Source of the DNA: an uncultured Spirochaetaceae bacterium
GTDB lineage: Bacteria; Spirochaetota; Spirochaetia; Sphaerochaetales; Sphaerochaetaceae
Reading direction: 5' to 3'
Assembly (NCBI GenBank): GCA_945910645.1
Contig: CAMDZB010000008.1
Coordinates: forward strand, 1-47,300
Length of the DNA: 47,300 nucleotides
The notes under the pieces were generated by a model. The model saw nothing but the letters and a program-made list of their open reading frames with translations. It searched no databases and was not told the origin of the DNA. A program made the position numbers and the translations under genes. Of this stretch, positions 1-47,300 are shown one piece after another. Each line of letters opens with the position of its first letter. Within the stretch, counting starts at the first letter, position 1.

Positions 1-110
1 GTCATTGTTGCCAATGCCGTGTTTATTCGCTCTTGTTTTCAATAGCTATATTATCGTCATTGTTGCCAATGCCGTGTTTATTCGCTCTTGTTTTCAATAG
101 CTATATTATC
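1..110. repeat. Perfect tandem duplication of a 55-nt unit at the window start
   Basis: Bases 1-55 and 56-110 are identical. On the minus strand each unit holds the last ten codons plus stop of the membrane protein at 78-557 and 22 nt of its downstream sequence. The duplication therefore does not change the protein; it adds a second, untranslated copy of its tail. The window begins exactly on a unit boundary, so more copies could lie outside, or the copy could be an assembly loop artefact. Confidence 0.95.
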
Positions 111-557
111 AGAAGCACCACCGCGTGAGATGAACTTGCCCACAAATGGAATACGTCCTGTAGACGCGTTTTTAAGAGCCGTTTCAGCCTCGCTCATCGC
201 AGCCTGCCATGCAGGAGCAAATCCTGGGCTTGATACCATCAAGCGCTCAACTGCAATCTGGTAGGTCTGAAGCTGTCTGATTTCGCGCCTGCCTGCTTTC
301 TGATCGAGCGTGGAGAGCGTAATACGCATATTCTCGTTCTCTTTTTTTAGCGTCTCAAGATCGCCTTTAACCTGATGGACTCCGGCCGTCTCTATCTCCA
401 TTCTGGTGGCAAGAGTATTCTTAAGCTTCTCAGTTTCCTTCTTATACGCCCTTTTTTGAGATGCACCTCTTATCAGCATCACTATGAATACGATAAGAAG
501 TGCAACAAGTCCAACCAAAAGTCCTATTCCAAAACTTTTAAAGTCGAAGTCATTCAT
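78..557 (-). CDS. Membrane-anchored coiled-coil protein of unknown function
   Basis: I do not recognise the family. The 159-residue product has a single strong transmembrane helix at about residues 9-30, followed by a basic stretch (RGASQKRAYKK), so the rest is probably cytoplasmic. Residues 36-90 are rich in charged heptads and likely form a coiled coil. A second segment (about 90-135, containing QLQTYQIAVERL and PAWQAAMSEAE) looks like a helical hairpin. The start codon overlaps the stop codon of thrC in a TAATG junction, so it is probably translated by coupling to threonine synthase, although nothing in it suggests a role in threonine synthesis. Its last ten codons lie in the 55-nt tandem duplication. 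Confidence 0.75.
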   Translation of the reverse strand: MNDFDFKSFGIGLLVGLVALLIVFIVMLIRGASQKRAYKKETEKLKNTLATRMEIETAGVHQVKGDLETLKKENENMRITLSTLDQKAGRREIRQLQTYQIAVERLMVSSPGFAPAWQAAMSEAETALKNASTGRIPFVGKFISRGGASDNIAIENKSE

Positions 558-1783
558 TACTTTGAAAACCTCTTAATTACAGCATCAACTGAGTTCTCTA
601 TAGCCTCAGGAATTGATGCCTTTCCTTCAAATACAGCCATGTCTTTAAATGCAGTACCTGTAAGGAGTACGCCAACGCTGACGTCCTTTCCGAACTTCTC
701 AACAAGCATTGCGCTATCCTTTTCAAGTGCGGCATACGCTGTTGCAGCAGCAGGTTCTACAAATACGCCCGCCTCTGATGCAAGTGTGCGCTGAGCCTTA
801 AGAATATCGCTATCCTTTACAACTGTAGCCCATCCGTCTGATTCCTTTAATCTGCGTACTGCTGTTCGTCCTGCAGCCGGTGATTCTACAGAGATTGAAT
901 CTGCCCTTGTTGTTGCCTTTTCGATGTTGAGGAACTTTCCTGTATTAAATGCGTTTGCAATTGCGGCACTCTCCTCACTCTGAGCGGCAACAAGATGTGG
1001 AAGCTTATCGATGAGTCCTGCTTTCTTAAGGTCGTAGAATCCCTTTGCAACGCCTGAGATGATACACCCGTCGCCTACCGGTACGTAGAACACGTCAGGA
1101 ACCTTACGTCCAAGCTGTTCGAATAGCTCGATTGATACGCTCTTCTTGCCCTCGATTGTCATTGGGTTATAAGCTGTGTTTCTATTGATGCCTCCAAAGT
1201 GCTTTGTATACTCGATTGAGAGTGCAAATGCATCATCGTATGTGCCCTTTACTGGCACTACTGTTGCGCCATAGAGCACAGACTGCATTAGTTTGTTAAT
1301 TGGTGCTGTTGCTGGTACGAACAATACGATTTCAAGGCCGTATGCTGCTCCTGCACAGCTCATTGCAGCGCCAGCGTTTCCTGTGGATGCAAGGGCAATC
1401 TTATTCTCCCCTTGTGCAAATGCCTGAGCAACTACAAACTGACTTGCTCTATCCTTAAACGAACCTGATGGAAGCTGTGAATCAAGCTTGAAGAACAGGT
1501 TTTTAATACCGTTTTTCTTTGAAAGTGCAAGTGGTCGAGCAATTGGAGTTCCACCAACTGGATATGCATCTTTATTCTTAAGTGGATACACGAAGAAGTC
1601 CTCGTATGTCACATGCTCCTTCTTTTGAAGTGCCTTAAGTTCATTTTCGTCTATTTCAACGTTCAAATTACCATATCTGAATTCTTTGTCGTTGTTCTTT
1701 TTGGAACATTCAGGACAGGTATACATAACCTCATCTGTGACAAACTCTTTGCCACAATCATTACAAACATATTTAAATTTCAT
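557..1783 (-). CDS. thrC: Threonine synthase (PLP-dependent)
   Basis: Converts O-phosphohomoserine to threonine, the last step of threonine synthesis, in the cytoplasm. The 408-residue protein starts with a zinc-ribbon-like N-terminus (Cys7, Cys10, Cys23, Cys26), as in several bacterial threonine synthases. The fold-type II PLP motif is clear: LPSGSFKDRAS places the Schiff-base lysine at Lys110, and ASTGNAGAA near residue 135 is the phosphate/substrate loop. A ribosome site AAGAGG lies at about 1788-1793, and a TATAAT -10 box on the minus strand (1801-1806) lies just after the groL terminator, so thrC has its own promoter. It is followed by a coiled-coil membrane protein through a TAATG overlap. 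The aspartate-semialdehyde dehydrogenase of the same pathway is at 23.3 kb, not in this operon. Confidence 0.95.
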   Translation of the reverse strand: MKFKYVCNDCGKEFVTDEVMYTCPECSKKNNDKEFRYGNLNVEIDENELKALQKKEHVTYEDFFVYPLKNKDAYPVGGTPIARPLALSKKNGIKNLFFKLDSQLPSGSFKDRASQFVVAQAFAQGENKIALASTGNAGAAMSCAGAAYGLEIVLFVPATAPINKLMQSVLYGATVVPVKGTYDDAFALSIEYTKHFGGINRNTAYNPMTIEGKKSVSIELFEQLGRKVPDVFYVPVGDGCIISGVAKGFYDLKKAGLIDKLPHLVAAQSEESAAIANAFNTGKFLNIEKATTRADSISVESPAAGRTAVRRLKESDGWATVVKDSDILKAQRTLASEAGVFVEPAAATAYAALEKDSAMLVEKFGKDVSVGVLLTGTAFKDMAVFEGKASIPEAIENSVDAVIKRFSK

Positions 1784-1817
1784 TGTTTACCTCTTTTACT
1801 ATTATAACGCTTATATT

Positions 1818-1845
1818 AAAAAATGGGCGAACCGAAATTCGCCCA
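1818..1845 (-). terminator. Rho-independent terminator of groL
   Basis: On the minus strand TGGGCGAA and TTCGCCCA form an 8-bp perfect stem around a six-base loop, followed by a run of six T. It lies 16 nt after the groL stop and separates groL from thrC. Confidence 0.9.
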
Positions 1846-1860
1846 CCGTGATGATTTTTA

Positions 1861-3546
<1,686 letters not shown>

Positions 3547-3588
3547 TCATTATAAGTCTATTTTTCAACATTGAGAATTTTTTTGGGG

Positions 3589-3600
3589 TATAATATAGGT
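3589..3600 (+). promoter_or_regulatory. -10 box abutting the ABC permease start (predicted leaderless)
   Basis: TATAAT at 3589-3594 is followed by six bases (ATAGGT) and then ATG at 3601. Transcription would be expected to begin at or next to the A of the ATG. No good -35 box is spaced correctly (best is weak, near 3564) and there is no Shine-Dalgarno sequence. Confidence 0.6.
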
Positions 3601-5409
3601 ATGACTTTATACAAAAGAAAACTAAACAAAATCAAAACGTTTTTCTCATCACCTCACAACGTTTTGTTAGTACTTTTTGGCATTGTCTTAACATTCAGCA
3701 CAGTTTCGCCAATGGTGGCAATCCTCAAGGATACTATTTCGATACATCGTGGAACTATCGATTCCTTCATTACGGGTAAACAGACTGGTTACACCTTTGC
3801 AAACTACGTGGATCTCTTTACGAGTTCACTTGCTCGCACTAACCTATGGCAGCCACTGCTGAATACAGTTCTACTCTCAATATTCACAATAATTGTCTCT
3901 ATACTCGTTGGCGGTCTCTTTGCATTCTTCATCACGAGAACGGATCTTAAGTGCAAAAAGTACCTCTCATCGATATTCATCTTCCCGTACATCATGCCTC
4001 AGTGGACAATGGCTGTTGTGTGGCAGAACGTGTTTAACTCAAACGCTGTTACAGGCACGTCTAACGGGCTACTTGCATCGCTTTTTGGCATCAATGTGCC
4101 ACTTTGGGTTGCACGCGGACTCTTTCCATCAAGCGTGGTTCTTGGCATTCACTATGCGCCATTTGCATACATTCTAATCGGCGGAATATTCAAAAACATG
4201 GACTCTAACCTTGAAGAGGCTGCAACGATCCTTGGCATCAGCCGTAAAAAGACGTTTATGCGAATCACACTTCCTATGGTGCGCCCTGCAATCTTCTCTA
4301 CAATACTGTTAGTATTTGGAGGTGCGGTTGGATCCTACCCTGTTCCTCACTACCTCAACTTTACAACTCTTTCAACAAAATACATCTCGATGAACGCTCA
4401 GTACACAGGTGAAGCAAGCATTCTTGCAATCATAATGATGCTATTCGGCGTTCTGATTATGATACTCAACCAGAGGATGCTTACAAGCCGCAAGAACTAC
4501 ACCACGGTTACAGGTAAGGCAGGACAGATCTCGCTTATTCATCTAAACAAGGGCGTGAACATTCTAATCGCAGTAGTGCTGATTATCCTTACGTTCTTCA
4601 CAAGTATATTCCCAATCGTGCTTTTTGCCTTTGAAACCTTCCTTCCAAACCCAGGCGACTACAGCTTCCTTTATACACTTGACCCTCAGCATCTTACCAC
4701 AAAATGGTGGCTTACTAACGAGGATGTGACGGAAAACGGCATGTATGGACAGCAAGGCGTGCTATTCAATCCAATCATCAGAAAGGCATTCTGGGGAACG
4801 CTTATCACAGCAACATCGTGTGCAATCATAGCAGGCTTATTCGGAACGCTTGTGGGTTACGCTGTTGCAAAGAGACGAAGAAGTAAGCTTGCATCGTATG
4901 TTAACAACGTTGCATTCCTTCCATACCTCATGCCATCCCTTGCTGTGGGCGCGGCGTACTTTGTGCTCTTCTCGAAGGGCAGAGTTAACCTCTTTAACAC
5001 CTATTATCTACTAATAATAGTAGGCGTGATAAAGTACATCCCGTTTGCTTCTCGTGCATCTTTGAACTCCATGATGCAGCTATCTGGAGAGATCGAGGAA
5101 GCTGCCATAATACAGAACATCCCATGGTGGAAGCGAATGCTTGGAATCGTTGTTCCAATTCAGAAGACATCGATTATATCAGGATTCCTACTTCCATTCA
5201 TGACAAGCCTTCGTGAGCTCTCACTCTTCCTCTTACTCTGCACACAGGGCTTTATACTTTCAACAACTCTAGACTACTTTGATGAGATGGGACTCTATGC
5301 GTTCTCATCCGCAATCAACCTGATCTTGATTGTTGTAATATTGATATTTAACACGCTTGTAAATAAACTAACAGGAGCAAGCATAGACAACGGTATAGGA
5401 GGAAAATAA
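3601..5409 (+). CDS. ABC transporter permease, two fused membrane domains (FbpB/AfuB type)
   Basis: Inner-membrane channel of an ABC importer. The 602-residue protein contains two tandem binding-protein-dependent permease domains, each with an EAA loop for docking the ATPase: EEAATILGISRKKTF at about residue 206 and EEAAIIQNIPWWKRM at about residue 498. Around a dozen hydrophobic helices are visible. This one-chain arrangement is typical of ferric iron (FbpB/AfuB), thiamine (ThiP) and some phosphonate or polyamine importers, so the substrate is not settled. I chose ATG 3601 rather than an upstream TTG (3571), because the -10 box at 3589 would exclude the TTG from the mRNA. The stop overlaps the ATPase start (TAATG). 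No periplasmic binding protein gene is nearby. Confidence 0.9.
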   Translation: MTLYKRKLNKIKTFFSSPHNVLLVLFGIVLTFSTVSPMVAILKDTISIHRGTIDSFITGKQTGYTFANYVDLFTSSLARTNLWQPLLNTVLLSIFTIIVSILVGGLFAFFITRTDLKCKKYLSSIFIFPYIMPQWTMAVVWQNVFNSNAVTGTSNGLLASLFGINVPLWVARGLFPSSVVLGIHYAPFAYILIGGIFKNMDSNLEEAATILGISRKKTFMRITLPMVRPAIFSTILLVFGGAVGSYPVPHYLNFTTLSTKYISMNAQYTGEASILAIIMMLFGVLIMILNQRMLTSRKNYTTVTGKAGQISLIHLNKGVNILIAVVLIILTFFTSIFPIVLFAFETFLPNPGDYSFLYTLDPQHLTTKWWLTNEDVTENGMYGQQGVLFNPIIRKAFWGTLITATSCAIIAGLFGTLVGYAVAKRRRSKLASYVNNVAFLPYLMPSLAVGAAYFVLFSKGRVNLFNTYYLLIIVGVIKYIPFASRASLNSMMQLSGEIEEAAIIQNIPWWKRMLGIVVPIQKTSIISGFLLPFMTSLRELSLFLLLCTQGFILSTTLDYFDEMGLYAFSSAINLILIVVILIFNTLVNKLTGASIDNGIGGK

Positions 5410-6665
5410 TGCCAAATATAAAAATAGAAAATGTATCTAAAAAATGGGGTCATTTCTACGGAGTTGACCACGTTAGCCTTGATATTCCTGACAACTCTTT
5501 TGTCACTCTGCTTGGCCCATCAGGATGCGGAAAAACCACGATGCTTAGAATGATTGCTGGTCTTGAAACTCCAACAGAGGGCAGAATTACAATCGGCGAT
5601 ACTGTTGTATTTGACGACAAGGAAGGCATTAACATTCCACCTAATAAAAGGCGTGTTGGATTCCTCTTTCAGAACTATGCGCTTTGGCCGAACATGACTG
5701 TATACAAAAACATCGCATTCGGGCTTGAAAACATGAAAGTTGCAAAGGAAGTTGAGGAAAAAGGCGTTAAAAAAACCGTATTACGCAAGTATACAAAGGA
5801 TGAGATCAACGAGATTGTTGAGAGAGTTGCAAAAGTAGTAAAGATTGTTCCATTTATGAAAAGATATCCATCTGAACTCTCAGGAGGCCAGCAGCAGCGC
5901 GTTGCGATTGCAAGGACACTCGCTCCATCCCCTTCCGTGTTATTCATGGATGAGCCACTATCCAACCTCGATGCAAAGCTACGCCTTGAGATGAGATATG
6001 AGCTTCAACGCTTGCACCTTGAGACAGGAAGCACCTTTGTGTACGTAACGCACGATCAGATGGAAGCAATGACACTTGCAACCAAGATCTGCCTTATGAG
6101 CAACGGAACGCTTCAGATGTACGACAAGCCTCTAAAGGTGTACTCCTACCCTACAAACGTGTTCACAGCGGACTTTGTAGGAAGCCCATCCATCAACTTC
6201 ATTAACGCAAAAAAGAATGGAGAAAACAACTACAGCATACTGAAGAACAGAAATGTCACCTTTACTCCAAATACAGAACTCAACGAGTTCATCAAACCGT
6301 ATGAACATAAGATTACCGAGGACAAAGAGAACAAGGATGAACTCTTTAAGTACCCTGTTCAGAAGGTCAACGATCAGGATGAGGAAAAAGTGGCACCAAG
6401 CGATGACAACTTCATACTTGGCGTGCGCCCTGAAGATATCGTAATCAACGAGAACGGCGCGTTTGAAGGTGAAGTATATGCATCCCTTCCAACGGGTGCT
6501 GAAACCACGCTAAAGATTCAGATTTATGACTATCTACTTACATCGGTTGTGTTTGGTAACATACACTACAAGATTGGCCAAAAGGTTAAGTTCGACATCA
6601 AGAAGGACAGCGTGTTACTCTTCGATACAACGAATCAAAACCTCATTGCAAAGGGTTCAATTTGA
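5409..6665 (+). CDS. ABC transporter ATP-binding protein (FbpC/PotA-like)
   Basis: Energises the importer whose permease is encoded just upstream. The 418-residue protein has Walker A GPSGCGKTT at about residues 37-45, Q-loop FLFQNYALWPNMT, signature LSGGQQQR and Walker B VLFMDEPLSNLDAK, followed by an H-loop (VYVTHDQMEAM). The C-terminal third is the OB-fold/TOBE type domain of CUT1/FbpC importers (GVRPEDI is visible). A charged insert of roughly 25 residues (about 115-140, VAKEVEEKGVKKTVLRKY) separates the Q-loop from the signature helix; I do not recall it from standard FbpC proteins. Another lysine/glutamate-rich stretch lies around residues 295-325. The start overlaps the permease stop, so the two are coupled. 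A strong terminator follows. Confidence 0.92.
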   Translation: MPNIKIENVSKKWGHFYGVDHVSLDIPDNSFVTLLGPSGCGKTTMLRMIAGLETPTEGRITIGDTVVFDDKEGINIPPNKRRVGFLFQNYALWPNMTVYKNIAFGLENMKVAKEVEEKGVKKTVLRKYTKDEINEIVERVAKVVKIVPFMKRYPSELSGGQQQRVAIARTLAPSPSVLFMDEPLSNLDAKLRLEMRYELQRLHLETGSTFVYVTHDQMEAMTLATKICLMSNGTLQMYDKPLKVYSYPTNVFTADFVGSPSINFINAKKNGENNYSILKNRNVTFTPNTELNEFIKPYEHKITEDKENKDELFKYPVQKVNDQDEEKVAPSDDNFILGVRPEDIVINENGAFEGEVYASLPTGAETTLKIQIYDYLLTSVVFGNIHYKIGQKVKFDIKKDSVLLFDTTNQNLIAKGSI

Positions 6666-6717
6666 TTTGCCACATATTAGTTGATTAATCGATTATTAAT
6701 TAGTTAGTCGATGATTT

Positions 6718-6757
6718 AAGAGGTGCTTTACAGAAAACGTAAGGCACCTCTTTTTTA
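6718..6757 (+). terminator. Rho-independent terminator of the ABC transporter operon
   Basis: AAGAGGTGC and GGCACCTCTT form a stem extended by a TTTAC/GTAA inner helix, and the hairpin ends in six T. It lies about 50 nt after the ATPase stop. Read on the minus strand it could also serve the convergent serine acetyltransferase gene. Confidence 0.92.
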
Positions 6758-6786
6758 TACATTTAAGTGTTTATATTACTTCAGCT

Positions 6787-7554
6787 TTAAATTCGATGCG
6801 TTATGATTTCAGGCGTTTTTAGAAGTACCATCGTGTTATCATCAACGTCTTTGTTAATCCAGACGTTTGATCCGATTATTGAGTTCTTCCCCACCTTAAT
6901 ATCGCCAAGGATTGATGCATTTGCGTAGATAATCACATTGTCGGCAATGGTTGGATGCCTTTTGTTTCCACGTATGAGTTCACCGCATGCGTTCTTAGGA
7001 AAGCTGTATGCACCAAGAGTAACTCCCTGGTAGATCTTTACGTTATTGCCGATGATTGTAGTCTCACCTATCACAGTTCCAGTGCCGTGATCAATAAAGA
7101 AGCTCTTGCCTATTGTTGCACCTGGGTGAATATCTATGCCAGTCTCCCTATGGATGACCTCAGAGAGCAGGCGTGGAATGAGCGGCACTCCTTTTTTGTA
7201 CAGGAAGTGAGCGATGCGGTGTACTGCCATCACCTTCATGAACGGATATGCTACAATCACCTCTTCAACCGAGGTTGCCGCAGGGTCGCCGTCGTGGCCT
7301 GCCTTTGCGTCAAGAAGTAAGAGTTTCCAGATTTCACAGATATTGTCAGAAAGATCGTCAAGGATCTCTTCGACCTTATTTTTGTCCATTACAGATAGCA
7401 TTTCATCTTTAAGAAGCTTGAGTACGTGTTTGAAGTAGTCGCAATCGCATACTGCGTTGTCTGTGGTGTGAATCAGTTGCAGTTCATAAATTGCGTCTGT
7501 AACTGCCTCTGCTGTTTTTATGTTCGGTAAGTTTTTCTTAGGCAATTTGCTCAT
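6787..7554 (-). CDS. cysE: Serine O-acetyltransferase
   Basis: Transfers acetyl from acetyl-CoA to serine, giving O-acetylserine for cysteine synthesis. The 255-residue protein has a helical N-terminal domain and a C-terminal left-handed beta-helix of hexapeptide repeats. The family core is clear: DIHPGATIG followed by IDHGTGTVIGET, with the catalytic His in DHGTG, then IIGNNVKIYQGVTLGA and GDIKVGKNSIIGSNVWI. The C-terminus stops shortly after the helix (LLKTPEIITHRI). The ATG has only a weak AAAGG two bases upstream; a short frame (7538-7664) ends inside the start of cysE, which could provide translational coupling. It appears to be the last gene of the minus-strand run that begins with the AAA ATPase. 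Confidence 0.93.
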   Translation of the reverse strand: MSKLPKKNLPNIKTAEAVTDAIYELQLIHTTDNAVCDCDYFKHVLKLLKDEMLSVMDKNKVEEILDDLSDNICEIWKLLLLDAKAGHDGDPAATSVEEVIVAYPFMKVMAVHRIAHFLYKKGVPLIPRLLSEVIHRETGIDIHPGATIGKSFFIDHGTGTVIGETTIIGNNVKIYQGVTLGAYSFPKNACGELIRGNKRHPTIADNVIIYANASILGDIKVGKNSIIGSNVWINKDVDDNTMVLLKTPEIITHRI

Positions 7555-7664
7555 CCTTTGTCATATTAGGTTCTTTCTGCTCATTCTTTAACTTTTCATT
7601 TATTAAGAAATCAACAACTAAACAGCATTGATCCTGTACTTGGGGCGATAAAAAACGACAGCAT
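7538..7664 (-). pseudogene. Frameshifted mini-ORF (about 41 aa) between gltX and cysE
   Basis: A strong ribosome site (AAAGGAG, 7671-7677) overlapping the gltX stop lies seven bases before ATG 7664. As written the frame ends after 17 codons (MLSFFIAPSTGSMLFSC). If the run of six T after the third codon is read as five, the frame continues to 7538 and gives a charged 41-residue protein (MLSFLSPQVQDQCC, later VVDFLINEKLKNEQ and NMTKDEQIA). That frame ends 14 bases inside cysE, an arrangement typical of translational coupling. Explanations are a sequencing indel, a decayed gene, or slippage at the T run. I do not recognise the peptide. Confidence 0.4.
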
Positions 7665-7675
7665 AGTATTCTCCT

Positions 7676-9109
7676 TTACTTTTGAAGGAATTCAATTGCG
7701 CTTTTTATGCGTTTTAGTGTTTCATCCTTTCCTAAAAGTTTAATTGAGTCACCAAGCGGTGGTGATACACTCTCGCCTGTGATTGCAACTCGAAGTGGCA
7801 TGAATACATTGTTCATCTTGATACCATTTGAGTTTGCAAAGTCAGAGAGAGTCTTCTCCCCATCCTCTGTATTACTGAATGCTCTTTCAGCTTCCTTTAA
7901 CATCAAGGTTGCCTCAGGGAGTTCCTGTTTCTTTGCAAGGAATTTCTCCTTTTCGGTGTACTTTGGTGTCTCGAATAGGAAGCGTAGCATCAGCGGTGCA
8001 TCGCTTAGTACTTTGATGCGCTCTTTGATTAATGGAATGTACTTGATGACGTCTTTTTCATCAACGTTGATTCCGCTTTCCTTCATATATGGATAGATTA
8101 GGCTTGAAAGCTTCTCATCGCTAAGTTTCCTAATGTACTGACCGTTGAACCAGTCGAGTTTCTTGTAGTCAAACACGCCTGGAGCCGAATGGATCTTATG
8201 GATGTCAAAGCACTTTTCAAGTTCCTCTTTTGTAAAGAACTCAGTCTTATCATCAAAGCTCCAACCCACCAGGGTTACATAGTTGATAAGCGCCTCAGGA
8301 AGATAGCCCTTTTTTATGAAGTCGCGAACGCTTGTGCTCCCGTGGCGTTTTGAGAGCTTCTGTCCATCGTTTCCCATCACCATTGGAAGATGACAGAATT
8401 TAGGTGGTTCCCATCCGAATGCCTTGTATAGAAGGATGTGTAAAGGTACGCTTGCCACCCACTCCTGAGCCCTCATGATATGGGTGATCTCCATAAGGTG
8501 GTCGTCTATTACGTTTGCTAAGTGGTATGTTGGAAATCCATCGCTCTTGAGCAGGATTGGATCTGGTGTGACGTCTCTATTTTTGCGTTTGATGTGGCCT
8601 AAAATAATGTCGTCAAAGGCTGTTTCGCCCTCTACTGGTACTCGTAGGCGAATTACGTACTTCTCACCGTTTGCAACGCGTTTTTTAGCCTCCTCAAGCG
8701 GGATAGTACTACAATGCCTGTCGTAACCTTGAACGTCTTTCTTTTCAGCCTTTTGCTTTTCTACAAGCTCTTGAAGGCGTTCCTGTGAACAGAAGCAGTA
8801 ATACGCCTTACCCTTTTCTACAAGGTCGTGCGCTGCCTTCTGATAAAGCTCTATGCGTTCACTTTGAACATAAGGACCATATGCACCGCCAATGTTTGGA
8901 CCCTCATCAGCATCAAGCCCAAGCCATGATAGCGTTGCATATAAGTCTTCTAGCGATTCGTCACTGTATCGCTCTCTATCCGTATCCTCTACTCTTAGGA
9001 TAAACTTACCGTTTTGAGAACGTGCGAAAAAGTAATTATAGAGAGCAGTTCTAACTCCCCCTATATGTTGTAATCCCGTAGGGGAAGGTGCATATCTAAC
9101 TCTAACCAT
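7676..9109 (-). CDS. gltX: Glutamyl-tRNA synthetase
   Basis: Class I aminoacyl-tRNA synthetase that charges tRNA with glutamate. The 477-residue protein begins MVRVRYAPSPTGLQHIGG, which holds the HIGH-like nucleotide motif; KLSKRHG (KMSKS equivalent) occurs at about residue 253. The cysteine-rich stretch YYCFCSQERL with a later DRHC is a zinc-site-like element in the acceptor-binding domain. The C-terminal part is the helical anticodon-binding domain. The ATG overlaps the stop of the RloB-like gene (TAATG), so this essential enzyme is translated by coupling to two genes that look like relatives of a defence pair. The ribosome site of the next mini-ORF overlaps its stop codon. Confidence 0.97.
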   Translation of the reverse strand: MVRVRYAPSPTGLQHIGGVRTALYNYFFARSQNGKFILRVEDTDRERYSDESLEDLYATLSWLGLDADEGPNIGGAYGPYVQSERIELYQKAAHDLVEKGKAYYCFCSQERLQELVEKQKAEKKDVQGYDRHCSTIPLEEAKKRVANGEKYVIRLRVPVEGETAFDDIILGHIKRKNRDVTPDPILLKSDGFPTYHLANVIDDHLMEITHIMRAQEWVASVPLHILLYKAFGWEPPKFCHLPMVMGNDGQKLSKRHGSTSVRDFIKKGYLPEALINYVTLVGWSFDDKTEFFTKEELEKCFDIHKIHSAPGVFDYKKLDWFNGQYIRKLSDEKLSSLIYPYMKESGINVDEKDVIKYIPLIKERIKVLSDAPLMLRFLFETPKYTEKEKFLAKKQELPEATLMLKEAERAFSNTEDGEKTLSDFANSNGIKMNNVFMPLRVAITGESVSPPLGDSIKLLGKDETLKRIKSAIEFLQK

Positions 9110-9738
9110 TAATTCTGTGATACTACTTTCTGGTTCTTAACAATATCAGCCTCACCGCAGTAGTCGCTTATGCTGTTGATAAGCTTTGTGAAGTTGATTG
9201 CATCGATTCCATTCTTAAGTCTATATGTTGCGTTCAATGTAGTTGCATTTGATGATGCAAGTGCCTTTCTTGAGAACAACATAAGGTGTAAACTTGACCC
9301 TGCACCCTGTAGGTATTCAACAGAATGCTTAAATGATGGGATGTTCTTTGTGATTATATCGTTAAGTGCGTTTGCATCCTCATCACCTGTGAGTGGCTGG
9401 AAGTGTAGTGCCCAGTATAGCATAATAGAACGTGCTGTGTAAGCAAGTCCAATTTTGCGCATCTGAGAGTTCTTCTCATACTCGATGATGTTGCTTGGTG
9501 TTGCGTCGTCGAACTCTGAGAGTGTAAATACACACCATGCCATCTTGTATCTTCCTGTGTTTTTAATTCTTGCTGTTTTAGTAACAAGATCCTTAAGGCT
9601 CTTTGAAGGAGCATGAACTACAGTCATGTTCTCGTAGCGGCAATCCTTTCTCATCTGTGAGAAGTATGTTGATATCAATTCTGATGATGCAACTATTACA
9701 ATTGGCTGTTTAATATCTTTCTTTATCTTCTTTCTCAT
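9109..9738 (-). CDS. RloB-like protein with altered TOPRIM-type motifs
   Basis: The 209-residue product has the layout I know from RloB/AbiLii proteins, the partners of RloA-type AAA ATPases: an N-terminal strand and loop (IVIVASSELISTYF), a central strand ending in acidic residues (WCVFTLSEFDD) and a downstream block with tryptophan and LHF (GLAYTARSIMLYWALHF). In standard RloB proteins these read roughly CEGEKTEPNYF, VFDRDE and SNPCFELWLLLHF. Here the first glutamate is serine, DRD is TLS and the SNPCFE segment is YTARSI, so metal-dependent nuclease chemistry is doubtful. I chose ATG 9738 because AGGAGGG (9747-9753) is well placed for it and too close to the GTG at 9744. It lies 17 nt after the AAA ATPase and overlaps gltX. 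Confidence 0.65.
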   Translation of the reverse strand: MRKKIKKDIKQPIVIVASSELISTYFSQMRKDCRYENMTVVHAPSKSLKDLVTKTARIKNTGRYKMAWCVFTLSEFDDATPSNIIEYEKNSQMRKIGLAYTARSIMLYWALHFQPLTGDEDANALNDIITKNIPSFKHSVEYLQGAGSSLHLMLFSRKALASSNATTLNATYRLKNGIDAINFTKLINSISDYCGEADIVKNQKVVSQN

Positions 9739-9755
9739 TTTCACTACCCTCCTAA

Positions 9756-10952
9756 TTAAGCGTTAAAGCGGAAGTCACTTACAAGTGGCAATGCGCCAAA
9801 TGCACCATTCATGTAGTCTATCTGTACGTTCTGCTTTGCAGTTGATCCCTTGAAGTCAGCAAGTGAATAGTAATGTGTGCTATTGTCTGACTGCTTCTCT
9901 GCAAAGTACACACCATCACGGCGTAGAAGGTCATTCTTTAAGAGTGATGGGTTACAGTCTACCACTATAAGCTGGCTGTTCTTAACATTGTCTGCATCTT
10001 CAAATAGACCTGCAACGTGTGATACTACGTTTGGATGAAGCATCATGCCGAAGTCATCGAAGAACATAACCTTCTGTGTTGTGAATGCCTCAAAGTAGCT
10101 TGCTGCAATTGTAGATAGACGACGTAGTGACAAGCTCTCGCCTGAGAAGAATGCACCGTATTTCTGTGATACGTTGGTGTGGATGAATACTGGGTGTCCG
10201 CCCTGAACGCCAATTGCTCTGACGTCTGTGATATCACAAGCCCAAAGGAAGTCAACGATCTTCTTGCTCCAATCTGGATGTTTTGTGAGCATATCAACAA
10301 GAAACATCTCTGAACCTGATGCAAATCCGACAGGTTTAATATCAAGAACGTTCTTAAACCAGTTGAATGCTTTTACGTTTACATCGCCCTCGATGCCTGT
10401 TGATTTCTCTGATGCAATCTGAAGGAATGTTCTGTTATGTGGTAGCTTGTATGTTACCTTTCTCTTTTCGCCGATATAGCTCTTTCCGAAGCTGATCTTG
10501 TATTTTTCTTCCTCAGGAAGCCATGTGCGAACGAATAGTTTTTTCTTAAGCCCGTCTATCTTCTGATAAAGGGATTCTGAGAAGATGCGGTGCATATCTG
10601 CAACAAATGTGTAATACATTGGCGTGCCTTCTGCAACAAATGAAATCGAAATTTCAGATGGCTGACCCTTTGTTTCTCCATAGGCATATGAGTTACCGAT
10701 TAACGAGCGAAGTGGATTCTCATCATCCTCTTTTGCTGTTAGGACTGACTTTAAGGCTTCAATAGCTCTAACTATTGTACTCTTACCTGCTCCGTTTGGA
10801 CCAATGATTGCTGCTGTCTTAACAAGGTTAATCTTGTCGTCGACATTTATTATGCGAGACTCGTCGTAATGAGTATCCTTAATTGCCTCAAAGGTCAATG
10901 TCTGTTTGTCTTTAACAGAACGAAAGTTTTTGACGCTGATATCAATTAACAT
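9756..10952 (-). CDS. RloA/AbiLi-like AAA ATPase with altered catalytic residues
   Basis: A 398-residue SMC/ABC-like ATPase of the COG1106 type. It starts with ISVKNFRSVKDKQTLTF, then Walker A GPNGAGKST (residues 51-59). The ABC-like signature is SGESLSLRRLS at about 270-280. Walker B reads VMFFDDFGMMLHP (295-307), with Asp where the family normally has the catalytic Glu. The switch region reads QLIVVDCNPSLL, where relatives have TTH. The C-terminal pattern (LRRDGVYFAEK, YYSLADFK, YMNGAFGALP) is characteristic of RloA/AbiLi. In known systems such ATPases act with RloB in phage defence; here the partner follows after 17 nt and gltX after that. A GGAGG ribosome site precedes the ATG. ATP binding is plausible; hydrolysis may be slow or lost. 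Confidence 0.8.
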   Translation of the reverse strand: MLIDISVKNFRSVKDKQTLTFEAIKDTHYDESRIINVDDKINLVKTAAIIGPNGAGKSTIVRAIEALKSVLTAKEDDENPLRSLIGNSYAYGETKGQPSEISISFVAEGTPMYYTFVADMHRIFSESLYQKIDGLKKKLFVRTWLPEEEKYKISFGKSYIGEKRKVTYKLPHNRTFLQIASEKSTGIEGDVNVKAFNWFKNVLDIKPVGFASGSEMFLVDMLTKHPDWSKKIVDFLWACDITDVRAIGVQGGHPVFIHTNVSQKYGAFFSGESLSLRRLSTIAASYFEAFTTQKVMFFDDFGMMLHPNVVSHVAGLFEDADNVKNSQLIVVDCNPSLLKNDLLRRDGVYFAEKQSDNSTHYYSLADFKGSTAKQNVQIDYMNGAFGALPLVSDFRFNA

Positions 10953-11057
10953 AACTTTCCTCCAACTATAGTTTAAAGTTTATCATACCTCGTCTGAAGA
11001 TGTAAATAGCAAACGATAATAGAAAATGAGGCTAAACGCATTTAACTTTTTAAATTT

Positions 11058-11072
11058 CGTACATTTTGTACA
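11058..11072. promoter_or_regulatory. Palindrome GTACATTTTGTAC upstream of cdsA
   Basis: GTACA and TGTAC are separated by TTT, giving a 13-bp dyad (11059-11071). It lies about 45 bases upstream of the cdsA -35 box and is flanked by a run of nine A, so it does not resemble a terminator on the plus strand. The same 13 bases occur just after dxr at 13122-13134. Confidence 0.5.
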
Positions 11073-11117
11073 AAAAAAAATTTCTGGCGTCTTTTATATA
11101 TACTGAGTTCTATAAAG

Positions 11118-11147
11118 TTGATTAATAACATTATTTAAAGTTATAAT
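11118..11147 (+). promoter_or_regulatory. Sigma-70 promoter of cdsA-dxr (predicted leaderless)
   Basis: TTGATT (11118-11123), an 18-base spacer and TATAAT (11142-11147). The ATG follows nine bases later, so the 5' leader would be at most two or three bases. There is no Shine-Dalgarno sequence. Confidence 0.75.
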
Positions 11148-11156
11148 CTTTTTAAG

Positions 11157-12056
11157 ATGGCTATCAAAAATATATATAAGAGAATAGTTACGACATTCAC
11201 ATGGCCGGTGCTTATATTCTTCATCGTGTATAAGTGGACGTTCCTCAACAACCTAATGTTTACAATCTTTATGTTCCTCACATCGATTATCGCATCATAC
11301 GAAATGCAGCTGATACTCTATCCAAAGTCAAAGCGTATCAATAAGGAGACGGGCGATAGAGAGCTACCCTTGATACCATTTTGGCTTCCATCCACACTAA
11401 TTGTGGCATCGTATCTTGAGTATACGATGACTAAGGATATCTCTCTTGTTCAGTTCTGTCTTATGAGCCTCATTGTGCTTTCATTCTTCGTTGAAGTGAT
11501 AAAGGGTGCTGGAGAAACTCCTATGTTCTCAAACAGCATAGTCAACATCGCAAAGACAGTACTTCTAATCGTGTATCCGTCATACATCTGCACCTTCCCT
11601 GTTATGCTTGTTAACATAGCAGGCGACGGTCCACTCTACATCCTAATGCTGTACACGCTTGTATTTGGTAACGACATTGCCTGTTATATCTTTGGCATTC
11701 TATTTGGAAAAACAAGCCGTGGTATATTTAAGGTTAGCCCTAATAAGAGCGTGGTTGGATACCTTGGCGGGCTTGTGATAACTCCAGTGCTCTCCTACTA
11801 CTTTATGAAGATAGTACCAGGTATGCCTCAATTCTCACCAACAGGCTGCGTATTTCTTGGCTTCTTGATTGCACTGACTGCTGACATCGGTGATCTTGTT
11901 GAATCTGCATTCAAAAGAGCAGGTGGAGTTAAAGACAGCGGCTGGATCATCTGGGGTCGTGGCGGTGTGTTGGATTCATTCGACTCGTTCCTCAACAGCG
12001 CGCCTATATTCTGCCTATGTTTAACTCAATGGAATCTAGGCCTCTTACAGATGTGA
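11157..12056 (+). CDS. cdsA: Phosphatidate cytidylyltransferase (CdsA family)
   Basis: Makes CDP-diacylglycerol from CTP and phosphatidate in the membrane, the branch point of phospholipid synthesis. The 299-residue protein is highly hydrophobic with about eight predicted helices. The C-terminal family signature is recognisable as GDLVESAFKRAGGVKDSG followed by GRGGVLDSFDS. In most CdsA proteins the second part reads GHGGxLDRxDS, so His and Arg are changed to Arg and Ser; the first acidic and lysine residues remain. The start at 11157 fits the -10 box nine bases upstream. The last codons overlap the GTG start of dxr, and the pairing of these two genes also occurs in other spirochaetes, as I recall. 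Confidence 0.88.
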   Translation: MAIKNIYKRIVTTFTWPVLIFFIVYKWTFLNNLMFTIFMFLTSIIASYEMQLILYPKSKRINKETGDRELPLIPFWLPSTLIVASYLEYTMTKDISLVQFCLMSLIVLSFFVEVIKGAGETPMFSNSIVNIAKTVLLIVYPSYICTFPVMLVNIAGDGPLYILMLYTLVFGNDIACYIFGILFGKTSRGIFKVSPNKSVVGYLGGLVITPVLSYYFMKIVPGMPQFSPTGCVFLGFLIALTADIGDLVESAFKRAGGVKDSGWIIWGRGGVLDSFDSFLNSAPIFCLCLTQWNLGLLQM

Positions 12057-13120
12057 AAAAGCACGTTGTAATACTCGGAGCAACAGGTAACATCGGAGGG
12101 ATGTGTCTTGATGTTCTTAAGGGTTCTTGCTATCAGATTGTAGGAATTACGGGCTACTCTCAAAAGGATAAACTCAATAGTATTAAAGATGAATTCTCCG
12201 TTCAATTTGCATCATCCCTAATGGATGAAAGCGTTACGGACTTTGTGGAAACAATTGCGGATAACTACTCCCCAAACGACACTATATTTATAAACGCCAT
12301 CGATGGCTTTGACGGTCTTAAGGCAAGCATCGAGGTGATCCATCACGGCTTTGATATCATCCTTGCAAATAAGGAGACTATTGTTGCAGGTGGACGTTTA
12401 TTTCTTGATGATGTTAAAAGTCGAGGCGTTAACATCATACCGATCGACAGTGAGATGTATGCCCTTTCCTCCCTCATAAAGATGGTGGATTCATCAAGCG
12501 TGGACAAGTATATCATCACAGCATCAGGCGGAGCATTCCTCTCCCTTAAACGGGATGAGCTTCACGGCGTTACATATTCTGATGCAATCAAGCACCCCGT
12601 ATGGAGGATGGGAAACCATATCTCCTTAAATAGCGCGACACTCCTTAACAAGGCGCTTGAGATAATCGAGGCACGCAACCTGTTTAATCTTGATAATGAT
12701 AAAATTGAGGTTGTGATTCATAAGGAAGGCTTTGTACACGGCGCTCTCCTACTTAAAAACGGCACTCTGATTCCACAGGTGTATCCGCCATCGCAGAAGG
12801 TTGCCATTAGAAATACACTTGAGCTTGAGAGAGAAACATCACAATCATTTTTAGATCGCCCATTGACGCTTAATTTTGAAAAGCCAGACTTTGAACGCTT
12901 CCCCTTCCTTACACTTGGATTTGACGCCCTCTCTTCTGATAGTAAAGCTGTGGTGCTACTAAGCCGAGGCGAGGCTGCATCAGAGATGTTTAGGAACGGT
13001 AAGATCGCCTTTGATGAAATCGAGGGCTTTGTGAAGTCAAAGTACGACGCATTATCCACATTTACAATAAAGTCGTACGATGACATATTCGAACTCGATA
13101 GGCTCTCACGCATCGTTTAG
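12053..13120 (+). CDS. dxr: 1-deoxy-D-xylulose 5-phosphate reductoisomerase
   Basis: Converts DXP to methylerythritol phosphate with NADPH, the committed step of non-mevalonate isoprenoid synthesis. Motifs in order: GATGNIGG (NADPH binding), LANKETIVAGG, PIDSEMYALSS (metal-binding DSE), TASGGAF, HPVWRMGNHISLNSATLLNKALE, and IHKEGFVHG. With GTG 12053 the protein is 355 residues, somewhat short for the family. An in-frame ATG at 12017 would add 12 residues inside cdsA, but VKKHVVILGATG fits the family N-terminus, and the GTG overlaps the cdsA stop (GTGA), matching the 4-nt overlaps used elsewhere here. The C-terminal half is diverged. A GTACATTTTGTAC dyad follows the stop codon. Confidence 0.92.
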   Translation: MKKHVVILGATGNIGGMCLDVLKGSCYQIVGITGYSQKDKLNSIKDEFSVQFASSLMDESVTDFVETIADNYSPNDTIFINAIDGFDGLKASIEVIHHGFDIILANKETIVAGGRLFLDDVKSRGVNIIPIDSEMYALSSLIKMVDSSSVDKYIITASGGAFLSLKRDELHGVTYSDAIKHPVWRMGNHISLNSATLLNKALEIIEARNLFNLDNDKIEVVIHKEGFVHGALLLKNGTLIPQVYPPSQKVAIRNTLELERETSQSFLDRPLTLNFEKPDFERFPFLTLGFDALSSDSKAVVLLSRGEAASEMFRNGKIAFDEIEGFVKSKYDALSTFTIKSYDDIFELDRLSRIV

Positions 13121-13135
13121 TGTACATTTTGTACA
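13121..13135. promoter_or_regulatory. Palindrome TGTACATTTTGTACA after dxr
   Basis: A perfect 6-bp dyad with a TTT centre directly after the dxr stop codon. It shares 13 identical bases with the element upstream of cdsA. Because TTCTTTTT follows, this copy could act as a weak terminator; its identity with the upstream copy argues for a protein site instead. Confidence 0.5.
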
Positions 13136-13175
13136 TTCTTTTTACATTCATTGCATCTACTTTACTCTACATCAA

Positions 13176-14615
13176 TTACAAGTAGTACTCCCTCTTAAGG
13201 TGTGCTCCACGGTGCAAGTTCAAAAGCGTGAGTATAATAAGTCCTAGAACAAAAATCACATAGCCACTCCATGAATAAGTGAGCCTAATTTTTGAGAACA
13301 GATCAATCATAAGCGAGAGAAGATAATACGACCCTTCCATCAGAAACGATGCGACAATAGAGCCTGGAATGAGTATTGCTATAAATCCTCCTATCATGTT
13401 GATGGATACAAGCATCGTTGCGGCACTTGTGAGAAACACACTTCCAATTGACGCATTTGCAAAGCTTAAAATAGAAAGCGGAGATGAGAGGATTAGCACT
13501 GCACATCCTGAAGATAAGTAACGGCTGATGTTATGAGGACATACAAACGTAAGCGCGTAATAGGAGGCTTCTGTAATGTATACAAGCGCAACTGTGCACG
13601 TGTACGAGAGCACAAAAGCCATACTGTTCACGCTGCTTTTAAATAGAATCGTCTGTATAAAGAGCGAGAGGAACAGCGAGTAATCCTTAAGCGATGGGAT
13701 AAGCGTTAACACGGCTATCATCAAAAACGCTCTTATGAGTGACGGCGATGTTCCACATAAAAACGTGTAGATCATCAGGAACGGAAGGATAGCACGCCGT
13801 CTCTTTTTAAGAGGAACAAATTTTGATGCAATCATCAGAAGAAAGCCCGAGATTAGGTTTAAATGCATCCCTGAGAGGGCAAATACATGGGAGAGCCCCA
13901 CACTTCTTGCCCTATCCTTTATATCAGATCCTCCACGTGTGGTTTTTGAAAATATCAAGAGCTTTGAAAGGCTTCGCGCGTGATAGGATAAACTGCTATG
14001 CGAAAATGGCGACATTGTGAGGATATGCTCAGAGGCATCCTTAACAAAGGCGTTCCTGAGATCATAAATGTATGTAAGTACAGAAACGTTCTCTCTCTTA
14101 TGCTTTTTAAGGTTTGATGAAAAGCACAGTCCTGAGATGAACTTAACGCCATACGCTGTGATTTCATCACCCTCGTAAATGTCTTGAGAGTCATCCACTA
14201 TCATGTTCATAACTCCGCTTGCATCAGCCCTTATGCCTAAGTTATTGTCGCTAATCTCAGAAAGGCGCAGTGTAATCATCAGCTTTCCGCCTTTGGTGTG
14301 ACTTGGCGAGCGTATAATAACGCCCCTAATTGTTGTGATGTTCGCCTTTTCAAGTGGAAGGGCGAGTGTGTCGTTAATGATGATGCTTTTATAAAGGAAA
14401 CACCAAGTTATAAGAAGGCATGAAAAGATCAAAAACCTTATGAAAAGTATAAAACTGCGCCTGACTACTAAAAACAGTGCAATCAGAGCAGAGAATGTGA
14501 GGATAATCGCTATTGCTAACGTCAACCTCCCGTCAAGGTAAAATAGAAGAACGGGAGATGATGTGATGAACACCCTAAGAAATACAGATACATCCCCGCC
14601 TTCTATCCTAACCAC
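13176..14615 (-). CDS. ComEC/Rec2-like DNA-uptake channel protein
   Basis: Integral membrane protein related to the ComEC channel that passes single-stranded DNA across the inner membrane during transformation. The 479 residues show an N-terminal set of hydrophobic helices, a soluble OB-like segment (about 85-170) and the competence domain, whose hallmark is HVFALSGMHLNLISG (HLLAVSGLH in relatives) followed by the segment GTSPSLIRAFLM. The C-terminal metallo-beta-lactamase domain of full ComEC is absent; the protein ends in a basic tail after its last helix. The start is uncertain: the GTG at 14615 directly follows a TATTAT, and a second in-frame GTG lies about 14 codons later. No other competence gene is in the window. 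Confidence 0.8.
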   Translation of the reverse strand: MVRIEGGDVSVFLRVFITSSPVLLFYLDGRLTLAIAIILTFSALIALFLVVRRSFILFIRFLIFSCLLITWCFLYKSIIINDTLALPLEKANITTIRGVIIRSPSHTKGGKLMITLRLSEISDNNLGIRADASGVMNMIVDDSQDIYEGDEITAYGVKFISGLCFSSNLKKHKRENVSVLTYIYDLRNAFVKDASEHILTMSPFSHSSLSYHARSLSKLLIFSKTTRGGSDIKDRARSVGLSHVFALSGMHLNLISGFLLMIASKFVPLKKRRRAILPFLMIYTFLCGTSPSLIRAFLMIAVLTLIPSLKDYSLFLSLFIQTILFKSSVNSMAFVLSYTCTVALVYITEASYYALTFVCPHNISRYLSSGCAVLILSSPLSILSFANASIGSVFLTSAATMLVSINMIGGFIAILIPGSIVASFLMEGSYYLLSLMIDLFSKIRLTYSWSGYVIFVLGLIILTLLNLHRGAHLKREYYL

Positions 14616-14648
14616 ATAATACTAAGTGTCAGGAATGTTTCATTTTGT

Positions 14649-14675
14649 TAAAAAAATTAAATTGTTTTTTTAATT
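14649..14675 (-). terminator. Possible AT-only terminator after aroQ
   Basis: On the minus strand AATTAAA and TTTAATT form a 7-bp A/T stem followed by six T. It lies 15 nt after the aroQ stop, where a terminator is expected, but the stem is weak. Confidence 0.4.
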
Positions 14676-14689
14676 CAGAGGTAGTTTTG

Positions 14690-15124
14690 TTAAGCAAGAG
14701 AGCTGTTTTTTAAATAATCGAGCGCCTCTATGTACCCGTCAAAGCCCTTTCCTACTATCACCTTTTCGGCATATAGGGAAACATAGCTGTGCTTTCTGAA
14801 CTCATCGCGCGTGTAGATGTCTGTAAGGTGTACTTCTACAGTTCTGATGTTTACAGCCTTGAGGGCATCAAGGATAGCAACACTTGTATGGGTGTAGGCT
14901 GCCGCGTTAATCACAATGCCGTCTATTTTGTTGTAGGCGTTTTGTATCGTTGTTACAATGTCGCCTTCAGAGTTAGACTGATAACATTCCACATCGACGC
15001 TGTTGTCCGATCCCCACTTCTTAATCATATTGACTAAATCATCGTAGGTGTTGTTTCCATAGAGGTGCTTTTCTCTTATCCCTAGCATGTTTATGTTAGG
15101 ACCATTAATTACAAGAATCTTCAT
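14690..15124 (-). CDS. aroQ: 3-dehydroquinate dehydratase, type II
   Basis: Dehydrates 3-dehydroquinate to 3-dehydroshikimate in the shikimate pathway. The 144-residue length is standard. Motifs: INGPNINMLGIREKHLYGN with the catalytic Arg and Tyr on the active-site loop, QSNSEGDIV (NHEGxL-like region), INAAAYTHTSVAILDAL, and VEVHLTDIYTRDEFRKHSY containing the catalytic His region. The ATG overlaps the copA stop (TAATG). Joining an aromatic-amino-acid enzyme to a copper pump has no obvious functional reason, so the pair is probably only a transcriptional neighbour. Confidence 0.95.
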   Translation of the reverse strand: MKILVINGPNINMLGIREKHLYGNNTYDDLVNMIKKWGSDNSVDVECYQSNSEGDIVTTIQNAYNKIDGIVINAAAYTHTSVAILDALKAVNIRTVEVHLTDIYTRDEFRKHSYVSLYAEKVIVGKGFDGYIEALDYLKNSSLA

Positions 15125-15327
15125 TATTTTGCGTCGTACCCTGCTTCTTTTACAGCGCTTTTGAGAGCTTCGATGTCTACCTCTTTTGAAAGCTCAACTA
15201 TAGCCTTCTTTTTCTCAAGTTCAACCTTTGCGCTCTTAACGCCATCAACACCCTTGAGTGCTTCTTCAACGTGGGATGCGCAGTGAGCGCAGCTCATACC
15301 CTCTACGTGTAATACTACTTTATCCAT
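15124..15327 (-). CDS. Nested copZ-like copper chaperone, internal start in copA
   Basis: Inside the copA frame, AAGGAG (15334-15339) stands six bases before ATG 15327, an ideal ribosome site where none is needed for the long protein. Starting there gives a free 67-residue heavy-metal domain beginning MDKVVLHVEGMSCAHC, the size and shape of the copper chaperone CopZ. The linker before it is low complexity (lysine, asparagine, glutamate), as if a copZ gene had fused to copA while keeping its start signal. Both the fused and the free form could be made. E. coli copA also makes a separate chaperone, by ribosomal frameshifting. Internal initiation is inferred, not shown. Confidence 0.5.
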   Translation of the reverse strand: MDKVVLHVEGMSCAHCASHVEEALKGVDGVKSAKVELEKKKAIVELSKEVDIEALKSAVKEAGYDAK

Positions 15328-17661
15328 ATTGTTCTCCTTTTTGTTTTCTTTCTTCTTGTTCTTGTTGTTATCGTCCCAAGTTTTAAACCTATAAAGACGT
15401 AGTGCATTAGTCACCACAAATAGTGAACTACAGCTCATAGCAAATGATGCAAACATTGGGTTTAATACAACTCCAAATGGCGCATAGAGCACTCCTGCTG
15501 CAAGTGGAATTCCAAGCACGTTGTAGAAGAATGCCCAGAAGAGGTTCTCCTTGATGTTCTTCATCACAGCTTTTGAAAGCCTGATTGATTCTACAACATC
15601 GTTGAGCGTGCTCTTCATTATCACAACATCTGATGCATCAATTGCAATATCAGTACCGCTACCAACTGCGATTCCTACATCGGCGCGCTTTAGCGATGGA
15701 GCATCGTTGATGCCATCCCCCACCATTGCAACCTTCTTTCCACCGCTCTTAAGACTCTCTACGATCGCATCCTTATCCTCAGGGCGAACACCTGCCTTAA
15801 CATTGTCGATTCCAACTTCACGTGCAATTACAGATGCTGTTTTTTCGTTATCCCCTGTGAGCATATAAACATCGATTCCCATGCTCTTAATACGCTCTAT
15901 TGCGCTTTTGCTTGTGATCTTCACCTCATCTTTGACGGCGATCACACCAAGTGGAATATCATTTTTTATAACGTAGAGCGCAGTCTTACCATCCTTTGAG
16001 AATTCATCTGCCTTTGAGAGTAATTCGTTCTTTCCGTCAACGCCGTTATTAACGAGGGTTAATATGTTTGCGTTACCAATTCTGTAGAAGTCACCGTTTA
16101 CTCTGCCCTCAAGCCCCACCCCTGGAGTCTGTTTAAAGTCGTCAACCTGTAGGAGTTCAACCCCCAGTTCATTTGCCTTCTCTGTAATTGAGATTGAAAG
16201 TGGATGTTCAGAGAGCTTCTCAATTGATGCTGTACATTTCAAGAGTTCATTCTCACTTACATCACCTAGTGTGAATACATCAGTAACGAATGGCTTTCCG
16301 TTTGTAATGGTACCGGTCTTGTCGAATACCACCGTATTTATGTTACCAAGCGTCTCAAGCGCCTCTGCGCTCTTGATGAGTATACCATTCTTTGCACCAA
16401 CTCCAGTTCCCACCATAATGGCTGTGGGAACTGCAAGCCCTAATGCACACGGGCAGCTGATTACCAACACTGATATTCCAATTCCAAGCGCAAACTCAAA
16501 GCCGTATCCAAGGCATAGCCAAATTAGGAATGCCACAACTGCTATAGCCATCACAACAGGCACAAATACACCGCTTACCTTGTCAGCAATTGATGCAATA
16601 GGCGCCTTTGACGATGTAGCCTCATCAACTAACCTAATGATGTTAGAAAGCACTGTGTCAGATCCAACCTTTGTGATCCTCACCTTGATAAAACCAAGGG
16701 TGACTATAGTTCCACCGATGACCTCATCCCCTTTTCTCTTCTCCTCAGGAACGCTCTCACCTGTGATCATAGACTCATCTATTGATGCGTTACCCTCAAT
16801 TACAACGCCGTCAAGCGGAATGCTCTCACCGCTTTTTACAATAACGATATCATCAACTTTAACATCGTTGATATCCACTTTCACCTCTATGCCATCACGA
16901 AGCACTGTGGCAACAGGAGGAGTGAGGTTCATAAGCGCTCTTATCGCGGATGTGGTTTTTTGTTTGGATTTAGCCTCAAGCGTCTTACCCACGGTGATTA
17001 GCGTAAGTATCGTGCCTGCACCCTCAAAATAGAGATTCATCGAAAGACCGTGTACCACATCAAGGTTGCCGCGACCGAGTGCAAAACTGATCTTATAAAT
17101 CATGTATACGCCGTAGACAATAGCCGCAAGTGATCCTACAGACACAAGCGAGTCCATGTTTGGCAAACGGTGGAATAACGCCTTAAGTCCACTCTTAAAA
17201 TAAGCAAAGTTAACTGCAACTATTGGAAGAAGCAAGAGGAACTGCGTTAATGCAAGAGCCCCTGCGTTTCTAGGATCGTGTACGCCACTTGGAAGAGGCC
17301 AATGATACATGTGACCCATGCAGAGATAAAACAGAGGGATCTCAAAGATAAGCGAATAGATCAACCTGCGGATGTAGTTTTTATATATGGATACACTGAT
17401 ATCCTCTTTGTCGGTGCTCTTTGAGCTCTTAGACACCCTTTCTTCATTATCATCTAATGATGCGCCGTATCCCGCCTTTTCTACAGCCTTGATTATATCA
17501 CTATCACTCACCCTGTCGCTATCAAACTCAACAACCATCGTGTTCTTCAAAAGATTTACATTTGCATTCTTTACACCGTCAAGTGTACTTACTGCTTTTT
17601 GGACTCTAGAAGAACATGAAGCACAGGTCATCCCTGTGATGTTATATTTTTCTTTTATCAT
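15124..17661 (-). CDS. copA: Copper-exporting P1B-type ATPase with HMA domains at both ends
   Basis: Pumps Cu+ out of the cytoplasm using ATP. The 845-residue protein has an N-terminal heavy-metal domain with GMTCASC (residues 10-16), eight predicted helices, the actuator motif TGES, the ion-binding CPC motif (VISCPCALGLA), the phosphorylation site DKTGT, the nucleotide-binding HP motif (SEHPLS) and the hinge GDGINDAPSLKRAD. Unusually it ends in a second heavy-metal domain (GMSCAHC, about residue 790) joined by a lysine-rich linker; see the nested copZ entry. The promoter (17670-17698) gives a leader of about one base. No CsoR or CopY gene is visible nearby. Confidence 0.95.
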   Translation of the reverse strand: MIKEKYNITGMTCASCSSRVQKAVSTLDGVKNANVNLLKNTMVVEFDSDRVSDSDIIKAVEKAGYGASLDDNEERVSKSSKSTDKEDISVSIYKNYIRRLIYSLIFEIPLFYLCMGHMYHWPLPSGVHDPRNAGALALTQFLLLLPIVAVNFAYFKSGLKALFHRLPNMDSLVSVGSLAAIVYGVYMIYKISFALGRGNLDVVHGLSMNLYFEGAGTILTLITVGKTLEAKSKQKTTSAIRALMNLTPPVATVLRDGIEVKVDINDVKVDDIVIVKSGESIPLDGVVIEGNASIDESMITGESVPEEKRKGDEVIGGTIVTLGFIKVRITKVGSDTVLSNIIRLVDEATSSKAPIASIADKVSGVFVPVVMAIAVVAFLIWLCLGYGFEFALGIGISVLVISCPCALGLAVPTAIMVGTGVGAKNGILIKSAEALETLGNINTVVFDKTGTITNGKPFVTDVFTLGDVSENELLKCTASIEKLSEHPLSISITEKANELGVELLQVDDFKQTPGVGLEGRVNGDFYRIGNANILTLVNNGVDGKNELLSKADEFSKDGKTALYVIKNDIPLGVIAVKDEVKITSKSAIERIKSMGIDVYMLTGDNEKTASVIAREVGIDNVKAGVRPEDKDAIVESLKSGGKKVAMVGDGINDAPSLKRADVGIAVGSGTDIAIDASDVVIMKSTLNDVVESIRLSKAVMKNIKENLFWAFFYNVLGIPLAAGVLYAPFGVVLNPMFASFAMSCSSLFVVTNALRLYRFKTWDDNNKNKKKENKKENNMDKVVLHVEGMSCAHCASHVEEALKGVDGVKSAKVELEKKKAIVELSKEVDIEALKSAVKEAGYDAK

Positions 17662-17669
17662 ATGCGTTA

Positions 17670-17698
17670 ATTATAATTTTTAAAACGCAAAACGACAA
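17670..17698 (-). promoter_or_regulatory. Sigma-70 promoter of copA (predicted leaderless)
   Basis: On the minus strand TTGTCG (17693-17698), a 17-base spacer and TATAAT (17670-17675), followed after eight bases by the copA ATG. There is no Shine-Dalgarno sequence. Confidence 0.75.
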
Positions 17699-17702
17699 TA
17701 TT

Positions 17703-17732
17703 TTGACAGTGTTTTCTAGAGATGGGTATTAT
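17703..17732 (+). promoter_or_regulatory. Promoter-like sequence antisense to the island gene
   Basis: TTGACA (17703-17708), an 18-base spacer and TATTAT (17727-17732) on the plus strand. It faces into the 3' end of the minus-strand fusion gene, and no plus-strand gene follows. It could produce an antisense RNA or be a chance match. Confidence 0.35.
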
Positions 17733-17741
17733 CGTCTTTTG

Positions 17742-19553
17742 TTATAATATCTCCTTTAATACGCGAACAAGATATGTATTTTCTTCATATGTCCTTACGG
17801 CAAGACGTAAATAATCTCCCGTTTTAATTTTACCGGTTAAAGGCTTTGCAAGAATGTTGTACTTTGTGTAAAGACAGGTACATATTTCATCGGCTTTTAC
17901 TGATTTTGGCAATTGTATCATAATGTAATTTGCCTCAGACGGATAAACTTTTAAATCTTTGATGGTGCTAAGATCATCTGCCATTGCCTGCCTGTCTTTA
18001 ATGATATGATCAAGCGATTGACTGTATAAAGAATCGTACTTGTTATATATCTGTAAATAGAACTCCGCAAACGAATTAATATTCCAAATTGAAACAGCTT
18101 TCTTAATTTTATACACCATATCCGAATTGGATGAAACCATAACACCCAATCTCAATCCGGGTACTCCGTAGGACTTTGAAATACTCTTTATGATATACAG
18201 CTTCTTAAACCTTTTAATAATGCTTTCATCAATCAAGGTTCCGTTTTCAAATGATACAAAATCAACAAACGATTCATCTAAAATAAATGAAATCCCTTTA
18301 TTATCACACCAGGCGGCAAGGTCCATTATACTGTTTTTAGGTAAATAAAAACCTGTCGGATTGTTTGGGTTAACCAATATAAGAGTTGAAATGTTTTTAT
18401 CTTCAAAATAATTTATTATATCGTCTTTTGAATATCTAAAATCACTTTTACTTACATCAAAACAAATTGTGTTATCACTGTTGATTCTGTTTTTATATTC
18501 ATCAAACCCCGGAGTAATTATACCAAACTTGCCATTATTCTTACTAAATTCTCTAAGACACTCTTTAATCAATTCCGCCGCTCCGGATCCTACAACGATA
18601 TGAGAGTTTTCCACATTAAAGATATTTGATACAAGATGAGTGTTTACATCCATTCCAGACGGATAATTTCTTAAAAGAATTTCAAAATTTCCCTTTATTT
18701 CATCTATTAATTTTTGGGGAGGAAAATACGGATTAACAAGATAACAATAATCAAGAAGTTTAGGATACCGCCAATATCCACCGTATCGTGCACTTATTAA
18801 AGATAACCTATGCTCATCCTTTGCAAAAAGAGTTTCCGCTATCTTCAAATCATTTATATCGTCTATCTCGTACCATCTGCCCCTGTCAAGACGCTTAACC
18901 TTAATTTCAGGCTGATCCAATATTGATATGACTCTTAATACATTTTCATAGTATTCGTTTAACCCCATTGCTTTTTGATATGCTTCCAAAAAAGGAACAT
19001 AAAGACGAGAGGAAAAATCAGAACTGAATTTATAAATATTAATGCTTTTGTAGTATTTATCAGTTTCTGAATAATCGAATTTGGATTTTGTAATAAAATC
19101 TATAATATTATCGTTTTGATCAATACACAGACAAGTACCGTCCATCCATGACTCGAATTTATCAACAAGCGCCAACGTACGTCTTTTGTCATTGATAATA
19201 CAATCAAGAACATCCTGAGAAAAGATCAAATCCGATTCAAATAACAGGGTATCATCACTGATAAGATAATCGCGTGCAAGATACAGTGAATATATATTGT
19301 TTGTTTTATCATAAACATCATTTGTAACATATACTATGGGAGTTTTAATATTCAGTGTTGCGATATATTCCTTTAATATTTCGCTTTTATATCCGATTAC
19401 AATCACTATCCGCTTAAGAGAATAGGAATCTATAACAGTTAACATTCTTTCTATCAATGTTTTACCGGCAACATCAACCATACACTTAGGATTATTTTGA
19501 GTAAGATTTTTAAGTCTCTTACCCATACCTGCTGCCAATATTATTGCTTGCAT
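17742..19553 (-). CDS. Nucleotidyltransferase-aminotransferase fusion (LicC/PntC-like)
   Basis: A 603-residue two-domain enzyme. Residues 1 to about 235 are a sugar-nucleotide/choline-phosphate type nucleotidyltransferase: AIILAAGMGKRL, then PKCMVDVAGKTLIERML. The rest is a fold-type I PLP aminotransferase of the HisC/CobD type, with NPNNPTGFYLP, a DESFVDF aspartate and SISKSYGVPGLRLG holding the PLP lysine. This layout recalls fusions that activate a phosphonate or phospho-amino-alcohol with CTP after transamination; Treponema denticola has been reported to carry a fused 2-aminoethylphosphonate cytidylyltransferase (PntC) of this kind. No PEP mutase or decarboxylase gene is here, so the substrate is open. 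I chose ATG 19553 because of TAAGGAGAG at 19561-19569. Base and codon use is more AT-rich than the neighbours. Confidence 0.82.
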   Translation of the reverse strand: MQAIILAAGMGKRLKNLTQNNPKCMVDVAGKTLIERMLTVIDSYSLKRIVIVIGYKSEILKEYIATLNIKTPIVYVTNDVYDKTNNIYSLYLARDYLISDDTLLFESDLIFSQDVLDCIINDKRRTLALVDKFESWMDGTCLCIDQNDNIIDFITKSKFDYSETDKYYKSINIYKFSSDFSSRLYVPFLEAYQKAMGLNEYYENVLRVISILDQPEIKVKRLDRGRWYEIDDINDLKIAETLFAKDEHRLSLISARYGGYWRYPKLLDYCYLVNPYFPPQKLIDEIKGNFEILLRNYPSGMDVNTHLVSNIFNVENSHIVVGSGAAELIKECLREFSKNNGKFGIITPGFDEYKNRINSDNTICFDVSKSDFRYSKDDIINYFEDKNISTLILVNPNNPTGFYLPKNSIMDLAAWCDNKGISFILDESFVDFVSFENGTLIDESIIKRFKKLYIIKSISKSYGVPGLRLGVMVSSNSDMVYKIKKAVSIWNINSFAEFYLQIYNKYDSLYSQSLDHIIKDRQAMADDLSTIKDLKVYPSEANYIMIQLPKSVKADEICTCLYTKYNILAKPLTGKIKTGDYLRLAVRTYEENTYLVRVLKEIL

Positions 19554-19576
19554 AACGAAACTCTCCTTATTATATT

Positions 19577-19720
<144 letters not shown>

Positions 19721-19846
19721 TTATCAACTCAATATCCAAAAGTAACAATTTGTCTCACTTTTTTATTCGCCTAATACACGCAGAAAACTTTCATTTAAAA
19801 GAAGATTTTTAAAAAGTCATTTTTTTTAAAATGTGATTAAAAATAA

Positions 19847-19874
19847 TTGAATTGAATTTTATCAATGATATAAT
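19847..19874 (+). promoter_or_regulatory. Promoter of the treble-clef nuclease gene
   Basis: TTGAAT (19847-19852), 16 bases and TATAAT (19869-19874). A second overlapping TTGAAT starts at 19852. Transcription from about 19881 would give a leader of about 170 bases. Confidence 0.6.
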
Positions 19875-19880
19875 TAAGAA

Positions 19881-20049
19881 AAGAATTAGTTAGAAAATCA
19901 ATTTACACAGCATTTATCTGTGAACCAAAAAGAAAAGAGGGCATCAAAAGCAAGGAAAATACTTTCATTCCTCGGAGATAAATCTTTTCAAGTCATTCTC
20001 GCCATACTGCCACAAGTACTGGGTAGTACTGGAAAGGATTAATCCATAA
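19881..20049 (+). other. Long untranslated leader before the nuclease gene
   Basis: No open frame is supported in these roughly 170 bases. Small repeats are visible (AAGTACTGGGTAGTACTGG near 20015-20034; GGAAAATACTTTCATTCC near 19960), which could fold into short hairpins. The last part has AAAGGA about 14 bases before the ATG. It contrasts with the very short leaders elsewhere in the window. I recognise no riboswitch. Confidence 0.35.
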
Positions 20050-21735
20050 ATGAGCAAAACAATATCCGACAAGCCAGAACTTCTAAAGCAATGGAATTAC
20101 TCAAAGAACAAAGCAGACCCTAAAGAGGTCTCTGTATCCTCGAACAAAAAATACTGGTGGGTTTGCGATAAAGGTCACGAATGGGAGGCCGAAGCGTATT
20201 ACAGAACGAGAGGAGACGGCTGCCCCTACTGCTCAAACAGAAGGGTGCTGCGAGGGTTCAATGACCTCAAAACAACCAACCCAGAGCTATTAGAGGAATG
20301 GGATTATCAAAAAAATATCTCCATAGACCCCGAAAGCATAACACCAGGGAGCATCAAAGCAGTGCATTGGAAATGCAAAAACTGCGGGCATGAATGGAAA
20401 ACACAAGTAAGATACAGGGCGAAAAATGGAACTGGATGTCCGAAATGCGCTAAAAGCGCAATCAAGAGCAAAAGACAGTCCACAATTCTAAAAAGAAGCG
20501 GGGGGTTAAAAAATACAACTCTTTTGTTAGATTTTGATTATGAAGCAAACTACCCTCTCACTCCTCAAGACATAACAGAGCATTCGGGAAAAATTATCAA
20601 ATGGAAGTGCCATACCTGTGGACACAAATGGTCTGCAAAGGTGCAGAACAGAACCAACGGCAGAGGCTGCCCACTTTGCTCTAATAAAATAGTCGTAGCT
20701 GGTGTCAATGATTTGAGAACAACCCATCCAGACTTAGCTAGAGAATGGAATTATGAGAAGAACAAAACGCTACTTCCAAACCAAGTCAGCTATGGGAGCA
20801 GTAAGAAAGTATGGTGGAAATGCCCGATCAGGCATGAGTATCAAGCCACAATCAACAAAAGAACAAGTGGGAACGGGACTAATTGCCCTGTATGTGCTTC
20901 TGGCGCACAGACTTCCTTTCCGGAGCAGGCAATTTTCTACTACATAAAAAAACTCTTCCCTAACGCCATCAACCGCTACAAGCCTGATTTTCTTAAAGGA
21001 ATGGAATTGGACATCTACATCCCAGAGAGGCGCATAGCGATAGAATATGATGGAGCCCCATGGCATACGACCACAAAACTGAGCAGAGAGAAACAAAAGC
21101 GAGATCTGTGCAACAAAAACGACATTAAGCTTATCAGAATCAAGGAAAACCCGATAACGGCGAACAATAATGACACCTATGACATTGCAATCCACACCGA
21201 GGGGCTTGAAAACTACAAAAACCTCGAACCGTTGATCTATGAAATCATACGGGAAGTGAACCAGTTTTATTCAGTAGGTTTTTTCCCTCCTTTCGTCGTA
21301 GACCTAAAGAAGGACAAGACGGAAATACTTAAATACAGGCAAGTTCCTATCAAGGATTCGCTTCAAGAAAGACATCCAGAGATCGCCAAGCAGTGGCATC
21401 CCGAGAAAAACTGTGCTTTCAAGCCCTATATGTTCAAGTCTGGATCGGACTTTAAGGCCTGGTGGATATGTCCTGACTGCGGAAACGAATACGAGGCGAC
21501 AATACAGCACAGAGTAAGCGGAACAAACTGCAGATTGTGTGCCATCAAACGGTTCACACACTCCCGATGCAAAAGAATCGAGATGATCGACTTAAGCACA
21601 GGACAGGCAATAAGGGAATTCGAGTCATCCATGGATGCAGGAAGAGAACTCGGAATCAACCCATCAAACATCACGACCATATGCAAGGGCAAAAGACCTA
21701 ATGCTGGAGGGTTTGGCTGGAGATATAAAAATTAA
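20050..21735 (+). CDS. Treble-clef zinc-ribbon repeat protein with PDDEXK nuclease and NUMOD-like tail
   Basis: A 561-residue protein. Five repeats of a zinc-ribbon module of the DUF4379 type are visible, each with a WxxxKN stretch, CxxCGHxW or a variant and GCPxC (e.g. WWVCDKGHEW, WKCKNCGHEWKT, WKCHTCGHKWSA). Four precede and one follows a Vsr/DUF559-like nuclease domain at about residues 290-365: FPEQAIFYYIKKLFP, then ELDIYIPERRIAIEYDG, with Glu, Asp and Glu in the expected places, then HTTTKLSREKQKRD. The last 50 residues (IDLSTGQAIREFESSMDAGR to GFGWRYKN) resemble NUMOD DNA-binding segments of homing endonucleases. It is probably a DNA-targeting enzyme of mobile or defensive nature. It stands alone, opposite to its neighbours, in the AT-rich island. 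Confidence 0.8.
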   Translation: MSKTISDKPELLKQWNYSKNKADPKEVSVSSNKKYWWVCDKGHEWEAEAYYRTRGDGCPYCSNRRVLRGFNDLKTTNPELLEEWDYQKNISIDPESITPGSIKAVHWKCKNCGHEWKTQVRYRAKNGTGCPKCAKSAIKSKRQSTILKRSGGLKNTTLLLDFDYEANYPLTPQDITEHSGKIIKWKCHTCGHKWSAKVQNRTNGRGCPLCSNKIVVAGVNDLRTTHPDLAREWNYEKNKTLLPNQVSYGSSKKVWWKCPIRHEYQATINKRTSGNGTNCPVCASGAQTSFPEQAIFYYIKKLFPNAINRYKPDFLKGMELDIYIPERRIAIEYDGAPWHTTTKLSREKQKRDLCNKNDIKLIRIKENPITANNNDTYDIAIHTEGLENYKNLEPLIYEIIREVNQFYSVGFFPPFVVDLKKDKTEILKYRQVPIKDSLQERHPEIAKQWHPEKNCAFKPYMFKSGSDFKAWWICPDCGNEYEATIQHRVSGTNCRLCAIKRFTHSRCKRIEMIDLSTGQAIREFESSMDAGRELGINPSNITTICKGKRPNAGGFGWRYKN

Positions 21736-21875
21736 TTACAAGTTAAGTACTAAAACTTAATAAACAATATTGCTCGTCATCATTAAATCCAAGTTCATAT
21801 CTGCCCTCGTTAAATCATGCCGAAGTGCTTAAGTGACTCCTTGATTGCTTTTTATTTATCCGTCGGGCATTGCGG

Positions 21876-22883
21876 CTATTTAGCGTCCTCAGACTTCATC
21901 TTATTGTAATTCTCACGTTCAAGGATGCACACCGTCTCGAGGTGATGCGTGCGTGGAAACATATTAAACGCAACTACGCTATCAAGTTCAAAGCCGTACT
22001 TTTCAAACTCCTTTATGTCCCTAAGCTGCGTCTTATAGTCGCACGATACGTAAATTACACGGCTTTTTGTAAGAGTTGTTACCGCCTTGATGGCTTTTGG
22101 TGTCATACCAACCCGTGGGGGGTCAACTATTGATGTGTCAGCCTTGATTTTAAGATACTTTGTTGCATTCTCCGTGGATGATAAGATAAAACGCGACTTT
22201 TTAAGGTTAATGTATGCAAACTTCTTGGCGTTTTTATTCTCCTCAATTACCGTGATGTCATTATAGTCATCCTCAAGAAATGATGAAAAGAATCCAACGC
22301 CTCCGTAGAAGTCGTAAATAGACTCACCCTTAATATTGCCCTTGATGTACATAGCTATCTTATGGGCAATCTCCCTGTTTGCTTGAAAGAACACACTCTC
22401 ATCGATTGTGAACTGCTTATCACCAACCATGAATGTATTCTTATTCACATCGCCAGAAAGAAGCGGACAGTTTTCAACTTCCACACTCTCGTTTGAGAGA
22501 CGCTTTTTAAACGCTTGAGTGCCATCATTTGATGAAAATCGCGCCCTACTTCTATAGTGAAGGAACTCTCCAGTGATGAGTTCAACATCCCTTTTAAAAT
22601 CACACTTCAGCCATTCTTTTTTAACGTTTACCTCATGCTCTTCTCTGATATGTAGCATGTCGCATCCGCCACAGATTGTGTAGTATTTACAGATAGGCTC
22701 AATGCGGAACTCCGATGGAGTAACTACCCTGTCTAGCTTTGCAAAGGTAAGGTTCTTCTTGTCCTCAACAACAGTGACATCGACAACATCGCCATCTGCT
22801 GTATACGGAGTGAGTACAACCTTGCCGTTGTAGTGAGCAAGTCCATAGGCATTGTTGATTATTTTTTCTATTGTAAGACGCAT
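21876..22883 (-). CDS. 23S rRNA/tRNA (uracil-5-)-methyltransferase (RlmD/TrmA family)
   Basis: SAM-dependent methyltransferase for a uridine C5 position in RNA. The 335-residue protein is short for the RumA type (about 430). It has an N-terminal TRAM-like strand region (INNAYGLAHYNGKVVLTPYTADGD), an iron-sulfur-type cysteine cluster CKYYTICGGC near residue 66, the SAM motif DFYGGVGFFSSFL, the DPPRVGM motif, and the catalytic VSCD cysteine near residue 290 followed by a final ETVCILER segment that holds the base-abstracting glutamate. Which of the rRNA or tRNA sites it modifies cannot be read from the sequence. Its ATG overlaps the rpiB stop by one base (TGATG), so it belongs to the asd-rpiB transcript. 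Confidence 0.88.
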   Translation of the reverse strand: MRLTIEKIINNAYGLAHYNGKVVLTPYTADGDVVDVTVVEDKKNLTFAKLDRVVTPSEFRIEPICKYYTICGGCDMLHIREEHEVNVKKEWLKCDFKRDVELITGEFLHYRSRARFSSNDGTQAFKKRLSNESVEVENCPLLSGDVNKNTFMVGDKQFTIDESVFFQANREIAHKIAMYIKGNIKGESIYDFYGGVGFFSSFLEDDYNDITVIEENKNAKKFAYINLKKSRFILSSTENATKYLKIKADTSIVDPPRVGMTPKAIKAVTTLTKSRVIYVSCDYKTQLRDIKEFEKYGFELDSVVAFNMFPRTHHLETVCILERENYNKMKSEDAK

Positions 22884-23326
22884 CAGGATGCTTTTGAGTT
22901 TAGCTTTTCTCTGCGTCTTTCATGGCGTGGATCGTCGCTGACTTTTGTATCGATGTATGCATCTAGCATCTTAACAGGATCATCAGGGTAATCGATTCGG
23001 CCGCCAAATGCGATAAAGTTTGCTCCGTTATGCTCCTTTGTGGCAACAGAAGCAAAAATATTCTGAGGTAAAGCACAGACGATACCGCTATGCTTATTTG
23101 CTCTTATTGATATACCGATTCCCGTGCCGCAAACAAGAAGGCCAAAATCGTATCCCCCTCTCTTATACTCCTCCACAGCCTTATCAGCCATGTCAGGGTA
23201 ATCGACGGGGGATGAATCGTAACAGCCTAAATGATTGCAGGAATAGCCCCTCTCTTTAAGATGCTCGATGAGTTTTAAGGCGAGGTCTACCCCACCATGG
23301 TCGTTTGCAATCACTACGTTTTTCAT
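22883..23326 (-). CDS. rpiB: Ribose 5-phosphate isomerase B
   Basis: Interconverts ribulose and ribose 5-phosphate in the pentose phosphate pathway. The 147-residue product matches the LacAB/RpiB family: it starts VVIANDHGGVDLALKL, and has VDYPDMADKAVEEY, then the catalytic LVCGTGIGISIRANKH with the active-site cysteine, and later KEHNGANFIAFGG. Its ATG overlaps the asd stop by 4 nt (ATGA). A side role as allose isomerase cannot be excluded. Confidence 0.95.
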   Translation of the reverse strand: MKNVVIANDHGGVDLALKLIEHLKERGYSCNHLGCYDSSPVDYPDMADKAVEEYKRGGYDFGLLVCGTGIGISIRANKHSGIVCALPQNIFASVATKEHNGANFIAFGGRIDYPDDPVKMLDAYIDTKVSDDPRHERRREKLNSKAS

Positions 23327-24342
23327 ATTAATTCGTACTGTTTTAGGAAGGTCTCAGCGTTCTGGATTGAACCGCCTGCTGCTCCCTTAACAATGTTGTT
23401 TACAAGACATACAAAGCCGATCTTATTGTTCATCTTCTTAAGTCTGCCTGTGTATACAACCATACCACGTGGGTTTCCCCAGAATGAGAAGTTCTGCTGT
23501 GGAGATGTGTTTTCATCAGAATATACAACGCTTCTCTTTGGTGTTGATGGAGTATCGTATGGAAGTGAGAATTCCTCCCAATCCTTTATTACATCCTCAA
23601 CCTCAACGTTCTTCTCGAACTCGAGCCATACAGCCTCAAGGTGACCGAACATCACCGGAACTCTTACGCAGTATGGATAGACCTCACACTTGATGTCGAG
23701 AATCTTCTGAATCTCTTTAACTACCTTATCCTCCTCACCGTTGATGAATGGAATACAGTTGTCTGTGATATCAAGTGATGATAGTCCTGGATATCCTGCA
23801 CCAGATACGCTCTGGTATGTGCAGATGTGAATGTTTTTAATTCCGTATTTTTTAAGAGGAGCAATTGCCATAGCAAGCCCTGTTGTTGCACAGTTTGCGT
23901 TTGTGACAATAAATCCCTTCTTAGGATACCCCTGCTCCTCAATCTTTGATAGCTGATTCCAGTTTGCTTCTGGAATCAAAATTGGAACATCATCGTCATA
24001 TCTGAACGATGCGGCATTGGAGAAAACCCAAAAGCCTTCGTCTCGAAGGACCGCTTCAGCTTCACAAGCTATGTTTGCAGGAAGTGCAGAAAATACGATC
24101 TTAACTCCTGACTCTTTCATATCTTCATATGAAAACTCTTTGATTTCCAAATCTCTGATACTCTCTGGCATCTCGAATGGAAGCACCCAGTGAACACCTT
24201 CGGCATACTTTTGCCCAGCACGAGCAGCAGAAGCCACAGGATAAACCAAATCAAACCAAGGGTGATTGGCAAGCATCCACATAAATACTTGTCCTACTGC
24301 ACCTGTTGCACCAATAACTGCGCATTTAACCTTCTTGATCAT
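23323..24342 (-). CDS. asd: Aspartate-semialdehyde dehydrogenase
   Basis: Reduces aspartyl phosphate to aspartate semialdehyde with NADPH, leading to lysine, methionine and threonine. The 339-residue protein opens with VKCAVIGATGAVGQVF (nucleotide binding), has SALPANIACEAE, and the active-site cysteine in VTNANCATTGLAMAIAPL, followed by TYQSVSGAGYPG. The NCATTG form and its spacing fit the archaeal/fungal-type branch rather than E. coli Asd. The ribosome site AAGGAGAG lies about 13 bases before the ATG. It leads a three-gene transcript with rpiB and the RNA methyltransferase; thrC, the enzyme further down the pathway, is 22 kb away. Confidence 0.95.
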   Translation of the reverse strand: MIKKVKCAVIGATGAVGQVFMWMLANHPWFDLVYPVASAARAGQKYAEGVHWVLPFEMPESIRDLEIKEFSYEDMKESGVKIVFSALPANIACEAEAVLRDEGFWVFSNAASFRYDDDVPILIPEANWNQLSKIEEQGYPKKGFIVTNANCATTGLAMAIAPLKKYGIKNIHICTYQSVSGAGYPGLSSLDITDNCIPFINGEEDKVVKEIQKILDIKCEVYPYCVRVPVMFGHLEAVWLEFEKNVEVEDVIKDWEEFSLPYDTPSTPKRSVVYSDENTSPQQNFSFWGNPRGMVVYTGRLKKMNNKIGFVCLVNNIVKGAAGGSIQNAETFLKQYELI

Positions 24343-24390
24343 TGTCTTTTGTTATCTCTCCTTAGCCTAATATATTAATTTATAGTTTCA

Positions 24391-24690
24391 TTATTTTTCA
24401 ATAATTTTGAAAGAATTAGCTCCATCATTATAAGAGATGGCAATCTTGCCTCTCTTAACCTTAGCAAGGTCTTCTGCACAAAGGTGGATTTTACTATATT
24501 CTTTATATGTTCTACCGTTGAGCTTCTTTGTTCCTGTCTGGAATTCATATTCTGATGCATTGTTCCTGCCACAGATAAAGCATTCATGATGTGGTTTGAC
24601 TGCAAATGCACAAATTACTGCTGCAATTGATGCTGCAAATAGAATACCAAGTAACACCCAATTTATAATAAATTTCTGTTTTGCGTTCAT
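24391..24690 (-). CDS. Small membrane protein with a C-terminal cysteine motif, downstream of the citrate transporter
   Basis: Unrecognised 99-residue protein. One hydrophobic helix (about residues 10-30) is followed by HHECFICGRNNASEYE, a CxxC pair that could bind metal or form a disulfide, and a further cysteine in KIHLCAEDLAKV. The CxxC/C pattern resembles a rudimentary zinc ribbon. AAGGGAG precedes the ATG at a good distance. It lies 21 nt after the transporter stop and is probably the last gene of the citrate operon, though nothing in the sequence links it to citrate use. Confidence 0.7.
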   Translation of the reverse strand: MNAKQKFIINWVLLGILFAASIAAVICAFAVKPHHECFICGRNNASEYEFQTGTKKLNGRTYKEYSKIHLCAEDLAKVKRGKIAISYNDGANSFKIIEK

Positions 24691-24711
24691 AATCTATACT
24701 CCCTTTACACA

Positions 24712-26076
24712 TTAAAATGGAATTCTTCCAATGAAAATTGAGATAATCAAGCAGATAACACTGATTGCCCAGATCCATAGGAATGAACTTTTAACGTGGT
24801 CTTTGATATCAACATCTGCAAGTCCAACACCAAGAAGTGTTGCAGGAACCATTGGTGAAATGAATGTTGCACAGTTACGGCAAACAACCATTGCAACTGC
24901 GATACCAACAGGATCAACACCGAAGTTGTTACCAATACCGATCATAACAGGGAGTACGCCATAGAAGTAGCTGTCTGTGTCGAAGCATAGTGCAAGTGGA
25001 ACAGAAAGGATACCGATTACTATTGCGATATGTCTCTGCAGGAATGCAGGAAGGATGTTCCTGATTACGTCTGAAAGACAAGTCATAACAGATGGAATCT
25101 GAAGTCCACCGCCTAATGAAACAGTCTGAACGAAGATACCCATTAGGACACCTGCAGCCATAAGTGTTGAACACATCATGAGAGCCGGTCCTGAGTGTGA
25201 GCGGAATACTTCTTTCTGCTGTTTAATTGGTGTGTAATTAACAAGAAGTGCAATTGCTGTACCAATCATGAATGGAACGTAATCTGGGAAAATTCCATAG
25301 ATTAGAAGAGCGATGATGCAGACTGTGAGAAGGAGGTTGAACCAAAAGAGTTTTGGACGAGCAAGCTCGTTCTTCTTCTTAGCCTCAGCCTGTTCTGATT
25401 CTGTTTCTGCTGTGTCTACAGCGCTTAAATCAAGACCTGCGATTCTCTTCTGCTCGAGAAGTCCTGAAAGAATAGCAACACCGAAAGCACAAATGATACC
25501 AACAATCTGGATTGGAAGAATCTCTTTGTAAAGAGCAGATGATTCTATACCAACAACTGTTGCAGCTCTAAGAGTTGGGCCTGCGTATGGGAGCAAGTTC
25601 ATAACGCCCATTGATGCAACCGTTATTCTTAAAAGTACCGTTGGCTTCATGTGTAACTTCTTATACACAGGAAGAAGTGCAGGAACTACAATTAAGAATG
25701 TAGATGCTCCGCCGCCGTCTAGGTGACCTACGATTGAGATGATACATGTAAGGATACAGATGCCCATAACGTTATTCTTGATAAGCTTCATTAGAGCGCC
25801 AATGATAACATCGAACATGCCTGCGTCAGTCATAATACCGAAGTACATCACGCTGAAAACGAAAAGTGCTGCTGTTGGTGCGGTTGCTCCAAAGCCACTC
25901 TTGATTAAGCTTGCTACGTTACCAAGACTGTAGTACCCTCCTAATACCAAAATCACCGCCAATGCCATTGGGAATGCTATGAAAGCAATACTTGGCATTG
26001 TTTTTGTCTTAAATAGAGTGATAACTATACCAATAACCGTTAACAACCCTAATAGTCCAACAACTATTTCAGACAT
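24712..26076 (-). CDS. Citrate transporter, CitMHS family
   Basis: Secondary transporter of about 12 helices (454 residues), probably importing citrate as a divalent-metal complex with a cation. The family pattern is visible in the segments MTDAGMFDVIIGALMKLIK, GHLDGGGASTFLIVVPALLP and NLLPYAGPTLRAATV, and in GDxD-like DTDSYFYGVLPV near the C-terminus. A charged cytoplasmic loop (about residues 215-245) splits the protein into two halves, as usual. The ribosome site GGGGAGGA is 10 bases upstream. Position directly after citF supports citrate as substrate. Dicarboxylate or other tricarboxylate transport cannot be excluded. Confidence 0.87.
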   Translation of the reverse strand: MSEIVVGLLGLLTVIGIVITLFKTKTMPSIAFIAFPMALAVILVLGGYYSLGNVASLIKSGFGATAPTAALFVFSVMYFGIMTDAGMFDVIIGALMKLIKNNVMGICILTCIISIVGHLDGGGASTFLIVVPALLPVYKKLHMKPTVLLRITVASMGVMNLLPYAGPTLRAATVVGIESSALYKEILPIQIVGIICAFGVAILSGLLEQKRIAGLDLSAVDTAETESEQAEAKKKNELARPKLFWFNLLLTVCIIALLIYGIFPDYVPFMIGTAIALLVNYTPIKQQKEVFRSHSGPALMMCSTLMAAGVLMGIFVQTVSLGGGLQIPSVMTCLSDVIRNILPAFLQRHIAIVIGILSVPLALCFDTDSYFYGVLPVMIGIGNNFGVDPVGIAVAMVVCRNCATFISPMVPATLLGVGLADVDIKDHVKSSFLWIWAISVICLIISIFIGRIPF

Positions 26077-26118
26077 AAAAATGTCCTCCCCTTTTATACA
26101 GAGCGTGACAAAATTAAA

Positions 26119-27672
26119 TTAAGTCCTGCTCTTAATTTTTCTAACAACATCAATAATAGAACCATCTCTTGCTTCTATTATTCCAACGACTCTGTCTTCA
26201 AATTCAACAGGGTCTGGAGCACCTGCCATCTTGTATGCAATGTCACGTAGCTCCTCTATAGTCTTGAAAGGCAAATCTACGCCCTTCATAGCCTCGATTA
26301 AATCCTTGCGCTTTGGATTGATTGCAACGCCATAATCCGTGATTACAACATCCACAGTCTCACCAGGCGTGGTGACCGTTGTAACGTTTGAACAGATCAC
26401 AGGGATGCGTCCTTGTAGAAGCGGTGCGATGATGATTGTACACTTTGCACCGGCTGCCGTATCAGGATGTCCGCCCTGAGCACCTGTAATCACGCCGTCT
26501 GATCCCACAACAACGTTACAGTTGAAGTTCACATCAACCTCGAGGGATGCAAGGATCACAAAGTCTAACTTGTTAACGTATGCGCCCTTGTTAAATGGGT
26601 TTGCGTATTCTGATGCTGAAATCTCTATGTGTTTTGGATTGTTTTTGATAGATTCAATTGCACCAAGGTCGAAGTCCTGAGTGTCTACGATCTTCTCGCA
26701 AAGCCCCCTCTCTAGAAGATCACACATTGGAGTTGTGATTCCACCAAGACCTAGTCCCATGTGGATGCCTCTTTCCTCCATGACCTTACCAAGTGAGATA
26801 GTTGATGCAATTGATGCACCTCCCACTCCTGTTTGGTATGAAAATCCTTCTTTAAAGTATGGTGTATTGATTACAAACTTAGTGCAGTAGTCAGCCATCA
26901 TCAGCTTTCTGACATCCGTTGTTGGCTTTGCAGCACCTGTTGCGATCTTCTGAGGATTACCAATCTCGTCTACCACGCACACATAGTCTACGTTTACCAT
27001 AGAGATGCTTGCAGGGATGTTTGGAAATGGTACAAGGCAGTCTGTGATTGCCACAACCTTATCAGCATATTCTGCGTCGACCATTGCGTATGATAACACT
27101 CCGCAGTCGCTCTTGCCGCCTACTGCCCTCATGTTGCCGTAATCGTCGCATGTTGGAGCGCCGATGAATGCGATGTCGATGTGTACCTCGCCTGTCTCTA
27201 CTGCTCTTACACGCCCGCCGTGTGAACGCATGATGGCAAGCTTCTTGAGCTTGCCGTTTGAAATAGCCTCGCCGATCTTACCTCTAACGCCCGATGAATG
27301 GATGCATGTGATAGTGCCATCCTCGATGTATGGAACAATAGGGTCGTTTGCCTTACCAAGGGAGGATGCTGAAATAGTTATGTCCTTAATTCCCATCTTG
27401 TGGATCTCTTCCATAACCATATTCACAACATAGTCGCCCTCTCTAAAGTGGTGATGAAATGAGATTGTCATCCCGTCTTTAATGCCACATTTTACAAGTG
27501 CTTCGTGGATGTCCTTTACAAGCTTAGAACGAGTTGGATCTGAAAGAGTTCTGATTTTTGGAGCTCCTTTCTTATACTCGTAGTTGTCTTTGACGTATGT
27601 TCCCTTGAATACTTCTTTTTTTGTCTCTTTTAGGATTTTTTCGGGAATATCTCTTCCAACTGCATTTTTCAT
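26119..27672 (-). CDS. citF: Citrate lyase alpha subunit (citrate CoA-transferase)
   Basis: Moves the acyl-carrier thioester from acetate to citrate in the citrate lyase complex. The 517-residue protein has the family features: SFHHHFREGDYVVNMV, the segment HSSGVRGKIGEAISNG, GSDGVITGAQGGHPDTAAG and a C-terminal ITDYGVAINPKRKDL. The ATG overlaps the citE stop by 4 nt. It completes a citD-citE-citF set that cleaves citrate to acetate and oxaloacetate. Confidence 0.97.
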   Translation of the reverse strand: MKNAVGRDIPEKILKETKKEVFKGTYVKDNYEYKKGAPKIRTLSDPTRSKLVKDIHEALVKCGIKDGMTISFHHHFREGDYVVNMVMEEIHKMGIKDITISASSLGKANDPIVPYIEDGTITCIHSSGVRGKIGEAISNGKLKKLAIMRSHGGRVRAVETGEVHIDIAFIGAPTCDDYGNMRAVGGKSDCGVLSYAMVDAEYADKVVAITDCLVPFPNIPASISMVNVDYVCVVDEIGNPQKIATGAAKPTTDVRKLMMADYCTKFVINTPYFKEGFSYQTGVGGASIASTISLGKVMEERGIHMGLGLGGITTPMCDLLERGLCEKIVDTQDFDLGAIESIKNNPKHIEISASEYANPFNKGAYVNKLDFVILASLEVDVNFNCNVVVGSDGVITGAQGGHPDTAAGAKCTIIIAPLLQGRIPVICSNVTTVTTPGETVDVVITDYGVAINPKRKDLIEAMKGVDLPFKTIEELRDIAYKMAGAPDPVEFEDRVVGIIEARDGSIIDVVRKIKSRT

Positions 27673-28574
27673 ACTAGACCTCCCTTATAAACACCAGCGG
27701 CCTTTGCCATCTTAAGAGTACGCTTAGCCCCGTCGTAGAAAGCGATGTCAATCATCTTGCCGTTTACAGTAAACACACCGATACCCTTCTTTTTCTTGTC
27801 GTCAATCTCCTGAACTACTGCTTCTGCAAACGCAATTTCCTTTTCAGTTGGTGTGAAGACCTTATGTACAATAGCAATCTGACGTGGGTTGATTAATGAC
27901 TTTCCGTCAAATCCCATCATCTTGATCATTCTTGTTTCCTTCTCGAAGCCTTCCATGTCGTCAAGGTTAGTAAACACTGTATCCCAGCACTGTACCTTTG
28001 CAGCTCTTGCAGCCATAACTATATGCTGGCGAGCACCCATAAGCTCAACGCCTGTTCCTGTAAGCGTGGTCTGAAGATCCTTTGTGTAGTCGCCACCTGA
28101 TAGAGCGATACCAATCATCCTATCTGATGCAAGGCAGATCTCGTATGCGTTAAGAACGCCCTTACAAGATTCAAGTGCTGACATCAGCAAAGTGCTTCCC
28201 TTAGGCTTCTTGAATTCTTTTTCAGCCTCAAGGACAGCCTTTTCGATGGTTTTAACATCCTCAGCAGTCTCTGTTTTTGCAATACGAATTACATCAGCTC
28301 CACCTGCTACACAGACTCTTACGTCCTCCTTCCAGTGTGGAGTATCAAGACCGTTGATTCTTACAACTCTCTCAACGCCGTGATAGTCGATTTCCTTAAG
28401 TGCATGGTATAGTGAATATCGTGCTGCATCTTTTTGATTTTCTGCAACTGCATCCTCTAGGTCTAACATGATACAGTCCAAGCCGTAGATATATGGATCT
28501 TTGATAAGTCCCGGCTTCTGACAGTTTAAAAACATCATTGAACGTCTTAGACGCTTCTTATCAGGAAGTTTCAT
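27669..28574 (-). CDS. citE: Citrate lyase beta subunit (citryl-ACP lyase)
   Basis: Splits citryl-acyl-carrier into acetyl-carrier and oxaloacetate. The protein is 301 residues with the HpcH/CitE barrel motifs: RRSMMFLNCQKPGL, DCIMLDLEDAVAENQKDAAR (metal-binding acidic residues), VVRINGLDTPHW, IRIAKTETAEDV, LLMSALESCKGVLNA and GFDGKSLINPRQI. I chose ATG 28574, which overlaps the citD stop in an ATGA junction; a longer frame starting 20 codons upstream lies inside citD and does not resemble the family. Confidence 0.96.
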   Translation of the reverse strand: MKLPDKKRLRRSMMFLNCQKPGLIKDPYIYGLDCIMLDLEDAVAENQKDAARYSLYHALKEIDYHGVERVVRINGLDTPHWKEDVRVCVAGGADVIRIAKTETAEDVKTIEKAVLEAEKEFKKPKGSTLLMSALESCKGVLNAYEICLASDRMIGIALSGGDYTKDLQTTLTGTGVELMGARQHIVMAARAAKVQCWDTVFTNLDDMEGFEKETRMIKMMGFDGKSLINPRQIAIVHKVFTPTEKEIAFAEAVVQEIDDKKKKGIGVFTVNGKMIDIAFYDGAKRTLKMAKAAGVYKGGLV

Positions 28575-28870
28575 TTTATAGCCCCATCCCATGGCAGGTT
28601 GTCGTGTATGTCGTTTGAGCGATACACAGCGCATTCAACTCTTGCTTTAAGCGTACAGTCTAAGGCGCCTTTGTCGATTACGCTAACTGTTGCATTCTTT
28701 ACATCAAGACGTTCAAGCGTCTCAAGTACAACCTTTTCTATCTGCTTTCCATACTGGTTGATCACTGTGCTTTCAATGCTTAGGTTAATGCCTTTTTTGT
28801 TTGGCTCAACCGTAATCTGAGCATCGCTTGACTCGAGTGTACCAGCAGAAGCTGCTTTTTTTATTTCCAT
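28571..28870 (-). CDS. citD: Citrate lyase gamma subunit (acyl carrier protein)
   Basis: Carries the phosphoribosyl-dephospho-CoA group on which citrate is processed. The 99 residues are the standard length. The attachment region is AGTLESSDAQITVEP near residue 10, with the modified serine in the SSD segment. A GGGGG-type ribosome site lies five bases before the ATG, and a TATATA box lies just upstream. It is the first gene of the citD-citE-citF-transporter operon. The ligase citC and the prosthetic-group genes citX and citG, often adjacent, are not in this window. Confidence 0.95.
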   Translation of the reverse strand: MEIKKAASAGTLESSDAQITVEPNKKGINLSIESTVINQYGKQIEKVVLETLERLDVKNATVSVIDKGALDCTLKARVECAVYRSNDIHDNLPWDGAIK

Positions 28871-29003
28871 AGGATCCCCCTATATAATGTTTTATTTTAT
28901 CATTTTTTACCGATTTGAGAAATATTTGATATATAAATGTTAGAAAAAGTAATATTTTGACACGATTCTATTTAATTAACGTATAACGATTACTCTATGC
29001 GTT

Positions 29004-29300
29004 CTATACAAGCTCAAGTATAAGTACAACAAGTGAACACACAAGAGCTGTTGGAAAGAGTCCAAATCCAAACCAGGCGGCAACAATACCACATATAAAT
29101 GAGACAAGTCCAATGTAGGGCTCTGAGGTGCCTTCCATAATGCTTGGGAACGTCATTATAGCAATTGTTATATAAGGAACGTAATATAAGAATGACCTTA
29201 TGAAGACATTCTGAATTGGCTTCTTTACAATAAAGAACGGCAGCACTCTGATTAAGTACGACGTGAGGATCATTATAAGTATGTAAATTACATTGCTCAT
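29004..29300 (-). CDS. azlD: Branched-chain amino acid exporter small subunit (AzlD)
   Basis: Small membrane partner of AzlC in the LIV-E exporter. The 98 residues form about four helices; the N-terminal pattern MILTSYLIRVLPFFIVKKP (arginine and leucine-proline in the first helix) is typical of AzlD. It overlaps azlC by 4 nt. The pair probably exports branched-chain amino acids or related analogues. Confidence 0.9.
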   Translation of the reverse strand: MSNVIYILIMILTSYLIRVLPFFIVKKPIQNVFIRSFLYYVPYITIAIMTFPSIMEGTSEPYIGLVSFICGIVAAWFGFGLFPTALVCSLVVLILELV

Positions 29301-30040
29301 AGAGTCACCTCATTATTCGTATCGTCTACTTTTAAATCGTCATCCTTGATCGGAAAGATTAGAGCAAACGCTGTTGATATAATAACCGTAAGTAGGAACA
29401 CCTTGACTCCGCTGTTCATACTCCTAAGATATGGAACAACTGATGCTATGTAACTCAATGCAAAGCTTACGAGCACCGATAGAAGTACAATCTTACTCTT
29501 ACGTGATGGCGGTATGATGATTGCAAGAAACATTCCGTATAAAGCGACGCTTAATGCACTCACAGCTATAACGGGAAGGATATTGCCCACAGTGATTCCA
29601 AGAGCTGTGCCTATAGCCCAAGGAAGTACACTCGAAATAGCAAGTCCATACGTATACTCAGGCTTTAAACGATCAGTCTGACGAATCGATGTGCCGAATA
29701 TCTCATCAGTTACGAATATTGCCATGGCAAGGCGATTGATAACGTTTGTCTTCTCATCAAGACGCTGACTTAATACAGAGCTCATGAGAAAGTATCGGCA
29801 GTTTGCAACTAGGATCACAAGGAACATCTCGAGGTACGTGGCCTTAAGTCCAATCTCCCTAAATCCTGCATACTCACCTGCGGATGCTAGAGTAAATAGG
29901 CTTGCGATGAATCCCTGAAGCGCTGTGACTCCCACGTTTGAGGCATACACGCCTAGCGAAAATGACACAGCAAAATACCCAAGTCCTATGGGTATGCCGT
30001 CTTTCATACCTTTTTTAAGTACGTCTTTGCTAAATGCCAT
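29297..30040 (-). CDS. azlC: Branched-chain amino acid exporter large subunit (AzlC)
   Basis: Membrane protein of the AzlC/YgaZ family, exporting branched-chain amino acids together with AzlD. Recognisable elements are DGIPIGLGYFAVSFSLGV, the segment SAGEYAGF and NCRYFLMSSVLSQRL; about seven hydrophobic helices follow. The start is uncertain: ATG 30040 gives 247 residues, and an in-frame GTG at 30058, four bases from the xth stop, gives six more. Neither has a clear ribosome site. It lies directly after xth in the asnA transcript, which also has amino-acid metabolism at its head. Confidence 0.9.
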   Translation of the reverse strand: MAFSKDVLKKGMKDGIPIGLGYFAVSFSLGVYASNVGVTALQGFIASLFTLASAGEYAGFREIGLKATYLEMFLVILVANCRYFLMSSVLSQRLDEKTNVINRLAMAIFVTDEIFGTSIRQTDRLKPEYTYGLAISSVLPWAIGTALGITVGNILPVIAVSALSVALYGMFLAIIIPPSRKSKIVLLSVLVSFALSYIASVVPYLRSMNSGVKVFLLTVIISTAFALIFPIKDDDLKVDDTNNEVTL

Positions 30041-30061
30041 AATTGATTGACTATACACTCA

Positions 30062-30820
30062 TTAAATATTGATATCAAGACCAATTGGCTGATGGTCTGA
30101 CATCCCAGGCTCCTGGATGATGAATGAATCGTTGACCTTATCCATGATCCTGTTGCTCACAAGAAAATAGTCGATTCTCCACCCGATGCCCTTCTCCTTT
30201 GCCTTAAAGCGGTATGAGTACCAGCTGTATTCGACTTTTGTGGGATAAAGCTCACGGAAGGTGTCTTTAAATCCCTTCTCGAGCGTCTTTGTAAAGCTTT
30301 CACGCTCATCGTCAGTAAACCCGGGGTTCATGTGGTTTGTATCGGGGTTTTTAAGGTCAATCTCGTTGTGAGCGACGTTTAAGTCACCTGTGACGATAAC
30401 TGGCTTTTTCTTATCAAGCTCTGCGATAAATTCCCTGAAATGCTCATCCCACTTCATCCTAAAATCAAGGCGTTTTAGCTCGTTTCCAGCATTCGGTGTG
30501 TACACTGCCACAAGGTAAAAGGATTCGAACTCTGCTGCAATCATACGCCCCTCTGTGTTGAACTCATCATCAAAGTCTTCAAACGTAACTGAGAGGGGCT
30601 TAATCTTAGTAAATAGCGCAGTTCCGCTGTATCCTGGGCGTTTAGCCTCATGCCAGATCACCTCGTAATCATTCGAAAGGAGCTCAAGTGGTGCCTGACT
30701 TTTAAAGCTCTTCACCTCTTCAAGGCATACAATATCGGGACTTGAGTCTTTGATAAAGTCGAATAGTCCTTTTTTCGCGGCGGCTCTTACCCCGTTAACA
30801 TTGTAGTTTATGATCTTCAT
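30062..30820 (-). CDS. xth: Exodeoxyribonuclease III (AP endonuclease)
   Basis: Repairs abasic sites and 3' ends in DNA. The 252-residue protein follows the ExoIII fold: NVNGVRAAAKKGLFDF, the metal-binding CLEEVK (usually LQETK), YSGTALFTK, YTPNAG, VTGDLNVAHNEIDLKNP with the catalytic aspartate and asparagine, WRIDYFLVS and the final catalytic SDHQPIG. The glutamine of LQE is replaced by glutamate, but the essential second glutamate is kept. Overlap with asnA is 4 nt. Confidence 0.96.
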   Translation of the reverse strand: MKIINYNVNGVRAAAKKGLFDFIKDSSPDIVCLEEVKSFKSQAPLELLSNDYEVIWHEAKRPGYSGTALFTKIKPLSVTFEDFDDEFNTEGRMIAAEFESFYLVAVYTPNAGNELKRLDFRMKWDEHFREFIAELDKKKPVIVTGDLNVAHNEIDLKNPDTNHMNPGFTDDERESFTKTLEKGFKDTFRELYPTKVEYSWYSYRFKAKEKGIGWRIDYFLVSNRIMDKVNDSFIIQEPGMSDHQPIGLDINI

Positions 30821-31848
30821 GAAAGGAATCTTACTCCAATCTTATTGGCTTCGTTGACAGTTTCATCACTCCAAACTGAGGCCTGAACCTCGCCAAGGTG
30901 TGCTTTTTGAAGTAGGAACATGCAGAGCCTGCTTTGTCCGATTCCTCCACCGATTGTGAGCGGGAATTCTCCGTTCAATAGACGTTGGTGCCAATAAAGG
31001 TCTGCTCTCTTCTCTTCGTTTCTAATCTTAAGCTGTTCAAGAAGTGATTCTTTATTTACTCTGATACCCATTGATGAGAGCTCGAGTGACTCATCACGTA
31101 TAGGGTTGTAAACTATGATGTCGCCGTTAAGCCCCTTATAGCCATCTTCGTTCTCTGTTGTCCAGTCGTCGTAGTCTGGAGCTCTGCCGTCGTGTGGTTT
31201 TCCGTTTTTAAGATCTCCACCGATGCCGATTAGGAATATTGCGCCGTGCTTCTTTGCAAGCTCGTACTCCCTCTCCTTTGGTGTGAGGTTTGGATACATA
31301 TCCTCAGCTTCCCTTGTATGGATAAATATGATCTCCTCAGGAAGGCGTGGCTTTAGCATTGAAAACTGCTGTGAAAGTAGGAATTCCGTACGTTTAATTG
31401 ACGCGTAGATTTCCCTTACTACCTTCTTTAAGTATTTAAGGTTTCTATCCTCGCTGTTTATCACCATTTCCCAGTCCCACTGATCTACGTATACAGAGTG
31501 GATTGCATCGACTGTGTCGTCAGGACGTAGAGCATTCATGTCTGTGTAAATTCCTGTGTGTGGCTGGAATGAATGGTCAGCAAGGAACATCCTCTTCCAC
31601 TTTGCAAGAGAATGAACCACTTCCATGTCTTTGTTGATTCGTGGAACAGAGAAACTTACAGGTCTCTCAACTCCATTAAGGTCGTCATTTATTCCCTTTC
31701 CTTTCTCAACAAACATTGGAGATGTTGCTCTTGAAAGACATAGAGCTCCGGAGAGTTCTCTTTGAAATGTGTCCTTAACAAATTTGATTGCACTTTCAGT
31801 TGTTAAAGCACCAAGAATAGATTTATATCCTTTTGGAAAATCGTTCAT
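30817..31848 (-). CDS. asnA: Aspartate-ammonia ligase (asparagine synthetase A)
   Basis: Makes asparagine from aspartate and ammonia with ATP. The 343 residues show the class II synthetase-like core: LCLSRATSPMFVEKGKGIND, the segment EVVHSLAKWKRMFL, SVYVDQWDWEMVI and GGGIGQSRLCMFLLQKAH near the end. The ribosome site AGGGGGAAGAGG is adjacent to the ATG. The promoter upstream (31885-31914) carries a dyad. It is the first gene of an operon with xth and azlCD. Confidence 0.96.
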   Translation of the reverse strand: MNDFPKGYKSILGALTTESAIKFVKDTFQRELSGALCLSRATSPMFVEKGKGINDDLNGVERPVSFSVPRINKDMEVVHSLAKWKRMFLADHSFQPHTGIYTDMNALRPDDTVDAIHSVYVDQWDWEMVINSEDRNLKYLKKVVREIYASIKRTEFLLSQQFSMLKPRLPEEIIFIHTREAEDMYPNLTPKEREYELAKKHGAIFLIGIGGDLKNGKPHDGRAPDYDDWTTENEDGYKGLNGDIIVYNPIRDESLELSSMGIRVNKESLLEQLKIRNEEKRADLYWHQRLLNGEFPLTIGGGIGQSRLCMFLLQKAHLGEVQASVWSDETVNEANKIGVRFLS

Positions 31849-31884
31849 CCTCTTCCCCCTTAAATAATAATTAGAAAATATTAC

Positions 31885-31914
31885 ATTATATAGCGTTTTT
31901 TATGCTATAGTAAA
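31885..31914 (-). promoter_or_regulatory. asnA promoter overlapping a dyad
   Basis: On the minus strand TTTACT (31909-31914), an 18-base spacer and TATAAT (31885-31890). The dyad TATAGC-N9-GCTATA (31889-31909) covers the spacer and the edge of the -10 box. A protein bound there would block the promoter. Confidence 0.55.
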
Positions 31915-31929
31915 CATTTGTTAAGGTGA

Positions 31930-32118
31930 TTTTTAGGTGTTTATTCTTGATACCCTCAGGGCATTTTTTTATATAGATTTTAATAATACAAATATTGTTT
32001 TTATACTATTTTTTAAATATATTATAAAAATTTATATCAAAAAAATTGAAAATTATTTATTGCATAATTTCACCTCTTGTCATAGTTTATATAAATCGGT
32101 TTTAAGCATGGGGGATAT
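31930..32118. other. Very AT-rich intergenic stretch
   Basis: This region lies between the asnA promoter and the ribbon-helix-helix mini-gene. It is dominated by A and T runs. A short CCCTCAGGG followed by a run of T at 31960-31976 might be a weak terminator. I see no convincing gene; a 71-codon plus-strand frame here has composition typical of noise. Confidence 0.4.
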
Positions 32119-32313
32119 ATGCAAGAAAACAGCGCGAAAGGACAAACCGTAAGGAAAAAATCACAGAAAGAAGCAAAGGTTCTTACCACATTCTCAATAG
32201 AGCAATCTTTTAAGAGTGAGCTTGAAACTTTGTTTAGTTCTATGGGCTTAGGTTGGTCTGCAGGTATACGATTTGCTCTGAGGGATTTTTATAGGCATAA
32301 CAACAATAATTAA
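32119..32313 (+). CDS. Ribbon-helix-helix-like mini-protein
   Basis: A 64-residue basic protein. The pattern KVLTTFSIEQSFKSELETLF followed by SSMGLGWSAGIRFALRDFYR fits the strand-helix-helix layout of CopG/MetJ/DinJ-type DNA-binding proteins (a short strand with alternating residues, helix, GLxxSxxIR turn, second helix). No toxin gene adjoins it, so it is an orphan antitoxin or a small regulator. A GGGGGA stretch four to five bases upstream acts as ribosome site, resembling those of citD and asnA. It converges on rdgB, with five bases between the stop codons. Confidence 0.6.
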   Translation: MQENSAKGQTVRKKSQKEAKVLTTFSIEQSFKSELETLFSSMGLGWSAGIRFALRDFYRHNNNN

Positions 32314-32318
32314 CTACA

Positions 32319-32924
32319 TTAATTATACTGTTCAAGAACCTTGAGCATAAGAGAGAGAGCATTTGCACGGTGAGAATGCTCTCTTTTATATTTTGATCCA
32401 AGTTTTGAGAGCGTTTTGCTCTCGCCGTTTGGGATAAAGATTGGGTCGTATCCAAATCCGCCATCTCCATCCTGACTATCCGAAATTATACCTTTAATCT
32501 CACCTTCGACGTCAAGAATCTCATCACTCTTTACCTTTTTGAACGCAATGTGGCATACAAAGCGTGCGTTTCTGTTATCAGCAGTTTTCATGATTTTTAT
32601 AATATTGTCGTTTTTCTGACTCTGTGTTGCACCAACATCACTCATAAAACGGCTTGTGTAGAGTCCTAGTATTTCTCTATGTGATTCAATCTCGAGTCCT
32701 GAGTCATCTGCAAAGAGTATATCAGAAGGAGAGAGCGTATCGAACTTTCCTTGCTTTTTTAAGAATTCATCAAGTGCATTAAGTTTAATACGCGCATTCT
32801 CTTTGTAGGTTGTTCCAGTCTCATCCGCATCAAAGCCCTCGACTATCTCTACAGTATGCGGAGATAAAAGATCCTCGTATTCCTCTTTTTTATGCGCATT
32901 GCCGCTTGCAAGTATAAATTTCAT
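32319..32924 (-). CDS. rdgB: dITP/XTP pyrophosphatase (RdgB/HAM1)
   Basis: Hydrolyses non-canonical purine nucleotides such as ITP and XTP, keeping them out of DNA and RNA. The 201 residues contain the family motifs: ASGNAHKKEEY at the N-terminus, FADDSGLEIE with the catalytic aspartate, GGFGYDPIFIP and SHRANAL near the C-terminus. The ATG overlaps the stop of the upstream sigma-like gene by 4 nt. Confidence 0.95.
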   Translation of the reverse strand: MKFILASGNAHKKEEYEDLLSPHTVEIVEGFDADETGTTYKENARIKLNALDEFLKKQGKFDTLSPSDILFADDSGLEIESHREILGLYTSRFMSDVGATQSQKNDNIIKIMKTADNRNARFVCHIAFKKVKSDEILDVEGEIKGIISDSQDGDGGFGYDPIFIPNGESKTLSKLGSKYKREHSHRANALSLMLKVLEQYN

Positions 32925-33778
32925 CGTCTTTCTCCTTCGTAGTAGTATTTCATAAGCTGCTTCTTTCCATAGTTGAGGTATTTACCCACATTGTCTTCCT
33001 TCACTCCAAAGGCTTCTGCGATCACCTTGTATGGCACCTTTGATGCGTTACGTCCTATGTTATCAAGCCTATCTTTTAACTTATTATAACGTAAACTCAT
33101 CTCTTTATCATCATCGCCGTTTGACTCTTTGATCATTGCCTTCATCTTCCTAAAGTAGTATTCAGATCCGAGCTTTTTAGCCTTATTCAATCGTTTTTCA
33201 CTTCTGATGCTCCTTCTGAATAGCAAAACATTATTTATAAATTCAACTCGCTTTTCTGCATCAAGAGATGAACATGTATTTCGTATAAACTCATTGCTCA
33301 TCTTTGAAGCCATCAGTGAGAAGTAAATTGATGTACATTTGTTTGAAAATACTTTATTGAGATTTTCATCCCTCTTGGTCTTATCTTCATCGTCGTAAAG
33401 CCCAACCTCAAGTGGATTTTCAAACTTCTCCGTGTTTATCGCACTGATTGTAAATGACGCATTCTCGTTTTCACGCCGTCTCTTGTCGTGTCTGATGTAC
33501 ACCTTTGTCTCCATTTCGAGAACCTGCCTGATGTAGTAAGCGTAGTCTACAACTCCATTGCCGTTGAATCTTTTTATGATACTCTCGAGGCGTTCAAGCA
33601 GTGGGATTAGAAGAGTTGATGTGTTCTCCTTTCCAATAAAGGGGTTCTTTGATGCACGAAAATACAAGTATATGGCACTTTCATCATAGAGTTCCTTTAG
33701 CTTCTTCTTCTTTTCCATCTCGTTTTTTTCTTCATCATAGAAGCGGTATAAGATGTTGAGTTTGCTTTCTTTAGTCAT
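32921..33778 (-). CDS. Diverged sigma-70-like protein
   Basis: A 285-residue protein I cannot name. Two segments suggest a remote RNA polymerase sigma factor. Residues about 55-105 (LLERLESIIKRFNGNGVVDY and AYYIRQVLEMETKVYIRHDK) resemble region 2, where a helix with YL/VR and basic residues meets the -10 element. Residues about 235-280 (RLDNIGRNASKVPYKVIAEA, then FGVKEDNVGKYLNYGKKQL) look like the region 4 helix-turn-helix IAExLGVSxxxVxxxLxxxRxxL. The middle is rich in lysine and arginine without obvious region 3. Translation is coupled to rdgB. An alternative is a general DNA-binding protein. Confidence 0.5.
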   Translation of the reverse strand: MTKESKLNILYRFYDEEKNEMEKKKKLKELYDESAIYLYFRASKNPFIGKENTSTLLIPLLERLESIIKRFNGNGVVDYAYYIRQVLEMETKVYIRHDKRRRENENASFTISAINTEKFENPLEVGLYDDEDKTKRDENLNKVFSNKCTSIYFSLMASKMSNEFIRNTCSSLDAEKRVEFINNVLLFRRSIRSEKRLNKAKKLGSEYYFRKMKAMIKESNGDDDKEMSLRYNKLKDRLDNIGRNASKVPYKVIAEAFGVKEDNVGKYLNYGKKQLMKYYYEGERR

Positions 33779-33868
33779 AGCTTTAAATTAATCTCAATTT
33801 GTTAAAATGCTCTAGCGTTTTGCTTTTTAATGTTGATAATTTATTCAATTAGTGTTGAAATAGTAATT

Positions 33869-35125
33869 ATGTCCGAGAAATCAAACACTTTATTATCAAT
33901 AATAACACTGTCTTTGATCTACGCTTTAAGCTGTATTTTTAAGATGTCATCAAACGTTGTGATGCCTATTTTTCAAGAGAGATTTATGCTTTCATCAACG
34001 TTTCTTGGAGTGATAACAGGCTCGTATTACTACCTTTATGCGCCTATGCAGCTATTTGCCGGCCCCTTATGCCACAGATGGAATACACATAGGGTTGTAG
34101 GCACATTTTTGATAGCAAGTGCAGTAGGATCGCTCCTTACAGCAGTAGCAACAAACGGCTACATGGTTGGAATCGGGCGCACATTAATCGGACTTGGCGT
34201 TGGACCAATCTACATCTCAACAATCTACTACGTATTTGAAAAGACATCATCAAAGGTATACCCTATCGCAATTGGCGCTGTGATGATGATAGGCAATCTT
34301 GGAAGTGCTCTCTCATCAGGCCCGCTTAAGAAGATAATAGATGTTCAAGGGACGGCAAGCACATTTTACGGAATTACGGTGCTCTTGTTGCTAGGATCTG
34401 TTGTGCTATTCATCCTCGATGCGCTTGATAAGAATAAGATTGTAAATAAGAGTGAAAATGAAAGGGTACTTAAGAACCTGAAGGATGCAATTATCGAGAT
34501 GGCTCATTCACCGCTTTTGATACTCGGTGCATTCATGTGGCTAATGTTCAACGCATTCCAGCTGACCTACCAGGGACTTTGGAGTTCAAAGTGGTTTGTG
34601 GCATCCTACCCTAACCTTCCGAGTGCCATAGCTCCATGGGGTGCAACCATCGCATCGATTGGACTGGCAATCAGCACGCTTGTTACAGAGCCGCTACGTG
34701 TTAAAAAACACCCAGTTTGGATGAGTACCATCATAAGTGAATTCCTCTTCGTTTTGATGGGTTTTATGATCGTTTTGACGCATAATTTGGGGGTTATAGG
34801 TCTTAAATCGACCACATTGATTATTGTAATTCTACTCGTATGTGACTACCTTATGGGTCACGTGATGGGTGCAGTATGCCTAATGCTTACATCCCTTACG
34901 AGCATCAGAGCCAAAAAGGAACACAACGCTACAATCATGGGCATAATGAACGGATGCGGAAGCATCGCCTGCCTATTCTTCCAGTTTCTCACAGGGCGCA
35001 TGTATGACGCGCTCTCCCCTCGTATGAGTGCAAACGCATCATATACCATCATATTCACAATGATGAGTACAATAGTGCTTGTGGTGGCAATTGGTGCATC
35101 AATTACACAGAAAAAGGGGCGCTAA
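33869..35125 (+). CDS. Major facilitator superfamily transporter
   Basis: Twelve-helix secondary transporter of 418 residues. The N-terminal half shows helix pairs with GVITGSYYYLYAPMQLFAGP and a variant of the MFS loop 2-3 motif (GPLCHRWNTHRVV); GRTLIGLGVGPIYIS in helix 4-5 is typical. A basic loop of about 35 residues (DALDKNKIVNKSENERVLKN) separates the halves. The substrate is unknown; the overall type is like the hexuronate/glycerol-3-phosphate group. I prefer ATG 33869 (MSEKSNTLL); an in-frame ATG at 33830 would add 13 residues. No ribosome site is seen for either. The stop codon lies inside the terminator loop. Confidence 0.85.
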   Translation: MSEKSNTLLSIITLSLIYALSCIFKMSSNVVMPIFQERFMLSSTFLGVITGSYYYLYAPMQLFAGPLCHRWNTHRVVGTFLIASAVGSLLTAVATNGYMVGIGRTLIGLGVGPIYISTIYYVFEKTSSKVYPIAIGAVMMIGNLGSALSSGPLKKIIDVQGTASTFYGITVLLLLGSVVLFILDALDKNKIVNKSENERVLKNLKDAIIEMAHSPLLILGAFMWLMFNAFQLTYQGLWSSKWFVASYPNLPSAIAPWGATIASIGLAISTLVTEPLRVKKHPVWMSTIISEFLFVLMGFMIVLTHNLGVIGLKSTTLIIVILLVCDYLMGHVMGAVCLMLTSLTSIRAKKEHNATIMGIMNGCGSIACLFFQFLTGRMYDALSPRMSANASYTIIFTMMSTIVLVVAIGASITQKKGR

Positions 35126-35141
35126 AAGCACCCCTTTTATT
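35111..35141 (+). terminator. Rho-independent terminator overlapping the MFS stop
   Basis: AAAAGGGGCGCT and AGCACCCCTTTT form a long stem with one mismatch around the loop AAA that contains the TAA; T-rich sequence follows. A small dyad TGAACA-AAA-TGTTCA follows at 35142-35156. Confidence 0.9.
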
Positions 35142-35215
35142 TGAACAAAATGTTCATTTTAATTACATCTTTACAATCATAAATTTAATCATAAATTAAT
35201 AATTTGCTCTTTTGA

Positions 35216-36955
35216 TTAGAGGCTTTCCCTCTTTTCAACTTTCTCGTTAACCTCAGCGATAAAGTCCTTAAGTGGAACGCCATTCTTCATCTCTTTATTT
35301 CCGAAGTAACGAACAGATACAGAGCCAGATTCCTCCTCTCTTTCGCCTACAACCAATGTGTATGGAATTTTGAGAGTCTGAGCATCTCTGATCTTTGCGT
35401 TCATTCTGTCGTCCCTAAGGTCGTATGAAGCTCTGATATCGTTTGCCTTAAGCTCTGCAACTACCTTTTTTGCATAGTCGTTAAACTTCTCAGCAACTGG
35501 AACCACCTTTACCTGTTCAGGAGCAAGCCATGGTGGGAATGCACCAGCATAGTGTTCAATCAGAACGCCAAAGAAGCGCTCGATGGATCCAAGAAGAGCT
35601 CTGTGGATCATAAGTGGGCGTTTCTCCTTGCCGTCTGCATCAACGAATGTGAGTCCGAAACGCTCTGGCATGTTGAAGTCGAACTGGATTGTGGACAACT
35701 GCCACTCTCTGTCTGTTGCATCCTTAACTTTGATGTCGATTTTTGGACCATAGAATGCACCGCCACCCTCATCAATATCAAATGGCAAATGCTCGTTTTC
35801 GATGGCCTTTTTAAGGCTCGCTTCTGCATCCCTCCATAGCTTTTCGTCTCCAACGCTCTTTTCAGGCTTTGTGGAAAGGTATGCCTTGAACTCAGTAAAA
35901 CCGAACTGCTTTAACATGTATATTGAGAAGCGAAGCACCTCTTTAATCTCATCATCCATCTGCTCTGGAGTGCAGAATAGGTGTGCATCATCCTGTGTGA
36001 ATCCTCTCACTCTCATAAGGCCATGAAGAGATCCTGCCTTTTCGTAGCGGTATACTGTTCCAAGCTCTGCCCATCTGAATGGTAGATCCTTGTATGAGTG
36101 CTTTGACGATGAGTAAACCATAATTGCGAATGGGCAGTTCATTGGCTTAACGTAGTAGTCAGCCTTGTCCATCTCGATTGGGGAATACATGCTCTCCTTA
36201 TAGAATCCAAGATGTCCGCTTGTCTCCCATAGCCATGACTTTCCAACGTGTGGTGTATAGAGAAGCTCATAGCCGTTCTTGTAGTGCTCTTTTCTCCAGA
36301 ATGTTTCAATCTGGTTTCTGATTCTTGCGCCCATTGGATGCCAGTATACGAGCCCTGGACCTGCCTCCTCGTGAATTGAGAAAAGGTCGAGTTCCTTACC
36401 GAGCTTTCTATGGTCTCTCTTTTCGATTTCTGCTCTTCTCTCGAGGTACAAGCGTAGGTCTTTTGGATTAGTCCATGCTGTGGCATATAGACGTGTGAGC
36501 ATCTTGTTCTTCTCGTTGCCTCTCCAGTATGCGCCCGCGATTGATAGAAGCGCAAATGAGTCCGCATTGAGCTCCTTTGTAGATGCAACGTGTGGTCCTC
36601 TACAGAGGTCAGTAAAGCCGCCTACTGTGTAGAACGACACCTCTTCGTTCTCAGGGATAGCCTCAAGCAGTTCAAGCTTGTAGATCTGATTTTTAAATAC
36701 CTCGGCTGCTTCCTTTCTTGAAACAACCTTCTTTGTAATTGGTAGGTTTTCTTTGATGATACGCCTCATTCTCTCTTCGATCTCAGGAAAATCCTTGTCT
36801 GTAAGAGGACGTGGTAGATCAAAATCGTAGTAAAATCCGTTTTCTATTGCAGGCCCGATTGCAATCTGTGCATCAGGGAACATCTCTAGTACTGCTGCTG
36901 CCATTACGTGGCTCATCGAGTGACGTATGGTTGATAATTTATCATTCTTATCCAT
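35216..36955 (-). CDS. thrS: Threonyl-tRNA synthetase lacking the TGS domain
   Basis: Charges tRNA with threonine. The 579 residues start directly with the editing domain (RHSMSHVMAAAVLEMFPDAQ has the HxxxH metal motif). Core motifs are MNCPFAIMVY, motif 2 RYEKAGSLHGLMRVRGFTQD, HLFCTPEQ, and motif 3 HRALLGSIERFFGVLIEHY. The C-terminal anticodon domain starts at about residue 480. The N-terminal TGS domain found in most bacterial ThrRS is missing. I chose ATG 36955 rather than the 12-codon longer frame because the promoter's -10 box ends seven bases before it, so the longer start would lie upstream of the transcript. Confidence 0.96.
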   Translation of the reverse strand: MDKNDKLSTIRHSMSHVMAAAVLEMFPDAQIAIGPAIENGFYYDFDLPRPLTDKDFPEIEERMRRIIKENLPITKKVVSRKEAAEVFKNQIYKLELLEAIPENEEVSFYTVGGFTDLCRGPHVASTKELNADSFALLSIAGAYWRGNEKNKMLTRLYATAWTNPKDLRLYLERRAEIEKRDHRKLGKELDLFSIHEEAGPGLVYWHPMGARIRNQIETFWRKEHYKNGYELLYTPHVGKSWLWETSGHLGFYKESMYSPIEMDKADYYVKPMNCPFAIMVYSSSKHSYKDLPFRWAELGTVYRYEKAGSLHGLMRVRGFTQDDAHLFCTPEQMDDEIKEVLRFSIYMLKQFGFTEFKAYLSTKPEKSVGDEKLWRDAEASLKKAIENEHLPFDIDEGGGAFYGPKIDIKVKDATDREWQLSTIQFDFNMPERFGLTFVDADGKEKRPLMIHRALLGSIERFFGVLIEHYAGAFPPWLAPEQVKVVPVAEKFNDYAKKVVAELKANDIRASYDLRDDRMNAKIRDAQTLKIPYTLVVGEREEESGSVSVRYFGNKEMKNGVPLKDFIAEVNEKVEKRESL

Positions 36956-36962
36956 ATGTATT

Positions 36963-36991
36963 ATTTTATTATTAGAGGGGTTATATTTCAA
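36963..36991 (-). promoter_or_regulatory. Sigma-70 promoter of thrS (predicted leaderless)
   Basis: On the minus strand TTGAAA (36986-36991), a 17-base spacer and TAAAAT (36963-36968), then seven bases and the ATG. No Shine-Dalgarno sequence is present. No T-box leader is present either, unlike many Firmicute thrS genes. Confidence 0.75.
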
Positions 36992-37032
36992 TCACAAATT
37001 GACCTACCTTTTATAATTTTTAAATAATTGTC

Positions 37033-37038
37033 TATAAT
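37033..37038 (+). promoter_or_regulatory. -10 box of the phosphatase gene (predicted leaderless)
   Basis: TATAAT, then seven bases (AATTTTG) and ATG 37046. The best -35 candidate TTGACC (36999-37004) is too far (28 bases), so the -35 contact is unclear. Confidence 0.5.
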
Positions 37039-37045
37039 AATTTTG

Positions 37046-37492
37046 ATGAGTACTAAACATAGAATTTTATTTGTATGCCACGGCAACATCTGCAGGTCTC
37101 CAATGGCTGAGGCTGTGATGAAGAAAATGGTTCATGAGCGTGGACTTGATGATGAATTTGAGGTAGATTCCGCAGCTACAAGCCTTGAAGCGATCGGTGA
37201 AGACGTTTATCATAAAGCGCGAATTGAACTGATCAAAAATGGCATAAACGGCTTTTCACACATATCAAGACGATACAGAAAAGACGACTACAATCACTTT
37301 GATAGAATTTACGTGATGGACAGCAACAATATGAATAACATCCTCAGAATCACAGAAGACAGGGATGGTAAAATCCAAAAACTCCTCAAAAACAGGGATA
37401 TTGCCGACCCTTGGTATACAGACGACTTTGACAAGGCATTCTCAGAGATTAAAAAAGGGTGCAGAGATATTCTTGATGAGCTTGTCGATTAA
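37046..37492 (+). CDS. Low-molecular-weight protein tyrosine phosphatase
   Basis: Removes phosphate from protein tyrosine or acts on small phosphate esters. The 148 residues have the P-loop FVCHGNICRSPMAEA (CX5R with Cys and Arg of the active site), RIYVMDSNN, and the general-acid aspartate in IADPWYTDDF. The ATG at 37046 is six codons downstream of an alternative start and fits the -10 box. No tyrosine kinase gene is close. It is divergent from thrS. Confidence 0.93.
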   Translation: MSTKHRILFVCHGNICRSPMAEAVMKKMVHERGLDDEFEVDSAATSLEAIGEDVYHKARIELIKNGINGFSHISRRYRKDDYNHFDRIYVMDSNNMNNILRITEDRDGKIQKLLKNRDIADPWYTDDFDKAFSEIKKGCRDILDELVD

Positions 37493-37588
37493 GAGTACAA
37501 CTTAAACGTCTTCAATTACCTCTCTACTTTGGTGCTTTTTAACGCAAATCAAGCGCCATTAGCTATCCTAAAAATCAAAGAATTGTCG

Positions 37589-37594
37589 TATAAT
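37589..37594 (+). promoter_or_regulatory. -10 box of ligA (predicted leaderless)
   Basis: TATAAT followed by TAAAACC and ATG 37602. The -35 is not obvious, and no Shine-Dalgarno sequence precedes the ATG. Confidence 0.55.
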
Positions 37595-37601
37595 TAAAAC
37601 C

Positions 37602-39632
37602 ATGAGTGGAAAAAATACAAACGCAGAAAGTCGCATGCGTTTTCTTGAGAGTGAGCTTACAAAGATGTCTAAGGCTTACTATCAGGATGAACGCCCAATA
37701 GCCTCAGATAGTGAGTACGACAAACTATACGATGAACTTGTAAGCCTCGAAAAATCTCACCCTGAGCTCAAAAACCCAAACTCTCCCACCTCAAAGGTAA
37801 GCAGTGACCTCTCATCGTTCCTTCAAGAAAAAGAACACACTGTACCTGTACTCTCGCTCGATAAGGCATACAGCGTTGATGAGATAAACGCCTTTGTTAA
37901 CCGCTGTATCAAGGAATGCGGCAAGGACGTGTCGTTCACTCTTGAGGAGAAGATTGATGGCCTCTCCCTTGTGCTCTACTACAAAAAAGGACGCTTAGAG
38001 ACAGCACTGACGCGTGGAAACGGACACATAGGCAACGACGTTACAACATCAGCTCTACGCATCAAAAGCATACCTAAAACGCTTAAAGAGCCAATTGACA
38101 TCGCAGTCAGAGGTGAAGTTTACATCAGCAAGGATAACTTTGAAAGGATCAACTCAACTCTGGATGAACCCTACTCAAACGCTCGTAACCTTGCAAGCGG
38201 GATCTTAAGGCGCCTTGAGAACAACGAGAATTCAAAGTCACCTCTTCCACTCGACATATTTGTATACGAGGGCTGGGCTGATGAGATTGATAGAATCAGC
38301 GAGCATCCCGACATGCTTAATTACCTACACTCACTCGGCTTTAAAACAAACGACCACATCATCATCTTTAAAGACAGCTTTGACGTGACAGATGCCATCA
38401 AAGCGAAGACTGAGGAGCGTAAAACCCTCGGATACGACATTGACGGCCTTGTGCTCAAACTCAACAGCTTTAAGATGCGCGAACACATGGGATACACAGA
38501 GCACCATCCACGCTGGGCTATTGCATACAAGTTCGACTCACCATCTGGAAAGAGCAAGATTCTAAGCATCGACATCACAGTGGGACGCACGGGTAAGATT
38601 ACACCACGGGCTAACCTTGCACCTCTTAACCTACTTGGGGCAACCATCACAAAGGCTACCCTCCATAACAGCTCGTATATCGAGGAGCTTGAGCTATCCA
38701 TAGGCGATGAAGTGTCTGTATCAAGACGTGGCGATGTGATACCTGCGGTTGATGAGGTACTCGAAAAGAACCCTGATGGCAATCCTATTTTCCACCTGCC
38801 TTCAACATGCCCATGCTGCGGTGAAAAACTACACCAGAAGGGCGCAAACCTATTCTGTATAAACGAAAATTGCAGTGAGCGCATACAGGCCGAGGCTGAA
38901 TACTTTGTCTCAAAGGACTGCATGAATATCGATGGCGTGGGAGCATCTGTAATAAAGGATCTACTCCGCTTTGATGCAATTAAGGACTACACAGACCTCT
39001 ACTTCATCAACTACAATGAGGTATTAACAGGCAAACCCGGCTATAAGGAAAAGAAGATACAGGCGATTATAAATTCGGTTCAGAAAAGCAAGGATGAGCC
39101 ATTTACTCACGTACTTGCAGCAGTTGGGGTTGAAGGCATTGGACTTGCAAGCGCAGAACGCCTCGTTAACGCAGGGATAGACAGCTTTGAAAAATTCATA
39201 GCTTTGAGTGCAAAAGACGACGTAACCACCCTTCAAAACATCGATGAAATTGGCGAAATTACCGCAAAAACCATCTTAAGTACATTTAGAAATCCAACGT
39301 TCAGACGTAAGATTGAACGCCTCAAGGAGGCCGGGCTCAACACAGAGACTAAAGCGTCGGACTTTGAGATGATTTCAAACGCTCTTGAGGGGCAATCATG
39401 GTGCGTTACAGGCAGCATTCTGGGATATAAGAACCCTGATCTTGCCATGATTGAAGTGAAGAAGCGTGGAGCACGCGTGGTGAGCGGTGTGAGCAAAAAG
39501 ACCACACACCTCCTTGTCGGTTCGAACCCTGGAAGCAAACTGCAAAAAGCAATCGGCTTTGGAACTACACTTATACACGACACCGACTTTAAGGCATTCC
39601 TTGAAGATATGGATAAAAAGGAGGGATTATGA
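37602..39632 (+). CDS. ligA: NAD-dependent DNA ligase
   Basis: Seals DNA nicks in replication and repair using NAD. The 676 residues are the standard length, with an N-terminal NAD-binding Ia domain, the adenylation motif EEKIDGLSLVL (lysine nucleophile), RGEVYISKDNF, the DGLVLKL motif, an OB fold, a four-cysteine zinc finger (CPCCG then CINENC), helix-hairpin-helix repeats (VGVEGIGLASAERLV and IGEITAKTI) and a BRCT domain at about 595-676. The stop overlaps the next start by 4 nt (ATGA). Confidence 0.97.
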   Translation: MSGKNTNAESRMRFLESELTKMSKAYYQDERPIASDSEYDKLYDELVSLEKSHPELKNPNSPTSKVSSDLSSFLQEKEHTVPVLSLDKAYSVDEINAFVNRCIKECGKDVSFTLEEKIDGLSLVLYYKKGRLETALTRGNGHIGNDVTTSALRIKSIPKTLKEPIDIAVRGEVYISKDNFERINSTLDEPYSNARNLASGILRRLENNENSKSPLPLDIFVYEGWADEIDRISEHPDMLNYLHSLGFKTNDHIIIFKDSFDVTDAIKAKTEERKTLGYDIDGLVLKLNSFKMREHMGYTEHHPRWAIAYKFDSPSGKSKILSIDITVGRTGKITPRANLAPLNLLGATITKATLHNSSYIEELELSIGDEVSVSRRGDVIPAVDEVLEKNPDGNPIFHLPSTCPCCGEKLHQKGANLFCINENCSERIQAEAEYFVSKDCMNIDGVGASVIKDLLRFDAIKDYTDLYFINYNEVLTGKPGYKEKKIQAIINSVQKSKDEPFTHVLAAVGVEGIGLASAERLVNAGIDSFEKFIALSAKDDVTTLQNIDEIGEITAKTILSTFRNPTFRRKIERLKEAGLNTETKASDFEMISNALEGQSWCVTGSILGYKNPDLAMIEVKKRGARVVSGVSKKTTHLLVGSNPGSKLQKAIGFGTTLIHDTDFKAFLEDMDKKEGL

Positions 39633-39982
39633 GTGCAAATTTAAGAATTAAAGTCACCTTTGGTAAACCCGGCGGAGAGCGTTTCTTAGGACCGGGTGTG
39701 ATTGAGCTACTCAAACAGCTACAGACTGAGCCCTCATTGGCGCGTGCTGCAAACAAGATGAACATGTCGTATTCAAAAGCCACAAAGATAGTAAATCGTC
39801 TTGAAAGTGAATTCAACACGCCGATTCTCAACAGAGCACACGGCGGACACTCACGAGACGGCTCATCCCTCACCCAGTTTGCCGTAGAATTGATCGAGGA
39901 ATGGGACAAGTTTGAAAAAGTTGTGATGGATGTTGCAACTCCACTTGCTGATGAGTTTACAAAAAGGATAGGACTAGAATAG
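39629..39982 (+). CDS. ModE/LysR-type N-terminal helix-turn-helix protein
   Basis: A 117-residue winged-helix protein. LLKQLQTEPSLARAANKMNM and SYSKATKIVNRLESEFNTPI match the ModE/LysR helix-turn-helix, and RAHGGHSRDGSSLTQFA the wing. The molybdate-binding domains of ModE are absent, so it is the DNA-binding part only, of the COG2005 type. It overlaps ligA by 4 nt and lies 11 nt before glnN, so it may regulate the operon or nitrogen genes; the ligand is unknown. Confidence 0.8.
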   Translation: MSANLRIKVTFGKPGGERFLGPGVIELLKQLQTEPSLARAANKMNMSYSKATKIVNRLESEFNTPILNRAHGGHSRDGSSLTQFAVELIEEWDKFEKVVMDVATPLADEFTKRIGLE

Positions 39983-39993
39983 AATTAAACACC

Positions 39994-41976
39994 ATGGAAA
40001 AGATATTTAACGACTTGATGTTTGACGATGAAAAGATCAAAACATACGTAGGTGAGGATGCCCTTGAAAAGATCATTCTTGCGCGAAAAAATCTCTCACA
40101 CCTTGATGAGGACATCATCGAAAGGGTTGCAGTTGAGCTTGAAAAGTGGGCATTAAAGCACAATGTGACGCATTATACGCACTGGTTCTACCCAATCGGA
40201 GCAGGAAGCACAGAAAAGCTCCTTCCACTCACAATCAACTCGCAGTACGCCAAACAGAAGTTCAATGCAAAGAGCCTTCTTAAGGGCGAAAGCGACGCCT
40301 CATCTTTTCCATCAGGCGGACTTAGAAGCACATTTGAGGCGCGTGGGCTCTCACGCTGGGACTACTCATCCCCTATCTTTATAAAGAAGATTGGATCTGA
40401 AAACGTGCTCTACATCCCAACGCTGTTCTCATCACCAACAGGTGAGGCTCTTGATAAGAAAACGCCACTTCTCCGCTCAATACACGCGCTACAGAACGAA
40501 GTCACATCCCTACTTAGCGCAATGGGCGAAAAGGCAAAGAACATAGAGAATTACGTTGGCGTTGAACAGGAATTCTTTCTTCTTGACAAGAATGACCTTG
40601 AAAAGCGCGATGATCTTTCCATTCTTGGGCGCACAGTGTTTGGAGAGGAAAACAAGAACCTCATCTACAACACGCATCACTATACGGCGCATTTAAGCGG
40701 AAGAGCTGCTATGTTCATCACAGAGCTTAACAAGGAGCTTGATGAGCTTGGCATCATTCCATGCGCAGAGCATAGGGAGGTTAGCCCTAATCAGTTTGAG
40801 GTTGCACTAACATACGCTCCTGCAAACGTAACGATGGACTACAATCAGATTCTTATGGATCTGCTTAAGTCGACTGCAGAGAAGTTCAACCTTGCAGTCC
40901 TCTTTGACGAGAAGCCATACAACGGCGTTAACGGCTCAGGAAAGCATACAAACTGGTCTGTATTCAACGGTGAGGATAACCTCTTCACTCCTGGAAAGAA
41001 TGGCGAGCATACCCTACGCTTCTTGCTCTTTATTGCAACTTTTGTACGCGCAATGGATAAGTACTCATCTCTTCTGCTTTCAAGCATCGTGTCGCGCTCT
41101 AACGAGTTCAGGCTTGGACGTCAGGAAGCTCCACCACTTGTACTCTCACTCTTTTTAGGCGACAAGCTTTCTGAGATATTCACAAAATCAGAGGATGAGC
41201 TTTTGAACTTTACTCTTACAAAGGAGCTTAAGGATTCGGATAGAAACAGAACATCCCCGATTGCATTTACAGGTAACAAGTTTGAGTTCAGAGCGGTAGG
41301 CTCATCCCAGTCTATAAGCAGCCCTGTCACTTTCCTAAACACAGCGTTTACAGAGAGCGTTAAGGAAGCACGCCTACGCCTTGAGAAGGCATCCGACAAG
41401 AAAAAGGAGTGCGTGCGTATCATAAAGGATTTCTGGCGCGATCACAACCGCATCGTATACAACGGAAACTGCTACTCAGATGAATGGAAAAAGGAATACA
41501 AGAATCGTAAGCTTACAGAAGCAAACGACACTGTAAAATGCCTCGAAGTGCTCGGAAACAGCGAGAATATCGCCCTGCTTAGCGCCTTTAATATCATGGG
41601 CGAAAACGAGGTAATCTCACGAATCAACATATACAAGGAAAACTACGAAAAAAGCGTTCTACTTGAGGCACGCATCACAAACGAGATGATCAACAGGTAC
41701 ATCAAGGCATCGATCATAAAGGAAATCAACGGCATAAGGGAAATAGCATCACTTGATGAAGACAGAGCATTCCTTGAGGAAAAACTCAGCGCAATCTCAG
41801 CGCTTAATAAAAATCTCCATGCTCTTATCAAAAACGGATGTACCACCAAGAAGAACATAGAGGATATTAAATCCACGCTTGAGAACCTAAGATCTGCTGT
41901 AAACAAGGCAATGGCGCTTGTGAGGGATGAAAATAATACAATCCCAACTTACGACGATCTACTCTTAAAGCTGTAA
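39994..41976 (+). CDS. glnN: Glutamine synthetase type III
   Basis: Makes glutamine from glutamate and ammonia with ATP. The 660 residues are a little short of the usual 700 or so. Motifs of the GSIII class: HWFYPIGAGSTEKLLPLTIN region, GVEQEFFLLDKNDL (metal site), NQFEVALTYAP, and NGSGKHTNWSVF. Regions around residues 340-400 hold the nucleotide/substrate residues (LGRQEAPPLVLSLFLGDKL). No ribosome site is clear, so expression may depend on coupling to the regulator upstream. The 3' end overlaps the convergent MATE gene by 28 bases. Confidence 0.95.
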   Translation: MEKIFNDLMFDDEKIKTYVGEDALEKIILARKNLSHLDEDIIERVAVELEKWALKHNVTHYTHWFYPIGAGSTEKLLPLTINSQYAKQKFNAKSLLKGESDASSFPSGGLRSTFEARGLSRWDYSSPIFIKKIGSENVLYIPTLFSSPTGEALDKKTPLLRSIHALQNEVTSLLSAMGEKAKNIENYVGVEQEFFLLDKNDLEKRDDLSILGRTVFGEENKNLIYNTHHYTAHLSGRAAMFITELNKELDELGIIPCAEHREVSPNQFEVALTYAPANVTMDYNQILMDLLKSTAEKFNLAVLFDEKPYNGVNGSGKHTNWSVFNGEDNLFTPGKNGEHTLRFLLFIATFVRAMDKYSSLLLSSIVSRSNEFRLGRQEAPPLVLSLFLGDKLSEIFTKSEDELLNFTLTKELKDSDRNRTSPIAFTGNKFEFRAVGSSQSISSPVTFLNTAFTESVKEARLRLEKASDKKKECVRIIKDFWRDHNRIVYNGNCYSDEWKKEYKNRKLTEANDTVKCLEVLGNSENIALLSAFNIMGENEVISRINIYKENYEKSVLLEARITNEMINRYIKASIIKEINGIREIASLDEDRAFLEEKLSAISALNKNLHALIKNGCTTKKNIEDIKSTLENLRSAVNKAMALVRDENNTIPTYDDLLLKL

Positions 41977-43283
41977 CTCTTTCTGATTATAAACAAGTAG
42001 ATCAGGCAGAGGATAAGCTGAAATATGCTGGAGAGAGCATCTGCAAGTGCAATGTTGTAAACCTTAGGCTCAACCACAAAAGTCGCAACGTAAGCGTATG
42101 GAAGCTTTACAAGAATGATTGCAAGTAAACCCTGGATCATCACAAAACGCGTTCTTGAAAGCCCGTTAAAGAAGCCAAGGATTGAATACACAAACGAGAG
42201 CACAAGGCACTCGATTGAACACACCTTGAGATACTCCCACGAAATGTCAATTACAGCCTCATCCTTTGTGAATATCAGCGAGATTAGGTCGCCGTAGAAG
42301 AAGAGTGCAAATGCTGCAATAAATCCAAACAGTCCTGCCCAGATGAGGCCTGCATATAGCGACTGTTTTGCCCTTCTGAAGTCGCCCTGCCCTACGCTTT
42401 CTGATGTAAACACTGATATAACCTGAACAAATGCGGTTGGAACAAGGTACACAAACATTATTACCTTAGATGCAACTCCAACTCCTGCTGATGCAAGCAC
42501 ACCAAGCGTATTTGCAAAGCTGATTACAATCGCATACGAGGCTTCTGTAACGCTACCCTGAAGCGCAACAGGAAAGCCAATCTTAACCATAGGCGCAACA
42601 AACGCACGAGATCCATTTTTTTTGAATAGATCAACTTTAAATCCAATGCCTTTCACGCTCATATAGGCAAGTGATAGAATCACACTTATTATCTGACTTA
42701 CTGTTGTTGAGATTGCAACTCCAAGAGTACCGAGTGCAAAAAAACGCGTTAGCACATAGTCTCCAATTATATTAATAACACATGTTATACATACGAATAT
42801 AAACGGCGTTTTTGAGTCTCCGACTGCCCTAAAAATAGAGCCAAGAAGGTTAAAAAACACTATGCCTAAACTCCCGAGTCCACACACTCTGATGTACGCT
42901 GTGGTTTGTTCAAGCGCCTCAAGCGGTGAGTTCATTAAAAGTGCTCCTTCACGTGCAAACAGTGCAATAAGAAGGGTCAAAACCACCCCTAGAACGAAGA
43001 AAAGCCCAAAACTTGCTTTAACTATCGCCTGGCAGTTGTCCTCGCTTTTCTGCGCATAATTTGACGCAAGAAGCACGGTAACTCCCATTGTAAGTCCAAC
43101 AACGAGCTGCGTGATAATCTGCATAAACTCACTACCGATAGCAACGGCAGAAACGTCATCCGTTGTGGCAAAGGTACCAACAGCCCAGAGGTCAACAGCA
43201 CCGTATAGAGCCTGAACGAATAATGCAAGGAGTACAGGGATAGTAAATTTTATAACATCAATTATGAGCCTGTTTCTTTTCAT
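41949..43283 (-). CDS. MATE-family multidrug/organic cation exporter
   Basis: Twelve-helix exporter of 444 residues driven by sodium or proton gradients. The N-terminal half shows LFVQALYGAVDLWAVGTFAT and QIITQLVVGLTMGVTVLLA; GLGSLGIVFFNLLGSIFRAVGD in the middle and FTSESVGQGDFRRAKQSL in the second half are typical of the family. It ends with a basic tail. The substrate cannot be deduced. The gene converges with glnN and follows the DUF1015 gene, from which it is separated by a terminator. Confidence 0.9.
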   Translation of the reverse strand: MKRNRLIIDVIKFTIPVLLALFVQALYGAVDLWAVGTFATTDDVSAVAIGSEFMQIITQLVVGLTMGVTVLLASNYAQKSEDNCQAIVKASFGLFFVLGVVLTLLIALFAREGALLMNSPLEALEQTTAYIRVCGLGSLGIVFFNLLGSIFRAVGDSKTPFIFVCITCVINIIGDYVLTRFFALGTLGVAISTTVSQIISVILSLAYMSVKGIGFKVDLFKKNGSRAFVAPMVKIGFPVALQGSVTEASYAIVISFANTLGVLASAGVGVASKVIMFVYLVPTAFVQVISVFTSESVGQGDFRRAKQSLYAGLIWAGLFGFIAAFALFFYGDLISLIFTKDEAVIDISWEYLKVCSIECLVLSFVYSILGFFNGLSRTRFVMIQGLLAIILVKLPYAYVATFVVEPKVYNIALADALSSIFQLILCLIYLFIIRKSYSFKSRSS

Positions 43284-43292
43284 AGAGAATTA

Positions 43293-43325
43293 CAAAAATG
43301 TGAGGATAGACAAAGCCACCCTCAC
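43293..43325 (-). terminator. Terminator after the DUF1015 gene
   Basis: On the minus strand GTGAGG and CCTCAC are separated by 14 bases and followed by ATTTTTG. It lies between the DUF1015 stop and the MATE start. Confidence 0.55.
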
Positions 43326-43367
43326 GGTCAAAATTTTGCGATACTATATAACTTTTCTAAAAAGTCG

Positions 43368-44675
43368 TTATTTTATGTAACGAGCTTCCATGTAGTAGCG
43401 TTTCTCTTCCGCCTCTCCCATGCTGAATGTCTTTCTTGGAAGGGCACCATCCTTGATGATTGACTCAAAGAATGTGTCCTTAGAAATTGCAGGAAGGAAT
43501 AGACCAATGTTGCCCTTCTGGCTTCCGATTGCATCTGTAGCCTCATAGCCGTGGATGTAGTCAACGCTGCCCTTATTCTTCTTCTGAAGTGCCTCGATTA
43601 CCTTCTGGATGCTACCTGCAGGGATAGCTGATTTTGCACCCTCAAGTGTATAGATGAAGTACTCACCCTCTGCGTTAATCGCAAATGAATGAGTGTCTGA
43701 CTTCTTGAGGAATGTCTTGATAGCCTTGAGATTCTTAACACTTTCCTTTGTGAATGACTTACATGTCTTCTTAAGCTCATCCTCGAAGTCCTTTAGTGTA
43801 AGGTCAAAGAATGCTCTATGGATAGCCTCAAACTCAATTCCCTTATCAAAGATGTTCTCGATTTCAACAAGGCAGTAACGAGCAGGATGGTTCTTCTTCT
43901 CTTCATCAGAAAGTGAACCCTTTATATCCTCCCAGCACTGTTTTGCTGTTGCAAAGCTGTGGTTACCATCGCCCATTGCGAATAGTAGTGGATTCTTCTT
44001 ATCAAGAGTTGATGCAAGAGCTGTGAATGCATCTGCAACCTTATTAAGCAGCTCTTCACTGTTTACAGCGTAACCCTCAACGTGTCCACCGCCGAGCATT
44101 AGGTCTGTGCTGTATAGGCACTCAAGCTCCTTCTCTATCTTTGCAAGTGGCTCAATGATGCTCTTCTTTTTGTCGCTGATTAATACAAGAATGTGTGGAA
44201 GTTCAAGAATTGCGTTCTTTCTGATTGCAACACGTGGTGGTATTCTTGAAAGGATTGTACCCTCTGTTGCTCTGATGAGCGTCTTTGCTCCCTTCTCCCA
44301 GCTGTATGCCTCGAGGTCTAGAGCAAGCATTAGTCCGTATCTTACCTTTCCTGATGCAAGAGTTCTCTTAACGAGCACGAGTGTATCCTTGTACTCATCA
44401 AATACGCCCTTGTTTTTGTAGAAGTTCATTGTGTCGTTAATCCAACCGATGCGTGCATCCTTGTCTTCATCCTCAAGGTAAACTTCTGGGAATGTAATAT
44501 GCAGTGTGCTGTCTTTTCCGTAGCAGATTGACTGAACTTTGTCCCAATAATCTCTCTGGCTTGTGAACTGATCACATGCGATTACAGCCCAAGCGCCAAG
44601 GTCTTCACCCTTGTTTGGCAATAGGATATTTGGTACTGTACAGCCTAACTTGTTTAATTTTTCTTTTGCGTTCAT
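43368..44675 (-). CDS. DUF1015 family protein
   Basis: Cytoplasmic 435-residue protein of the DUF1015/COG4198 family, of uncertain function. The hallmark MGDGNHSFATAKQCW lies near residue 235 (relatives have DGHHRYET), and the N-terminal part has ILLPNKGEDLGAWAVIACDQ and LVLVKRTLASGKVRYGLML. AAGGAG precedes the ATG by about 12 bases, and a strong extended -10 promoter stands further upstream, so this gene has a normal leader. Family members are widespread in spirochaetes and clostridia. Confidence 0.88.
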   Translation of the reverse strand: MNAKEKLNKLGCTVPNILLPNKGEDLGAWAVIACDQFTSQRDYWDKVQSICYGKDSTLHITFPEVYLEDEDKDARIGWINDTMNFYKNKGVFDEYKDTLVLVKRTLASGKVRYGLMLALDLEAYSWEKGAKTLIRATEGTILSRIPPRVAIRKNAILELPHILVLISDKKKSIIEPLAKIEKELECLYSTDLMLGGGHVEGYAVNSEELLNKVADAFTALASTLDKKNPLLFAMGDGNHSFATAKQCWEDIKGSLSDEEKKNHPARYCLVEIENIFDKGIEFEAIHRAFFDLTLKDFEDELKKTCKSFTKESVKNLKAIKTFLKKSDTHSFAINAEGEYFIYTLEGAKSAIPAGSIQKVIEALQKKNKGSVDYIHGYEATDAIGSQKGNIGLFLPAISKDTFFESIIKDGALPRKTFSMGEAEEKRYYMEARYIK

Positions 44676-44722
44676 ACTAAAAAAACTCTCCTTAAAAGGT
44701 ACGTAAAGATTTCTATTTTTAT

Positions 44723-44731
44723 ATTATATCA
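44723..44731 (-). promoter_or_regulatory. Extended -10 promoter of the DUF1015 gene
   Basis: On the minus strand TGA-TATAAT (TATAAT at 44723-44728) forms an extended -10 element. The expected leader is about 40 bases and includes AAGGAG. Confidence 0.6.
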
Positions 44732-44742
44732 TACTAATTTAT

Positions 44743-44772
44743 TTGATAAAAGAACAAGACATAGAGTAATAT
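44743..44772 (+). promoter_or_regulatory. Sigma-70 promoter of the small membrane protein gene (predicted leaderless)
   Basis: TTGATA (44743-44748), an 18-base spacer and TAATAT (44767-44772), then six bases and ATG 44779. No Shine-Dalgarno sequence is present. Confidence 0.65.
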
Positions 44773-44778
44773 TAAATT

Positions 44779-45111
44779 ATGCTTGAAAAAAGAAGGGTTT
44801 TAGAACTGTCTCACCGCATCAACAACTGGCTTTTTAGCGGATTTCTTTTTATATGGTTGATACTCTTGGGATGCTGCTTTTTACCCCTGCCAAAGGAGTT
44901 CATCGAGGCGCTTTATACCATACTTTTGATAGTCGACATAACTCTTGGAATTTCAATAATTTACATCTATATCATGGCGCTTGTTGTACACATCTCTGAC
45001 AGGATCGGATCGCCACGCATTTTAATCGTAAATACAGTCAAGCTTGTACTCATAACTCTCTTTACCACAGTAGCTATGATTTTAAAAGAGCTGATGGTAT
45101 ACGGAATCTAA
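44779..45111 (+). CDS. Small membrane protein of unknown function
   Basis: A 110-residue protein with three predicted helices (about residues 18-35, 42-67, 84-105) separated by short loops, including HISDRIGSPRI. I recognise no family. The start fits the leaderless promoter upstream. Its stop overlaps that of the convergent TsaC-like gene. Confidence 0.7.
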   Translation: MLEKRRVLELSHRINNWLFSGFLFIWLILLGCCFLPLPKEFIEALYTILLIVDITLGISIIYIYIMALVVHISDRIGSPRILIVNTVKLVLITLFTTVAMILKELMVYGI

Positions 45112-46115
45112 TCCTGAAGCGGTAAATGCGCCTCAAGTTCCTCACGGGGGTATGCCCCTTCGCGCCTGATTACAAACGGGTATACGGTTGCATCAAGCAA
45201 CGTTGATGGCTCTGAGAATTTTGCGTCAGGATTATAGCCTATTATGTCAACCTTGCTGCCAAACTGACTCTTAATAGCACGTATATCATTAAGTGGTGGC
45301 TCTCCTGAGATGTTCACGCTTGTTGAGTAGATTGGACCTGTGATGTTCACTATTCTCTCAAGATCCCTATCATCTGGAACTCTAACTGCAAGAGTGCCGC
45401 TCTTATCAGCCTTAAGCCCGATTACAGAAAGAGGTGCAGGCCAAAGTCCATACACGTCGCTTGAGAGGTTCTTTCCGAAGATGTGCTTTGCCTTAGAAAG
45501 CGTTGCAAGCACTATGAAGTTCTTGTTAGGATCACGATCCTTGATGCGTTCGATGCGCTTTTTGTTGCTATCATCCATGAGTGCAGAGATGCCGTACACC
45601 GTGTCGGTTGGTATGATTGCAATTCCTCCAACTGCGATGGTATCACAGACCTTGTTAAAGCCGTCGCGCGTTCTGATATCAACAACCTTATCGTCGAAGA
45701 TTTGATCCTCGCCTTTTGCCTTTCTCTCAAGCTCACGAGCTTCGTATTCTTCCCTGGTTTTCTTGTAGTTTTTAATCACGATTAAGGCGCCAACGACAAG
45801 CATAGCTGCAGAAGTAAACACGATGACGATGAAGATCTTGTATGGTTTGGTCATCGATGAGAATAGCTCATAGCCTGTCTCTTGGAACGCATCGGGGTCG
45901 TTTGCGAACACCACATCGCCGTTTGCAGTGTAGTCTTTAACGCTTCCCATGCGAGCATTTTGGTATGAAACCTCCTGTATTTTCCCCTCAAGTTCGGTGT
46001 TCTTTTCAATCACTTCCTGGGTTCGAAAATACGATTTATTGCCAAAAAGAGCCAGAAAAAGGAACATCAGAGCCAGTGCAAAAATAGCTATTATAATTAT
46101 CTTTCTACTTGTCAT
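45108..46115 (-). CDS. Membrane-anchored TsaC/Sua5-like (YrdC) protein with FtsB-like N-terminus
   Basis: A 335-residue protein. Residues 5-25 are a transmembrane helix, followed by a short coiled coil (IEKNTELEGKIQEVSYQNAR) that recalls the FtsB/DivIC layout, then a second helix at 92-115. Residues 145-330 are a YrdC domain, which makes threonylcarbamoyl-AMP for tRNA t6A: AIIPTDTVYGISA (threonine/ATP site), KKRIERIKDR, LWPAPLSVIGLK (normally WPGPxTxIL), LAVRVPDD, STSVNISGEPP and EPSTLLDA. Membership of the family is clear; the PAP change and the membrane tether are unusual. With N-in topology the catalytic domain would be cytoplasmic. A full-size free TsaC may exist elsewhere. Confidence 0.75.
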   Translation of the reverse strand: MTSRKIIIIAIFALALMFLFLALFGNKSYFRTQEVIEKNTELEGKIQEVSYQNARMGSVKDYTANGDVVFANDPDAFQETGYELFSSMTKPYKIFIVIVFTSAAMLVVGALIVIKNYKKTREEYEARELERKAKGEDQIFDDKVVDIRTRDGFNKVCDTIAVGGIAIIPTDTVYGISALMDDSNKKRIERIKDRDPNKNFIVLATLSKAKHIFGKNLSSDVYGLWPAPLSVIGLKADKSGTLAVRVPDDRDLERIVNITGPIYSTSVNISGEPPLNDIRAIKSQFGSKVDIIGYNPDAKFSEPSTLLDATVYPFVIRREGAYPREELEAHLPLQD

Positions 46116-46228
46116 AAAATCGCCTTATAGGATATAATAATATATAATATACGGTTTTTAGTAAAGATTTTTCGGTAAGCTCGCCTTGAATCAAAACTAC
46201 GAACCACTTATAAGGAGCGGAATTTCTT

Positions 46229-47300
46229 ATGAAGTCAAAAACGGCGAAAACCATCCTGATTTCACTACTAATTTCTTTGATCTTAATTGCTGGTGCATCA
46301 GCAGTCATCTTGTTTGTATTACTACCACAAGGAATTATCTCCCAGGAATGGCTGTATCACTTTTTCATAAGTGCTATACCTGCATTCGCAGTAGCTTTGT
46401 TGCTTGCAATTGCTCTACTTTGGATAGAGCATTCAATTTCATCGTCGAAAGCTGAACTAGCTGAATACGACAGTGAGGAGATAGAGCCCGGAACTTATGA
46501 TGAAAGTTTACAGGATATGCCGTTTGACAGCGATTATTCAATGGATTCATCCGCCGTACCTAACGACTGGGAGTATGTTGAGGAGTTCGATAGTCTTCCT
46601 AAGAAGGAACAGGATGAAATCGCAGAAAAGCTTCCAGAGGAACCAGAGGCTGAAAAAGAACTAGCTCCATTTGGCGAATTTGAGTTTGATATTCCTTCCG
46701 CACCTATCAAGTTCAAAGAGCTATCTGCAGCAACAGCAGCCGTAAACTTTGCTTTCCACAAAGATACAATGGAACGCCCAGAAGGCGAAAACTACATTGC
46801 TCCTACTAAAGAACAGATTGCAAAAGGCGAATTTGTAATGCATCTTGCTCCAACAAAAGCTGCCGACTTTGAGGTTGATCCTTCCGATGCATTCAACGCA
46901 CTATCATCAAAATTCCCTAAAGTACTTCATGAATTTAGCGAGTTTATATTTGACATTCCAGAGGCTCCGAAGAAAAAAGAAGTAAAAGAGCTATCCGCAG
47001 CAAAATCAATCGTTGACTTCACATGGAACAAGGACACTATGAAGCGCCCTGAGGGTGAGATGTACATCGCTCCAACTAAGGCTCAGATTGCAAGAGGTGA
47101 ATTTATAATGCATCTTGCTCCAACAAAAGACGTCGCCTTTGGGGTTGATCCTTCCGATGCATTCAACGCACTATCATCAAAATTCCCTAAAGTACTTCAT
47201 GAATTTAGCGAGTTTATATTTGACATTCCAGAGGCTCCGAAGAAAAAAGAAGTAAAAGAGCTATCCGCAGCAAAATCAATCGTTGACTTCACATGGAACA
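46229..47300 (+). CDS. Membrane protein with 88-90 residue tandem repeats, open at the window end
   Basis: The frame starts at ATG 46229 with TAAGGAG 11 bases upstream and runs without a stop to the window end (357 codons seen). Residues 7-33 and 42-68 are transmembrane helices, giving a cytoplasmic C-terminal part. An acidic linker (about 75-145) leads to repeats that begin FxFDIPxAP and contain KELSAA, RPEGExYIAPTKxQIAxGEF, MHLAPTK and VDPSDAFNALSSKFPKVLHE. Copy 1 is 88 residues, copy 2 is 90, copy 3 is cut off. I recognise no family; an abundance of YIAPTK/HLAPTK suggests a structural or binding role. Confidence 0.85.
   Translation, partial: MKSKTAKTILISLLISLILIAGASAVILFVLLPQGIISQEWLYHFFISAIPAFAVALLLAIALLWIEHSISSSKAELAEYDSEEIEPGTYDESLQDMPFDSDYSMDSSAVPNDWEYVEEFDSLPKKEQDEIAEKLPEEPEAEKELAPFGEFEFDIPSAPIKFKELSAATAAVNFAFHKDTMERPEGENYIAPTKEQIAKGEFVMHLAPTKAADFEVDPSDAFNALSSKFPKVLHEFSEFIFDIPEAPKKKEVKELSAAKSIVDFTWNKDTMKRPEGEMYIAPTKAQIARGEFIMHLAPTKDVAFGVDPSDAFNALSSKFPKVLHEFSEFIFDIPEAPKKKEVKELSAAKSIVDFTWN
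46679..47300 (+). repeat. 270-nt coding tandem repeat
   Basis: Copies start at 46679, 46943 and 47213. Copies 2 and 3 have a 270-nt period. The segment 46873-47030 is identical to 47143-47300 over 158 bases, up to the window edge. Copy 1 is clearly more diverged, so the later copies look recently duplicated or homogenised. Confidence 0.95.

Follow-up and report, generated by a model that had tools for sequence, protein, structure and literature searches.

A putative free-standing homing-type nuclease gene whose catalytic domain is embedded in arrays of zinc repeats

The window, by which we mean the whole 47,300-nucleotide stretch of DNA that was analysed, carries an open reading frame that is best read as a free-standing homing-type selfish nuclease gene, with a probability that we place slightly above one half. 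This reading is favored by the kinship of its catalytic domain with the structure 3R3P, near-invariant catalytic residues, relatives in phages that are annotated as homing endonucleases, a patchy distribution, and empty sites in related genomes. Against it stand the lack of a tRNA gene, a bracketing repeat or a shared locus for the window gene itself, the integrase-like core duplications, the occurrence of homologues on integrase-bearing elements, and two Abi neighbors. In the proposed mechanism, the four DUF4379 repeats before the nuclease, the single repeat after it, and the NUMOD-like tail would together recognize an extended bipartite site in the DNA. Between the two zinc-gripped half-sites, the EDxHD/Vsr-type nuclease would cut, and an allele without the gene, once broken, would be repaired from the copy that bears it. 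That the repeats bind DNA, that the nuclease cleaves it, and that homing proceeds by break repair are steps that we infer; cutting and copying are proposed by analogy with the nuclease family (PMC3943268, PMC12350094), and selfish insertion would extend from the relatives to the window gene, which does not itself lie at a tRNA gene.

Results and Discussion

Domain Organization of the Window Gene

The reading frame is intact, starts with ATG, and encodes 561 amino acids. Its features are as follows.

20050..21735, + strand: 561-residue reading frame with the layout Z4-nuclease-Z1-NUMOD-like tail; proposed free-standing homing-type nuclease gene
20056..20235, + strand: DUF4379 repeat 1, residues 3-62 (Pfam and a repeat model made in this analysis)
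20251..20451, + strand: DUF4379 repeat 2, residues 68-134 (Pfam and the repeat model)
20503..20682, + strand: DUF4379 repeat 3, residues 152-211 (Pfam and the repeat model)
20698..20898, + strand: DUF4379 repeat 4, residues 217-283 (Pfam and the repeat model)
20887..21183, + strand: EDxHD/Vsr-like nuclease core, residues 280-378 (alignment, profile, AlphaFold2, Foldseek)
21349..21543, + strand: DUF4379 repeat 5, residues 434-498 (Pfam and the repeat model)
21598..21726, + strand: NUMOD-like tail, residues 517-559 (PF22083-like, sub-threshold; low pLDDT in the model)

The Pfam family DUF4379 (PF14311) matches the protein in five stretches with E = 1.9e-95 and 313 bits, relative to a curated cut-off of 24.5, and the zinc pattern W-x-C...C-x-x-C is kept in all five repeats. 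Because repeats 4 and 5 span residues 217-283 and 434-498 and the nuclease spans 280-378, the nuclease core lies between them. An earlier reading from the sequence only had proposed this layout, and the repeat model agrees with it. The profile matches expected by that reading were obtained in part: DUF4379 scores far above its cut-off, while the nuclease core gave only the Pfam family MTES_1575, below threshold (E = 0.035), and the tail matched PF22083 (I-HmuI_NUMOD-like) with E = 3.6e-4 and 20.5 bits, below the curated cut-off of 27. The tail also matches the PADLOC "HEase" model (2.2e-6). It thus appears NUMOD-like by resemblance, as had been suggested, and is not a confident NUMOD1 domain. 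In a full-length model of the protein (pLDDT 81), the zinc repeats match DUF4379 proteins of trypanosome mitoribosomes. The solved DUF4379 structures are mitoribosomal proteins and assembly factors, so such repeats can occur in nucleic-acid-bound assemblies.

The Nuclease Core Resembles the Catalytic Domain of I-Bth0305I

A profile built from 31 nuclease sequences was compared with all PDB sequences, and 3R3P was the sole significant match (E = 1.5e-4). This entry is annotated as "Mobile intron protein" and carries the Foldseek title "Homing Endonuclease I-Bth0305I Catalytic Domain." The AlphaFold2 model of the nuclease domain (pLDDT 79) also had 3R3P as its first-ranked Foldseek match (E = 3.7e-3, probability 1.00), with the Vsr structures 1CW0 and 1VSR lower in the list. 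Across 39 sequences, E292, E319, D321, E332, H339, D/E347, and K350 are 92%-100% conserved. All seven are present in the window protein, where position 347 is glutamate; most homologues have aspartate. Judged from sequence and model, the nuclease is EDxHD/Vsr-like and akin to the catalytic domain of I-Bth0305I. The PDDEXK/Vsr-type assignment of the sequence-only reading is borne out by these comparisons, and the acidic residues, whose loss would have spoken against that reading, are near invariant.

An Embedded Nuclease Is the Rule in a Patchily Distributed Family

The repeat model was applied to ∼35 bacterial homologues, which have two to seven zinc repeats, the nuclease, and then usually one to seven further repeats; a minority end in a NUMOD-like tail. 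As the nuclease-bearing homologues share a nuclease that is embedded in the zinc array, and rarely at its end, the placement of the nuclease between its fourth and fifth repeats is no peculiarity of the window protein, and Zn-nuclease-Zm is the rule of the family. Within the repeats, scaffold residues are conserved, and positions around the short helix and the loops vary strongly, a pattern that would be expected if different repeats read different DNA.

The homologues (31%-45% identity) come from Clostridia, Bacilli, Saccharibacteria, Alphaproteobacteria, Bacteroidota, and others, and also from plasmids, with more distant ones in phages. They are common in gut and rumen Firmicutes. The distribution is patchy across phyla. 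A full copy was found in none of 60 relatives of the window genome, and a match to the tail only was found in one of the 60. In the nuclease tree, Saccharibacterial copies are joined in one place with Clostridium (100/98) and in another with Erysipelotrichaceae (98/95), and the window protein has no supported neighbor.

The phage relatives carry a homing-endonuclease annotation and lie beside RNA polymerase genes, with adjacent group I or group II introns; one lies between helicase and primase genes. In Bacillus phage PBS1 (L088:2133-5655), a group II intron encloses gp34, and a group I intron comes after gp33, which agrees with the published intron placement (PMC12350094). Rfam introns were found only around phage relatives, with none in the window and none at 30 bacterial homologue loci, and a group I or group II intron around the window gene was rejected as a candidate. 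Residence within an intron, which is typical of the I-Bth0305I class and not strictly required for it, is therefore a trait of neither the window gene nor the 30 bacterial loci.

Several copies show variation or decay. On two Rhodococcus plasmids, strongly diverged copies with seven and nine repeats (L083:5034-6857 and L092:2418-4769) occupy the same site between flanks that are 85%-91% identical, which suggests quick turnover of the zinc array; both plasmids bear a copy, and the pair was rejected as an empty-site case. The L036 copy is interrupted by an inserted reading frame, probably an insertion sequence, the L042 and L029 copies are split, and the copy on L. kefiranofaciens pWW1 is in two genes. 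On viral contigs (L003/L005:7938-12937), a 5-kb stretch holds three related nuclease genes of the zinc-array type.

Some Relatives Are Single-Gene Insertions at tRNA or tmRNA 3′ Ends

At 4 of 41 loci (L019, L025, L035, and L048), a tRNA gene on the same strand ends 242-299 nt before the start codon of the nuclease; on a rough estimate of tRNA density, ∼0.14 such cases would be expected. The L025 unit extends over 2,933 bp. It starts at the base after the CCA of tRNA-Pro (7746), reaches as far as a second core copy (10679), and has the nuclease as its sole clear gene. A relative, G113, is empty at this position: the terminator found in L025 behind the right-hand core comes immediately after CCA in G113. 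A second relative, G109, is also empty at tRNA-Pro. The unit recurs in L020, with 93% identity at the right end, between short ACTCCGACCA repeats, where no tRNA was recognized.

The nuclease gene of L019 is located within an array of repeats that follows tRNA-Pro(cgg). The nuclease is missing from five genus-mates (G170, G172, G175, G176, and G179), and two of them, G172 and G176, are nearly continuous across the insertion point. The 57-nt repeat of this locus is dispersed, with five copies, so that the genus comparison, not the repeat, is the evidence for insertion. In L024, a 2,140-bp unit is flanked by 93-nt repeats whose terminal part is the 3′ end of ssrA. No further copy of this repeat occurs in the genome, where the ssrA gene itself is located on a different contig. 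No recombinase gene was found within the L025, L019, or L024 units. Some relatives are thus single-gene insertions at tRNA or tmRNA 3′ ends, and for L025 and L019 the site is empty in related genomes. In the nuclease tree, the cases are spread over three or more distinct parts.

Related arrangements were also seen. A degenerate array of tRNA-Pro 3′-end repeats with terminators lies downstream of tRNA-Pro(cgg) genus-wide (L019:7662-7872; L194 of G170). On the ssrA contig of the L024 genome (L140:1054-1411 and ∼1-770), intact ssrA is followed by a CoiA-like protein, recognized by eye and not by a profile, and ∼157 bp after ssrA match the sequence that precedes the L024 nuclease; this similarity suggests tandem single-gene cassettes at ssrA. 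An inverted copy of a tRNA-Leu 3′ end (21/23 nt) lies after the tRNA terminator and before the nuclease gene in L035 (7753-7830), and L019 has a shorter inverted tRNA 3′-end copy. Two further candidates were set aside: Oceanobacillus L041, where left synteny stops before the gene and the right side is unresolved, and the tRNA-Asn repeat of L007, which consists of partial tRNA copies at a contig end.

Recombinases, Defense Genes, and Alternative Readings

Core duplications at tRNA ends are a signature of integrases too. The units described above end in tRNA or tmRNA 3′-end cores in the manner of attL and attR, and the main alternative is that the genes are cargo of small non-autonomous integrative cassettes moved in trans by tRNA-specific recombinases. 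The nuclease would then serve the element, by guarding the site or in competition with other elements, and not its movement. This explanation accounts for the duplicated cores as well as homing does and is the main doubt on the homing reading; we regard it as a serious possibility of clearly lower probability. Serine recombinases, Mob_Pre, and tyrosine-integrase domains are the recurrent Pfam families among the neighbors, and a recombinase lies within ∼8 kb at 12 of 47 homologue loci; among 20 control windows taken from carrier genomes, one has a recombinase, a difference that is suggestive only. In Saccharibacteria, a 6.1-kb element of L027 (2191-8398) encodes a large serine recombinase and shows a 21-bp tRNA-Gln 3′-end repeat, and in L030 and L033, tyrosine integrase and MobV genes adjoin the nuclease. 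What speaks against transport in trans is that the L025, L019, and L024 units have no recombinase gene and that the nuclease is of the homing-endonuclease type. At three Saccharibacterial loci (L027:2191-8398, L013:2609-4224, and L047:2079-3903), a large serine recombinase abuts a tRNA 3′ end with the nuclease as cargo; the att-like 21-bp repeat is found in L027 and not in L013 or L047.

The sequence-only reading had left the choice between a solitary mobile endonuclease and a defense enzyme. The mobile option gains from the kinship with 3R3P and the empty site of L025, while defense finds little support. In the latter case, the protein would act against phages or plasmids by cutting their incoming DNA at a long site, in a restriction-like manner and with no methylase, which we consider unlikely. 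Two nuclease genes that are 94% identical in DNA (L010:6666-8162 and L011:466-1311), with homology that begins at the nuclease gene, lie 19 nt behind a Stk2 kinase gene and 10 nt behind an AbiJ-type gene, respectively. The helicase neighbors of L031 and L018 have weak matches to defense models, and PADLOC gave one weak match for the window nuclease region. The neighborhood survey called for by the sequence-only reading took in the two nearest genes to the left and right of the homologues and covered 129 proteins. No PADLOC family matched more than two of them, no recurrent defense family or other partner gene was found, and the neighbors examined are mostly metabolic, hypothetical, or recombinases. 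With weak PADLOC matches and no recurrent defense neighbor, the window gene was not recognized as a known anti-phage system, and its nuclease domain is nearest to a homing endonuclease. Nor are the homologues confined to housekeeping contexts, which would have weighed against a mobile or defensive role: the window gene lies among metabolic genes, and its homologues lie by recombinases and tRNA genes and on plasmids. A 7.3-kb island at tRNA-Gly in L031 (1528-9102), between long repeats, holds the nuclease, an XRE-type regulator, a helicase, and a 645-residue protein with repeats; no recombinase was seen in it.

That the protein is a domesticated host factor acting on RNA, with a part in the processing of tRNA or rRNA and comparable to the trypanosome mitoribosomal DUF4379 proteins, is highly improbable: the mitoribosomal and assembly-factor structures and the homologues that adjoin tRNA genes would fit, but the patchy distribution, with absence from nearly all relatives, the intact nuclease site, and the precise insertions with empty alleles in relatives do not.

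Comparison with Known Systems

The closest prior art is a group of nucleases encoded in phage introns, in which CapR/DUF4379-like repeats, three to five zinc repeats of ∼60 residues, are combined with an EDxHD/Vsr homing endonuclease; their authors speak of a "large unrecognised outgroup," for which UniProt gave thousands of matches (PMC12350094). The window family shares with it an EDxHD/Vsr-like nuclease and repeats, those of the outgroup being distantly related to DUF4379. In the outgroup, the nuclease is C-terminal and the genes lie in phage introns (PMC12350094), whereas in the window family the nuclease is embedded (Zn-N-Zm), the genes are free-standing, and some relatives lie at tRNA or tmRNA 3′ ends. 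I-Bth0305I consists of several domains and has an extended DNA-binding region (PMC3943268); it resembles the window protein in this and in the sequence and fold of its catalytic domain. The window nuclease, in contrast, is flanked by two DUF4379 arrays, and its gene is a free-standing bacterial one that has no intron. SegB of phage T4 is a free-standing homing endonuclease in a tRNA region, where it homes (PMC2988022). It is comparable as a free-standing nuclease gene beside tRNA genes, but it is a phage GIY-YIG nuclease with an unrelated catalytic fold. Vsr and the DUF559/MTES_1575-type nucleases share the PD-(D/E)XK-like fold and conserved D, E, and H; the similarity is weak, and, unlike them, the window nuclease has zinc arrays and no mismatch-repair context.

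Free-standing homing endonucleases are well documented in phages. A limited literature search found no description of a chromosomal bacterial family of this kind, nor of the embedded two-array architecture, the free-standing bacterial setting, or units at tRNA or tmRNA ends. The exact placement of some single-gene relatives at the ends of tRNA genes suggests a little-studied family of bacterial selfish genes, frequent in gut and rumen Firmicutes and present in Saccharibacteria. Should the tRNA-end units move by their own nuclease, they would be single-gene mobile elements that use the favorite landing sites of integrases without an integrase, and the repeat arrays flanking the cutter would be a natural modular DNA reader, which is directly testable. 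A more far-reaching proposal can be put forward only tentatively: that integrase-less single-gene mobile elements are widespread in bacteria, that an EDxHD nuclease set in expandable zinc arrays directs their insertion at tRNA and tmRNA 3′ ends, and that the number of repeats sets the target length on each side of the cut.

The Window Locus

The window contains no tRNA or tmRNA gene, and no direct repeat brackets the reading frame beyond 14 nt, which is at chance level. Its flanks were compared with the tRNA 3′ ends of the host (30/40 tRNA loci); the best match had 3 mismatches in 14, again at chance level, and a tRNA 3′-end core beside the gene was rejected. None of the relatives shares the locus, and the neighbors are not syntenic even within the genus.

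Two elements were predicted upstream of the gene.

19847..19874, + strand: sigma-70-like promoter, TTGAAT-16-TATAAT (consensus match only)
19995..20039, + strand: predicted hairpin that partly pairs the SD-like AAAGGA (z = −2.4 in a chosen segment)

The −35/−10 pair would give a leader of ∼170 nt, for which post-transcriptional control had been suggested from the sequence. As a whole, the leader shows no unusual structure (fold z = −1.4) and has no Rfam match, and the one weak hairpin was not seen in most of 15 homologues tested. Among 34 homologues and the window gene, no leader is widespread; only close pairs or triples and short stretches are shared. A riboswitch or conserved leader was rejected on these grounds, and control through the leader is not supported.

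The codon usage of the reading frame is moderately atypical. Its left neighbor (17742-19589, − strand) encodes a 615-residue protein that joins a nucleotidyltransferase to a threonine-phosphate-decarboxylase-like aminotransferase and may resemble PntC-type phosphonate enzymes. With a GC content of 31.8%, this gene is the strongest codon-usage outlier of the window and was probably acquired. Given the atypical codon usage of one gene and the outlying position of the other, the interval that holds both may be a small acquired region.
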